Shown: piece by piece, positions 1-64,000 of the stretch
How the letters are laid out: every line of letters starts with the position of its first letter
Position numbering within the stretch: position 1 is the stretch's first letter
Assembly: GCA_015501595.1 (NCBI GenBank)
Contig: JADNRX010000265.1
Span: 1-64,000 of the forward strand
Direction: 5' to 3'
DNA: 64,000 nt
From: Hymenopellis radicata
Lineage: Eukaryota > Basidiomycota > Agaricomycetes > Agaricales > Physalacriaceae
The notes under the pieces: generated by a model
What the model saw: only the letters and a program-made list of their open reading frames with translations
Databases searched by the model: none
Told to the model about the DNA's origin: nothing
Program-made: the position numbers and the translations under genes

Positions 1-83
1 ACGGTGCACACGGAGTAACCGGGCGCCAAAATACATAATGCAGGACGCTAGGCGCTCGTCGTTCGCCTTCCTACCACCACCAT

Positions 84-640
84 CATGAAGCGGTTTCAGT
101 CGACGGCGACGCAGACTGAGTCCTCAGGCATATTCAACTCTCGCACAGAGGTTGTATCGACAATGTAACGGCAGTGCCTACAATCGACTATTGGATGATA
201 TTCAAGACCCATTCTGAGGAGCTGAGCAAGTATCTAGCCGCATATTTAGCGCAAGGTGCGAGCTTGGTTTACTTAAAACTGCGCGCTGACGAGTGCTAAT
301 CAGCGCCGTCCAACTCCCGGCCCCCGCCAGGCAGAGCTGACCCGCATCACGATTCAGCAATTCCATGAACTGTCCACCGATGTCTACGACGAGCTACTAC
401 GGCGACAAGATGAAAACGAAGGCAGGTTTAGTTTATCTCCTGTGCCTTGGTCACTTTTGGCTGACTTTACGTCCTCAGTGCCCTTTCTACCCCGCGAAGA
501 ACTCCACCCGCTGCGCAATCAGGCTAGGCAAAATCTTGCGACGCTACCAACATCTCGCTTCGAGGATCTCTCCAGCGACGTGTATTATGAACTTCTCAGG
601 CGATACCCAGAGTTTAAAGAGGACGTAAGTAAGCCATTGA
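84..640 (+). pseudogene. Broken duplicate of the 5' end of the Spa2 gene
   Basis: This stretch copies the first exons and introns of the intact Spa2 gene at 36371-39666. It starts with the same ATGAAGCGG and keeps stretches for the EELSKYLAAYLA, TIQQFHELSTDVYDELLRRQDENE and RFEDLSSDVYYELLRRYPEFKED segments, including the intron between them, so it is a DNA-level copy and not a retrocopy. It is not translatable: the first exon carries stops and indels (for example TAA near 168), and similarity ends soon after the splice donor near 627. Just upstream (about 26-46) lies GCGCCAAAATACATAATGCA, the same sequence found at the outer end of the duplicated RRM 3' flank near 39880. Basis: direct comparison within the window. 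Confidence 0.85.
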
Positions 641-734
641 TGCTTCTCTCCCTCCTCTGTAAGCACTCGCCCTCAACGCACCCCAGCCCTACGCGAATTT
701 TAGCTTCACCCAGGACCAACCAGCCTTTGGGTAC

Positions 735-1448
735 GTCCTCTAGTACTGGATTCTACAAGTATAGCAGCTTTTGTCAACTTTGCCTTGCTTGCTCAACATA
801 CACTCCTCTTCTCCTCACTTTGGAATGATTTGAAAATGGCCAACACAGGGAAAACTTTGACATCCTTATAGCCAGTACCAGTCTTAGACCTCAGCTACTA
901 TCAATACTACGTGCGTTCCGACGCGCCCGTCGCCGCCACGAAGCTACCCTACCAGCGGCTTCCAAAGTCCTTTGGTATAACCGCCGGATATCAATGCCGG
1001 AGCTTAAAGACCAGTCTCAAAAAGCCGTTGAGTCTTGAGTCTCTATGACGCGTCCTCTTCTTCTTTTCCTCGGACTGGGAAAGGAACCTATTTTTTCCTG
1101 GACGCGGTCTCTTCTCAGGTGTTCGCTATCGTGGTAAGGGAACTGCTACTATAAGCTTCGAACAGATCCTCTGCAGCGCGTGCTTGAGCTTAGTCAAGAA
1201 AAACTGGCGGGCCGATCGCTGCTTTCGCTACTTGCAAACAGTGACAAAGGAGGTATCTTCCTCGTAGAGTATAAATACGGACTTCTCTTCGTCTTCGTAC
1301 TCGATCTCTTCTCGTCGTGTTATCGCATCCTGCAAAAGCAAACACCACTGCCATCGCAATTTGTACGTTCGGTTTCTCCGCTTCATCTGTGCTCATCTCA
1401 CGCATTCATGTACAGGACGGTGGGCCAGGCTCGTTATCTCCTCGTCCG
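735..1448 (+). repeat. Duplicated 5' flank of the chitin deacetylase copies
   Basis: No gene is supported here. The stretch is a diverged copy of 24170-24750, and of the flank upstream of the intact chitin deacetylase (about 43940-44400, opposite strand). Shared landmarks are ACTGGATTCTACAAGTA at the left edge, the CTCGGACTGGGAAAGGA box, and a run ending in GAGTATAAATACGGACTTCTC that resembles a TATA region. It probably represents the old promoter of the chitin deacetylase gene, now in front of a dead copy. Confidence 0.7.
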
Positions 1449-1450
1449 GC

Positions 1451-2349
1451 ATGTTTATCCCTATCGAACTTTTTCTGTTGCATTCTTCATAATTCAGGCG
1501 AAGGGTGCTCCGTTCTCCCTCTTCCTTTAGAGGATAGAGCGACTGCCAGTGTTATCACATCCTGCAGAGCACCAAACACCGCTTCTATCTCTCTTTTCGC
1601 TCAACTCGTCTCAGTCGGTGCACAAGACGACGGGTCGTACATCTACATGAACGATATCATGAAGACACTCAGAGACGATGATGCGAAAGCGACGTCTTCT
1701 TCAACGGCAACAACTGTACGCTAAAGCAAGCCGATAATGGGCGCCCATACCTTAGTTGACTGCATATACAACTCAGCCGCCCCCACTCGCGTAAAGCTTG
1801 CCTTCGATAACAAGCACCAGGTCGCGTCTCATACCTGGAGACACGCCCATCTATCACAGTTGTCTGAATCTGACTTGCAGGCAGAGTCCACCAGGACCGA
1901 AGGTATGCGTTCATCCTTTAGACGGCTGTACCATCATTCACGAAAGCAACAGATGCTATAAAGAAGATCACCGGCGCCCAAGTGGCGATGACTAGACCTC
2001 GTACGTTGAAGCGTCCTCCCATGCTGCCTGTTAGCTTTATACGTTATTAGCCTTCGGCGAATACAACCCTCTCGTTCTAAAAGTCGCCGGAGATCGCGGA
2101 CAGACGCTCGTCAACTGGGACTTCGATTGGTGATTCCGCCGGGGCATCGAAGACGAAGTCTATGCAGGAATACGAAGCGGTAGCTCGACGGAGGCCTAAT
2201 AATATTCTCGCTTTGAATCATGAGACGTACGAGGGTACTGCGTGAGTAGTTTACCGTTCAAGATTTTGCAACATTTCGTATCGAGGTGTCTTGGGCAGCC
2301 GGCGTATAATGGGACGCCTTCGCCGCGCGACTCTTCGCGGAGGTGTTGA
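1451..2349 (+). pseudogene. Chitin deacetylase (CE4) pseudogene, copy A
   Basis: A decayed copy of the intact chitin deacetylase at 42872-43881. Recognisable pieces in order are MFIPIEL at the start, DDGSYIYMND (first CE4 motif, with the usual Pro replaced by Ser), CIYNSAA, the metal-ligand motif SHTWRHAHL, and the 3' end encoding LGQPAY and SSRRC. Frame breaks are visible: a stop early in the signal peptide (near 1481), a lost base before the NGNN segment (near 1691), and no usable continuation through the fourth motif. The intact family removes acetyl groups from chitin in the cell wall; this copy cannot make an enzyme. It lies 180 bases upstream of RRM copy 1, in the same orientation. Confidence 0.8.
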
Positions 2350-2529
2350 AATGGCAGTGGCGCGTTAATTGAACGCGTGTAATTTGATGTTTCCTTCACT
2401 CTGTACTCTTGAAAATATTGAGAGAGTTTCAAGCTTCTTGTTCGTTGGTATATTTTATGGACTACATGTGAACTTTCACGGCGTTACCCGTTATGCTAAT
2501 CCGCCGGCCCGCCCTGCCTCTGCATCCCA
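2350..2529 (+). promoter_or_regulatory. Duplicated spacer and promoter between chitin deacetylase and RRM genes
   Basis: The segment contains CGCGTTAATTGAACGCGTG followed by a run ending GTTTCAAGCTTCTTG, a TATATTTTATGGAC box, and CACGGCGTTACCCG shortly before the RRM ATG. The same order recurs at 25580-25680 and 29193-29345, and in reverse at 42139-42347. It is the likely promoter of the RRM genes because it is the only non-coding sequence kept next to more than one open copy. Function is inferred from position and conservation only. Confidence 0.5.
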
Positions 2530-3305
2530 ATGTTCTCCCTCTTCGCCCGCGGTCTGCCCCGCACCACACTCTCCGCCATTCATCTATGCGCGCGCGGTGT
2601 AGCATCAGAGGTCGGCCCGACCAACGCTGTCTACGTTCACGTCGTTCAGAAGATTGACAACAAAATCTCGCACCAGGCCCTCAAAGAGGGCCTGGCTGCC
2701 AACTTTGGTCCCGTCGAGCACCTCTGGCTGCAGCTTCCCACTGGCAGCAATTGCATTGTCGCCTTCCAGGAGCAAGCCGACGCTCAGAAGCTCATGGACA
2801 AGGGGACACTAGAGATCCCTCCAGCAATGCTGACCGCCCAAAACTTCGCCGGGCCTCGCAAACCCGACATGAGGACCCAGTCCAAACTCCCGGTAGACGA
2901 CTCCCAGAAAGCCCCGAAACTTATCTTGCGTAACGTTCCTGCACGATTTGGTATTTCAGCACCCGAGATCGCCAAGGTGTTTGGCCAATTCGGCAAGGTC
3001 AGCGTTAGACATCGTACGTGGCTTCTCTCCCTACTTTCGTGTTTCCTTCCAGCTTACCAGACTCTTAGCCACTTTGCGCGGATACCCTCGCTCTCTTGCC
3101 TTCGTTTCCTTCGAAACTCAGGAAGCTGCCGACAAGGCTCTGGAGACAATTCGGTCAGAGGAGGGGATCATCATTGAGGGTACCAGACTCGATGCAACTT
3201 ACTACATCCGGGAGGAGCGCCCCACCCCAAAGTACCCTGGTATGTCTTCGATACTCCTTCCTTCGCGTCGCTAATCCTGCTACAGTGCTCACTGCCGAGT
3301 CTTAA
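2530..3305 (+). CDS. Two-RRM protein with mitochondrial-type presequence, copy 1
   Basis: Three exons (2530-3013, 3069-3239, 3286-3305) join in frame to give 224 residues. The N terminus (MFSLFARGLPRTTLSAIHLC, then ARGVAS) is Arg/Ser-rich, lacks acidic residues and resembles a mitochondrial targeting peptide. Two RRM-like units follow. The first is about residues 36-100 (NAVYVHVVQK ... CIVAFQEQADAQKLMDKG). The second is about 135-205, with LILRNVPARFG as RNP2 and RSLAFVSFETQEAADKAL as RNP1; the intron lies between the two strands of this domain. RRM proteins bind RNA, so a role in mitochondrial RNA metabolism is an inference. Three other intact copies are in the window (27607, 29701, 42138). 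A homologue outside the window could not be named. Confidence 0.75.
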
Positions 3306-3747
3306 ATTGGGGCCTGTTGATGTACGCGCCGTCTAGGCATGGTCTCCTAGCTCTTGACGTGACTTATTAGATGGCGCTCTACGTTGATGCGATATGTACC
3401 GCTTCGCGTTAGGGCGAGGGTGCGCGTGTTTTCTTATAAAGGGGCCAATGAATTAAGACTTTAAAGCTTACGAAGAACCCGTTCAGTAGTGCTCGTCGAC
3501 GCGCGCAGCTTCGGGATTTCGCCGAGGTAGTACTCGAGATGCTACGAGGGCTGTATACGTTCAACAATCCCGTCGTAGAACCTCCCAGGAGGGAATACAA
3601 CTTCTAAAATGTGTTAATAATGATACAAACAATGATATCCCAGATACAGCAAGAGGATAGCTAGCTATCAAGTCCATATACATTATGCTATGAGAAAAGA
3701 GATTCAAATTTGTTGACGCAAGAATCAGGATGCGTGTCTACACAAGA
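3306..3747 (+). repeat. Duplicated RRM 3' flank, then an unassigned spacer
   Basis: To about 3488 this is the RRM 3' flank shared with copies 2 and 4: a CTCCTAGCTCTTGACG region, then TTATAAAGGGGCC, ending at AACCCGTTCAG. From there to 3747 no gene or repeat can be supported; the stop of the neighbouring mannosyltransferase lies at its right edge. Confidence 0.6.
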
Positions 3748-5534
3748 TCAGTAAGTCACTGGCACGCAGCAGTTCATACAAAGGATTTGCGTACCGAAGG
3801 AATCGTTCGGATCACATGAGCATCGTCCAGCGACCCATTGATCCCCTTGTGGACAGTGTTGAAAGTGTTCATGTCGATATCCAATATCGCGAAAGAAATG
3901 AATCTGGTCGCGTCGGGCAAATAGCGCTGCAGCAATGGAATGTACGGGTGCGTCTCCCCATCGCTGTACATTCGTGTCTTAACACTCGAATATCCTTGAG
4001 CATCGATTAAGCGCACCTCGTAATAGAACCCTCCCTTGTTCTCGAGGTAGTCGAAGAACGCCTGATATGGTTCTGAACGCCAAAAGTCCAGATCGGCAAT
4101 CTCGAAGTTGCTCCAGACTATTCATAGTACGAGGTTAAAAGGATCCGCCTCAGAAGACCAGTGAGAACTTACAGTGACATCTATTGTAGGTCGCACCGCC
4201 ATCGTTAGACACGAAGTCCATCGCGTTTTGAGGATCTACATGTTGCGGGTACAGTGCAACAAACTCTGCCTCTGGTTGAGAAATAGTGGCGGGACGTTGA
4301 GGTGCATATAATCACCTTTAACAGCACTCCACAGAGATGGTATTGTCGCTTCCCATTCTAGTAACGATATAGTGAAACCTTCCAGAGGTCTAGTAAGTAG
4401 TAAGAATCGACAGTCAGGTCCAGGACGCACCGTAAATCTTGTCATTGTCTTGCATGAACCGGAAAGGATCGTATTGCAAGTCGCAGAAGAACTTGACATC
4501 AGGTCTATCTCCTCGTCAGCCTTCCACATAATTTTGCGACTCTCTCTGAGGACGTACTCCACTCTTTAAACCCAAAGACGTCAATGTTAATCAAAATCAC
4601 AGGAACTAGCACTCTTACCTCCAGTAATACCGATATGGTTGGAGCAGTTCGTGTTGAAAGAAAAACTGCACACCCACGAAGACAGTCAATGGATTGTAGC
4701 GCGTCCGTGATTAAAAAACGTACCCCAGAATTAAATCGACACATGTTGCGGTACCTAATCATTCACAAATGTCCCTCAGTTGCCACCAAGCTGCTCGCTA
4801 TGAATACCGCTTACGATACGCTGCCTATTGGCAATCGATCAACAATCAGAGAAAAGAGGAGTCGGTATCGAGGCGCACCTCCATAAATGATTCGCTGTGC
4901 AACCATCTTCGACCGACCAGATTTGGCTCTATCCTCGTCAATCCAGTCCGGCTGGAGCCAATGCTCAGACGGCACCAATCCGAACTCCAGCGGTGCACTC
5001 GTCAACACGCTCACACGTCTATAAATGGACATCAGAACTTTCTCATGACAGTGCGCACTAGACGGATAAAACGTACTGTTTGAACTCCTCTGTGAAGGGC
5101 TCGTCGTTAAGCAATACCCATGGGTAGTTGAACCGGTGATTGAAGCGATCCTCGACGGACTGCATACTGGCGACAACACCGTTGACGTCTTTATTTCTGC
5201 ACAACATCACGAACGTGGCATTTGCGCGCTCGGAGTCGTTCATCGGTGGTAACGCGGTGCTAGGAACAGATAGCGACTGCGGTGGAGCCATGAGAGCGCC
5301 TGATGTAGGTCTGTTCACTAAGTCTGCCAGTTTATCGTCTCCCAAAGTAGAATCGCCTTGGGATGAAAGAATACCGTAATCCTTCCAGGTGACTGATACG
5401 ATGTAGTGGATGCATATCTACGTCCGGCTGAGCGAGTAACAGAGACACTCCATAGAGGCACTCACTACGAGCACAAGCACAACAGCGATATAGCGTCGTG
5501 GATTACCACCGGGGATGGGGAGCGACGCGCCCAT
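3748..5534 (-). CDS. Alpha-1,2-mannosyltransferase, GT15 (KRE2/MNT1/KTR) family
   Basis: A type II Golgi membrane enzyme of the family that transfers mannose from GDP-mannose onto O- and N-linked glycans. The start is the ATG at 5534: the first exon encodes MGASLPIPGGNPRRYIAVV, and an intron ending at CGTAG joins it to ICIHYIVSV, completing one N-terminal membrane anchor after a short cytosolic tail. The lumenal domain shows family blocks in order: NATFVMLCRN, VASMQSVEDRFNHRFNYPWV, CRFNSG, SNFEIADLDFWRS, GGFYYE joined by splicing to RWGDAPVHSIAAALF, HFFRDIGYRHEHFQHCP, and a Cys-rich tail ending at TGA 3748-3750. About eight exons with introns of roughly 50 bases. No frame break was seen. The nucleotide-binding and metal regions are inferred from the family. 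Confidence 0.88.
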
Positions 5535-5694
5535 TGAAGAAAAGAACAAAAAACGAGAGGATGCGGAAGAGAACAGAGATGAAAAGCTCGGTCATCGCAT
5601 TGCAGCTAAGAATATGTAGGCCCAGCTGCGGACCGATTGCCAAAAATGCAACGGAGGCTTTTAGCACGTTTTTAGATCAGGATATGAATAGCCG

Positions 5695-7246
5695 TCACCG
5701 GTTTCGAGGTTTCGTCCGTGGGCCGTGCGAATGTAGCGCTCCAAGAGAATCCGTTACCATCTGGGCGGTCCGAGTGGTGGAGCGTGAGGCCTGTGCAGTA
5801 TCTTTTGAGAGCTCTTGGGTCTTTCCATCCACAATGGGGGAAAGCGAAGCGCAGCGTGAGATAAGTCGATCTATTGCAGGGGTTGATGCGAGGAGTCGGT
5901 ACTCGGCAGCGAGAGTCGAGAGACAGCATTGACACAATATACATTGTCTCTTAAACTTCGACGTTTGTATGGGGAGGTCTGGTTGAGTGCTAGCGATGGT
6001 TGGCTTTGGGATGTGCATGAAGCCCGTAATCAACTGACAGAATATTCAGACTTGATTACTGATTGATCAGTGGCGATAGTAACGACACCGCTTTCCAGGA
6101 GAGCGCAGCACTTTCATGCATCAGCAAGTCCAGGCGACGAGCCGCGGGTCTATGCGTCATTGGCACAAACGTCGATACAAGCTTATGTGCCCAAATGCAT
6201 TCTTTGGCTGCCCTGGCGTCTCCTATGAATGTAGTCGTGTCTCTAATTAGATGCGCCTATAACAGCATTCTGTAAGGTCAGCGAAAAAGTGATGTCTGCG
6301 GGCTCTGTACTCACGCTGAATTAAACCGAGGGATCACCTGAGGAGCGATTTGCGTTTCGAGCTCGCGAGAAATTAGCTCACGACCAATATTTCCAGGTAC
6401 TGGATGATAGAAAAAAACCTCAAGAATTGCTTCGTTCCACGCGTAAAGTGATTGCTTACCATGAATTTAGCCTGCCTCAGAAGAGGACATATGAGAATCC
6501 AATAATCATGGGATCTGGAAGATAGGGCGTTGCCGAACTTCTGCTCGACGTCGGTCGAATCCACGGTGTCGTCGAGGGCTCGAAGAAGCTAGAATGAGAG
6601 ATACCGAGTGCGTATGGGCGAGAAGAACTTCGAAGGGTGTAAGCGTAAAGACAGAAGCGATGACATTCTACTAATGCACAGACTCCTGAGTTGGTCGTAT
6701 CTTGAAGTGCGTCTCAACGAAGCGGGGAGAACGTTGCAGCGAACACCGCCAGTAAAATGATATTGGTTCCAAGAAGATATGTCGTCCCAAGAACATACGG
6801 CGTCGACTCACCATGCGTCGCGGATGGCAATAGCCGGATTTGCCATGGATGGCTGAGTCGCATGATTGTAAGTGAGTAGAGAGTGGAGTTAGTTCACACT
6901 GGTCCCCAGTGCATTCACGCGTCCTCTTAGGCCTTGTATCTATGGAAACGGGCTCGAATTTGCCTGCCACAGCGTTTAACGGAATTGTCGTATCCGCCCA
7001 TCCAGTGTCTGCTGATTCTGTGACCATTTGTGACTGAAGCGACTGGTCAGGGAAGAACGGCGCCACAGTTGACCTGACTATTTGCGTACCAGGACCAGAA
7101 TTAACGGCGGCGTGTCTCCGTCTGTGTAAATTAAACACGGAAAAGAATGATAGCGCCGAACAGAAAACCTGGTCTCCCACCAAGGTGAAATTCTCCGACA
7201 AAACAGGACTCCGCGAAGAAATACCCCGATCAACATCACGTGCCAT
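5695..7246 (-). CDS. Uncharacterised protein, probable membrane segment
   Basis: Not recognised. From an ATG at 7246 (MARDVDRGISSRSPVLSENF) the reading is open for about 140 codons. Further open blocks then lie on the same strand, separated by plausible 50-60 base introns. One is strongly hydrophobic (YVLGTTYLLGTNIILLAVF, near 6740-6800) and looks like a membrane helix. Next come LLRALDDTVDSTDVEQKFG (acceptor CTCATTCTAG near 6592), RELISRELETQIAPQVIP, and TTFIGDARAAKECIWAHKL. A last block, TLAAEYRLLASTPAIDRLIS, ends at the stop near 5695. Exon joints are uncertain and part of the model could be wrong. It is transcribed toward the GT15 gene. Basis: codon openness and splice-like borders only. 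Confidence 0.4.
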
Positions 7247-7249
7247 TCG

Positions 7250-8630
7250 TTCTAGGCCTTAGGGTTAGGTCACGGTGTATAGAACTTGTCCAGTGTCCAC
7301 TACATACCTATCACACATGCACCTTTACGCTGGGTTTAACCGTCAGACGCCCTTGAGAATATCCTCTTGGAGATACGGCCATAATTTGTGAGCGGTAGTG
7401 TATCCCGCGGCGAACTCGCGCATTCAGTAGATTGCGTTTCTTCCGCAACTCCAGTCGCCCAACGCGGAGTCAGAGGATCCCGCCCCACATCTCTCAGCGC
7501 TCCATCGGGTACCGCTTTCCGCTTCACCTTGATAATCATATGATCTCTAACTGCTCCGAACAGTATTCATTAAAGTGCAGTTTGCATGATGCTTCCAAGT
7601 TCTCTCAACACCTGTTGACGAGTCTTCGCGCAGCCGCACCATGTCGTAAAATTTCCCATTTCAAGATATGACCGCCCTCCTTTCTCAAAATATCGTCAGA
7701 AACTCCCGACATCGAACATTCCGAGTTGGGACTCGGGATTACGAGAGAACATCGAAGGCTGTTCCCCGTATCATTGAATGTACTCTTACGCGTCAGAGTA
7801 ACCGATGGGGCTTTACTAGTCCATGTTGCAACTTTGGTCACGGTTTGAGCGTACATGGCGGCGCACGTCTCGACCGAACGAGCATGAGCACTCGGTTGAG
7901 CCTTGATTCAAGCTGTCGACTTTGGCAGCGTGATTGAGCTTGCATGTCAGCGACTGGGAATCAAGCAATCGACAATGTTGTTTTGTTGACTTGCTGACCA
8001 CTTCGTTTCTTGCAACGGAGTCACACAGTATGCACGCTGGAGATCAAAACGTTTAACCGTTTAACGGTTAAACCTGAAATCGCCAGGTCCGCCGAAAAAT
8101 CCGGCTATCGTCGCAGGTGGTGCTACTACTTGGTGCGTACCCTCTTTTTCTGTTCGTACCCTCGAGCCTCGGGTTCAGGGCGAGGTCTTGCTGTAATCGC
8201 CTTCGGTCGCCGTTGCACTTGAAATTTCTATGTTCAAATCGGATTCAAAGTACACGGTCGTAATCATCTATTTACCGCAGCACAGGATTTTCCAGGTCAT
8301 GTTAAGTGATTCACGGCGTTCCTGGACACATAAGCGCCTCCCGGTATAACCTCCATACTCATCACGTTTAGCTCAATCCCAAACTGCGGGAGAGGCGCAC
8401 GTCCTTCCCCATGCCATTATACAACGGACCGCCTCTTACACGGTCCCCAGGAGCAAGATGGAAACTCTGCCGCCCTGATCCGCACTGTGTTCGTCATCTC
8501 GCGCGTCCATTGCTATGCGTATTCGAATGCAGACGCCGCTTGGGCTATGTTTACGTGCCCACACCGGTTCATGCCGCTCATCTCGCCCGTGGCAAGTAGA
8601 CTCGGTACCGGAACTAAATCTGGGAGGCCC
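7250..8630. other. Intergenic region without a supported gene
   Basis: Only short, mutually overlapping open frames occur, and no domain or splice pattern could be made out. It holds the 23-base palindrome at 8051-8073 and, at its right edge, the promoter of the repeat-peptide gene. Confidence 0.6.
8051..8073. repeat. Perfect 23-base inverted repeat
   Basis: Two 11-base arms (GTTTAACCGTT and AACGGTTAAAC) are separated by a single T. It lies about 690 bases upstream of the repeat-peptide ATG. It could be a binding site for a dimeric regulator; CCGTT/AACGG half-sites resemble Myb-type or zinc-cluster elements. No partner is known. Confidence 0.7.
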
Positions 8631-8634
8631 AATG

Positions 8635-8642
8635 TATAAAAG
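8635..8642 (+). promoter_or_regulatory. TATA box of the repeat-peptide gene
   Basis: TATAAAAG lies 103 bases upstream of the ATG at 8738, with a pyrimidine-rich stretch (TTCCTCCATCC) in between. A clear TATA box at this distance suggests a regulated, possibly strongly expressed gene, as is common for secreted fungal proteins. Confidence 0.6.
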
Positions 8643-8737
8643 GTGTGAGTATCAGCAGTGTTCCTCCATCCAAGTTTTTTTCCGCCTATTCTCACACCTC
8701 GCATACTCAGCCTACAACCTAGTTCCTCATTCTCGAG

Positions 8738-10242
8738 ATGAAGTCTTCCGTCGTTGCTCTCTCCCTTGTTATCCTGTCGGCATCTACTACTTTCGCCGCT
8801 CCGTTGGGTGAATATCTTCTACTACTCTCTTATCGACTTGTTCGTCTGATGCGTACCTAGGCGCAACGAAAAGTCGATCAAACATGCTCACAACTTTCTT
8901 CGATGAGGAAATGTACACGAAGAAGGACAACGTCCCTGAAGGCTAGTCACTTCCTCTTCTGACCATTCTATTCAGAGGACTAAAATGAACGCACAGAACG
9001 TTCCAACATGCTGACAACTTTCTTTGACGAAGAGATGTACACCAAGAAAGACACAGGTTAGTTTGTGCTTTGCTTTGAGTTAACGCTCCGGTTCTGATTC
9101 TTGTCAGACTCTGCTCTCGGACGTCGCTCAAGTTCCAACGTGCTTACCACTTTCTTCGATGAGGAGATGTACACCAAGAAAGATTCCGAATCGGGTTGGT
9201 CTAAGCCATACCTCTTTCTGTGCACTTGATCTAAACACTCATTTACAGACGTTGCGCGCCGGGCAAATACGCGCACCGAGTTCTTCGATGAGGAGATGTA
9301 TGCCGATGAAGACTCAGCAGGTATGTGTGCTTGTCTACTATTCGCGAAAAACTCTCGCTGAACGCACTGACAGCTTCAGATGTTGAGCGCCGCACAAACA
9401 TGCTTACAACGTTCTTCGATGAGGAGATGTACACCAAGAAAGATTCCGAATCGGGTTGGTCTAAGCCATATCTCTTTCTGTGCACTTGATCTTAACGCCC
9501 ATTTACAGATGTTGCGCGCCGGGCAAATACGCGCACCGAGTTCTTCGATGAGGAGATGTATGCCGATGAAGACTCAGCAGGTATGTGTGCTTGTCTACTA
9601 TTCGTGAAAAACTCTCGCTGAACGCACTGACAGCTTCAGATGTTGAGCGCCGCTCAAACATGCTTACAACGTTCTTCGATGAGGAGATGTACACCAAGAA
9701 AGATTCCGAATCGGGTTGGTCTAAGCCATATCTCTTTCTGTGCACTTGATCTTAACGCCCATTTACAGATGTTGCGCGCCGGGCAAATACGCGCACCGAG
9801 TTCTTCGATGAGGAGATGTATGCCGATGAAGACTCAGCAGGTATGTGTGCTTGTCTACTATTCGTGAAAAACTCTCGCTGAACGCACTGACAGCTTCAGA
9901 TGTTGAGCGCCGCTCAAACATGCTTACAACGTTCTTCGATGAGGAGATGTACACCAAGAAAGATTCCGAATCGGGTTGGTCTAAGCCATACCTCTTTCTG
10001 TACACTTGATCTTAACGCTCATTGACAGATGTTGCGCGCCGGGCAAATGCCCTCACCACGTTCTTCGATGAGGAAATGTACACAAGGGAAGCCGACTCAG
10101 ACCTTCCAGGTTTGTGGCAAGCTTCATTGTTTGGGTCTTTGACTGACATTGAAACGCAGAGCGCCGCGAGACTCAGGAACGCTCGAACATGTTGACAACT
10201 TTCTTCGACGAGGAAATGTATGAGAAGAAAGACCTTGCATAG
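8738..10242 (+). CDS. Secreted repeat-peptide precursor: 11 FFDEEMY units, one per exon, with dibasic sites (Kep/RiPP-like)
   Basis: Twelve exons join to 300 residues. Exon 1 (8738-8807) encodes a signal peptide, MKSSVVALSLVILSAS then TTFA/APL. Exons 2-12 start at 8861, 8997, 9108, 9249, 9380, 9509, 9640, 9769, 9900, 10029 and 10160, and each carries one repeat with invariant FFDEEMY. Type A units read SNMLTTFFDEEMYTKKD; type B units read ANTRTEFFDEEMYADED. They are separated by GRR, ARR or ERR, typical Kex2 sites, so the product should be cut into 20-25-residue peptides in the late Golgi. All introns are phase 1 and every internal exon is a multiple of 3. Intron 2 needs a GC donor at 8942; without splicing there, translation stops after one repeat. 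The layout matches Kex2-processed repeat proteins and dikaritin-type RiPP precursors, but no UstYa-like enzyme is nearby. The mature product is unknown. Confidence 0.85.
9249..10028 (+). repeat. Three tandem 260-base units (type B exon, intron, type A exon, intron)
   Basis: The type B exons start at 9249, 9509 and 9769 and the next unit at 10029, an exact 260-base period. Exons and introns are nearly identical between units, differing only at scattered bases (for example CGCACAAAC versus CGCTCAAAC). This shows recent whole-unit duplication or gene conversion, not convergent exons. Confidence 0.95.
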
Positions 10243-10498
10243 GTCCACAGCATAATTTGCCGACTACATTATATCTATATATATTGGACCGGTCTTTATA
10301 ATCCCCCTCAAAGTGTATAATCGCTGTATGTCTCCATATTCTACATCAATCATAATACTACGTATCCTTCCGACATCAATTGGTGACTATTAGGTCACGG
10401 TAAAGCCATCGAATATGCATATCAAAATTCTACACAGGCTGATACTTGAAAGCTGCGTAATTGGATTCATGAAGGTCGTATTTATTACATCATAAACA
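10243..10498. other. Convergent 3' intergenic region
   Basis: AT-rich spacer between two convergent genes, with TATATCTATATATATTGG near 10268 and no open frame of note. It probably holds both polyadenylation regions. Confidence 0.5.
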
Positions 10499-11452
10499 TC
10501 AAGCGCGGTTCGCAATTTTCTTCTCTCTGGCCACACTATCCTCGGATTCATGGGAATGAATCGATCCGCGGTCAGCAGAGGTCTTCTTGGACTTCTTGCC
10601 CAAGAGGAACATGATAAGAGCACCGATAAGGGCACCCCCGACGGCGCTTCCTACGGCAGCGCCGGCGATGGCACCAGCCTTGTTGGAGCAGGTGGCGGCA
10701 GTCGACGAGGCGGCCGAGCTACTGCTGGACTCGCTCTTGACGTTAAAAGTCGTCTCCGGGATCTCATCTATTTCTATGAGCATCACAGATTGTTGAGACA
10801 TCGCACACTTACCGGAAGCCCCGACGAGCTTTGCAGCGGTGTAATTGAATGTACCGCCGGTGACGACTGGGTCGGTGAACACCCAGTTGGGGAGGGCAGT
10901 GTCGTAGGGCATAGTCTCGGCGATATACCTGTGCATAACCTGGTCAGCACGTAGTCAGATCTTTCAAAAGAAAGGCGCTCACTTGACTCCCGTAATGTTG
11001 CCACAGTTCGTGGTCCAGGAATCCCATCTAACGTGGTGTCATGAGCATGCGATAATCACGGCGAGGGAAGCACTTACGTGGGCCAAGTATTGCTGCTATA
11101 CGACTGACATGCAGAGCATCCGGACACCAAGGTGTAGAAAACTGGGTTGCATCGCAGGTCATCGGCTTCATCCGCCGTGGGATGTCGTACTCAGTCTGTC
11201 CACTGAGGCTCGGATACGGCGAGTCCTCCGGCATATCTTTGAACATCGCGTAAGTGTACAGCTCTAACGATCAGCGATGAACGCCTCACATCCTCCCCCG
11301 ACCATCAGAGACGCGATGTAGTAGCAGGGGCTCTTGCCATCGTCAGACGTCAAGTCGAAACCATGGGCACTGCACATCGCCGGGGAGTCAGCAGACACCA
11401 TACCAGCGACGGACAAGACGGCAGCGATGGCGGTAGCGCTAAGCGAGAACAT
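10499..11452 (-). CDS. Secreted, C-terminally anchored Cys-rich protein (basidiomycete family), apparent one-base shift
   Basis: The start at 11452 gives a signal peptide (MFSLSATAIAAVLSVAGMVS) followed by DGKSPCYYIASLM. Later exons give NPVFYTLVSGCSACQ, WPTWDSWTTNCGNITGVK, IAETMPYDTALPNWVF and a Ser-rich stalk, then a helix (AGAIAGAAVGSAVGGALIGALI) and a basic cytosolic tail ending IANRA. The SPC, SxCxxCQ, WxxWxxxC pattern is typical of a widespread, uncharacterised mushroom surface-protein family. The EYDIP block and the DEADDLRCNPVF block are in different frames; one extra base in the three-base run at 11179-11181 would join them. The gene is either mutated or affected by a consensus error. 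It is convergent with the repeat-peptide gene. Confidence 0.7.
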
Positions 11453-11942
11453 GGCGAATGTCTTTGAAAGTGGCTGAAATCAAAAACACAGGACACTAGC
11501 CACCCTCTGTCTTCCTTCTTTTCTACGTAAACGCCACCTGGACACTCGGTTCTCTTGGATGAATCACCCGATGTCATGATCCATGTGATGAGGGACCCGA
11601 ATCCGCGTTTCCTTGCTCTATTGCCTGGCGGCGCCGATGGAATTTGGCTGGGCGGTGAGTGGCTACACAGGGCATATCTGATTAGATCACATCTAGAGCC
11701 CGGTATTTCATCTTATCACACCCCGTGCCTCGTTTTTATCTGATAAGAAGCACGCTGTATCGTTTGAGCACAATGGAATGGCAAGGGACAGCAAGGGACT
11801 GACCAAAAAGTCCTCAAGTGGCGCGACTTTATGCTCCGCGGATCTCTATATCGAGGCCTCCCATGTGCCTGGTGATTCACGTTCAAAAGGCGGGGTTTGG
11901 GGGGATGAAGAGTTCATTCGTATCCCTCGAAACGAACCGACG

Positions 11943-12655
11943 ATGAACTCCTTCAAGAGCTGTGTTACCCTGCTTTTCGGCGCATCCTTGTTTGCTCTCG
12001 TCGCAAGCGCCCCCGTCGAGGAGTGAGTGTCCACCAGCGAAGTTTGTCCTTTCCTAACCATCGGATACCACAGTATCGAGGCGCGCGTGCTGCCTTCCGG
12101 ACACCCAGTCATCGACAACAACTTTTTGGTAAGATTGCTTCTTCACTGTCGCCTCCCCGTCGTCGTCTGATCAAATTTCTTTAGTCTGAGTATGGTCTGA
12201 TCACGTCTGGCTATGTCGTCGAGGTATACTTCACTCGATATTCCTCAACGCTGCCGGAAAACTAAGGCTCACCCAGACCGCAATCTACCCTTCTGGATTC
12301 AGTATTCCAACTGAGACCATTACCGCGTGAGCACTCTGATACCGACGCATGGACACTGACGAAAGAAGGTCATCCTTTCAGCCTTCCGTCCGGATACAGC
12401 GTGGCGTGGAATGGCGTCTTCGACCCCGAGGGCGAGACGGTCTCCTTCTTCCCAGAATCCGTTCTGGAACCAGTTGAACTTCAAGACGACACTTCCACTG
12501 AGTCTCAGCCGGGAGCCCCGTCTAATACCGCCACCAGTTCCGCTGCTTCGAGCACTGCCAGCGCTGCGTCGAGCTCAGATTCCAATGCAGCTGGAATGTT
12601 GAAGCCCTCGCTGGGTCTCGTGCTCGTTGCCGTTGGAATGAGTCTTTTCATGTAG
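11943..12655 (+). CDS. Small secreted protein with Ser/Ala-rich stalk and GPI-type tail
   Basis: Five exons. Exon 1 encodes a signal peptide (MNSFKSCVTLLFGASLFALV then ASAPVE). The mature part has short blocks IEARVLPSGHPVIDNNF, SEYGLITSGYVVE, TAIYPSGFSIPTETIT and SGYSVAWNGVFDPEGETVSF. It ends with a Ser/Ala/Thr-rich linker, an SNAAG-type omega region, and a hydrophobic tail (LGLVLVAVGMSLFM) with no basic residues after it, the usual GPI-anchor layout. The introns after GAGGA, TTTTTG, GTCGAG and ACCGC all keep frame. Function is unknown. It lies between the other surface protein and the IGPS gene and is transcribed toward the latter. Confidence 0.75.
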
Positions 12656-12902
12656 AACACTCAAAGCTGGCAGATGCAATGGATGAGGAGTGCAGATATC
12701 TTCAAATGATAGTTACGTTCAACCAATTTACGTTTTTGAATGACTCGAGTTTGGATTTGTATTGGCGGGTTATCGAATGAATAGACCGATAGGTAATGAT
12801 GCTTCGCTGTGGCGTAATTTCCTATCAAGAACATCAAATCAGCCGACCAGAGATTTCCCAGGCCAAAGAGACACCTATTCGATACTCACAAGTATCGATA
12901 AA

Positions 12903-13733
12903 TTACCAGGCCAAAAGCTCCCGAATGAAAGTCGAAGTATTCTCTGCCTTCATCAAAGCTTCTCCAATCAACACTGCCCTTACTCCTTCATTTTGATACG
13001 TCTGCACGTCTTTGGGGTTCGAGATGCCGCTCAATGCGCACAGGATCACGTCTCTCTCTTTTACCATCTCCACCAGGCGGCTCGTGGTGCCCATGTCTAC
13101 CTGGAAATCGTGCAAGTTTCGGTTGTTAACACCGATCACCTTGGCCCCAAGACCAAGGGCGACCTCCATCTCCTTCGCGTTGTTCACTTCCACCAGAGGC
13201 TCCATTCCCAGTGAGAGCGAGTATTGATACAACGACGTCAGCTGCTCCTGCGTCAGCATCGCGACGATCAGCAGGACAGTATCTGCGCCCCACAGACGCG
13301 CCTCGGCGATCTGGTATTTGTCGAATATAAACTCCTTCCGCAAAACGGCAGGTCTATTGGGCACGTTGTCGATGGCTTGCCTGGCGAGCCGCATGTCCAG
13401 CAGAGACCCCTTGAACCACGTTGGCTCGGTAAGGACGGAGATGGTGGATGCGCCAGCTTGTGCATATGTGAGCGCCTGTACTGCAGGATTGATGGTCATA
13501 GCGATAGGGCCTTTGGATGGGCTGGCACGCTTGATTTCGGCCATAAGAGAGACAGAGGGGGATGAGCCAGGATTTTGTTTCAGTCTGTCGACGAAGGAGA
13601 TGAGTTGGGGAGCCAGACCCATCGATAGGTAGGTGTCGAGCTCTGAAGGAGTCGTGCCAGGCGTGGTAGACGCCAGCTCTACGTCCTTGGCTCGCTGAGC
13701 ATAGATTTTCTGCAGAATAGAGGGGGCGGCCAT
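12903..13733 (-). CDS. Stand-alone indole-3-glycerol-phosphate synthase
   Basis: One open frame of 276 codons without introns. It covers a full IGPS TIM barrel: the catalytic block [24 protein letters not shown], the Lys-bearing [53 protein letters not shown] and AVLIGEALM. The enzyme turns carboxyphenylaminodeoxyribulose phosphate into indole-3-glycerol phosphate, the step before tryptophan synthase. In most fungi this domain sits between glutamine amidotransferase and PRA isomerase in one TRP1/trpC protein; here neither neighbour domain is present within 800 bases on either side. All catalytic motifs are kept, so it is probably functional, either as a second copy or as a split pathway gene. 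Confidence 0.88.
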
Positions 13734-14540
13734 TGTCGCAGATGTTTCCTTGGATCGCTACTTTCCAAGTTGCACAATGACGGTCAGCTGTAACCTTATA
13801 ACTCGGACTTAACACGGCAATATACCTCCGAAGGACGGTCTCGCTCGGGAGATGGGCGGCGGTTCAGTGGGGCTACTCATTTTAAAAAATATCCACGGTA
13901 GAGCCAAATCTGGGGTTCTACGCTTTATCTACTACGCGAAATCGCGGGCGTGGAAGAAATTAAAGAATGAGCACGTGATCCGGCGACCAAACTTGAAAAA
14001 ATTGCCGGTTACTAAAGTTGCACTTGGCCGATGACACTGTCAATAGCACCCTTCTCTCGAGGCTCGGAGGTCGCGCGTCAGTCGCGGCTCATCCCACGCG
14101 CCCTTCAATGGGTAGCAAAACGCCCGCTACTAGCACGGGGGCCTGCCTTTATCTGCATCTCTCCAGACCCAAACCAGTACAGTGGTGGTCGTCACCCCGT
14201 ACGTCAGCCGAACATCTACGTCTTGCGAGGACAATATTCAAGAATTAGCAGGACTCTCTGCTCGCCGAATACAATATCTGCTTTGGAAGTGCTGCCGGCG
14301 TGACCGAAAAGTTTCCGGACTTGAATACCGCGGAACGAGCGAATTATATGTTGGTGCATAACTTGACCTATGAAAGGATTCCAACTCAAGTGCTCTTAGA
14401 GTAGGCATGAATCGAGGAAGAGGACGGGTATCATACCGCAACGATCGCCGGGCAGCTGCGCTCTATCCAGCAAGTCTGTCTTCAATTGATCCTGACACAA
14501 CAGTTACTCACAATTACACGTTCTTTTAGCCTCTCCTTGG
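13734..14540. other. Intergenic region, promoter of IGPS and possible coding remnants
   Basis: It contains the divergent upstream region of the IGPS gene and a GAGCACGTGATC site near 13969. From about 14286 there is a stretch on the plus strand readable as FGSAAGVTEKFPDLNTAERA then NYMLVHNLTYERIPTQVLLE. It could be an upstream exon of the small open frame at 14541, but no start or clean joint was found. Confidence 0.35.
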
Positions 14541-14786
14541 ATGCGCTTCGTATACACATATGACGACCTATATCCACATAAAGCACCCTCTGCTCTCGTC
14601 GGAATCCTACAGAAGTTTGACGAAGAGTATAACCTTGGGACCGATTTCGGTATCAAGCAAGCAGTCGGGCATATGATGGACCAACTGGAAGCCTTTGGAG
14701 ATGTTGAAGACGCCGAGGACGATGTTAGCGACGCTGTTGTCTTAAATGCTGTGACACAGGAGCTTCCTCCCATGGAATACTTATAG
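14541..14786 (+). CDS. Short open frame of unknown function (81 residues)
   Basis: The frame reads MRFVYTYDDLYPHKAPSALV and continues with an acidic helix-like part (EAFGDVEDAEDDVSDAVVL) to a stop at 14786. The composition looks coding, and the preceding TTTAG could be a splice acceptor, so it may be the last exon of a longer gene starting near 14290. No family recognised. Confidence 0.35.
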   Translation: MRFVYTYDDLYPHKAPSALVGILQKFDEEYNLGTDFGIKQAVGHMMDQLEAFGDVEDAEDDVSDAVVLNAVTQELPPMEYL

Positions 14787-15455
14787 TGGGATATCGCTTT
14801 CTCGACCTGAAGGGCAGAAAAGTATCATCTGTATTTCTACTTGATCTATCACATTTCATGTACTAATTAGAAAGAGGTTCTAGATCTGTTTGGAGTCTAC
14901 CTTGGAATAATAACCAACTCACGTTCTGCAGTCCATCCTGCCTCTGAATTGCACATCTCAAAGGGTATGGGCCCGGCTTTTGGACTATTGACCAACTATT
15001 TCGCGTTTCTCATTTCAATTGGTGCTTGACATCTTCTTTATAACACGAACACATGAACACTTCTGCTAGGAACACTGAAATAGAATGGCCACCAGACTAC
15101 CTCAGCACTCACATTCTTGCGTAATGGTTCTCTTACAACTGCAGTTGAGAGCTAAAGCTTGGAAAACGAGGTACGTGTTTTCACAATCAATTGTAACACG
15201 GTCACCTGTTTTGAATAAGGCGCGGTGTGGCTCAAAAACCAAGACAAATGCAACACCAAATATCTTCAAGATGAAATTTGACCGACGATGGAATTAGAGT
15301 CGAAGATCCCATGATCCATCATGCGCCTTGCAAATGACCGCTTCCGCCTGATCTTCCGGTATAGAACCAGCTCGGTCTTTTCCCGGAATTCGCGAGGCCA
15401 AAAAAATCCATCATACTTAAATGACAGTCGGACTCCCGTCGTCGAGACAGCTTCC
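14787..15455. other. Intergenic region, nothing recognised
   Basis: No supported coding sequence. The right part is the promoter of the SGNH hydrolase gene; the hydrolase frame stays open upstream of the chosen ATG, to about 15321, but that extension lacks signal-peptide character. Confidence 0.5.
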
Positions 15456-16822
15456 ATGATGGCGCCCCCACTCCTCATACTCGTCGTCTCCCTGTTCATC
15501 CACCACGCGGCCGCTCACCTCCTTGCGCGCGCCAACCACACCGAGGGACATTGGATCGCGGCTTGGGCGTCCATGCCGCAGCTAACGGAACCAGCGAACC
15601 TGCCCCCAGCGCCCTTCAACACGTCCAGCGGTGTATTCACCAACGCCACCCTCCGGCAGACCATCCACGTCACCGCGCCCTCGTCACACATCCGCTTGCG
15701 TTTTTCAAACGCCTTTGGCACGACGGATTTGCCCATCACGGCCGTGACCATCGCGCGCCCGCTCAACGGCAGCGCTGGGAGCAGCTCCATCGACACTGGC
15801 TCGCTACAGAACGTGACATTCAGCGGCTCGACGTCGTTTACAATCCCTAATGGAGCGCTAGTTGTCTCCGACCCCGTCGACCTGGACGTGAAAGCGCAGA
15901 GCGAGCTGACGGTAAGTATGTATTTGGCGCACGGCCAGGCGGGGAACGCGATTACGAGCCATCCCGGAAGCCGCACGACGATGTGGATGACGTTTGGAGA
16001 CTTGACGCGTGCGCAGAACGTGTCCGGGGGGTCGACGGCGAGTGTAGCGCATTGGTGAGTACGCCAGTTCGTGTTCTACGCGTCATTTTAACCCGAAATT
16101 GTAGGTACTTCCTCAGCGCGCTGGAAGCGTGGGTCCCGCCCGCGCATAGCACGTTCGCGATTATTGGGGACAGCATCACAGATGGGCGGGGCAGCGACGA
16201 TAACAAGAATAACCGGTGGCCTGACCAGCTCCTTGCTCTCCTCCAGTCATCCTCGAATACGTCTATCATCGCCATCGCTAACCAAGCCGCCGGTGGGAAC
16301 CGCGTCCTCGCTGACATCCTAGGGCCCAACGCCCTCGGCCGCTTCGACCGGGACGTCCTCGCCCAGTCCGGCGTGAAATACGCCATGATATTCGAAGGCG
16401 TAAACGACATTGGCGTCGCCGCCTCCACCGATGCGGCACAGCAGGCCATCGGCGACGCGCTTATCGCCGCGTTCAAGCAGCTCAGCATCCGCTCCCGCGC
16501 GGCGGGGATACCCTTCTTCGGCGCGACGATAACGCCGTTCTGCGAACCCGGTTGCACGACAAGTATACAACCGTACTCGACGCCGCTGAGGGAGGTGACA
16601 CGGCAGCGCGTGAATGCATGGATTAGGGATAGCGGGTGGTTTGATGGTGTGGTGGATTTTGACGCTGTGACGAGGGACCCGGCGGATGTGGCTCAGCTGA
16701 GGAAGGAGTTTAATTCGGGAGATTATCTGCATCCGAATGTTGCTGGGTATCAAGCGATGGCAGCGGCGTTTCCTGTCGAGTTGTTTGCGCAGTGGAATGG
16801 TGGCGTGGATGGATGGGTGTAA
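15456..16822 (+). CDS. Secreted SGNH/GDSL-type hydrolase
   Basis: Two exons joined by an intron at 16055-16104 (codon TG|G for Trp). The ATG at 15456 was chosen because it begins a signal peptide, MMAPPLLILVVSLFIHHAAA; an upstream in-frame ATG would bury it. An N-terminal beta-rich domain has many N-glycosylation sites (NTS, NAT, NGS, NVT, NVS). The SGNH domain follows with block I IIGDSITDGRG (Ser nucleophile), block II Gly in NQAAGGNRVL, block III Asn in FEGVNDIG, and block V DYLHPN (Asp and His). Such enzymes deacylate esters of lipids or polysaccharides outside the cell. The chemistry can be predicted, the substrate cannot. Confidence 0.9.
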
Positions 16823-17105
16823 GGGACCTATAAAAATCACTCTGATTCTTATATATTTTGTGCTGGAGTAGCTTCACGTGTGGCAACCATCCTAGTTTGA
16901 GGGCAAGCTATGCTTGTTTAGGGTTGGAAAAGTGCTGAGCAGGAGGCGGACCGGTAAAGCAGCAGCGTATCGGATCAATTTCCCGACTTAGCCGCATTTG
17001 TACCTTTAGCCAACCTTTCGCCGACCACCATAACATTCGTGATGTTGCTCTCACGCACGCACGGCCGTTCTTAATAATCAGTGTCACTACCTAAACTTCA
17101 ACGCC
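16823..17105. other. Intergenic, SGNH 3' end and hydrolase promoter
   Basis: Short spacer with TATATATTTTG near 16850 after the SGNH stop. No further element was recognised. Confidence 0.4.
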
Positions 17106-18122
17106 ATGCAGCGAGTCGCCCAAATCCAAGAGCGGGAGATCCATAAAGTCCTCTTTCCAAGTGCGCCTATCTCCGATCGTCGTTACCAGATCTAACTGCC
17201 GTCCAGCCGTTGGGAGCTTCTTACCTTTGCTTGAGGCAAAAAAAGAAGCTATCCTAAAGACGCCCAAGAGAACCTTTGCATACGGGCCTACACCTCGGCA
17301 CAAGGTATAAAATTCCGGTCAAATTATGCTTCCTGTGTGTTGACACCCGCCAGTTGGACATATACTACCCGCCAGAGTCTTCCTTGGAGGGGCAAACGAA
17401 GATCTTGGTCTTTTGTTACGGAGGTGGCTTCACCTCTGGCTCACGCACGCTTCCCGCCCCCGCTGAGCTCGCCTATGGGAATCTGGGGATGCACTTCTCC
17501 CGAACAAGGCTTCATCACCATCATTCCCGATTACAGACTCTCCCCAGAGGTAAAGCATCCCGAACAAGCTGCCGATATTCGAGATGCGTTGTTGTGGGTC
17601 GTCGAGAACCCTCAGAGTCTTCTTTTCAACGGTGTGACGAACCCAGACATAGATTCCCTCTATGTCATGGGACATTCCGCCGGGGCCGTTAATGTCTTCA
17701 CCATGCTGGCGTTGCCAGAGCTTTACTCAGACGTTCTTCATCCCAAGATCGGAGGCGTCATCCTTTTCTCTGCGGCGTATACATATGACGCCACCAATCT
17801 CCGCACCGTTCAGGCTGGTACCGTGAAGGAATACTTTGGAGGAGAGGCCACCTCCAAATTGCCTTTGTCCCTCCTTCAAGCCGCAGACGCAAACCGTGTG
17901 GCGTCATTTCCACGAATCCTTCTTGGAGTGTCAGAAAGGGATCCCCAGTCTTTCCTGGATGGGTCAAAGATATTCTCAGATGCACTTGTCGCTCGTGGGG
18001 TGAAGCACGAGGAGTTCATCGCCCAAGGTCATAATCATATCAGCGTAACGTTCTGTCTGGGAACCGGCGAAGGCGAGGATTGGGGTGCCGATGTGGCGAG
18101 GTGGATTTCGAGTACGGCTTGA
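17106..18122 (+). CDS. Alpha/beta hydrolase (Abhydrolase_3-like), apparent one-base shift
   Basis: Exon 1 starts at 17106 (MQRVAQIQEREIHKVLFP). Introns follow at a GTGCGC donor and again before LDIYYPPESS. The core shows VFCYGGGF (oxyanion hole, HGGG-like), IIPDYRLSPEVKHPEQAADI, the nucleophile elbow MGHSAGAV, IPRILLGVSERDP (acid region) and AQGHNHISV (catalytic His), ending RWISSTA. Family members are small lipases, esterases or arylformamidase-like enzymes; no signal peptide is seen, so it is probably intracellular. YGNLGMHFS and EQGFITIIPDYRL are in different frames; removing one C from CCC at 17499-17501 restores the expected reading. A consensus error is as likely as true mutation. Confidence 0.8.
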
Positions 18123-18649
18123 CTTGATATCGTTATTTCGAGCAATGAAGGCAGTTGTAACTTGTATCAACCGGGGCAGAGAACGATCTCAGGGGTAAAT
18201 TTAAGTTGTCACCACGTGACCCTGAATCTGCTCTTTGCGACCGAACTATCTGCGCGCTGAGCTCTAAATATCTTCGACGGAGTCTTTGTCTCAGCCTTGG
18301 ACCGGCAATTACACTCTACCGTTGGTCTCAAAACAGTACCCCGTTTCCGATTAGCCAAAGGCTCCAGGTTGCTCGCTGGTCAAAGCCGGCCTTTTGTTCG
18401 CCACTTGCTGCGACGCCTTGGACTTCCATCGTGCAAAGGGTTCCCACACATTGCTTAATTTGACCGGAGATAGGCACCGCAACATAACCATCAATGTACC
18501 ATACAATCTATTGACAAATGGAGGACGCCTTCCTTTGTCTCTGTGGCATGAGTTCGTCTATAAAACTGACCAAACAAGCGCCCTCCGAATATCCATTTCC
18601 TAGCCATGTCTCGCTCTTCGTCGTCGAAAGACCAGTCTCTTCCTTCTAC
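18123..18649. other. Intergenic region upstream of the zinc-finger gene
   Basis: No gene supported. GTCACCACGTGACC near 18209 is a perfect E-box-like palindrome (GTCACGTGAC type). The open frame running into 18650 from 18518 is probably 5' UTR. Confidence 0.4.
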
Positions 18650-19504
18650 ATGAACGTCGACGTAGTTCAAAGCCCCCGCTCGCCTGGAGGAAGCGCATCG
18701 ACTCCCGGCCGCTCGTGGGGCTCGGCTTCCGGAGTTTCTGCGTACCCAAATGTTCGTGCTATTGTAAGTGTCTCTTTTCTTTAGCTCTTACAGCGCGTTA
18801 TTGATGGACATACAGTTTCCACCGAAAACGCAACCAGGATTAAGACTTGCCATATATGCAACGAGGAGGTATTGCATATGAGGGGGCATGTTCTTGAACA
18901 CAACAGACGGCCTGACGGGTACGAATACGACTCTTGCCTCTGTAACAGCGCGCTGACCTTGTGGCATTGAAAAGGATTTATTACTGTCCGATATGTTCCT
19001 TCCGCACTCCGCTGTCGGGTGAAAACACTCGACACGCGGAGGAACAGTAAGAGGTTCATTAAAACACATTTAACGAGCAGCTGAAACCTATACTTTAGTG
19101 AAAAATACGAGAAAGCTCTGAAGAAGCGACGCGACGCTGAATCTTCTGGCGGTTGGTCGTCGAAACGACCTGGAAAAACGTCTCAAGCCCAGCCACAAAC
19201 GAGCGAGGCTCCGTCGTCGTCGCCCTCGAAAACTCGACGGTCTGGACAAAAGCCGCCCGAGGCGTCCAATGTCACGTTCATCTCCTCGACCAACGTCGCA
19301 TCAGCAGCTATGGCGGCGGCGCTCCCGCCGCTCAGCCACACGCCAGGACCTCCCGGCAGCTCGTATTCCAATTCCGCCACGACGCTCCCCTCCATTCGAT
19401 CCTTCTCGTGGTACCACCACCCCCAAGATCAGCGGGAGCCTGAACAGCTTGACAGAGCGAGCCTAAGACTTCCCCCGATTAGCGATTTAACGAGGCGCCG
19501 CTGA
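18650..19504 (+). CDS. Small C2H2 zinc-finger protein, Ser/Pro-rich
   Basis: The likely ATG at 18650 starts a low-complexity N terminus (VVQSPRSPGGSASTPGRSWG). The second exon has one zinc finger, CHICNEEVLHMRGHVLEH, with C-x2-C-x9-H-x3-H spacing, then NRRPDG. A third exon (acceptor ACTTTAG near 19098) gives the basic segment EKYEKALKKRRDAESS and a long Ser/Pro-rich tail ending SDLTRRR. The likely role is a nuclear DNA-binding regulator; one finger plus a basic patch can be enough. Splicing of exon 1 to 2 is uncertain: the in-frame solution uses a 30-base intron (18764-18793), unusually short here, or a weak GTTTCT donor further upstream. Confidence 0.6.
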
Positions 19505-19867
19505 GGGAACCGGATTTGGAACTAGAACAAAGCAAGGGCATATTTTACTACTTATATCACCATGCACCCGGACATTCATGACACCCACCATTAATACATT
19601 GTTGCTATCCTAGTAATTCAATGTGAAGATTTGCGCCTGAACCTCGCACCCACTCTGAACTCATGTGGATCGGCCTGGTATGAGGCAAATACTGCAATGG
19701 GGGCAAATTTCTCTTATATCATTGATCTAATCACTGGCAATGAACGTTAATGAACCGATATCGGGTTCACCTCGGAAAGTAAGTTCACCAACGAAGTGTA
19801 GAAGACTTTCAAGTTGATTCTGAGGAGCTATTTATACTGATATGAAAACAACACCGCATCTGTTTAA
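19505..19867. other. Intergenic region before the tRNA, nothing recognised
   Basis: AT-rich, no open frame or repeat of note. Confidence 0.4.
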
Positions 19868-19952
19868 CCGACTTTAGCTCAGTTGGAAGAGCGTCAGACT
19901 GTAAAGGATATCTGTCATCTGAATGTCGCCTGTTCGAACCAGGCAAGTCGGA
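19868..19952 (+). tRNA. tRNA-Tyr (GTA) with a 12-base intron
   Basis: The acceptor stem CCGACTT (19868-19874) pairs perfectly with AAGTCGG (19945-19951), followed by discriminator A. The D arm contains TAGCTCAGTTGGAAGAGC. The anticodon stem TCAGA/TCTGA encloses CTGTAAA, with GTA at 19901-19903. The intron AGGATATCTGTC (19905-19916) starts one base 3' of the anticodon, the canonical place; eukaryotic tRNA-Tyr genes typically carry an intron there. The T arm has TGTTCGAACCA (B box). Confidence 0.97.
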
Positions 19953-19971
19953 TATGTTAACTTGTGTCTTC

Positions 19972-19978
19972 TTTTTTT
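19972..19978 (+). terminator. RNA polymerase III terminator of tRNA-Tyr
   Basis: Seven consecutive T residues begin 20 bases after the mature 3' end, as expected for Pol III termination. Confidence 0.85.
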
Positions 19979-19984
19979 CGCAAG

Positions 19985-20600
19985 TTATGGGTGGCGCAGT
20001 AGGGTGGTGCAGTAAACCTCCGGGGGGTGTTAGTAACGGTATTTGATACCGACCCCCCGGGAGGCCTTAGTTTTGAAACCGTTTCTAATGGTTTCGATAC
20101 CGGTACGTGATTGTCACCACGTGATGTGGCGCAGCGGTGCGCCGCCCTCATCCCGCCCTTGGGCCTTGTCCCGCCACTCTCAGCTTCTCTGAACGCCAGC
20201 GCGTCGTCACGTGAAGCGATCACGTGCCGGTATCCGGTATCGAAACCTACCTCCCGACCCCCGACAGTTTCAATACCGTATCAATACCGTTAATAACCGC
20301 AGTAAACCCGAGGTGTATCAAAACCTAGGGTTTACTGCGCCTGGACCAGGCGCAGTAAACCTCCCGGCTCTGGTGTTACGTGTAGTTACTAGTAACGCCG
20401 AACGGTATCTGGTTTACAGTGGTTTTGAAACCGTTGGTAACGGTTTGTTCGGTTTCTATGACAGCACGTGTTTTGGACAGTGGGGCGCCGTAGGGTGGCG
20501 CAGCCGCCGCGCCGCCCTCCTCCCGCCGTTGTTCCGCCACTCTCAGAGTGCTGGTAACTGTGTTCTTCTGCATGACAGTCGGATGCGGTTATCCTTTGCC
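19985..20600. repeat. Inverted-repeat-rich spacer with a perfect 33-base hairpin
   Basis: No gene. GGTTTACTGCGCCTGG at 20329-20344 and its exact reverse complement at 20346-20361 flank a single A. CAGTAAAC/GTTTACTG units also occur near 20009, 20299 and 20354. A GC-rich module (CGCCGCCCTC, TCCCGCC, CCGCCACTCTCAG) occurs twice, near 20140-20190 and 20507-20548. CACGTG occurs near 20116, 20208, 20221 and 20465. GGTATC/GATACC and GGTAACG-type short palindromes are frequent. The pattern suggests nested small transposons or a non-autonomous element next to the tRNA gene; no protein is encoded. Confidence 0.7.
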
Positions 20601-20773
20601 CTTTCTAAAACCTCGTCATTTGTTCAATTATGTTCAGGTTTGATACCAATTAGTTACCGGCATACATCAAAATCGTGTACAACTCTAGAGCAAAGCCATA
20701 GTGAGAAGTCCATCCAAGTAGGCATCATTCCGTCACAACTCACATCTAGCATTGACACTACATGTACGGTGGA

Positions 20774-22610
20774 TCACACCACTCCGTCAACAACCTCAGG
20801 CACCTTCCACGCCTCAATGACCAGCTCCGCCTCCTTCTCAATAACCTCATACGCCTTCCTTATATGCGCCTCCTCTGTCAAGGCCGCTCCCACCGCAAAC
20901 CTCACACAATACACATCATTCAACATCGTCTGCGTCAGGTAAATATCCGTCCGCGCCGAGATCCTCGCAAAGAACATCCTATTCAAGTTGTTCAGCTCCG
21001 CCAGCCCTCCCTCCCGCGGGCAAAGGCGGAACACGGAGAGCGTAAAGCTCGGGGGCGTAACGAGCTTGATGACGGGGGACTTTTCTACGAGGGAGACGAA
21101 TATGCGGTTGAGGGCGATGCCTTTGCGGATGTGCGCCTGGAAGCCGGAGACGCCGAAGCTGCGGAGGACGAACCAGAACTTGAGCGAGCGGAAGCGCCGC
21201 CCGAGGGCGAGGTGCCAGTTGCGGTAGTCGATGACGGTGCCGGCGTCGCCTTGCTTGGTGCGCAGGAAGGGTGGCGTGATGTCGAGGGCCTCGGTGAGGT
21301 ACTTGCGGTCGCGCACCCAGAGCGTCGAGGCGTCAAAGTTGATTAGACCCCACTAGGAGGAAATGTCAGTCACAGGCGAGACTATGAGAAGAATGGCAAA
21401 ACCTTGTGGAAATTAGTACAGAAAGAATCGGCGAACTCGTTTATTTCGTCTAGAAAGCAGTCTTGGCGGTATTCTGGGCAGCTGAGTGCGACGCCTGCCC
21501 AGGCAGCATCGACGTGGACACGAAGGTACGGATGTTCTTTGACTAAACTCCGCAATTAGACGAGAAGACGCGGGCTTACTGTCAAAGTGAACATACCGAC
21601 TTGCTTAATCTCTGGAAGATTGTCGATAGCTCCAGAAGAAGTGGTGCCCACAGTCACAACTACCACGGATGAGTTTGGCGTAGATGCTGTATATGTGGAT
21701 ACCCACTGAGAATGAACGGTTTCTTCCCAAGCTGCGCGTCTTCTTCGAGCGCGGTTCTCAACGTGTGGCCACGTAATGAAAAGTTGTCTTCTTCCTTCAC
21801 TGGAAGGATACGGCACGATAGACCGAGAACCATAGCAGCCTTGACACCAAGGGAATGTGTCTGGGAGGTGGCATAGAGTACGAGATCCTCCATCTTCGTA
21901 TCTGGATGCATCCTCTGGTACGACGAACGCGCCGCGACGCATGCAATAAGCGCAGAGTCTGATGCAGTGACTTGGATGCATCCTCCTCCGATACCAGAGG
22001 TGTTGAGGAAATCGGGAGAGAGTCCGAGGAGCTTGGCGGACCAGTCCATGACGATCATTTCGAGTTCGGTGCATGCCGGGCTAGCAGCCCACTGAACGAA
22101 GATGAATACATGGGCAGCGGGTGGTCAGGCGGATAATACTCACGTTGAATCCAGGGTTTACAACAGCGGTAGAGTAGAGATCACCAAGGATGCCCTCGAA
22201 AGTACAGGAAGTAGGAAAGTACGCGAAGAAGGAAGGGTGTGTCCAATGTGTCAAGCCTACAACAACGAAGTGAATACAATCTTGTCGGAGGTTGACAGGT
22301 CCACATACCTGGGACTATGAGTTTCTGGTAGTCGTCGGCGATTATTTGAAAGTCCTCTCCAGATTGTGGGGCAGATGCTATCCAAACGGATGGTGAGCCG
22401 AATCCAAAGAAAAGTCGCGCATACATGGTACGAGACTCTGCAGATAACCAGGTTCGACGCTTGGGAGAACTGGCTTGTCCTGCAGCGAGTAGTAATATTC
22501 GCATATTCTATCTATGGCCTGGTAGCCGGCCTTGCGAAATCTGGTTTGTTTGTCAGTGAACAGACAGCGGGATGAGCGGACGATAACGCACTGCTCGATA
22601 TCATATCCAT
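20774..22610 (-). pseudogene. Aromatic L-amino-acid decarboxylase (PLP type II), start disrupted by a 5-base duplication
   Basis: Spliced exons give almost a full group II PLP decarboxylase: FRKAGYQAIDRICEYY, HPSFFAYFPTSCTFEGILGD, NPGFNWAASPACTELE, GGGCIQVTASDSAL, VTVGTTSSGAIDNLPEIKQ, VHVDAAWAGVALSCPEYR, then NFHKWGLINFDAS with the PLP-binding Lys, and a complete C-terminal domain ending VDGVV. Enzymes of this kind turn tryptophan, tyrosine, phenylalanine or DOPA into amines. The only suitable ATG (22608-22610) is followed by GATAT twice (22598-22607 on the plus strand); with one copy it would read MDIEQ and splice in frame to FRKAGYQ, as in homologues, but with two the frame is lost. The gene is thus a very young pseudogene, a misassembly, or starts at an unseen exon. 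Fragments of it occur at 28677 and 40743. Confidence 0.8.
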
Positions 22611-22898
22611 CACAATGAGGAGATTAAGGAGAGCATATGTACTCGGTCCTAGCAGACCCAGTTCTCCATCTCCATCCCGGCCCCGCTCGCTCCACGAACA
22701 TTCGTTCGGCCTTACGATGTTAGAACACTTCCCCACGATGTCAAGACTGAAAGAGCGCTGTCGTCGTTATACGGGAAAACGGCATGAAGCGCGTTATTGG
22801 GGATGATGGTATAAAGTTGAATAGCCGGTGACCTGGGTCTGACGTCGCGCATATATCTTATTTGGATCCCTGGATCCCCAACTCTCTTCACTACCACC
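22611..22898. promoter_or_regulatory. Divergent promoter region between AADC and KAR genes
   Basis: A 288-base spacer shared by two divergent genes. GGTATAAAG near 22808 is a possible TATA element for the reductase on the plus strand. A BamHI-like GGATCCCTGGATCCCC duplication lies just before its ATG. Confidence 0.4.
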
Positions 22899-24116
22899 AT
22901 GGATGTCATTCAAAAAGTCGCCCAGCACGGCGCTGAGCTCGGTGAGCGCGATATGAGACCTTCCAGGCCGTCACTCATGCCATTGTAGCGCGCAGTCAAC
23001 CTCTGCCAGTCACTGTTCTCGCTGGCCTGGGTGCTCTCAACGTTCTCCGACTGTTCATACAGGGGACAGTGTTCTTCCTGCAGACCTTTATCCTTTCTGG
23101 GCAAAATGTGAGCGGCTACACGGTGTCAAAGATTCTCGTTCATTTATCATTGCAGATAAAACGCTTTGGCGCGAAAAAGGGCGCATGGGCGGTCGTCACT
23201 GGCGCGTCGGACGGCATTGGAAAGGAGTTTGCGTTGCAGCTGGCCAAGGCTGGATACAACGTCCTGCTTCTCGCGCGCAATCAGACTGTCCTGGACTCTA
23301 CGGCTGCTGAAATAAGTGCGTATTTGAACACGGTGCAAGTAGTTGAACTTACCCTTCATGCAGCTTCCAAATATTCCTCTGTCAAGACCCAAACTCTGGC
23401 TATGGACTTTTCAGTCAACGATGATTCCGCGTATGCCAACCTTTCTGCGGTCATCTCAAGCCTGGATGTTGGTGTTTTGGGTAAGCCACCTTTGTTTCCG
23501 GTTCTAAGGCCTAGTCTTGACTTGAATTGTAGTCAACAACGTCGGCAAATCCCACAACATGCCCGTCAACTTTTCCGAGACTGCCAAGGACGAGCTAGAG
23601 GGCATCGTCGCCATCAACGTCAGCGCGACTCTACGCGTCACATACACGATTCTCCCAGGCATGATCCAGCGGAAACGCGGTCTCATCCTTAACATCGGCT
23701 CCTTCGCCGGCCATGTCCCTTCTCCCATGCTCGCAACCTACTCCGGCACCAAAGCCTTCCTCGCCACATTTACCGCAGCCTTGGCCGCCGAAGTCAAGTC
23801 CCACAATATCACCGTCGAGCACGTCAATACCTACTTTGTCGTCTCCAAGCTCTCCAAAATCCGCAAGCCCTCTGTGCTCATTCCTCTGCCCGGTCCTTTC
23901 GTCAGGTCTGTGCTTGGGAAGATCGGTATGGCATGCGGTGCGTTGGGCAGCAGCAGACCTGGGACGTCGACGCCGTACTGGAGCCATGCTCTCATGGATT
24001 ATGCCATGACTCTCATAGGCACACCCAAGTTGTTCATCGGCTATACCCACAACTTGCACAAAGATATCAGGCGAAGAGCTTTGAGAAAGGTGGAGAGGGA
24101 AGTGAAGAAGCTCTAA
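22899..24116 (+). CDS. Very-long-chain 3-oxoacyl-CoA reductase (KAR, Ifa38-like)
   Basis: Five introns split an in-frame protein starting MDVIQKVAQHGAEL. A hydrophobic N-terminal segment (VTVLAGLGALNVLRLFIQG) anchors it in the ER. The Rossmann fold shows TGASDGIGKEFA (NADPH binding), VLVNNVGKSH, the catalytic Ser in LNIGSFAG, and YSGTK (YxxxK). The C terminus, with LFIGYTHNLHKDIRRRAL and ending EREVKKL, is basic and cytosolic. The enzyme does the first reduction in each elongation cycle of very-long-chain fatty acids, needed for sphingolipids. No frame break is present. Confidence 0.93.
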
Positions 24117-24164
24117 TAGTGCTTGGTGTGTATTGTTATGCTGAATCATGTCTGTAGAGTCCCA

Positions 24165-24750
24165 CACTGAGCACTGGATTCTACAAGTACAGCAGGTTTC
24201 GTCAACTATGTCCCGCTGCCCAGCATACACTCCTCTTCTCCTCATTGTCAAATGATCTTAAAATTGCCAACACAGGGAAAAACTGTGACATCCTTATAGC
24301 CAGTACCAGTCTTAACCTCAAACTACGCAGTTACCCTACCAGCGGCTTCCACAAAGTCCTTTGGTTTCAAAATAATGGCCACTCTATGCATAACCGCCAG
24401 ATATCAATGCCGGAGCTTAAAGACCAGTCTCAAAAGCCTACTTCTGATTGAGACTTGATTAAACCCCCCTTCTCGACAGTCTGTATGACGCGTCCTCTTC
24501 TTCTTTTCCTCGGACTGGGAAAGGAAGCTATTTTTTCTGGATGCGCTTTCTCCTCAGATGTTGGTTATCGTGTTAAGGGAACTGCTCCTATAAACAGATC
24601 CTCTGCAGCGCGCGCTTAAGCCAAGAGCTTACACCAGAAAGACTAGTCAAAAGAACTAGCGTCTAAAGGACCCGCTTTCTGCGGGGGCGATGCTGCTTCC
24701 TCGAGGGCTTACTTGCAGATGACAAAGGACTCGTAGAGTATGAATACGGA
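24165..24750 (+). repeat. Duplicated chitin deacetylase 5' flank, second copy
   Basis: Matches 735-1448 with scattered indels: it begins at ACTGGATTCTACAAGTACAG, contains the TGACGCGTCCTCTTCTTC and GGACTGGGAAAGGA boxes, and ends at GAGTATGAATACGGACTTC. No open frame of its own. Confidence 0.75.
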
Positions 24751-25578
24751 CTTCTCTTCCTCGTTCTCTTCTCTACTATCTTCTTTCCCATCGCGCTTCA
24801 CTCTCTCGCGTGCTTCTTGTTGCAGGCAAGCTTCTTCGCCGCTAGAGGACAGGGCGACAGCCAGCGCTACCACATCCTGCAGAGCGCCAAACACCGTTGC
24901 CAGTTTATCCCTATCGAACTTTTTTCTGCGGCGTTCTTCGGGGTGCTCCGTCCCCGCTTCGATAGAGCGACTGCCAGTGTTGTCACATCTTGTCAAACAC
25001 CAAATACCGCTGATTTGTGCGTCCCTTTGCTCTGTTTTCGCTCTACTCATCTTAGTCGACTCGGTGCACAGGACGGTGAGCCGTACATCTACATGAACGA
25101 TAGCACCAAGACGCTGATGCAAAAGCGACTTTCTACTTCAACGGCAACAACTGTACGCTAAACAGCCGCTCGTGTAAAGCTTGCCTTCGATAAAATGCAC
25201 CAGGTCGCGTCTCATACCTGGAGACACGCCATCTGTCACAGTTGTCTGAACCTGAATTGCCGGCAGAGCAATAGATGCTATAAAGAAGATCATATTGCCA
25301 TTCGGCGATCGTTCTAAAAGTCGCCGGCGATCGCGGACAGACGCTCGTCAACTGACACTGATTCCGCCGGGGCATCGAGGACGAAGTCTATGCAGGCAAT
25401 TGAGGCGGTAGCTCAACGGAAGCCTGATAATATTCTCACTTTGAATGATGAGACTTACGAGGGTACTGCGTGAGTAGTTTACCGTTCCAGATTTTGCAAC
25501 ATTTCATATCGGGGTGTCTTGGGCAGCCGGTGTATTAAAGGGACGCCTTCGCCGCGCGACTCTTCGTGGAGGTGTTGA
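24751..25578 (+). pseudogene. Chitin deacetylase pseudogene, copy B
   Basis: Recognisable parts are the FIPIELFS start, EPYIYMNDS (first motif damaged), FNGNNCTL, QVASHTWRHAIC, NHET-like sequence near 25445, and the end encoding SSWRC at 25578. Internal deletions remove most of the second and third motif regions, including the segment between CTAAACAGCC and the CIYNS block, and the frame is lost several times. The duplicated RRM promoter follows to about 25680, but no RRM gene: the copy is cut there. Confidence 0.8.
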
Positions 25579-25679
25579 AATGGCAGTGGCGCGTTAATCG
25601 AACGCGTGTAATTTGATGTTTCCTTCACTCTGTACTGTTGAAAATATCGAGAGAGTTTCAAGTTTCTTCTTCGTTGGGT

Positions 25680-26319
25680 TGTCGTTGGCAAGGTCGTTGA
25701 TTCACAAACCTTTAGTGTTTGTTTTTTACAAGGCGATTTCCCGATCGCTCTTGGTCAGCGATGAATGGGCCGACCCGTGATGTGCGTGTCGTTTAGTCAT
25801 TGTGCGCAGTCATTCGAGGCAAGTTTCCTGGGGGAGCTTTCGATCGACCCGTGATTTTAATTCACTACACGTTTCGCACGTGGCTTCTTACTCAGCGTGT
25901 ACTTACTGTCATTCGGCGCGAATTACCGAAGCGCGTGCTTCCTGTTGGTCCTCTTTACTACGACAGCGATCTCAAGTACCTGCAGAACCTCCGTTTAAAA
26001 TCATCTGATCCGACAACTGTTGCGCATACCGACATCTTGCAGTGGGTATGCAGACCGGGGTCCGGAATGGGCGCCACCCCTCATCACGTACACAAACACT
26101 ATACGTGAGGCACATAACTGGCGCATGACGGAAACCTTTGCTTCTGCAACTGGTCAAGACTTTGGCATATATTACTCCTATGATACTGTAGGCAGAGGGC
26201 GGTGTCGCATACCATTAACGGGTATGTTCCAGTGATGTTTGCGCTTTTACTTCATGAACTAATATGTTTATGTCTATGCATCTAAGGCCAGAACGCGAAC
26301 GATGCGTGGAATACGCCTC
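25680..26319. other. Unassigned sequence at the broken end of a duplicated block
   Basis: Short open frames only (for example one reading LPKRVLPVGPLYYDSDLKYL near 25925-25985) without recognisable domains. It separates the truncated duplicated block from the decayed sequences that follow. Confidence 0.35.
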
Positions 26320-26493
26320 CAAAATACAGCTCACGACCTCGCGGGCCGGCTTCCATTAACAATCGGGATGCCCATCCTGATGGTGGAAAATATTGCTGTC
26401 GAGCTTGGACTATGCAATGGAAGCTTCGGAACTCCGGCATCTACCATTAAACACCCACTCAATCTGGGCGTTGGCACTGTCGACGCAGCATAA
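26320..26493 (+). pseudogene. Possible relic of a PIF1/Helitron-type helicase
   Basis: The reading AGRLPLTIGMPILMVENIAV then ELGLCNGSFGTPAS resembles the conserved GMPVMLxxNxxxxxGxxNGxxG segment near the C terminus of PIF1-like and Helitron helicases. Only about 40 residues can be matched and no Walker motif is in the window, so it would be a small relic. Similarity is from memory of the family motif and is tentative. Confidence 0.3.
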
Positions 26494-27185
26494 TCCACTT
26501 TCAGGTCCGACGACCGAGCCGACGAGCACTATAGCAACATCGACCACCGCGGAGTAAACGTTGACATCGCGTTCTTCGACCACAACGATGACTTGTACGA
26601 CTTCATCTTCCAGCTCGTCCTCCAGCAATCCCTCTACGTAGTCGTCGGCTAGCTCGACCTCGACCTCGGCGACGAGTAGCACTACAAGCAACAGCAACAC
26701 AATCACCAGTTTGTCCTCTTCAGCGCTGGTTACGATGACCACCGACGCTGGCGGAGGCGAAGTCACTGTGACCCAGGTCCCATATCATCCCGGTTACTCC
26801 CAGCTTGAGCAGCAGCTCATCCGCGGATAGTTCGACTAGCAAGAGTGATGGTGGATGAGTGATCGAACATCCTTCGTATTCATTCACCAGCTTTTTCAGC
26901 AATACCGGTGCATCATCACGACCCTCCGCCACCGCCGTGTTCGTCACTACGACCGCGAGCTTGCAGAAGAAGCCATCAGCGGACCCGCACCCATCTACCT
27001 CGAGGCTCGATGACAACGACAACGACAACCTCAGCACGGGCTATGGCGCCGGCCGCGCGTGGTTTGCATTGAGTGTGCGTGTCTTTGCGTGGTTTACTCA
27101 GTGTGTACTATCAGGCGCCCGCTTCTCGTCTATACAAGCTTTTATCAGTGTTCGCGCTGTTTCTCAGGAGCTGTATTTCCTGTGA
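26494..27185 (+). pseudogene. Decayed Ser/Thr-rich surface-protein gene
   Basis: One plus-strand frame reads as a Ser/Thr-rich stalk (PTTEPTSTIATSTTAE, TTTMTCTTSSSSSSSSNPST, ALVTMTTDAGGGEVTVTQVP) but holds stop codons, for example after STTAE and NPST. A second Ser/Thr part follows (FSNTGASSRPSATAVFVTTT), then a more hydrophobic end (AWFALSVRVFAWF). This looks like a GPI- or membrane-anchored wall protein that lost its frame. The long valine-rich frame on the other strand is its shadow. Confidence 0.45.
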
Positions 27186-27606
27186 ATGAATGAAGCATTT
27201 CGTTTTATGAAAACCCACTTCGCTCCCGTCCGCCAGCGGCCAGACTGTCCCCGATTGATTCTTTGCCTCTCACTATGATGGGTCAACAAACGAGTGCAGC
27301 GCATTCTGGCGTGTCAGAAGCTCGCGTGGACTGATTCGAAGGCCAGATAAGTATCATGGCCATAACCTGTGTTTCCATTAGCGAGAGAGGCATCGAGCAT
27401 GTACTCACCTTCAAAACATTCTGTTGTAGTTATGTATTACACCTATAAATCGATGTCGACAAGAAAGGTTTGTGCCTCGCCGCTTGTCGGCCCATGCCCA
27501 ATCAAGTATATTTTATGGACTACACCGTCACGTGAACGCGTGAAGCTTCACGGCGTTACCCGCGTTATGACTAATGCGCCTGCCCGCGGCAGAGACAAAG
27601 AACCCA
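27186..27606. other. Spacer upstream of RRM copy 2
   Basis: Only the last ~100 bases are shared with other copies (TATATTTTATGGACTACA, then CACGGCGTTACCCG). The longer upstream promoter seen before copies 1 and 4 is missing, so copy 2 may depend on different control sequences. Confidence 0.5.
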
Positions 27607-28402
27607 ATGTCCTCCCTCTTCGCCCGCGGTCTGCCCCGCACCACACTCTCCGCCATTCATCTATGCGCGCGCGGTGTAGCATCAAAGGTTGGCTCGACCA
27701 ACACTGTCTTCGTTCGCCTCGATCAGAAGGTTGACAACAAAATCTCGCACCAAGCCCTCAAAGACGGCCTGGCTGCCAACTTTGGTGCCGTCGAGCGCCT
27801 CTGGCTGCCCATGCCCCGTGGCAGGAATTGCATTGTCATCTTCCGGGAGCAAGCCGACGCTCAGAAGTTCATGGACAAGGGGACACTAGAGATCCCTCCA
27901 GCAATCCTGACCGCCCGAGACTTGAACGCGCCTCGGCTGTGGCCTCGGGTGTGGACGACATCCCAGTTTAAACTCCAGGCGGTAGACGACTCCCAGAAAG
28001 TCCCGAAACTCATCTTGCATAACATTCCTGTACAATTTGGTATCTCAGCACCCGAGCTCGCCAAGGTGTTTGGCCAATTCGGCAAGGTCAACGTTAGACA
28101 GCGTATGTTGCTTTCCTCTCCCCTACTTTCGTGTTTCCTTCCAGCTTACCAGACTGTTAGCCACTATGAGCGGATACCCTCGCCCTTTTGCCTTCCTTTC
28201 CTTCGAAACTCAGGAAGCCGCTGACAAGGCTCTGGAGACAATTCGGTCAGAGGAGGGGATCATCATTGAGGGTGCCAGACTCTATGCGAATTACTCCATC
28301 CAGGAGGAGCCCCCCGCCGGAAAGTACCTTGGTATGTTTCCTCTTCGATACTCCTTCCTTCGCGTCGCTAATCCTACTACAGTGCTCACTGCCGAGTCTT
28401 AA
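27607..28402 (+). CDS. Two-RRM protein with mitochondrial-type presequence, copy 2
   Basis: Same three-exon layout as copy 1. It starts MSSLFARGLPRTTLSAIHLC and keeps both RRM-like units (TVFVRLDQKVDNKISHQALK; LILHNIPVQFG with RPFAFLSFETQEAADKALE). It ends with the tiny last exon LTAES. Splice sites are intact (donor GTATGT after AGACAGC, acceptor CTGTTAG). Distinct features are a longer linker (RLWPRVWTTSQFKLQ) and substitutions throughout, so it is not a recent identical copy. An open frame despite divergence argues for selection. The 3' flank leads into the AADC fragment at 28677. Confidence 0.75.
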
Positions 28403-28676
28403 ATTGGGGTCTGTTGATGTACGGGCTGTCGAGGCATGGTCTCCTAGCTCTTGACGCGACTTATTAGATGGCCTTCTACGTTGTAAGTACGCCTTCGCGT
28501 TAGGGTGAGGGGTCGGCGCGTCTTTTCTTATTAAGGGGTCAATTGATCGAGGCTTTCGAGCTTACGAAGAACGCGTTCAGTATAGTGCATTATGTATTTT
28601 GGCGCCTCAATCACTACGGATTAGACAGTCGTATTTCGGACCGAGGAATCAGTCTCCATATCGCCCGCTGAGGTCC
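28403..28676 (+). repeat. Duplicated RRM 3' flank
   Basis: Contains the CTCCTAGCTCTTGACGCG, TTATTAAGGGGTCAA and GAACGCGTTCAG landmarks and ends at GCGCCTCAATCACTACGGAT. The same flank and the same junction with AADC sequence occur in reverse at 41106-41366. Confidence 0.7.
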
Positions 28677-28910
28677 GCCAAGCTCCTTGGGCTCTCTCCC
28701 GATTTCCTCGACACCGACAATCTCCCGGAGACTAAGCAAGTTGGTATGTTCACTTTGACAGTAAAACCGCGTCTTCTCGTCTACTTGCGAAGTTTAGTCA
28801 AAGACCATTCGTACCTTCGCGTCCACGTCGATGCTGCATGGGCAGGTATCGCACTCAGCTGCCCAGAATACCGCCAAGTCTGCTTCCTGGACGAAATAAA
28901 CGAGTTCGCG
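28677..28910 (+). pseudogene. Internally deleted AADC fragment
   Basis: Begins in the exon for AKLLGLSPDFL, jumps directly to DNLPETKQV, continues through the intron and the exon for VHVDAAWAGIALSCPEYR and LDEINEFA, and then breaks into chitin deacetylase sequence at GGGGCATCGAGGAC. The retained intron shows it was copied as DNA. It is not an expressed gene. Confidence 0.85.
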
Positions 28911-29192
28911 GGGCATCGAGGACGAAGTCTACGCAGGAATATGAGGCGGTAGCTAAACGGAGGCCTAATAGTATTCTCGCTTTGAACCATGAGACATACG
29001 AGGGTACTGCGTGAGTAGTTTACTTTTCGTGCCTATTTCGACGTCTCATACTTCTCCAGGCACACTGTTCTTCCCAAGGCAATTTATTCGTTAAAGTCGG
29101 CAGGGTATAGGCTGCTCACTGTGGCGGAGTGTCTTGGGCAGCCGGCGTATAAAGGGACGCCTTCGTCGCGCGACTCTTCGTGGAGGTGTTGA
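28911..29192 (+). pseudogene. Chitin deacetylase 3' fragment, copy C
   Basis: Carries the last two exons only. ALNHETYEGTA is followed by a good intron; the last exon encodes HTVLPKAIYSLKSAGYRLLT, VAECLGQPAY and SSWRC with no frame break. It is fused upstream to the AADC fragment, so there is no start or catalytic core. Downstream is the shared RRM promoter. Confidence 0.8.
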
Positions 29193-29363
29193 AATGGCAG
29201 TGGCGCGTTAATCGAACGCGTGTAATTTGATGTTTCCTTCACTTTGTACTCTTGAAAATATCGAGAGAGTTTCAAGTTTCTTGTTCGGAATCGTTGGGTA
29301 TATTTTATGTACACGTGAACTTTCACGGCGTTACCCGTTATGCTGATCCGCCCGAACCCTCAA

Positions 29364-29700
29364 TAGAGAATATTTGGAGCGCCCATTTTCACGATTCCGA
29401 ATATTTCCGAAAATCCTTGAGCCAAATTTTGGTGATTCCATATTTGGGTGAGACGTGAAACACACCAGATGTTGCGCGTTATTGTGCACCTCCCCAGGTT
29501 CTGCCTTAGCCAGTGATTGGCAGACCAGCATGGTTATATGATATATGCTTGTAATCCAAAAATTGTGGAAGGAGGAGGGGACAACGCGTGGAGAGGACGT
29601 CGACATTGCCTTGGTGGACCCTAGCCATCATTTGGCCAGTATTCGGAAACCACCGAATATGACGAAACACCAAATTTTGGGTCGCTCCAAATATTCTCTA
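29364..29700. mobile_element. 337-base MITE inserted directly before the RRM copy 3 start codon
   Basis: Perfect 18-base terminal inverted repeats (TAGAGAATATTTGGAGCG at the left, its reverse complement at the right), with TA at both outer ends as expected for Tc1/mariner-type insertion at TA. It has no coding capacity. The sequence left of it matches the promoter of the other RRM copies up to GTTATGCTGATCCGCC, and the base right after it is the A of the RRM ATG. The element has therefore replaced or displaced the 5' UTR. Confidence 0.85.
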
Positions 29701-30482
29701 ATGTTCTCCCTCTTCGCCCGCGGTCTGCCCCGCACCACACTCTCCGCCATTCATCTATGCGCGCGCGGTGTAGCATCAGAGGTTGGCCCGACCAACGCTG
29801 TCTTCGTTCGCCTCCGTCAGAAGGTTGACAACAGAATATCGCACCAAGCCCTCAAAGAGGGCCTGGTTGCCAACTTTGGTCCCGTCGAGCGCCTCTGGCT
29901 CGCTATGCCCGCTGGCAGCAGTTGCATTGTCGTCTTCCAGGAGCAAGCCAACGCTCAGAAGCTCATGGACAAGGGGACACTAGAGATCCCTCCAGCAATG
30001 CTGACCGCCCAACACTTCGCCGTGCCTCGCAAACCCGAGACGAGGACCCAGTCCAAACTCCGGGAGATAGACGACACCAAGAAACGTCCGAAACTTTACT
30101 TGCATAACGTTCCTGCACGATTTGGTATTTCAGCACCCGAGATCGTCAAGGTGTTTGGCCAATTCGGCAAGGTCAGCGTTAGACATCGTACGTGGCTTCT
30201 GTCCCTACTTTCGTGTTTCCTTTCAGCTTACCAGACTCTTAGCCATTATGGCCGGATACCCTTGCCCTTTTGCTTTCGTTTCCTTCGAAACTCAGGAAGC
30301 CGCTGACAAGGCTCTGGAGACAATTCGGTCAGAGGAGGGGATCATCATTGAGGGTCGCAGACTCGATGCAACTTACGACATCCAGGAGGAGCGCCCCGGC
30401 GGAAAGTACCCTGGTATGTTTCTTCTTCGATACTCCTTCCGTCGCGTCGCTAATCCTGCTAGTGCTCACTGCCGAGTCTTAA
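29701..30482 (+). CDS. Two-RRM protein with mitochondrial-type presequence, copy 3
   Basis: Three exons as in copy 1, starting MFSLFARGLPRTTLSAIHLC and ending LTAES. RRM units: NAVFVRLRQKVDNRISHQAL and YLHNVPARFG with CPFAFVSFETQEAADKALE. The last intron has lost a few bases but keeps an AG acceptor (CTGCTAG). Closest to copy 1 by eye (KPETRTQSKL linker). The start codon directly follows the MITE at 29364-29700. In-frame sequence also extends upstream through part of the MITE to 29545, so an N-terminally extended product is formally possible. Confidence 0.75.
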
Positions 30483-31035
30483 ATTCGGGCCTGTTGATGT
30501 ACGGGCTGTTCATTAGTGTACCCCGCTGGCGCCAACTTAGAGGTTATCAAAAAACGCGCCGCATTCGTGGACCCTTCTCGGTAGTCTCGTTACTCAGACT
30601 CTATGAGATGAAGGAAGACAGTTGTGCTGAGTTATATCAGTTTAGTGAAGCGCGTTTCACGCGTCAGAGTCGGTCAGACATTAATGAGTCTCAGGTTCGT
30701 TACTGTTCATCACTCTCCTCTTCCATGTCATTGTCATTATTCAACCTCATAAACTTGAAGATGCCCGCACTCCCACCAGATCCACACTAAGGCAAAATGA
30801 CAGCGGCGGGATGTGGGTATATCGGCAGTCAGCCTTCGTAATGCCTTTCACGTCATAGTCAGGCCATACCTCTTCAAATGACCTATAGCATGACCTAATG
30901 CCTACGAAGCTTCATATAGCCTGCTTTATCCTGTCCATCCTGTCGTCCATCATCCTGCTTCCCCACTTCCAATTCTTCCGCAAGCCCTTGAGGTTTATAA
31001 TCTCAAGCTCATCTTCCCATACAACTCTACACAAC
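30483..31035. other. Intergenic; dioxygenase promoter
   Basis: No independent gene. The dioxygenase frame is open up to an ATG at 30898, whose product would add a hydrophobic leader (ACFILSILSSIILLPHFQFF); it may be a real alternative start or 5' UTR. Confidence 0.4.
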
Positions 31036-32191
31036 ATGGTATCGAACGCGACGCTTCCTTCGAACCAAGCTCAATGGCGTGACGCACTCGAAGCTCTTCC
31101 TTCTACTCCGGACCACATACCTTCATTCTTCTTTGCGCACGGCAGTCCATTCTTGGCATTCCCGAGAACCAAAGTGATGGCGGACGTCTCCCTGCCAGTA
31201 TGGGCCCAAAAGGGGCACTAGCCAAGTTTCTGAAGGACTTTGGACCGGCCTTGCTGCGCAAATACAAGCCTCGCGGAATTGTCGTCTTTAGCGCTCACTG
31301 GGAGACGCTCGGCGAGAGATTGGGTTTGTTCGTTCTATGATTGGGAGCGTTGAATGCAGCCTTATTCGCGATGACAGTTACAGATTACGGAGACGAGAAT
31401 CCGCTCCTCATGGACTATTTCGGGTTCCAGCCGGAAATGTATAAGCTCAAGTTCAAGTCGAAGGGAGATGCCGGTATATCGCAACGCGTCGTTCAGTTGT
31501 ACAAAGATGTGAGTTAATGTAACTGTTCTCTGTCTTGACTCTAGTTTTCATGTCGTTTGTAGGCCGGCTATTTGGCGCGTACTACGACTAGATTGGAACC
31601 CAGAGGTCAAGACGGACGCGGATTCCAAGGTCCTGGATTGGATCACGGAGTGTTCGTGCCTTTCAGGCTCATGTTTGGGGAAGAATTCATGGACATACCG
31701 GTCGTCCAAGTTGCCATTGATTCGAGCATGAAGCCCGAGGACAACTGGAGACTTGGCAAGACAGTTGCCGCACTAAGGTCAGTTGACGACACATTCATTG
31801 ACGCGTATTGACAGTCCATGGTAGAACGGAAGGAATCCTAGTCCTCTCAGGTGGCCTGACAATACATAACCTACGTGATCTGTCTGCGTTTACGCCAGAG
31901 TCTGCGAAGCCTGTCATAAAGGAATTTGACAAGGCCGTTCTCGATGCTGTCACCATTCCTGATGTGAGCTTGAAATTCAACGAAGGTTGATGCGAACTCA
32001 TTGCAAGTTCATAGTCGGAGGATCGGAAGAAGGCAATGTTTGCTCTCACCAAGCACGCAGGGTTCCGGTCGGCGAATCCTCGTGAAGACCATTTTGTGCC
32101 TCTGTACGTCGCGGCAGGTGCTGGAGAGATGGGCGGAGTGAAGGTTCTGAATGCGCTTTACGGAATACCTACTGTGGCGTTTGGCTTGTAG
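31036..32191 (+). CDS. LigB-type extradiol dioxygenase (4,5-DOPA dioxygenase-like), apparent one-base shift
   Basis: Exons give FFFAHGSPFLAF (metal His), PKGALAKFLKDFGPALLRKY, GIVVFSAHWETLG (second metal His), DYGDENPLLMDYFGFQPEMY, GLDHGVFVPFRLMF (active-site His), IPVVQVAIDSSM, LVLSGGLTIHNLRDL and a C-terminal block (HFVPLYVAAGAGEMGG) ending AFGL. Family enzymes are Fe(II) or Zn-dependent and cleave catechol rings such as DOPA. The first exon runs out of frame after AFP; one extra C in CCC at 31161-31163 would join it to ENQSDGGRLPASMGPKG. The ATG at 31036 (MVSNATLPSNQ) fits family length best. The substrate cannot be told. Confidence 0.85.
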
Positions 32192-32308
32192 CTTTCATTA
32201 GCCAACTGCTTACTGTCTAATTCTATATCTGGCCTTGCACCAAGTAGGTCAACGTACATTGCAACGAGTTCACCTCGCTATCAACCAAGAGCCATGTACT
32301 ACATACTA

Positions 32309-32933
32309 CTAGTACGGACCCCAGCCCTTATTCGCCGCCAACCCAGCCTTCATTCTAACAAGAGCGAAATCATAGTCATTGTTGCACTGCGGCAAAGCCA
32401 CAAACGTCTCATCACTCTTGTCAAATTCCCCATCCGATTCCGCATCCTGCGCCATTCCTGTAATAGCATCCAAGACAACTCGACCGCCCTGCGCGAAAAA
32501 GCGCTCGACCACCTGGGGGTAGTTGGCGAGCACACGGGCCTTGACGGCGTCCTCAGTGAGCGGGGACGCAGGCGCGCGCTGGAGAATATCCAAGGCCGAG
32601 CGGAAGACGGCGGTGTAGCCCCCATAGAAGCTGGGGTGGAGGGTCTGCCTGAAAACCGAGGGAGGGAGGTAATCGCTGCACATAAGCATGTTGACAACGG
32701 CGGGGTCAACGTTCAGGTCGAAGGTGCGTTCCTTTGGGTTCGCGTACATGCCGGCCAAGGCGAAATCTGCTTGGCCTATTGAATGGCGATGAGAATAAGT
32801 TGCACGGATTAGGGGGCTGGGAAGGAAACTTACGTTGCAGTTGGTAGGACATGCGAGGGGAGAGCCATCTCCCGGGGCACTGGCCACAGGAGCAACCTTG
32901 CGATGGCTGGGTACTACGAGAGGGCGGCGACAT
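32309..32933 (-). CDS. Conserved mushroom protein with CSCGQC motif
   Basis: Two exons: MSPPSRSTQPSQGCSCGQCP continues GRWLSPRMSYQLQ and splices across an intron near 32778-32833 to ADFALAGMYANPKERTFDL. Also present are LMCSDYLPPSVFRQTLHPSFYG and PQCNNDYDFALVRMKAGL near the end. The CxCGxCxxGxLSPRM motif recurs in many Agaricomycete proteins of unknown role (recognised from the family, no search done). The paired cysteines could bind a metal. No signal peptide or membrane segment. It is convergent with the dioxygenase gene. Confidence 0.65.
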
Positions 32934-33225
32934 GGTGGGAGTTTGAGTTGAGTTGGGATTCAGAAGGGTGAGCGCGTTTCGGATATCAATTGAATAGCAT
33001 AAGACTACTTTCCTTCAACGGTGATATCAATATCGGGCTCATTTTTTAGAGTTTTGAATAGTCTGTATCCACGGTATCCGTCATGCTTTCGGCCTTGCTT
33101 GGGAAACTTTCCGCAAAGTTACGGACCTGCTGACATGTCCCAACTAGCGCTCCATGCGCATTCGCCCTCCTGAGAATCCTCTCTGCAATGAGTTGTGGCC
33201 GCTCGAGACCCCAAAACGCGCTATA
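32934..33225. other. Intergenic region, nothing recognised
   Basis: Promoter side of the CSCGQC gene; no open frame or repeat supported. Confidence 0.4.
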
Positions 33226-33612
33226 CTGTACTCACATGTATGACTCATACCGTAATGCGTAACCTAGGGTCCGTTGTGTGTAAAGTTGAGGACGTCGTAA
33301 TGCGTAACGCAGCGGTCGTTGACGGTTGTAGAGGTCGGGGTGCATTACGCGCGAAAAAAGCACAGAAAATAGGCCTCAAAATGGAATTTTTCTTCTCCAG
33401 GGCACGTAATCATCGATGACAGCGCTCTTGTGGCAGTATTCTCGAGTCTCGTCTGCGCGTCGGCAATGGGTACCCCTACTAATACGCCTGTATAAGGTTA
33501 CAGCAGGTGTAACACTGACTTCGGGGTCTGTATAAGGTGCCGAGGGCTCATACCAGAGCGTAATGCTCCAAGCCCGGTGTAAGTCATACATGTGAGTTAC
33601 ATGTAGTACAGT
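33226..33612. mobile_element. Candidate MITE with imperfect terminal inverted repeats
   Basis: ACTCACATGTATGACT at 33230-33245 is the exact reverse complement of 33581-33596, and TACTGTACT flanks it on both outer sides (with an extra ~9 bases on the right). Inside lie CGTAATGCGTAAC motifs near 33251 and 33299 and two GTATAAGGT units. No coding potential. The target duplication is unclear. Confidence 0.5.
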
Positions 33613-33729
33613 ACTCACGGTCGACTCTCCGTGACGGTTCATGGGGAAGGTGAAAGATATTGTGGCGACAGCAGGCAGACATTCGCAAATTGCCGACCTC
33701 TTAATTTATAAGATCCAGCAGAAGTGAGC

Positions 33730-33845
33730 ACCTCGGATCCCGGCATCGAATCGTGAAGCCCTTTGGCGATCGTGCACACAATGAGGACGTGCTCAGTGAC
33801 ACTCGCGGCGGTCCAGCAAAGTTCCAGAAGACTGAAAGCGCACAA
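33730..33845 (-). pseudogene. Fragment of a MYND-family gene
   Basis: Reads CWTAASVTEHVLIVCTIAKG then LHDSM, closely matching KWTAASVADREHHAL / GVCTIAKNLNDAR in the MYND gene at 53369 and SVCIIAKDLHDSR in that at 51271, with about seven residues missing. Only some 40 codons remain. Confidence 0.6.
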
Positions 33846-33849
33846 ATCG

Positions 33850-34762
33850 GACTCGAACCCAATCTGCGAACGAAGACCGCATCGTCGTTTGGAAGTGGTT
33901 GGTAAATGCCGCCGCTAGGGCATTATCTCGATCCACCGCCGCCACCGCCGCCCCGCACGAGGGAAAACGAAGTCGATAGACCTAGTCTTTTCAGCTCCGA
34001 AGCCATTAACCATCCTCGACAGAGCGGAACTACGTACTTTGACGTTTGTCCGCACAAGCCGGCGCGGCTCCCACCCTAACACTACTATTTATGATGTCTT
34101 TAGTGCATTGTGTGTTACCGACTCTCGAACAGCGGCAACGGACTTTGAAGCAGAAGCATCCTGTTTATCTAGAAATGATATATGTTTCGTTTATCACGGT
34201 GTCCAGACAATCTTTGATGCTGGATCTGATGACATCTGCATCAGCCAAAATGTGGTGTGGGATACAGTGTGGCGCACATTTCACTTTTGTGGATGACATT
34301 CTTCTTCTAGCTGAGTAGCATTAGTCAGAGGTGCTAGAACCGTTGATATCCATGTTCTTGAGTCCATCGCGCTATAGGTTTCCCCGTGGGCCATATTCAA
34401 TCCCTCATATGTGCTTGATGTGTTTCTCACACTGGCACGTCACACAAAGTGCTTCATATGGGGTACGAGTAGGCACACACCTGTACAGTGTACTATCCTA
34501 GATTACCCCTGGTCAATGGGTGAATGGCGGTGTGGGGGATAGGCAGTGAAGCGTGAAGCGCACGAAAACGAACGTGAGCAAACTGAGGTGCTGATCGTCA
34601 TTCCTTGTGGATCTCGGTCGTGACGCAGAACGTGCAACCATTCAGCTTGAGGATGCGCTTAAAGACGACATTGGAGGCGCTGGCTCTTTTGTTGTGAGGT
34701 CCTTCGAAAAATACAAAAGTGAGATACTATACAATGCGCCACTGCCAAGAACCAAGGGAGGA
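33850..34762. other. Intergenic region without a supported gene
   Basis: Short open frames only. A (CCGCCGCCA)-like GC-rich run lies near 33938-33956. Nothing else recognised. Confidence 0.4.
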
Positions 34763-35997
34763 TTACGAGCGAGAAAGATTCTGGTATTGTATACTGTGTA
34801 TTTCATACTCTTTCTCAAAAAGAGCATCCTTCCGCTCCGGGTCCGCCATATATCTGCAACCTGAGATCACATACGGAAAAAAAGCCTATTATGTACTCAC
34901 TGGAGCAGCTCATTCACATAGTCCCGCAAATGCCCAATAGACTCTGCATCCAAGCTGGCTTGCGCCACCATTTGCGGTAACGCCACTGAACACGAACCAA
35001 TTCAGCTAGCGTACAAGAAGGAAGGGGAGAACGGGACGAACCTAACATTCTCAATAAATGCTCCGCGCCATACAACCCACTCATCTCTGGGGTCTCCTCA
35101 ACATGGACATGCTGCCCCGTGAAATACTTTTCCCTGATCCCCGCATACTGCGGTCGCTCAAACCGATACAACAACTGCGAACCCAGCGAGCGGTCAAAGT
35201 ATATCTGTATGCCGTTGACGACTGTCCGCACGAGAACGTCTGGGTCTTTCAAACTGTTGAAGAAAAGTGATGGGAGGAAGAATGGGTGAATGAATGGAGG
35301 AAACACGACGAACCTCGGAGGCTTCTTCTCAAGCACATACTTTTCAAAATCCTCCAGTATCTTGTGCACAGTCGGATCCCGCGGGATATGGACCGTCTAG
35401 TACCAGTCCAGTCAAAACCATAAGTACCAGAGTGTGAATGGATGCGCACCGACTGGTTCTTGGTCACCGCCTCCCAATCATCGACGAGCTGGCATTTAAG
35501 CGACTCGGGCACAGTGAGTTTCATCTGCGGCTGCCGCGGGCCATTCTCCTCCTAGTACGTCCATTCATCAGCCGGCCCACCTAACAAAACGCGACATACA
35601 TCATGCGCCCTCTTCTGCCCGCGCTGCCCTCCTTTATCGCGTGCATTCCGTGCACTGCTGCCCGCCACAGGAGCTACCCAACCAAACTAAATAAGCAAAC
35701 ATCCAAAGACACAGGACGCGCGCGCAAACCTTTAGCCTGCGCCTTACTCGCCGCCTGGTTCGCGGACGTCTTCTGCTGCAGCGCCTTCTGCTGGGCCAGA
35801 TTTGCCTCGTTGAACTTGAGCGCGCGATCCTCGGGCACCCACTCGTCCCACGTCTGCTTCCACCCCTTGTAGTGCACCAGATACTGTTGCTTCCCGTTCT
35901 CCGTTCGCACCTGGATGATCTTCGCCTCGTATATCAGCGGCCCATGATAGCACAGCACTTTTTCGTTGGTCGCGAAAATCGGAATTTCCGAGGTCAT
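34763..35997 (-). CDS. EAF3: Chromatin protein EAF3/MRG15 (chromodomain plus MRG domain)
   Basis: Starts [20 protein letters not shown]. The chromodomain has the aromatic cage region ([30 protein letters not shown]). A Lys/Ala-rich linker follows. The MRG domain includes [65 protein letters not shown] and [16 protein letters not shown] last intron joins the latter to [20 protein letters not shown] and the terminus NLSRS at 34763. EAF3 is shared by the NuA4 acetyltransferase and Rpd3S deacetylase and reads H3K36 methylation. All exons are in frame. Confidence 0.93.
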
Positions 35998-36370
35998 GGT
36001 GGTGGCTAGGGTCAGTGCTAAATTGAATGCACGTTCCCAAAATGGGATGGCACCTCGCAGCTCTCCTTTCTGTTCTTCTCCTCCCAGGATAGTAGAATTA
36101 TTTACTCCCCCCTCTGCAGCCTCTACTCAGTGTTCAAGAGGAGCATGATTTATTGAACAGTGGTCTCTGAAATGCCGGCGGGAGCTGGTTGTGGTTAGGA
36201 ATTGTTTTATTTTTTTCGATTTGATTCGAACACTAACCGCTGTAATACTCCCTCCCTTGGACTCCCTAGATTACACAAAACTATAAAAAGCGACGTAACG
36301 ATGAAAGCAAGTACGAAAAAATGTATGTATGTATGTATGTAGTGCATGGTCAGAAAAATATAAAAGTATA
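35998..36370. other. Short spacer between EAF3 and Spa2
   Basis: Holds the EAF3 promoter and the Spa2 3' end, with a (GTAT)n run, TATGTATGTATGTATGTAG near 36324, and T-rich stretches. No gene. Confidence 0.5.
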
Positions 36371-39300
36371 TTACGTTCCCAGCTTCGAAAGCGCCTTCAT
36401 AGCATTCGCAACCGCAAAACTCGAACGCGCCATGATCTGCCGCGACTCCTTCGTCACCTCGGGCAGCGACTGCACATCGCTCAGCTTCGTCGCCTGCTCA
36501 GAAAGCTCCTGCAACAGCTCCGTCCCTTGTTTCACATGCGCAGGCGGCAGATTGTCCTTGCACACAGCAACAATACTCGACACAATCGTGATGATCTGCG
36601 TCACATTGTCCGTCAGGTTGGGCGAAGGCGTCGGACTCCGCACGCCCGATAACACAATTTGTATGCAGTCGATGACAGTAGACGTTTGAGTGTCAATGTA
36701 CGGCTGCAGGGTGTCTGTTACCACCTCTATTTCTTTAAACTGAACGTAATCCTACCTTGAGCTCATTCCAGTTATCCTCCAACGTCTCTCCCGCCGTCGA
36801 ATCATCACTCAACACTCCAGACGGTCGATCAAAAATCGGCGGCGGCGAGTTCGTATTCTCAGAGCTGGAATGCTCAGAGGGCGTCCTCTGCCGATAACTA
36901 TCAAACGTCGGCTGCCTCTCCCCGTACCTCCCGCTCGTCCCACTAAACCCCGAACTATTCTTCCGATGATGTGCCTCCTTCTCCGCCACAGACCTCAACG
37001 ATGGCGCAAACCCATTAGTCGCACTCCCGCCCGGCGTATACGGCGACGACACAAACTGGTCCTGCTCAGCTTTCGTCGCTTTCCGCACAAGGATCATCTT
37101 GGTAATATCGGTAATAGTAGCAGAGACGTGACTCGCAGCTGCATCAAGCAGACTGACGGGCGACATCCCGGAACTCGTTGCATGCGTCTTTGATGCCGCG
37201 ACAAGGTTCCCAAGTGTGGCGTCAGCCCGGTCGCGTAATGAGCGCAGAGCATCAAGATCAACCTCCCCTCGGTCGCGTTGTGGTCGTCGTTCATAATTTC
37301 GCACGTCGTCAGTTATAGACGTCACAGAGTTGACGACTGACTTCATCGGTGTTAGCACTCTTGTAGGAGCGTTGGACCGCGCAGCAGTCAAAAGCGAATC
37401 TATGGCAGACATGAACGCAGTCAAGTGTATGTCCAGCACTCCGCCATCAGCAGTGACGGGCACTTGGTCATCAAACTTGTCGAGCTTGGGAGCCTGGAGG
37501 TAGAGTTGGGACGTCGCTGGAAGAAAACAAGTCAAACAATAGCCTTCAAGAAGCAGAGTCGTTGACTTACCTTTGACACTTCTCAACTCGGTCTTGGCTT
37601 GCTCGTATTTGCGTTTGTACTCCTTCAGTTGAAGATCGAGATCGCGTATTACGATCAGGTCAGAGTCTTTCGCGGTCATCAGCTCCTCGTTGCGGCGAGA
37701 GAGTTGATCTAGCTCCGTTAAAAGACCAGTCATGTCTGCATTCAACTGTTCGATGACCTCTGGACCGGCCTGAACAGTGAATGAGAGAAATATTTGAGAA
37801 CAAGGCATGAGATACTCACATGGCCAGAACCTCGTGTTTCGCGATCTTGTTCAAGGACTTCACAGCGATCGCGTAATATCTGCAGTTCGTCCTCGTCCTG
37901 CTGGGCGCGTCGAGCTTCACGCTCCTTCTCGCGCTGTCTTGTCTCTCGAAGATCTTCGAGCTCCTTCTGAAGAGCACGCATTGTCATAGATTGCTCCTCA
38001 GCACGCTGAATGATAAATCAGGATAGTTGATCGCGAAAAAGAAACATACACACCCTTCGTACGCCTTGTAGCTCTTCCTCCATCTGCCTCACCCGCTCCT
38101 CGCCATCTTGCCACTTCCTCTCCCACTGGCTAGAATCATCCAGATCACGCTGCATATTCGAGATCTGACTCTGCATGGTCGCGATCTTATACTCGTAATC
38201 TCGCCGCATCTTCTCGTTGTCTTCGGTAACACTCTGCCGCCCATTCAGGCGCGAGGATATGCCACCCGAACGCTCCGAGTTTGCCGACGTACGACCGTAG
38301 TTCAAGTAGTCGTCCCCGCTGCGCGTTGCACCTCCTTCGTCGTCCTCGTCTTCGACACCTTTTAGTCGAGCAGACAACCCGCTCAAACCAACAGCTGCAC
38401 GAGGGCTGGGATAGTCGCTTGCGCTGTCCGGCTCCTCTGGGTTGATACCACCCATATAGCTGACGTCTTGACTAGCATTCCGACTCCTGCTGTTATCATC
38501 AACTGTCGTACTACCGCTCTCCCTAGCATCACGGCCATAAGGAACTTCGATATATTCCTCCTCCATCGTGCTCTTGTTGGGTATGATCATGCCGCTCGTG
38601 GCCGTAGCACTTTGAGCGGTTGCGGTACCTGCACTATCACTAGTGCCACTGACACTGGGAGCGCTTGGTCGCCGAATTGGGTATTCGCGATCTCGCTCGC
38701 GATCCTCCGACCGTCGGCCGGTGGTGTCCTGAGAAGGTTGCCGTCGAGATGATGTATCCGAGGACATTTGTCGCCTGGAATCCTGTGATGGTTTCCGACG
38801 TGATGAAAGCGAAGCAAGGCTTGGGGTGTAGTTATTGTTGTCGTCGCTCACGCGGCTTGGATACATATCCTCGCTTGGACGTCGTCTGTCCTCCGAAGGC
38901 CGTCGAGCAGAACCATAACCGCTGTCTGATGGACGGTCGGTGGAAACTCGTCCAGAGGTTCGAGAAGAAGTGGTAGCACGGGGATTGAAATCAGAAGCGG
39001 GGTAGTCGTCGTAGTTGGATCCTGCTGATGTTCGTCCAGAGGGCTACAAAAATGTTGACAAAAGTTGATAGAATGAAGAGTGGCTTACTTACATCCTCTT
39101 TGAACTCTGGGTATCGCCTGAGAAGTTCATAATACACGTCGCTTGAGAGATCCTCGAAACGAGATGTTGGTAGCGTCGCAAGCTTCTGCCTAGCCTGATT
39201 GCGCTTCGGGTGGAATTCTTCGCGGACGGGTAGAAAGGGCACTGAGGACGTAAATTAAGCCAAAAGTGGGCAAGGCACAGGAGATAGACTAAACCTGCCT

Positions 39301-39666
39301 TCATTTTCATCTTGTCGTCGTAAGAGCTCGTCGTAGACATCGGTGGACAGTTCATGGAATTGTTGAATCGTGAGGCGGGTCAGCTTCTGTCTGGCGGACG
39401 ACCGGGAGTTGGGCGGCGCTGCAACGGTGCTGATCAGCACTCGTTAGCGCGCAGTTACGAAACAAGCTCGCACCTTTCGCTAAATATGCGGCTAGATACT
39501 TGCTCAGCTCCTCAAAATGGGTCTTTGATACCATCCGATAGTCGATTGTAGGCACTGCCGGTACATTTTTGTCTCGAATCGGTCGGTACGACTCTGTGCG
39601 ATAGTTGGATATGCCTGAGAATGCAGTCGGCGTTGGCGACGCAGCTCTCGACTGCGACCGCTTCAT
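36371..39666 (-). CDS. SPA2: Polarisome scaffold Spa2 (SHD/GIT repeats, coiled coil, C-terminal domain)
   Basis: Starts MKRSQSRAASPTPTAF. Two Spa2-homology/GIT repeats follow: RQKLTRLTIQQFHELSTDVY and RQKLATLPTSRFEDLSSDVY. A long Ser/Arg-rich disordered part (PSRVSDDNNNYTPSLASLSS onward) comes next, then coiled coils (RALQKELEDLRETRQREKER; LNADMTGLLTELDQLSRRNE) and the conserved C-terminal SPA2 domain ending AMKALSKLGT. The intron before PYIDTQTSTVIDCIQ is 52 bases with acceptor CCCTGCAG. The intron after RRQDENE needs a GC donor (GAAG|GCAGGT). Spa2 gathers formin, MAP kinases and Rab GAPs at the hyphal tip. It is the source of the broken copy at 84-640. Confidence 0.92.
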
Positions 39667-39834
39667 GATGGTGGTGGTAGGAAGGCAAACGACGAGCGCC
39701 TAGCGTCCTGCTCGTCGATGCAGGGAATGCAATGTGCACAGCACGTGTTCGCCAACAAGTGACAAACACGAGGCTTCAGCATGTCATTGTCATTCAACTC
39801 TGTGGATATCGGTGCTCAGCGCTCAGCGGGGGAT

Positions 39835-40099
39835 ATGGAAACTGATTCCTGCGACTATTTTGATCCGTAGTAATTGAGGCGCCAAAATACATAATGCACT
39901 ACTAAACGCGCAAAAGCCTCCATCCATTGACCCCTTAATAAGAAAACACGCGCCGACCCCTCGCCCTAACGCGCGAAGGCGTACTTGCAACGTAGAAGGC
40001 CATCTAACAAGTCGCGTCAAGACCTTACACAGCTGAGGAGACCATGCCTGAACAGCCCGTACATCAACAGACCCCAATTTAAGACTCGGCAGTGAGCCT
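39835..40099 (-). repeat. Solo copy of the RRM 3' flank
   Basis: Matches the 3' flank of the RRM genes (CCTTAATAAGAAAACACGCG, CAACAGACCCCAATTTAAGA) and includes the last coding bases of the small LTAES exon, but no other RRM exon. It lies directly upstream of Spa2, which explains how Spa2 5' sequence and this flank became joined in the block at the left end of the window. Confidence 0.75.
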
Positions 40100-40742
40100 C
40101 AGTTTGGGAAGGGTTGATTGCTATTGATATAATTGACAGTCTCAATCGGTCCCAATGAGACCCAACTCATACGTTTTTGGCACCTCCCCCCAATGGCTGT
40201 TGAGAGATGTTGAGGTAGATTGACTGACATTGGGGGCATAGACCTCAGCGCCTCTCTTTGCTTTCTTGCTCTTCTCGAATCGAGTTATGAATAAAACAGA
40301 GTGATGTTAAGACGAAACAAGACAGACAGAATATACAGCTAAGGCTACGAAGCCGCCGCCGCCGCCCCCCCCCCCCCCCCGCGCGAGTCTACACTGCTGT
40401 CGGCGCGATGGGTCTTGGGGCCGCCATCACTTATTTGAACCCTTGCAACGCGACGAAGAATCTGGGACGAATATGAGTACAAGTATAAGTAACGGTAAGG
40501 GAACATTCGCACGTACTCATGATGCTCATCGCCATAATAACTGAAAAAGACGATCATGTACCTGAATATATGCGCGATTAACAGCAGTGATGCATCGAAA
40601 TCAAGACTACACACACCATGCACCATTCCCGTTGTCTACGGTGGTACAAGTATTCCCTCCCGTACGGCCTTGTCCAATGCGCCAGTCCTCGTCCTACCGG
40701 TCATTGTGCTTGTGCCAGGAGTCGAGTCGTCCGAGAAATGGG
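40100..40742. other. Unassigned spacer with a 16-base C tract
   Basis: No gene supported. C occurs 16 times in a row at 40365-40380, after a (GCC)n run, a place where slippage or length errors are expected. Confidence 0.5.
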
Positions 40743-41105
40743 CTATCCCGGATGAGTTTGACGTAGACCCTTCATATGTGGATACCTACTGAGAATGAAC
40801 GGTTTCTTCCCAAGCTCCGCGTCTTCTTCGAGCGCGTTCCTCAATGTGTGGCCACGTAATGAAAGTTGGCTTCTTCCTTCACTGGAACGATACGGCACGA
40901 TAGACCGAGCACCATAGCAGCCTTGACACCGAGGGAATGTGTCTGGGAGGTGGCATAGAGTACGAGGTCCTCCATTTCCGTGATGCATCCTCTGGTACGA
41001 CGAACGCGCCGCGACGCATGCAATAAGCGCAGAGTCTGATGCAGTGACTTGGATGCATCATCCACCGATACCAGAGGTGTTGAGGAAATCGGGAGAGAGT
41101 CTAAG
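40743..41105 (-). pseudogene. AADC fragment, reverse orientation
   Basis: Covers the exon from about DSALIACVAARSSYQR through LGVKAAMVLGLSCRI to EEDAELGKKPFILS and a few intron bases. Indels break it (for example the segment after SYQR is shortened, and a base is lost at ESFH). One edge is fused to the RRM 3' flank at GCTCC/ATATGAAAACTG, the same junction type as at 28677. Confidence 0.85.
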
Positions 41106-41366
41106 GAGCGATATGAAAACTGATTCCTGGGTCAGAAATACGACTATTTGATCCGTAGTAATTGAGGCGTCAATATACATGCACCACTGAACGCGTTCTT
41201 CGTAAGCTCCAACGCCTCGATCCATTGGCCCCTTAATAATAATAAGAAAACACGCGCCCTAACGCGAAGCGGTACATATCGCATCGACGTAGAACTATGT
41301 CGCGTCAAGAGCTTACACAGCTGAGGAGACCATGCCTAGACATCCCGTACATCAACAGACCCCAAT
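41106..41366 (-). repeat. Duplicated RRM 3' flank, reverse orientation
   Basis: Reverse copy of the flank at 28403-28676, from the GCGCC/GCGTCAATATACATG end to the CCCAATTTAGG end at the stop codon of RRM copy 4. Confidence 0.7.
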
Positions 41367-42138
41367 TTAGGACTCGGCAGTGAACTCTGTAGTAGGATTA
41401 GCGACGCGAAGGAAGGAGTATCGAAGAAACATACCAGGGTACTTTGCGGCGGGGCGCTCCTCCTGGAGGTAGTAAGTTGCATACAGTCTGCCACCCTCAA
41501 GGATGATACCCTCCTCTGACCGAATTGTCTCCAGAGCCTTGTCAGCGGCTTCCTGAGTTTCGAAGTAGAGGAAGGCAAAAGGGCGAGGGTATCCGTTTAA
41601 AGTGGCTAAGAGTCTGGTAAGCTGGAAGGAAACACGAAAGTAGGGAGAGAAGCCACGTACGATGTCTAACGCTGACCTTGCCGAATTGGCCAAACACCTT
41701 GGCGATGTCGGGTGCTGAGATACCAAATTGTGTAGAAATGTTACGCAAGATAAGTCTCGGGACTTTCTGGGAGTCGTCTACCGCCCGGAGTTTGGCCTCG
41801 AGACGAGGCACGGCAAAGTGTTCGGCGGTCAGCATTGCTGGAGGGATCTCTAGTGTCCCTTTGTCCATGAGTTTCTGAGCGTTGGCTTGCTCCTGGAAGG
41901 TGACAATGCAAGTGCTACCAGAGGGCATGGCCAGCCAGAGGCGCTCGACGGGACCAAAGTTGGCAGCCAAGCCCTCTTTGAGGGCTTGGTGCGAAATTTT
42001 GTTGTCAATGTCAACCTTCTGACGGAGGCGAACGAAGACAGCTTTGGTCGGACCGACCTCTGATGCTACACCGCGCGCGCATAGATGAATGGCGGAGAGT
42101 GTGGTGCGGGGCAGACCGCGGGCGAAGAGGGAGATCAT
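41367..42138 (-). CDS. Two-RRM protein with mitochondrial-type presequence, copy 4
   Basis: Same three-exon gene in reverse. It starts MISLFARGLPRTTLSAIHLC at 42138. First RRM: KAVFVRLRQKVDIDNKISHQ, with two extra residues. A shortened linker follows (FAVPRLEAKLRAVDDSQK). Second RRM: LILRNISTQFG, then RPFAFLYFETQEAADKAL. It ends FTAES, with TAA at 41367-41369. Splice sites are conserved. It shows the most differences from copy 1 yet remains open, including in-frame insertions and deletions only, which suggests a constrained protein. Its upstream promoter is the duplicated 42139-42347 segment, back to back with chitin deacetylase copy D. Confidence 0.75.
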
Positions 42139-42347
42139 GGGGGTTCTTTGTATGCAGCGGGCAGGGCGGATTAGCATACATAAGGGGTAATGCCGTAAAA
42201 GTTCACGTGTAGTCCATAAAATATACTATTACCAACGAGTCCGACAACCCAACGAACAAGAAACTTGAAACTCTCTCGATATTTTCAAGAGTACAAAGTG
42301 AAGGAAACATCAAATTACACGCGTTCGATTAACGCGCCACTGCCATT

Positions 42348-42750
42348 TCAACACCTCCACGAAGAGTCGCGCGGCGAAGGCATCCGGCTGCCCAAGACAC
42401 CCGATATGAAATGTTGCAAAATCTTGAACGGTAAACTACTCACGCAGTACCCTCGTATGTCTCATCGTTCAAGGTGAGAATATTATTAGGCTTCCGTTGA
42501 GCTACCGCCTCAGATGCCTGCATAGACTTCGTCCTCAATCAAAGTGTCAGTTGACGAGCGTCTGTCCGCGATCGGCGGCGACTTTTAGAACGAGAGAATT
42601 GTATTCGTCGAATGGCAATATGATCTTCTTTATAGCATCTATTACTCTGCCTGCAATTCAGGTTCAGACAACTGTGACAGATGGCGTGTCTCCAGTTATG
42701 AGACGCGACCTGATGCTTGTTGTCGAAGGTAAGCTTTCCAAATTGAAATA
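42348..42750 (-). pseudogene. Chitin deacetylase pseudogene, copy D
   Basis: Reverse-strand remnant with damaged pieces of the SHTWRH region (now near GTCTCCAGTTATGAGACGC), GQTLVN (CGTCAACTGACAC, with the following Asp motif deleted), NHET (replaced near TGAACGATGAGAC) and the SSRRC-type end. Deletions remove the LGQPAYKGTP codons in part. No start. It lies between RRM copy 4 and the intact chitin deacetylase. Confidence 0.75.
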
Positions 42751-42871
42751 GGCTTTTTCGTATGTGGTCTCATGTTGGACATGTTGCAGATATCTCTATC
42801 GATAATAATAAGAGTATAAGCGGAACGAAATATGAAAATTACACGCGTTCGATTAACACACCACTGCCGTT

Positions 42872-43881
42872 TCAACACCTCCACGAAGAGTCGCGCGGCG
42901 AAGGCGCCCCAGGCGTCCCTTTATACGCCGGCTGCCCAAGACACTCCGCCACAGTGACCAGCTTATACCCTGCCGACTTTAACGCAGAAATTGCCTTGGG
43001 AAGAACGGTGTGCCTGGAGAAGCATGAGACGTCGAAGTAGGCACGAAAGGTAAACTACTCACGCAGTACCCTCATACGTCTCATGGTTCAAAGCGAGAAT
43101 ATCATTAGGCCTCCGTTTAGCTACCGCCTCATATTCCTGCATAGACTTCGTCTTCGATGCCCCGGCGGAATCACCGGAATCAAAGTCCCAGTTGACGAGC
43201 GTCTGTCCGCGATCGCCAGCGACTTTTAGAACGAGAGGGTTGTATTCGCCGAAGGCTAATAACGTATAAAGCCAACAGGCAGCATGGGCGGACGTTTCAA
43301 CGTACGAGGTCTAGTCATCGCCACTTGGGCGCCGGTGATCTTCTTTATAGCATCTGTTGCTTTCGTGAATGATGGTACAGCCGTCTAAAGGATGAACGCA
43401 TACCTTCGGTCCTGGAGAACTCTGCCTGCAAGTCAGGCTCAGACAACTGTGACAGATGGGCGTGTCTCCAGGTATGAGACGCGACCTGGTGCTTGTTATC
43501 GAAGGCAAGCTTTACGCGAGCGGCGGCGGCTGAGTTGTATATACAGTCAACTAAGGTATGTTAGTCATGGTCCGTTATCGGCTTCCTTGAGCGTACAGTT
43601 GTTGCCGTTGAAGAAGAAAGTCGCTTTAGCATCAGCGTCTTTGAGTGTCTTGATGATATCGTTCATGTAGATGTACGGCCCATCGTCCTATGCGCCGACT
43701 GAGATGAGTGGAGAGAAAAGAGAGAAAAGGGACGCACAAAGGTGATAGCAGCGGTGTTTGGTACTCGGCAAGATCTGATAACACTGGCAGTCGCTGTATC
43801 GTCTAGAGCAGGAGGGGACGGAGCAGCCTTCGCCTGCCATATGAAGAACGCGAGGGAAAGAAGTTCACTAGGGATAAACAT
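42872..43881 (-). CDS. Secreted chitin deacetylase (CE4), intact
   Basis: Six exons give about 255 residues. The signal peptide is MFIPSELLSLAFFIWQAKA/AP. All five CE4 motifs are present: TF|DDGPY with the catalytic and metal Asp pair (split by an intron), the metal ligands in SHTWRHAHLSQLS, RP|PFGEYNPLV, NWDFDSGDSAG, and LALNHETYEG. It ends with SSWRC and a stop at 42872. The intron after NGNN has acceptor CCTTAG and yields NNFDCIYN. These enzymes convert chitin to chitosan in the wall using a bound Zn or Co ion. No GPI tail, so the enzyme is probably released. The only open copy among five in the window. Confidence 0.88.
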
Positions 43882-44400
43882 GGCGGACGAGAAGACAATG
43901 AGTCTGGAGACGGAAGAGAACTTTGTATTTATACTCTAGGAAGAAATTAGCTCCTTTGCCATTTGCATGTAAGACCTCGAGGAAGCACTATCGCCCCGCA
44001 AGGTCTCGAAGGAGGAAAAGGGGTCCTTGAATGCGCGTTTGTTTGATAACTCCAAAGAGGTAAGCTAAAAGCATGCACCGCAGAGGACGTATCTAGAGCT
44101 TAAAGTTTTCATAGCACGATAACGAATTCGAATACCTGAGGAGCAAGCGCGTTGAAGGCTCTACGCAGAAATGTGGCCCCTTTCCAAGTCCGAGGAAAAA
44201 GAAGAGGGCACCAGAGACTGTGTCGAAGAGATCTGAACCAGAAGCCGACTGGTCTCTAAGTAAGCTCTGGCAGTTACAGATTGAGTGGCCGTTGTTCCGA
44301 AACCAGAGCCGCTGATACGGTAGCTGCGTAGTTCACGACGAGCACGTCGGAGAAACACGTCGGTCCAAGACTTGCCGAATCACACTACGTAGTGTGGGGC
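43882..44400 (-). promoter_or_regulatory. 5' flank of the intact chitin deacetylase
   Basis: Upstream sequence shared with 735-1448 and 24165-24750. It includes the GAGTATAAATACAAAGTTCTC box just before the ATG region (about 43920-43937, a TATA candidate) and the GGACTTGGAAAGGGGCC segment near 44180. No separate gene. Confidence 0.5.
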
Positions 44401-44561
44401 TAGACTTGTTTAAGGTCGCAACATTATTGAGTACTAAGTGCTCCATCGACAATTTCGTAAGTCCGCCTGTAGTGCCTGCTAGTGCGTTCAGCATTAGTGG
44501 TGATTGAAGCTGAAGAATCAGAAGATGAGTGACAACTCGTCGGATCAAAATTTCACTGGGC

Positions 44562-44643
44562 TATGGTTGACGGGAGTATCACGCTGATGGCCGCTGATGG
44601 CCCATCACCCGGCAGGTCAGGACCTCGAAAACCAGTTGCCATA
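44562..44643 (+). repeat. Left terminal inverted repeat
   Basis: 82 bases from TATGGTTGACGG to AACCAGTTGCCATA-type sequence; partner at 51043-51122. Confidence 0.85.
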
Positions 44644-44649
44644 ATGGGC

Positions 44650-46600
44650 GTACTTAAGTCTTAAGGTCGCGGCAGGCAATGCAGGGACGATAGGAAGTTC
44701 CTATCTAATCTAGTTAATTTCTCTATCCCAGTGTCAAACATTGGCGTAACACATTCTGCCTATCCCTCATTCAAGCAGTTTACATATTTTCAGCAGGTGC
44801 TGCTAACTATATGAGTTGCAATTCCTGGTCCGACGATGTTGGCCGAGAGATTAGCATAAGTACTTTGATCGCCGATCACGACTTGACTGGCGCCTGCTTC
44901 AAAGCACGACATGCGACATCGTTGTTCGTCTCGTTTCTGGGCCAATGGATCTACACTGCCGGTATTTGGACTGGTTTCCTCGATTCTCTGTGAAAGGGCC
45001 TGAAAGGTACGCAATCTGATTTTCTTCTCCTGTCCATCCACCTTACGCTTCATGGCAGCGTCAACAACAACTTGGATTGATATACTGCCAGTGTACTATT
45101 ATGGTGTAATTGTCACATAACGCGTAACACGCGTCTGTGAAATGAAGAGTTTATGGCACCATAATGCGTAACGCGAGCTCGTGAAGAGCTATCAATTCGT
45201 AACAGTCTTTCGCTGATTTTTCCCCAATTTACCCTCGAAATCACAGTGTGCATACACGGTGGCTTCTATTCAGTGTATATATTGTAAGTGCACTGTTCTC
45301 GGGGAGAACAGAGACTATGAGACTGAGATGAGGGGAAGAAAGATAGATATATTCGTGGTGTGATATGCTGTAAATACTACTGCTGTGTCTAGGACTGGGC
45401 TAGATATGGTGTGATCTACTAGGCACATCTAGAGTCTGCCTCGGGCTGTCCGTACTCTACGCGCAGAGCACGTCAGTGCTCTACAATATACAAAGTAAGG
45501 AAGAAGGGATAGATGTTGTATCTTCGACGGCGGCGCGTTCAACTGTGGTGTGCGCGACGTGGGCCGTGTATGGTTTGAAGCGCCTGTTGTACTGTTCGAA
45601 GGAATGGAACATGCGTTCGGCATGAGAGCATTCGACGCAAATGGTGTATCATACAAATATGCATGCGGGAAAGAAGGGGAGGCCGGGGTTGAAAGGTCAG
45701 AAAGTGGTGTAAGCAGTGATAGAAGCCCCAGGGAGTACGAGGGAGTAGTAGTGCAAGAGATTTCCAAAGGAGGAGGGCAACGACACGTAGATCTAGCAGA
45801 TCTGGACAAGGAAGCCCCGCTTGGTGGTAAAGGGTCGCGTTGAAGAGCCTGGAGGTGGGATATGAGCATCACTACGCCTCAGAAGAATTAAGACACACCT
45901 TTTCTGGTGCATCATTACGCGTCTCTTCCTCAGTTTCCCACTCCTCCTCCAACTGCTCCTCCCTCTCTTCCATATCCACCTCGTTCATCGCGTTGAGCTT
46001 GGCGAATCAACGCCGCAAAAGCTCTTCAGCATCAATATCGCATATCAAGTGTTGTACGAGACATCTGTCAAGAGGTAAGTATACCATTTAGAAAGAGCAG
46101 AAAGAAAAGAAAAGAAAAGAAAAGTATCGTAAAAATCCCCAGGCATCCACCGACGACAGAGGCGCGTCCCGTGGTGGAGTCGACAGACCCTCCACGCCGG
46201 TGTCAGCCATGGGAGAAAGAAGAAAAATAAAGAAGAGAAAGAAAGAGTGAGGCGCCTACCGGTAGCGGCACGCCACTGGACGAGGATGGAGGTCCTGGTG
46301 AAAGGCCTGTAAACGAACTCACGTGCACGTAGCGGTGCCAAATGCAGCTTCGTGCACGAACCATTGCTTAATTTAGATAGGGGAAGCATGCAAATGATTG
46401 TGGCCACAAAATTATACATTACAGTAAAGTGTATGATGCGATGATAGTAACTACATGAACCGTGTTCAACCCGTTATTTGCATCACGCGCTTCAAAGCCA
46501 CGCCGCCACCCATACCACCCATGCCACGATCCGCGTCTTGTCCTCCACCTTCGCCTTAACGATACACAACCACTGAGCTGAGCTGGGAGACGCGACTTGT
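44650..46600. other. Interior of the inverted-repeat segment, left part, no recognised gene
   Basis: Open frames of up to 147 codons at 45429-45872 overlap on both strands and show no domain. CATAACGCGTAACACG near 45116 and ATAATGCGTAACGCG near 45163 recall the motif in the 33.2-kb element. A run of AAAGAAAAG units lies near 46103-46121. Confidence 0.4.
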
Positions 46601-46605
46601 CATAG

Positions 46606-47522
46606 TCACGGGTGGTGGCCTTTCATCTCTGATGGCACCGCGCTCAGCTCAGCGAACCCGACTGCGGGGGTGTCGTATCGGAACACAGAGTAGATGTTTT
46701 TCTGATTATGCCATGATATCATAAGCCAACAACAAATGAAAGGTGACGTGAAACTCACGAGAAAAGCAAAGATCCACGCAGGTCCGTTGCTCCTGAACAA
46801 CGCGCCGACACATTCGGTGTTGGAGACTTGCTGCAGCAAAAAGTCACCATTGGAGATGGACCATCCAAATGAGACGGTGACGTTGCAGGCTAAAAACAAA
46901 CACCGCATGAGAATCTAATTTTGAACGCGGTGGAAGCAAATCAATACACGATAAACGAGCACGGTGCCGGTATCGATAGCCATATAGGCAGCAGATCCAC
47001 TTCCAATGGGTTAAAGCTAAAAATGAATTGAGAAATGCTGCCCATAAGCGACGAAGAGACACACATACAAAATGGTGTTGCGCTCGAGCTCGCTATTGAT
47101 TGACAAGCGAGCCCAAGAAGACCAGAAATGGGGTCCGCAAGAAACCTTACAACAGATAGCAAAGACCTGGTTTGAGGCAGAAAAGTCAGCCATTTGGATG
47201 GTGTGCGACGGAGCCTATCACGCCAGCTGCGAGCGCCGCTTCCATAGGTTACGCTGAGAGAGTCCGAGGTGTTGGTATAGGAGGAGGAATCGACGGTGGC
47301 AAAGGTCCGGCTTGTCACTGCATAACGAATGTGAGTGTGAAATTTGGCATCATTTCCGTGGAGAAACGTATGCGGAACCCGTGTCGAGAATGACATGATG
47401 CCAGTGGCTAAGGAGGACATGACACCGATGCCAGTCGTCTTCGGCCTAGGCTGCGGGACAGCAATAACATCCGTCGATATGGAAAGCAGCACCGCGATAC
47501 ATAGCGGATATGTTGATTGCAT
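46606..47522 (-). pseudogene. Pepsin-type aspartic protease (A1) pseudogene
   Basis: The start MQSTYPLCIAVLLSISTDVI looks like a signal peptide. SSSYTNTSDSLSVTYGSG (flap region) follows, then family blocks in changing frames: AAGVIGS, TIQMADFSASNQVFAI, SGLLGLACQSIASSSATPF. The end is SNTECVGALF, AWIFAFL spliced to KNIYSVFRYDTPAVGFAELS. The first DTG active-site block cannot be found, the second is missing with the middle part, and the frame shifts at least twice after YGSG. It cannot encode an active protease. It keeps introns. Confidence 0.75.
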
Positions 47523-47529
47523 ATTGTTG

Positions 47530-48010
47530 TGGGGAAGAAAAGGGAATCGGTCATTGTGAGGAGGAATCCGGCGATGAAGACTAAAGGATGTCTTGTCTGG
47601 GCGGCGATCTCAAGGGAGAACATCTGCGTCGGATGAGAATAGAGATCTTCTCGTCGAGGAGGAACAAAGGTTTCTCGCACTTGACCTTGATGAAGTAGGG
47701 CGAAGTGAAGCCACGGTCGAAGCGCGATTTCTAGATGAGATGTTTAGGTGCAAGTAATAAGACATGGATGGAATACATACCTATGATGTCCTCCATAGTC
47801 TTGCCCTCCTTGCCAGTAATGACATCCTCCTTCCCGACCTTCTCCATTGCCTGAGCAATCAGGTTACCAACATGCACGTCTCCGTTGGCAGAAATGGTCG
47901 CGACCTAGGCAATCTCCTCGCTAGTGGTGATGTTGTCGGTATGCAAGGACAGGAACACGATGACCTTTTCGACAGCAGCCTGCGCACCCGTGTACGCGCT
48001 ATTGTGGCGG
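47530..48010 (-). pseudogene. HSP60 (chaperonin) pseudogene fragment
   Basis: Matches the middle of mitochondrial HSP60: GAQAAVEKVIVFLSLHTDNI, TTSEEIA, an in-frame TAG (47905-47907), [30 protein letters not shown], an intron near 47720-47780, SRFDRGFTSPYFI, EKPLFLLDEKISIL, and SLEIAAQTRHPLV. The retained intron shows a DNA copy. The ATP-binding N terminus and C terminus are absent. The sequence upstream (48010-48300) looks coding in places (EPDQLLKQLGPLS, DAHKDDNYRAKFD) but does not belong to HSP60. Confidence 0.85.
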
Positions 48011-49489
48011 TGGTATGAATAGCCACAAGTCGATATCAATCAACGAGCTTGAATATGCCATGGCTCGAACCCGATGAACATGGGTAACCAGCTGGACGAC
48101 CGTTTTAATGCGAGCACTGCAGTCGAACTTTGCCCGGTAATTGTCGTCCTTGTGCGCATCTATAAGAAAGCGTTGTTAGCTGTTTGTTGAAATGTAGCTA
48201 GAATCAATGATGGACGTACAACTCAGTGGGCCCAATTGCTTCAACAACTGGTCTGGTTCGACTGTGATGACATCCGTCAGTTCCGTGCAAAGAAGTTGAT
48301 GAAGGAATAGTGTGGAGGAGGGGAGGAGTGCTTCGTGTCTTCACGTCTAGCGAGTTGGGAGCAGAACAGTTTTGTGGATTGGATGATCCATGTCGCGCTA
48401 ACGAGCGCGAACGATGCTATGGCAGTGAAGGGCAACTCAGTAGTAATGGAATCCATGGGGCTGCCGGTAGCTTTATGGATTCAGCACGGATAGCAGATTC
48501 CTATGCCGCACAGCGCGTCGTATCATCATCGTCGGTGGTGGCGCGAGTCTTAGAACTCGCTGGAGGTTGAAGTTGGCACCGTGGATACGTGATGGAAGTC
48601 GCTGACTGTCCTCCGCATTGCAGCGAGTACCCGAGGCTTGCATTTTGTGGCCCAACAAAGATAACGCCTCGACTCAATACCTATTTTCGAACCTGGACGT
48701 TGATTATTATATGCCCCGGTATCAAGGCGTCGATAAAAGTGATAGCTGAAAAAAAGTCCTGGGCACTAAGCCGAGAGTGGAGCGCGTACAACACTAACTA
48801 GACATACCGTGAAGGCCAGGTCAATGGTGGAATTGGTTACAGACAATTGGCAAGAATGGAATTATTTGACTGGCTATGAGACACGGTTTAGTGCAACCAA
48901 GTCGGCCACATCCTGCGGAACAACGATGATGGCGGCGACAGTCATTTTTGCGATATGGGTGGAAAAGGGAGTGCTTGGTGTCTCGACATCGAGGGAGCTG
49001 GAAGCGCAACGACTTGGTGGACCATATATAAGCCATATCGAACTGGCGAATATGTTTTACAGTCTTACAGCAGTCAGGCAGAGGTGGGGTCTGATCCCGA
49101 AGTGGTAATGGATGGAAGGACTAAGGTTGAGGATGTTTGAATCGGCTGACTTTTCATATATGTAGTCTTGGCCTTGCTCTACGATGCTAAGTAGACGACA
49201 CAGGCGTAGAAGCAAATCTACAAAGGCAACAAGTCACCTTGATGGACAAGACGCATACGATGCAAAACCAGCGCTGGATCGTGTATAGAGAGCCCCCGGT
49301 TATGCGAGTAGTGGAAACGCGGATAAATGCTGCCGTCTCATACATAGCAGCCATCCCAGCCAGTACGGAGCCAGGACGCATGGCCAAGATATCATCGGAA
49401 ATGTCCTCAAAGAGTCAGATGGCGTCGTCGCCAGATGTCATGGTGCTGGCCAGTCGTTTGCTCTTGCCGGGCATCAGAGCGCTTAGCCT
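48011..49489. other. Interior of the inverted-repeat segment, middle part, no recognised gene
   Basis: Open frames to about 100 codons (48809-49108, plus; 49187-49387, minus) without domains. One minus stretch near 49380-49480 reads KRLASTMTSGDDAI, a stop, then LFEDISDDILAMRPGSVLAG, and may be another decayed gene. Confidence 0.35.
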
Positions 49490-50048
49490 TCAGGCGAAGC
49501 TAGCGGGTGAAAGCTGCGGCGGGCGTCCGTGAGACGTGGGGGTCGCTGATGAGTCTTCCGCGGGTGGGGAGACGGCGACCTTGGCGGCTTTCTTCTTCGC
49601 CTTCGCAGCGGCGCGGGCCTGCGTTCGGGTTTCTATAGTGTAAATGTCAGCGGGGATAAACATATAGAAGGAACACCAATACATACCTGCTTGGCATCTT
49701 TAGCATCCTTCTCCTCCTTTTCTTTCTTCTGTTTTTCTTCTCCTTTCTTTCCTTGTCCTCGCGCTCCTTCTTCTCCTTCTCTTCCTTCTTCTTCTTCAGC
49801 TTCTCGCACATCTCACGCTCCTGGATGACCTACGCGGCGACTTAAATGGATGTCAACGCCAGGTCAACATAGCGGCAAGGGTAGAGGCGACATACACTGA
49901 GCTCGTCCTTGAGAATAGCGTCGGCGAAGCGCTTCGCTAGCTCGCAGATATCCTCCTCACTCGGTAGTGGGATCTGGCCCGCAAACTTCTTCTTGGAGCC
50001 GGGCAAGTTCTTCGGTGATGTATCCTTGGTTGGCGGTGGCTTTGCCAT
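49490..50048 (-). CDS. Lys-rich small protein, uncertain integrity
   Basis: Starts MAKPPPTKDTSPKNLPGSKK and continues AGQIPLPSEEDICELAKRFA to DELS, where a donor GTATGT follows. Next come VIQEREMCEKL and a long Lys/Glu run (KKKKEEKEKKEREDKERKEK). A shift within the run, near AAGAAAAACAG, is needed to reach KDAKDAKQ, then a last exon with ARAAAKAKKKAAKVAVSPPA ending at 49490. The ordered N-terminal block resembles unnamed basidiomycete proteins. It could be a captured gene inside the inverted-repeat segment. Function unknown. Confidence 0.4.
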
Positions 50049-50289
50049 TGTCAGCGGCAGCAGCGAGCTCACGAGATGGAAGAACGGCGCTGGGAGCAGG
50101 TGCGTGGATGGAGGGAATCGTCGCGCATCAAGTCGTGCACTGTACATGTCATCAGTGTCAGAAAGGAGACTTTTGAGAACGAGCACATACGTTGGCAAAG
50201 ACAAAGTCTTCGGGTGCCTACAGAACGGCAGCCAGCCTCTTCAAGCCATCGCCGTCGTCCCATGGATGTTGCTGCTCCGACCTGGAGGC

Positions 50290-51030
50290 TTACGCGGCGA
50301 GTAGTGGTCGTTGTGGGGCCGGGATCGTCCTCAGAACGTTATCCTGGCTGTTGGGAGCCTTAAAAACGATCCGGGGTCCAAAAAAGAGAAAGAAGTAGGA
50401 GCAAAAGAGCCCGGGAGGCGCAGACGAAGTTTCAGAGCTGGATGACACCTCGTCGTTGAGGTGCCATCGTGGTAGGAAATAGAGACGCCCATCGCGATCG
50501 GTATCCGGCAAACGCCGAACAACGATGAACGTGCTCCAGTCGTCGACGGTCACGAATATTGAAACCTGGCCATGGGTTGTGAGAGGGAGTGCTATCGTGG
50601 CTGTTCCTGTAGGGCTTAGCGTAAACACACATAGAAAAGTCTGAAACAGCATACCTTCTGTAGTGAGTCTGCGAGTATGAGTATGAGTATGGGTATGAGT
50701 TGGGGCTGACGTCGGCGAGTTGCTCGGCCCCAAGTTCAAATACAGCTCAAATGCCCTGAGGCAGGAAGGGAAGAAGGATTGTAGCATAGAGATGTTTAAA
50801 CAATAAACATGCCACCAAGAGTGTACCGGAGGAGTGGAGATGAACTCCACCACGAGTCTCTTTGGCGAGGTCCCCGCACTCTGGTGGAATGCCCGCAGAA
50901 TTGGCCAACACCAAGAGGTGTCATGGTGGTCAAGCGGTAAGGAGGAATAATAAGTCGTGTCAGTCACATGAGTGATTCGATCACATGAGTCACTATTTAA
51001 TTGATTTGCCATAAATACAAAAATAACCAC
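50290..51030 (-). CDS. Long open frame of unknown function (246 codons)
   Basis: The C-terminal half reads ITVDDWSTFIVVRRL-like sequence (actual VTVDDWSTFIVVRRLPDTDR, then DGRLYFLPRWHLNDEVSSSS), which looks coding. The middle contains a (CATACT)n-derived THTHTHTHT stretch encoded by a microsatellite at about 50660-50700. No start context, splice pattern or family recognised. It may be a chance frame. Confidence 0.25.
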   Translation of the reverse strand: MVIFVFMANQLNSDSCDRITHVTDTTYYSSLPLDHHDTSWCWPILRAFHQSAGTSPKRLVVEFISTPPVHSWWHVYCLNISMLQSFFPSCLRAFELYLNLGPSNSPTSAPTHTHTHTHTRRLTTEGMLFQTFLCVFTLSPTGTATIALPLTTHGQVSIFVTVDDWSTFIVVRRLPDTDRDGRLYFLPRWHLNDEVSSSSETSSAPPGLFCSYFFLFFGPRIVFKAPNSQDNVLRTIPAPQRPLLAA

Positions 51031-51042
51031 TTAATATATATA

Positions 51043-51122
51043 TATGGCAACTGGTTTTCGAGGTCCTGACCTGCCGGGTGGGGCCATCAGCGGCCATCAG
51101 CGTGATACTCCCGTCAACCATA
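51043..51122 (-). repeat. Right terminal inverted repeat
   Basis: 80 bases; read on the minus strand it matches 44562-44643 except for a 2-base indel. The inner side adjoins a (TA)n run at 51034-51044. Confidence 0.85.
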
Positions 51123-51270
51123 CTGGGCCGAATTTGTGGCAGTGCTGAATGTTTGTTCGTATAATTCTTACGCACACTTGGATTTCAGCAAGCGCGTCTG
51201 AAGCACTAAGCGCTTGACATATATCACACACTTCTTGAAGCTGCTTTCTCACTCATTCAAAGTGTCTTCG

Positions 51271-52931
51271 ATGGCCTTTCTCCAACTGCCCTCCATCCCA
51301 GAAGCTCGAGCCAACGCTGAAAAGTGGAATTCTCACTGGGAACAGCTCCTTGAAAAACAACTCCCAGTGTTCGCTCCCGAAGCAATCGTGACGCGGCGAT
51401 ACAACGAAATACTTTTCAACGGTCATCAGGACCGTCAGTCCATGGCTTACGCCAATCACTTCGAAACGACTTGCACTCTTCGTTTGTTTATGGCAAAGGA
51501 GTTTTTCGTGGCGTGTGCTACAGATCACTTGGTGACCCGCTGGACTTCCGCAAGCCTCTCAGAGCGCCGGAAGCATGTACTGCTTGCTCTCAATTCGGTA
51601 TGCATCATCGCCAAAGACCTCCACGACTCAAGAATGTCTTGCCCAGAGCTGACTTTGGATCATCTTTCCCAAGATCCCAAGGTGCTCTTAAACCTCATAA
51701 CAGCCCTAGTACCTGATGGCTTTGACTTCTTTCCAATGTTCCACTTGGAACGATTTTCTATATCCCCAATCCTGCCTGGGATGAACTGGGTCGACAAGAA
51801 CACACGTTCAACGAACTTCAAAAATTGGTATATCGAGACCAGAGGACACTTCGGACGAAGTTGATATGTACGTATGCGTGGTCTCGCGTGTTTGGGTTGG
51901 CGCTCAAATTCTACACAAAGATCTGGTAATTCAACATACTTATTTGTCTTTCATCGGACGAGGACCGCCTCCTACAACAGTGCTGAAAGAAAGGGAGAAA
52001 CCAAAGGAAGAATATGGCAAAATACTGTCTGATGCTGCAATGAAGGCGGATCCGAGTACCAGGAAACAGCGCAGCAGAATCGAAAACATTGATCATAAAA
52101 ATCGTCTCAAAGACCGGAGGGTAGTATGCGCGGGATGTAGAAGGGCCCAGATGAACGGAGAGGCTAATTTCATGCAATGCTCATCGTGCAAGTCAAAGAT
52201 GAGCCGAGACGTGCCTTACTGTTCCAAGTGAGTACGACATACTCTTCAAATGAACATAGACCAAGTAACGCGTCACAGGGAATGTCAAAAGGCGCATTGG
52301 AAAGCACACAAAGTGATCTGCGGCAAGCCTCTCAACGTGGACGTGGTGCACGAATCCCTCGCCGCGAGCCCGCAACCAACGCCAACCAGCCTTTATCCGT
52401 CTAAACACGTCACTATTGGACCACCCGTACCGCCTTTCAAGCGTTCACTCGAGCTCAACGTGCACATCGTAAATCTTGCGGCGGCGGACTCCTTGACGGG
52501 ACGCGCTGACTTCATTGTTGAACTTGATGGGCAAGGTAACACCTTTGCGTTTACCTTCCCTCGCACCCCAGCCGCCGCCTATACCACCTGCGTCAACGCT
52601 CGCGAACTTGCTATGACAACGGGCGATCGCGCCGCCACCGCCGCGTTATGCCACTTTGTGCTATGGGTTTTTGGCGCTAAGAAAAAGATGACGATCCCAC
52701 AGTTGGAGTGGCCTCTCTGGCGGATGTCGGTGGAGTTTGGATATCCTGATTTGGGGACCGCTGTCCAAGAGTTGTCCAAGAAACAGGAAAATGATCTGCA
52801 TAGGCGAGCGTATGTTGGGTTCATTTCCTCGGTTCTTGCGTATACTGATTCATTGGTATAGGCCGCTGTTCTTTTACTTTTCTGAGGAAGACTGGACAGC
52901 GGTTTTGAAGGACCTGGGGTTTAAGCTTTGA
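51271..52931 (+). CDS. MYND zinc-finger protein 1, apparent one-base shift
   Basis: Starts MAFLQLPSIPEARANAEKWN. A helical N-terminal region (TRWTSASLSERRKHVLLALN, VCIIAKDLHDSR) leads, through an intron after KLI, to YLVIQHTYLSFIGRG. The MYND finger is CAGCRRAQMNGEANFMQCSS then CKSK, PYCSK, and, after an intron, ECQKAHWKAHKVICGK, giving the full C4-C2HC ligand set. The C-terminal part ends VLKDLGFKL. HLER and FYIPNPAWDELGRQ are in different frames: one extra T in TTTT at 51754-51757 joins them, as the paralogue at 53369 shows (TPYYIPSDEWDAL). MYND domains mediate protein contacts; the exact role is unknown. Confidence 0.8.
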
Positions 52932-53368
52932 GCTGTGAAACAGCGGAACTTCAAAATGTGGAAAGAACGCGTTGTGTGCAGTCAGTGGCTTCTTTTTTGC
53001 TGATTTTTGTTCACTTGAAATCTTGGACACATACCATCAAACCTATATTCACTTGTATGAAGAGAGATTCGTTAGTTTATGTAGTACAGTGTCAGTACTT
53101 AACGCATACGAAGATCGGCAACTTTGAAGACCCTCTTTCGCGCCGTCGCGTACCAACATTAACGTGGATGCTCCTAAAACGTCAAGGGTGACCGCAAGAA
53201 CTGGGACAAGAATATGTATCGAACAACGCGCTTGGACAAAGTTATCTATGCCTCAGACTCAGCAACGTGACTGATTTCTCAGATTTGAATTTACCTTCTC
53301 CTTACGTATTGTTCGTAACTTGTCTCTCACCACCACGCGGCCTATCGTCTACTTCGTCTTAGCCCAAG
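52932..53368. other. Spacer between tandem MYND genes
   Basis: Intergenic, with no recognised element; about 440 bases between stop and next start. Confidence 0.4.
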
Positions 53369-55072
53369 ATGGCCTTTGTAGAGGCTATGCTTTATGAGTT
53401 CCCCAGGACACAACTTGCCCAATCTGATCCAAAAAAGTGGGATGCCGAATGGGAAGCTCTGTTCAAAAACAAACCCGTCCTCTGTGATGTCAACTATCTG
53501 TTTCACACCGAGTCTCAATTCCGGAATCCGCTACGCAGCATGGATGTCTTGTATCGCTCATATCAGATCTTCCTCATTTCTACCTGTACTATCCAGCAAC
53601 GTATCGGCCATCTCGCAATCCTCCATGGCGCGGAATTGGACGAGAAGTGGACCGCAGCGAGCGTTGCAGACCGTGAACATCACGCTCTGAGGGCGCTGTC
53701 TGGCGTGTGCACCATAGCCAAGAATCTCAATGATGCTAGAGCGTATTGCCCGCGCGAACTGAGGCTTGAACGAATGACCAAGGATCCCAAAGTCATGCTG
53801 GATCTCTTGCGGTCGATCGTTCCTGGGAAAGAATACATTTCCAAACCTCCAGAGACCCCGTACTACATCCCCAGCGACGAATGGGATGCTCTGGCCAAGA
53901 AAAAAGAGACTAGCGCCACCGAGATGGGAAAGGTTACACACGCGACAATGTTGATGTTGCGTACGAAACTCATCTGTGGGTTGAACTCTTCGTTTCATTC
54001 GTAGTATCACTGTTTCTGACGCGCCGGGAGACCAGACCTTGTCGTTGAGTGTACTTTTCACTCTTTGATTGGCAAAGACTTCCCGGAAGTGGTCGTCCTG
54101 AAGAACAAGGCCGTGCCGATACCAAAGGAGGCCAAGTCTTCAGGACCGAATCCCATACGGGAAATGATTATGGGCAAGGCAGCAGCTAAGGCGACAGAAA
54201 AAGACGACATTAAAGCTGTGAAGGAGCGCGCGCGCCAGCGTCAGATTATCTGCCAGGCCTGCGGGGCGGCGCAGAGTCCGGAAGGGCCACGGTTCATGCA
54301 GTGTTCCGCCTGCAGGTCAAAGATGGACCGTCTCATAACGTACTGCTCCCCGTAAGTGAGTCTACATCGTCCGAATCGTGCTGATATCTCGATAGGGCAT
54401 GTCAGAAGGCCCACTGGAAGATTCACAAGCCAACATGTGGCAAACCGATGACCTTTGAATCTATTGCAGAATCCTCGCGTATCATGAATGGGCGCGTCGG
54501 AACCCAGGCTTCTTCGTCTTTACCTCCACAGCCAGACCGTTTCGCGATAGGCCCGCCTCTCGGAGGATTCAAGCGGTCGAGAGCACTTGAGCTGCATATC
54601 CGCCGCCTTGCAGAATTCAATTCGAAAAAGGCAGACCTCTTCCTCCGTTGTGGTCCCACTCCCAAGGACGATCTCGCTTTCCAGTTCCCTGCGGAACCGA
54701 AAGAGATCCGGGAGCTTTGCCTTGCTGCCCGTCAGGCTGCTATGACTAGAGGCGACAGGCCTACTATTGCTGTCCTGTGTCATTTCGTTTTGTGGGCGCT
54801 CGTTACAGGTTCCATGCCAGGGATAGGATACGCTGTGGATACGATGTCACAGGAGTTTGAGTATCCATTGTCTGCTCTCAAGGCAGACATCCTTGAGCAG
54901 CAGGCCAAGCAATCCGCTGATCCTTTTGCTAGACCGTGAGTCGTTTCTTTTCTCCCTCAAGCATTGATTCTCATTCCATTTCAGCCCACTCCTAGGCAGT
55001 GTGCCTGCCTTAAATTGGGGTGCCTTTGTCAATAGCGCTTCGATCGATCGAAACGCTAAGGTTACTTTCTAG
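53369..55072 (+). CDS. MYND zinc-finger protein 2 (tandem paralogue)
   Basis: Starts MAFVEAMLYEFPRTQLAQSD. It follows the paralogue throughout: EKWTAASVADREHHALRALS, GVCTIAKNLNDARAYCPREL, a 60-base intron after TKLI leading to YLVVECTFHSLIGKDFPEVV. The MYND finger CQACGAAQSPEGPRFMQCSA, CRSK, TYCSP, ACQKAHWKIHKPTCGK is complete, with an intron between YCSP and ACQK. The last exon (after DPFARP) ends NRNAKVTF at 55072. No frame break. The tandem arrangement with the gene 440 bases upstream indicates local duplication. Confidence 0.85.
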
Positions 55073-55206
55073 TGAATCGGTGTGGCGTAATATTGCGAGC
55101 GTGTATGATTTGATTTGTATAATCCTTCTTGAGTGTATGTAGTCTGATATTTAGTCTTGAGATCTAATTTTACTTCAATCCCAACTATGTCTAAAATGTA
55201 AAATGT

Positions 55207-56899
55207 CTAATAAACATCCTTCGACGACGTCTGTAGCTGCAACGAGAAGCGCCATTGACGATCTGCTCGATGTCTCCCCAGTTTGAAAGTATTCAAAGAT
55301 GCATGACCCACGTGTAGGTGGCCGGTGGATAGCTTTAGATCAACCAATGCTGAGCTGGGCCGCGCACAAGTATACTTCTTCACGAGTGCATTCAAGAGAG
55401 CACCTCCACGCACACCATGAGCCGAGTGCATAAGTAAGACGGAATCGCCCATCGCGCGGGCACTCGTCGGGTACGCCAGGAAGAGCCTCGCCACACGAAT
55501 GTCAGGCAGGATATTGTGATCGATTGCAGTCAAAAGGCGGTTCTTAAAGATACGACGAAACCATCAGATAAGAGTAAATCACAAATGAACGGGGAACACG
55601 TACAATGATATTGAATTCCTCGGGGGCTTCAACTTCCGATAATCCAACACCAATAATGAGCGACGTCAGACAGCGACACGTGAGGATACCATCTAATTGC
55701 GACCGCCCGAGAGTCCATTTACCCTCATATGGCGTTCTAATATGAAGGACCTTCAAACTCTCCGTATGCATGGGAAGGACGGCGCGGTACATGACATCTG
55801 CCATCGCATCCGAGTCCCTGCGGTCGTTGTGCCGAAACCCACACAAGTCAAAGGACAACGACACCAACCCGGAATACGATCGCAGATATCCGAGAAGCGG
55901 AGCATCGCCTTGGTGAACAGTGAGGTTCTGCAACTTCACCCTGCTGGATTGGAGCGTGTTCCAAAAGTGTGGCGGGACATCGAGGAAGTCGGGGGTGATG
56001 TTGAGGGTGGTGAGGGATTGGAGATGGCAGTCAATGGAGGAATCGAAGGAGATGGTCCCGAGAGTGAGCGTCTGTAAGGGAAGGGAAACGCCGACCGGGA
56101 CCGCCGACACCAATTTAGCGATGGAGACGAACCTATCGCCGTCCACGGATAACTTCGGCGAACCGTCGATGCTGAGCGTGATGAGGTTTGGAGAATGGGC
56201 GACGATGGACTTGAGCGTATCACAGTGGAGTGATGTGCCCCCGAGAAGTGCAATCCCGATAGATTATTGAAGTATCGCGAAAGAGATTCGGGAATCTTCA
56301 CGTCAATGTCGTTGGGCACATTCAAGAAGAGGTGGGATAATTTGGGCAAGGCGCTGAGGAGGCGCATGATAATATCCTCCGAAGCGATTTCGGTAAACTG
56401 CATATTGCTTATATTCAGGCTGATACATGGCAATATTACTATCGTGAGTTGGTCACTGGAGAAAGGCACCACGTACGAAAGCGATTTCACGGATACAAAG
56501 TGAGGGATGGCCGAGATGAACTGATCCTCGACCATTCGACACGCAAGAGCATGTTTCTTGGTAATCCGTTGCCACAGCTGGAGGGATTTATACGGGGGTG
56601 GATTGAAGGAGTTTATTTCCAGACATTGGATGTGTATTCCGACGTTGCTCTTGCCGGAGGCGATGTCGTCTAACAAGGCGAGGATAAGACCCAAACGATC
56701 GCTGTCAATGTCCAGTACCAATCGCCGGAACACCAGTGGGGAAGTGAGAAATGAAAGCGCCCTGCAGACCTGCCGCAATCTCTTCAAGTCGGAGGGTTTG
56801 AGCTGTCAACAATCACTGAGTAAGGACATACAAGAGAATAGAACCCCTAACCTGCCTGGAAATCAAGTTCAAAAGCTCAACGGGTAGTCGGAGCAGCAT
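55207..56899 (-). CDS. F-box protein with leucine-rich C-terminal part, apparent one-base shift
   Basis: Starts MLLRLPVELLNLISRQ (ATG at 56899) and splices to LKPSDLKRLRQVCRALSFLT then SPLVFRRLVL, a typical F-box for Skp1 binding. The rest is LRR-like as in mushroom F-box proteins (LPKLSHLFLNVPND, LSGLHFSG, LKSIVAHSPNLITLSIDG, LQTLTLGTISFDSS, GLVSLSFDLCG, SLKVLHIRTPYEG). An intron joins EEFNIIV to NRLLTAIDHNILPD; the stop is at 55207. LHFSG and TSLHCDTLKS lie in different frames; one more G in the 5-base run at 56238-56242 restores the reading. Probable substrate receptor of an SCF ubiquitin ligase. Confidence 0.8.
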
Positions 56900-57234
56900 G
56901 AACCCGGAAAGAATCGCACATATCAGTTCTTGCCTCTGCTTATATAGTGACGAGGCAAGGGAGATCTCGCATGTACATCACAAAGTTGACGTGGTTCCTG
57001 AACCCAGGACCGCCGGACCGGGACAAACCGTAACGCGTTCCATGATCACGAGAACAAACGCTTGGAGCTTCGCGACTAAAGGGGTCTGCAGCGCGGTAGA
57101 AAGCACCAACCTTCACGCGTAGACAAGCCAACGCGAACTTTCAACTCGATTTGTCAATCAAAGAATAGGGTCGTGGCGGGGAAAAACGAGGAAGACTTAG
57201 ATTACAGTCAAACGATGCCCCACTGCTTCGAGTC
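56900..57234. other. Intergenic, F-box promoter and amidase 3' end
   Basis: No gene or repeat recognised. Confidence 0.4.
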
Positions 57235-59216
57235 TCAATAAGCGGCGGTACCAGTTTTCGTCGTCACCAGATAACCCTTCTCTGCCATGTCCTTGATAAG
57301 ATCTAAGAGCATACCCTCACACCCACGGTATGCCACGAGCTGCACTGACACCGGCAGCTTTTCCGTCTGTAAAGAGATGTAGCTCTCATACTCGACTTGC
57401 CCGAGCGGTACAGTTAAATCGGGACACCCAGCCGTCGACGCCAAGTAGTTGTTCGCCAGACCGCCGTTCGGCACGGTGATACTGACGGTAGTGGCACCCT
57501 CCAGCGCGTTCAGATCCTCTTCGCGGTACGATGGGAGACCACCCGTGCCAATGTCGTAGATCATGATCGCGTTGGAACAGCTCTCTTCATCCGAGGTGAG
57601 GATATTCTCCGTGAAGAAGCGGCCAAATTCCTGCTTGATCGCCACAGCATCCTCATAATCTTCTTCGCTCATAGCCCGTGCCCGAACATAGGCGTTTCTG
57701 GGGTTCGGATCAAATGCTGGGTATCCGCCATACGTCGTATTCCAGATCTCTGCGAGCGGCTTGCCAACGTTTTGCCACGAATAGTACTCGGCGAGTTTGT
57801 TGGAATTAAGCTGGAAGGCGGTAAAGTTGGCTATCTCGGGAACATCGGACGTGCGAAGGATGGCGGAGATATTCATGGAAACGGATGAAATGTTAAACTC
57901 GGTGGCCAGAAAGTCGATGAAGTCGTCATATATCGCCTGTGCGGCATCATTTTGAACAGGGAAATAATCAGTGGGGACGATGAGCTTTGAAGGGTATCGA
58001 GTATAACTCGAGTTTGCTGAGGTTGGCGCGTCGGCATACCTAAAATATACAATTGAGTATTATTGCATGACAGGCTGTGAAGGACGAACCAAAGATTAGA
58101 GATCTCGTGGAACAAGTTGGGATCACGGGCAAAAAGTCCCAGGGTGTCCAATTCAGATGCGAGTGGAATAACACCCGTGGTGTCAAGGCTTCCCCAAGAT
58201 GGCCGTATCCCATAAACTCCTACAATAGAGGCCGGTTTTCTAACACTTCCTCTCGTATCGCTCCCCAACGCAAAGTCAATCCATTCGTATCCCGCAATCG
58301 CGCACGCCGAACCAGAGCTCGAACTCGCAGCAGTCAAGTATCCATCACCGCGGGGATTCCACGGATATTGAATGTCAATGAACTGCCATGGGTCTGCACC
58401 ATGCGCAAACTGCGATGTCTTCGACTTGCCAACCGGCACTGCACCCAGATCGAGCAGCTTCTGAAGTGCCGGCCCGTTCTTCGTCGCGGGTGGGTAGACT
58501 TCTTCGTACGCACGAGACCCACCGCCAGTTTGAAGACCCTTCGCGTCGTATATATCCTTCAAGGCGAAACGCTTTCCTGCGAGCGGACGGGTGTCCAATA
58601 ATGAATAGAGGCGGGATGGTACCGGTATGAGATAGTCTTGGTTGCCTGGGATGTATGTATCGGCCATTTGGAATGCAGAAGGCGCACTCTCGTCTGAAAT
58701 GCAACCGAAGAGAAAGGCTTCGTAATTGTCACGATATAGACGGTAAACCTTGGCAACTTCTCCCGACGAAGAGAGGACATACGGTCCAGGTGCTAGTACC
58801 GTTTCACTCCCATTGAGCTTGGAGTCCTGACATAACGCGACAGAATTGTCCTTCAGCCATTTGTGCGCCGAAGAGTCCAGAACTGAAGTGCCCGCTCCGT
58901 TATACGTGATGGAGAGCGCGGAGCCGGGGGAGTATATGAAGTCCCAAGTCCAGACATCATCAATTGACGCGTATTGATTCAACGTGTCGATGATGGTGCT
59001 GGAAGTGATGATCGACTCGTTGGTATAAAGGGTCGTCAAGGGCGTGATATCGACGGCGCGCGCGGGCGTGAGGTATGTCAAATCGCCCACAGTAAAAATC
59101 GTAGAGGACAATGTAGTAGAAATGATGCCGGTCGACAGTACTCCTGGAAGAGCCGCTCCGAGTACGAGAAGGGAACCCAGTCTCTTGGGCATGTTGGAAG
59201 CCTTGGACGAAGTCAT
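57235..59216 (-). CDS. Secreted amidase-signature enzyme
   Basis: Starts MTSSKASNMPKRLGSLLVLG, with a hydrophobic leader ending near VLSTG. An N-terminal extension of about 200 residues precedes the amidase core. The core shows RFALKDIYDAKGLQTGGGS (catalytic Lys), PVGKSKTSQFAHG, the Ser-cisSer-Ser region in AASSSSGSACAIAGYEW and DFALGSDTRGSVRKPASIVG, and GIRPSWGSLDTTGV. An intron with donor GTTCGT (near 58090) joins NLW to YADAPTSANSSYTRYPSKLI. The end reads GCPDLTVPLGQVEYES ... GTAAY. The family hydrolyses amide bonds; secretion and several NxS/T sites suggest an extracellular substrate, not the tRNA-linked role of GatA. Confidence 0.88.
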
Positions 59217-59868
59217 GGTACAAGTCGCGGGAAAAGTGGTCTTGGGCCTTGGCCTATAAATCTGTGAAGAAGAGAACTACGTCAGTTACTTATCTATTCA
59301 AAAATTGCAATTGACTGATAAGACTACATGCATAAGGAATCATCCACAGGAACTGAGAAAGCTTGGAACGACGATAGGCTAGGCACTGCAAACGCAAGAA
59401 TAAGATAGCAAAAACAATAGAGCGCTATACAAGTCGTCCTATCGTCAGCTCTAGCCTTCAAGCTTCAGCGTAAACATTGGAGGCTTGGAGCAACATGGTG
59501 TCTGGAAAAGAAACGCGTAGGACTTACATATCCGAGTCGTTTCATGCTTGCCGTAGACTCGAACCAATCTCTACGACCTCGTGGAACTCGATCAATGTAT
59601 GCAGAGACTGGAACGGAATAACCGCAAGTTAGGCTTGCCGCGGCGAACTTGAACCACCATGACCGCCACAAGGGGAGTCCAGAACTGTAATCGTTCGCGC
59701 CAACTAGTGGTGGTCGTGGGTGGGGGGTCACTGGTCAAGCTTCAAGCTTCAAGCTTGGACAAACGCGAGGGCGTTTCAAACGGCGTTTGGACTCTGGAGA
59801 CTTCCGGTCACATGGACTCGAGCGATCAATCGACTAATTTGGAAAGAGCCGCCTTTCCTCCTTCCCTC
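59217..59868. promoter_or_regulatory. Divergent promoter region of amidase and AP-4 epsilon
   Basis: 652 bases between two divergent genes. Three tandem CAAGCTT units lie at about 59737-59757, and CACATGG and GTCACATGG elements near 59808. No coding sequence is supported, although the AP-4 frame stays open upstream to 59659. Confidence 0.45.
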
Positions 59869-62800
59869 ATGGACGTACCCTACAGGTCTTCGGGCTCATC
59901 GAGCAGACAGCATTACGCCCTTGTACGCAAAGTCGAAACAGAACATTCCGCTAGCGCTGCAGATCAGCACATTCTTCTAGAAGTGGAGGCTGTCAGAGGA
60001 CAGATCAGTGACCCCGGGCTTTCTCTAGTGAGTTTGCGTGATCTACAACTTTAATCTAATCGTTTAATGTCTTTAGAAACGATGTAAAGAGCTGCTTATA
60101 ATACTGTTGTACTGCCATAGTGCTGTTACGTCCAACGTATTCGAGAACGACACGTTTCACTTTGCTATTCCTCATGCGCTCAACTTGGCTGAGGCGGGAG
60201 CCAATGTTCGAGACAAGAGGTTAGGTGGGCCGTTTATATGGTGAATGTGCTGTTTCTAACCTCCCAAAGGTTATCTCTTTTGCACCGAAATCATGCCTTC
60301 AAATCATGAACTGCAACTAATGCTTGTGAACACATTACGCAAGGTGTGTAAATAGCGCAGAATACTGATTATGCCTTTTACGGTATCTATAGGATCTGGA
60401 GAGTCTTGAAACAGCGCGAATATGCCTAGCATTGGACAACCTTATATCCTCGTCAACAGACGATATGATACCTGCAGTTCAACCTCGCCTCCACGACTTG
60501 CTCGGGCATAACTCGTCAGTATGTGTACTTACGAGGAATCCTTCCTAATCACTAATTGCGCACGGTAGACCTCACGTTCGCCGTCGCGTCTTACTAGCGT
60601 TTAGAGCGCTATCACGTCACGACAAAGGTATAATGCAAACATTAGCGCATACGCTGTTTCGACGACTGAAGGACCCGGACGCATCGATATCAGCTGCGGC
60701 GCTGATGGCTTCCACGGCGTTCGGCAAGGTTTGTGTTGTTCGCGTATTCCATAGCCCATCGAACTTATCTCAAGGCAGAGTGATGAATTATACAAGCATG
60801 TAAATGAGCTTTTTGCTTCTAGCCCGCATCATCGGTCCAGATACTGGCTCCTGGTCGGCATGCGTGCAATACAAATCATTGGGTACACTCATCTCTAGAC
60901 TTTGTCTGTCTTTCCTTGACGTTCATTAAGGTTAAGAGACGACCATCTTCATATCGTCGTCAGACTTATACGAACAGCAGCAGCTCACAAGGACTATCGT
61001 CAGTGCCCTCTAATGACGTCCGTCTCACACCCGCTGATGCAATCCTTAGCAATATTACTGGCTGCCTATCTCCTTATTTCGTCAATGCGAAGCGAGAGTT
61101 TCTTAACAGTATCATCAACCTCCAGACGCGCATTGGTTACAGACATCAGGGAGATTCTGTTCTCCGAGGATCCAGATGAACAATACCTTTTCCTCGCGTG
61201 TATTGATTGTGTCGATCCCAAATGGTGGGCCGGTACAACACCCGAAGTGCCTACAGTCCTTGAGGAACAGGAAGTAGGGCGTTTTATGCGTTTTCTGGAT
61301 TCAGCCGACTCCCTTATACGCCGCAAGGTATCACTATTTCACTTCTTTACTTGAATGGTCGCTCAATGTGGATCAGGCGGTTACCATTCTTAACAAGATT
61401 GACCGGACCATTGTTTCCACGTATTACGCGCAGTCTGTGGAGAATATACCTGATGGACTTGCATTCGACAACAAAGTCGAGTACACGTGCCGCTTGCTTG
61501 AGGTCCTGGAGCTTCAGTACACCGAGGATGGGGAAGGTTACGCGCGCCAAGTTATAGACCTGTTCAAGAAGCTGGAGCCACCCGCACCGGAATCAGGTCG
61601 CTTGTTGGATGTTGCGGTTGAGAAAATCTTGACTTGCGTCCGCGATAGTGCGTTGTTCATTATTCAGCTTTTGATCCCGTAGCCGATGTGTGTATAGATA
61701 CGTCTATGTTCAAGATAGCCTCGGCAACCATCTTCCTGGGGTACTTGCTTGAAGGCAACGATGTCGGTCCGACGTTGATGGTGGTTATCGCTGCTCTGGC
61801 GTGCGAGTATTGTGGTGCACTCTCTTTTCCGCCGGAGGACATTCTGAATGGGCTGTCGTCGAGACTTCTTAGCCTTTCTGGTAAGCTCATTGTCGTTGAA
61901 TATTCGGCTCCTGTTTTTTGATGCTTGCATAGTCTCATTGCAGGACGTCTGCCTTATCACGATGTTACGGGTATCTGCAGAGTGCGACCACGTATCGGAC
62001 GATGTGAGGACTGTGGTGTCGCATCTGTCTGGCCTTTCGAAGAGTTACATTCGCAAGGTATGTCTGCATCTTCTAAGCTTCTAGCTTAGCTTATTTTGTT
62101 TAGCGATGTGACCAATTTCTCAATATTTCGTCCGACAAGGAGCTCCTTCTCAGGACGCTGCGCTCGGCCAAGTCGTATACGGTACGCACTCTTAAATATA
62201 ATAGCGCCGTCATCTTTATGCTCACGAGAATTACGGCAGCTCCCCCATGTCGTCGAAGCTCTGACGAATGTTGGAACCGAAGGCACGACATCTTCTGGAT
62301 CTGGTGGCGCGCGCAGAGGCGCGACAATGTCGCCGTCATCGTCGCCTTCCTTGTCTGCCAGCAAGTTGCGTTACGCGGCGTATGACGCGCCCACCATTCC
62401 CAAACCTCGACCTCGACCGCGGAGGCGGGCATCGGTGGCGAGGAGTGAGACTGATAGTCTTGACTCCGTGCTCTCGCGGACGATGACCCCTGGGGAGCTG
62501 ACTCTTGCTACGCAGGAATTGGAAGCACTGTCTTTGGTTTGTGGTTTGCTGCTAAAGGGCATGACACAAAGTTTACACTTATAATAGTCCCCGCCGCCAC
62601 CAACGAAGGAACCAGGACAAAGTCCGGTAAGAGGGCTGAAACACCGCTTGTTACCTGTTCTCAATTGTTTTTAGCTGTCGAGACCAGACTTGATAGCGTT
62701 CGATACTCCATTCCTCACTGACCCACCTTTGGTCGACGATTTGGATTTGTTCCAGAGTAAGAAGCCTGTGCCGGAGAATTTTGAAACGGTGTGGAACTCG

Positions 62801-63133
62801 TTGGAACAAGCTACATCCTCTAGGGGGTGGTTCGAAGGATCGCTGGACGCTCTAGTGGAGCGGCTCAAGGGCTTGCAGGACGCTGAGGTGGTCGTTGTTC
62901 CGCCGGAGGAGGCGCCGTTTATAGGTACGTCTTTTGTTTTTGTTCGTTTGAGTGGTGATATTGATTGATGGCTAGGCGAGGTCAAGGTCCTTGTGCAGTC
63001 TTCAAACAAGAAGGATTGCGCAGCGCTCCGTGTGAAGGCGAGTGATGAGGAAGGGTGTTTGTGGAGGTTGAGATGTGCTGACGCGCAGATGAGGGTGGTT
63101 GTTAAGCGGTTGTTGAGCGATGAGGGAGATTGA
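59869..63133 (+). CDS. AP-4 adaptor complex subunit epsilon
   Basis: The start MDVPYRSSGSSSRQHYALVR was chosen because homology to the adaptin N terminus begins there. About 16 exons encode the alpha-solenoid: EHSASAADQHILLEVEAVRG, RCKELLIILLYCHSA, HFAIPHALNLAEAGANVRDK, HELQLMLVNTLRKDLESLET, MIPAVQPRLHDLLGHNSPHV, RRRVLLAFRAL, DIREILFSEDPDEQYLFLAC, RRKAVTILNKIDRT. A Ser/Arg-rich hinge (ASKLRYAAYDAPTIPKPRPR) follows, then a short tail ending LLSDEGD at 63133. AP-4 sorts cargo at the trans-Golgi network; it is kept in some fungal lineages only. The part between IRTAAAHKDYRQ and TDIREILF is less family-like and may hide a splice or consensus error. Confidence 0.82.
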
Positions 63134-63382
63134 GATTCGTGGCGCCGTCTGAAATATGTATGTGGCCTTTTTCGTATGTAGGTAGAGATTGGGCGAGATT
63201 TAACTGGGATGGACAAGCATAGGAGGGAGTACTAGATTGTAGTCCGTTGGGTTTGCTCTCATCTTAATACTATCATCTATACGTACCGTAACTGTGATTC
63301 TTCAAGCAAGCCTTTCAATTAATTCTGTACATCATGCCCGTCATCGTGCGTGACAGCCTTTGCTTTCGGATGTCACTCGATC
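63134..63382. other. Short intergenic spacer, TTI2 promoter
   Basis: No element recognised. Confidence 0.4.
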
Positions 63383-64000
63383 ATGTCGTCGCTTTCCCTT
63401 TTACTATCACGTCTTACCATACCCTCTGCTTTCGCGCGTTATGAAGCAGTATCTGAGCCTGAAGTCATCTCGCAACTGGAAATATGGAAATACAACGCGT
63501 CTCGTGTGTTGTCCGAAGTGAAGAGCTTACTGGACGAGAAGGAAAACTTGTTATCAATGGAAGAGCACGCCGATGTGGTATCGGCTGTGGCGCCTTTCAC
63601 TGCCGCCGACACTTGGGTCACTTCCGAGTCGAAAATCGTCTCTACAGGTGCGTGTGATCCCACTGTTGCCTTGTTCTTCCTGTTCAATTTTGCGCAGACA
63701 TACTGCATCAGATGCCCGAACCAGATGCCCAGCTCTTGGAGCATATTCTGATCCACAACGTGAAGCCTCTGTTTGTCTCTGCACCGCATCCGCACCTGAA
63801 TCTATCGACGGGTCGACGATTAGCGCGTCCGGCTGGGGGCCCGATGAATACGCAGGATTTCTTTGAAGGGCAGACTTGGAAGGAGCATCCTGGGACCGCG
63901 GAGATTGTACTGTATGTTGTGCGGAACCTCAAGGTAACGTGTATATGTGCCCGCTCTCCGATGTCACTCTCACGTTTGTTTGTATAGGCCAGCGAGTATG
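63383..64000 (+). CDS. TTI2: TTI2-like protein (Tel2-interacting), 5' part only
   Basis: Starts MSSLSLLLSRLTIPSAFARY. Introns at 63648-63697 and 63934-63987 keep frame. The second exon carries the family block LLEHILIHNVKPLFVSAPHP, LNLSTGRRLARPAGGP, FFEGQTWKEHPGTAEIVLYV and ends RNLK; the third begins ASEY at the window edge. TTI2 forms the TTT complex with TEL2 and TTI1, which stabilises PIKK kinases (TOR, ATM, ATR). The gene runs off the window, so its 3' half is unseen. Confidence 0.8.

Follow-up and report, generated by a model that had tools for sequence, protein, structure and literature searches.

Gene structure of the repeat precursor and its surroundings

The DNA analyzed here, referred to as the window, is a stretch of 64,000 nucleotides on contig C591 of the Hymenopellis radicata genome (75.5 Mb, 1405 contigs). 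Six-frame translation of the window placed the heptapeptide FFDEEMY 11 times on the forward strand, spread over its three frames with core starts from 8896 to 10201, and never on the reverse strand. A scan for donor and acceptor sites gave one consistent model, in which all of these repeats belong to a single precursor gene on the forward strand (8738-10242) whose 12 exons encode a product of 300 aa:

8738..8807, +: exon 1, start codon and predicted signal peptide MKSSVVALSLVILSASTTFA-APLG (hydropathy peak of 2.77 near the N-terminus)
8861..8941, +: exon 2, repeat 1 (SNMLTTFFDEEMYTKKD), with KSR before it and a GC-AG intron after it
8997..9056, +: exon 3, repeat 2, with a single R before it (EER)
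9108..9194, +: exon 4, repeat 3, RR site (LGRR-SSSN)
9249..9320, +: exon 5, repeat 4, B type (ANTRTEFFDEEMYADEDSA), RR site
9380..9454, +: exon 6, repeat 5, A type, RR site
9509..9580, +: exon 7, repeat 6, B type, RR site
9640..9714, +: exon 8, repeat 7, A type, RR site
9769..9840, +: exon 9, repeat 8, B type, RR site
9900..9974, +: exon 10, repeat 9, A type, RR site
10029..10109, +: exon 11, repeat 10 (ANALTTFFDEEMYTREADSDLPE), RR site
10160..10242, +: exon 12, repeat 11 (RR-ETQER-SNMLTTFFDEEMYEKKDLA) and stop codon
9137..10080, +: array of tandem 260-bp units composed of two exons and two introns each; 520 bp are missing here in the allele on contig C565

The 10 internal exons (60-87 b) all have lengths divisible by 3, and each of the 11 introns (50-59 b) lies in phase 1 and has a 3' AG; the 5' end is GT in 10 of them and GC in intron 2. 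This 12-exon model for a 300-aa product bears out the proposal of a previous sequence-only reading that each of the 11 repeats occupies one symmetric phase 1-1 exon. As a control for exon chaining, the same rules were applied to 57 other stretches of the window, which yielded 0-4 consecutive phase-1 symmetric internal exons, compared with 10 at the precursor locus. Retention of any single intron among introns 1-10 leads to an early stop, and if intron 11 is retained the frame is shifted and the next stop is codon 302. In vivo, the transcript would presumably be spliced as in this model. At the acceptors of exons 6, 8 and 10 (9380, 9640 and 9900), a second AG is present 6 bases upstream in the same phase; thus, small isoforms would be possible.

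Besides the precursor, 19 other open frames of the window (9 + 10) were compared with Pfam, and the matches included the following:

within 3774-5417, -: GT15 mannosyltransferase
12903-13757, -: IGPS
15851-16822, +: GDSL lipase
17235-18122, +: alpha/beta hydrolase
elsewhere in the window: PLP decarboxylase, short-chain dehydrogenase, MRG and chromo domains, amidase

Two Ser/Ala-rich open frames adjoin the precursor (10499-10954, -; 12266-12655, +); neither had a Pfam family above cut-off, and they may encode surface or membrane proteins. An open frame with LFARGLPRTTLSAIHLCARGVAS was observed in four copies, at 2500-3274, 27571-28402, 29542-30790 (+) and 41367-42225 (-). It showed no Pfam family in the one copy scanned and possibly represents a dispersed repeat or gene family.

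Core conservation, a presumed second allele and homologues

The FFDEEMY core is the strongly conserved part of the precursor, with variable flanks. The 11 cores of the window allele have five DNA spellings and no amino-acid difference. Summed over pairs of the 11 copies, 90 synonymous and 0 nonsynonymous differences were counted in the core (these being sums over related copies, not independent events), and pN in the flanks was 0.23 for the six codons before the core and 0.25 for the four codons after it. Similar values were obtained for the subset of exons 2, 3, 4, 5, 6, 11 and 12 (core pN 0; flanks 0.22 and 0.25). The units 9397-9656 and 9657-9916 are identical at 260/260 bases, introns included; thus, part of the array is recent, and part of the core identity comes from duplication.

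A second contig, C565 (84,690 b), matches the window region at 97.3% over 5496 b and at 96.8% over 4867 b, and carries a precursor locus near 23-24 kb. The IGPS and amidase genes are present on it at 98%, in the same order and on the same strand as on C591; IGPS has an additional weaker match (68%) on C1061. Precursor and amidase lie about 48.5 kb apart on C591 and 40.9 kb apart on C565, and the two contigs therefore also differ by insertions and/or deletions. We infer that they are the two haplotypes of one dikaryon. The allele on C565 is located as follows:

4645-5629 of the extracted C565 piece: seven-repeat allele, placed by alignment to the window

It encodes 202 aa, is open over all exons and has seven repeats, six with FFDEEMY and one with FFDEDMY. 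The previous claim that FFDEEMY is identical in all 11 copies while the flanks vary thus holds for the window allele but does not extend to the C565 allele. When the two alleles are aligned, the only internal gap spans 520 bp, as much as two units of 260 bp, and the parental sets of chromosomes appear to carry different numbers of copies (11 vs 7). The frame is kept when repeats are gained or lost because whole symmetric phase 1-1 exons move together with their introns, and the precursor offers a clean example of copy-number change at the DNA level without damage to the frame. As a more tentative extension, which we are inclined to doubt, exchange of 260-bp units in this exon-modular precursor, and possibly exon skipping, would vary the number of peptides in frame, and the two nuclei of the dikaryon would make different doses (11 vs 7) of a lineage-confined orphan signal peptide.

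Genome-wide, the degenerate core DNA was found at 18 sites (11 on C591, six on C565 and one on C1167), and the reversed pattern at none. With up to two mismatches, 48 sites were found, compared with 33 in the corresponding control; only the 15 exact ones among the 48 (C591, C565 and C1167) were used. The C1167 locus (within 1-4000, minus strand, start codon near 1247) begins with a similar, signal-peptide-like sequence (MKSFLVAVFPAVSVCAAPF) and has a phase-1 intron and one FFDEEMY exon (SELLATFFDEEMYAHED), followed by worn repeats. Read by eye, GT is missing at the expected donor after the first repeat and the frame meets a stop, suggesting a decayed paralogue, of which the genome search revealed no second copy. 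On C490, a match of 56 b at 88% hinted at a third member of the family, which was dropped, as no repeat or core was seen by eye in the three forward frames of the 3-kb locus.

The sequence-only reading had proposed that the FFDEEMY product be compared with protein collections. Query sequences of 300, 202 and 104 aa were compared by word-based search with about 5.8 billion proteins and gave, among the matches listed, a single homologue: CPB85DRAFT_1249737, a hypothetical protein of 167 aa from Mucidula mucida, a species that we take to belong to Physalacriaceae. Considering the sensitivity of word-based searches and the poor annotation of such genes, a single homologue does not show absence elsewhere. 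Plasmid DNA, phage and PDB searches, poor places for a fungal gene, returned no match. The Mucidula protein resembles the window product in having five FFDEEMY cores, the same C-terminus (ETQERSNMLTTFFDEEMYEKKDLA) and identical joins at three places (DTDSALGRR, ESDVARRAN and DLPERRETQER). On the other hand, its annotated model begins inside a repeat, lacks a signal peptide and contains one stretch that mismatches the repeat, which may be a misread exon with a kept intron. The model also appears to take an upstream AG of the type seen at exons 6, 8 and 10, with A-S added before DVERR. Without a start, it would probably fail the published screens for KEX2-processed repeat proteins (KEPs) that need a signal peptide. 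This suggests why such genes go unnoticed: gene prediction has difficulty with repeats carried by very small exons, as the Mucidula model illustrates.

Predicted processing and alternative explanations

The N-terminus of the precursor, a putative signal peptide, is hydrophobic (hydropathy 2.77) and ends in TFA-AP. Nine RR sites are present in the product, seven of them directly before the [S/A/T]-N of a repeat; that of exon 4 lies two residues further up and that of exon 12 five residues further up. Repeats start with R-[S/A/T]-N in 10 of 11 cases, the exception being exon 4 (RR-SSSN). The repeats are thus mostly parted by RR, as claimed before, with those of exons 2, 3 and 12 directly after a single R. 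In-silico cutting at RR with removal of R gave 10 fragments: nine acidic peptides of 22-25 aa (predicted pI 4.05, or 4.25 in the last of them) and one of 55 aa. The latter is the first fragment, in which two repeats stay together because RR is missing before the repeats of exons 2 and 3, unless Kex2 also cuts at single R there. The KEP pipeline of Le Marquer et al. sets a minimum of three repeats and of four fragments upon cutting at KR/RR (PMC6339444); here, we found 11 near-identical repeats in the window allele and seven in the other allele, and nine RR sites between repeats that yield the 10 fragments. Pfam matches to the 300-aa product were rejected, as all of them were below their cut-offs (best E 0.0021). 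A profile search of the genome for the P-domain revealed one P_proprotein (Kex2-type P-domain) match above cut-off, on C963.

Taken together, the product is probably a secreted, Kex2-cut multi-peptide precursor. As the best explanation of the whole, we consider it likely that the gene encodes a KEP giving rise to linear acidic peptides with a role in signaling or biotic interaction. The precursor would enter the secretory pathway through its predicted N-terminal signal peptide. Kex2 would then cut after RR, and perhaps also after the single R preceding S-N in exons 2, 3 and 12, and Kex1-type trimming would leave linear peptides of acidic character, such as SNMLTTFFDEEMYTKKDSESDVA and ANTRTEFFDEEMYADEDSADVE. 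The average masses calculated for these two are 2688.9 and 2584.6, respectively, and those for the TNML, SSSNVL and ANALTT forms 2702.9, 2831.0 and 2665.8. Many copies per transcript would raise the peptide dose, and the array would grow or shrink by exchange of the intron-bearing 260-bp units. FFDEEMY, kept unchanged, is likely the recognized part, and the most plausible role would be that of a lineage-specific extracellular signal or biotic-interaction peptide. Several points count against this explanation: RR is lacking before the repeats of exons 2 and 3 and lies five residues further up in exon 12, one core of the C565 allele is altered to FFDEDMY, and the synonymous counts come from related copies, with two of the units being recent duplicates. 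In addition, KK is a lesser Kex2 site according to Le Marquer et al. (PMC6339444), and cutting at TKK-D would split the A peptides.

Other explanations differ in whether the product exists, whether it is cut and what the peptides do. We give hardly any credence to a chance or decaying array without product: the paralogue on C1167 is decayed, but all exons are open in both alleles of the precursor, the core of the window allele shows no amino-acid change despite synonymous change, and a homologue is present in another species. An unprocessed secreted repeat protein or effector, whose repeats would function jointly like those of the SP7-like family in arbuscular mycorrhizal fungi, seems decidedly improbable. 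That family combines a signal peptide with imperfect hydrophilic repeats that contain a conserved island (PMC11333574), a general layout that the window product resembles, and two exons have no RR site, whereas the nine RR sites, seven of them directly before [S/A/T]-N, and the lack of any Pfam family above cut-off in the product argue for cutting. An AlphaFold2 model of the Mucidula homologue (pLDDT 51.6, pTM 0.18) points the same way, but it says little, being made without an alignment from a partly mismatching protein. Somewhat less improbable, though still unlikely, are structural or surface peptides like Rep1 of Ustilago maydis, which would be released by Kex2 and act on the hyphal wall rather than in signaling. 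Here the processing is the same as in the KEP explanation preferred above and the role alone differs, so that the probabilities of the two overlap. Kex2-cut multi-peptide precursors with a role at the hyphal wall do exist (Rep1, PMC6339444), and a bulk product fits the high copy number; on the other hand, the acidity of the predicted peptides (pI about 4.05 in eight of the nine) and the strictly kept seven-residue core, which suggests specific recognition, speak against this role.

The sequence-only reading had left the choice between Kex2-released peptides and RiPP cores, with the aromatic ends of the core (FF...Y) as a reminder of cyclized dikaritins. The Kex2-processed precursor agrees with the sequence, whereas dikaritin-like cyclization is not supported, and the FF...Y ends count as weak evidence. 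A six-frame search identified at least 23 UstYa matches in the genome, none of them on C591 or C565; this search also covered the window beyond the 19 frames given to Pfam, among which no UstYa was found. We recognized no Pfam match among the window neighbours as another known RiPP enzyme. In borosin RiPPs, a peptide N-methyltransferase domain is fused to the core; no Pfam family above cut-off was present in the 300-aa product. We also scanned nine stretches of about 10 kb around 17 of the 23 UstYa matches (those on C734, C951 (2) and C1016 (2) and at C758:44308 being left out) for exact repeats of five-residue words. A repeat precursor was detected in one of the nine (C500) and a single repeated word in each of two others; FFDEEMY repeats occurred in none of them. 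The C500 pair is located as follows:

C500:25648-26011 (-) and 28829-29071 (+): KR-repeat precursor and UstYa match

The C500 precursor has seven near-identical KR-AGPENYEEPYSDLT repeats about 2.8 kb from the UstYa match, works as a positive control for detecting a precursor near UstYa, and is a candidate for a dikaritin-type cluster in a basidiomycete. It resembles the window precursor in its near-identical repeats and dibasic sites, but differs in its neighbouring UstYa match and in having all repeats in one open stretch; thus, not every repeat precursor encoded in this genome has one exon per repeat. A dikaritin-like RiPP at the window locus, with Kex2 release followed by UstYa-type oxidative cyclization of the aromatic core, is very unlikely. 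Every core contains Y, and unlinked enzymes among the UstYa matches of the genome could act on it. Nevertheless, none of these matches lies on either contig carrying the locus, a KR-type repeat precursor near UstYa was found elsewhere (C500), DUF3328 genes are near only 103 of 1680 Basidiomycota KEPs (Umemura, PMC7329392), and the agaricomycete KEP peptides detected so far in PMC9769878 are linear or minimally modified.

Comparison with known fungal repeat peptides

Multiple cores, likely Kex2 cutting and an aromatic core residue are shared by the window precursor with the dikaritins (ustiloxin, phomopsin, asperipin and victorin) and the epichloecyclins (PMC9233826), from which it differs in having no linked UstYa. 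With the Agaricomycetes KEPs (PMC9769878, PMC7329392 and PMC6339444), it has in common near-identical repeats with RR between most of them, predicted peptides of 22-25 aa, the lack of a linked UstYa match and probably also a signal peptide. According to PMC9769878, agaricomycete KEPs expressed in Pichia are cut at RR and apparently also, in the case of several products, at single arginines; the KEP peptides of Coprinopsis, Lentinula and Pleurotus make up the linear or minimally modified set mentioned above, and in Coprinopsis such peptides persisted in all kex knockouts. The same report describes no visible phenotype for six kep gene knockouts and no antibacterial activity of synthetic KEP peptides in the tests made, and its authors propose roles in biotic interaction.

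Several features set the window precursor apart from these KEPs. An XA/XP dipeptide, the STE13 signature, follows none of its nine RR sites. Neither 'FFDEEMY' nor 'FFDEE' together with 'kex2' was found in the main texts of the 5.39 million papers covered, and within that scope the previous statement that no basidiomycete peptide with this core has been described still stands. Each repeat has its own exon, whereas in the available text of PMC9769878, PMC7329392 and PMC6339444 the word 'exon' occurs 0 times and 'intron' once, on intron-less cDNA. 'KEX2-processed repeat' with both 'exon' and 'intron' was likewise not found in these papers, and no precedent for one exon per repeat was found in the literature covered. 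With C500 as the only basidiomycete gene structure compared, the exon-per-repeat arrangement may be commoner among basidiomycete KEPs. The precursor can be placed among the Kex2-cut repeat peptides known from fungi, with an unusual gene architecture, and it adds an undescribed, strongly conserved core to a large and poorly understood class of fungal secreted peptides.
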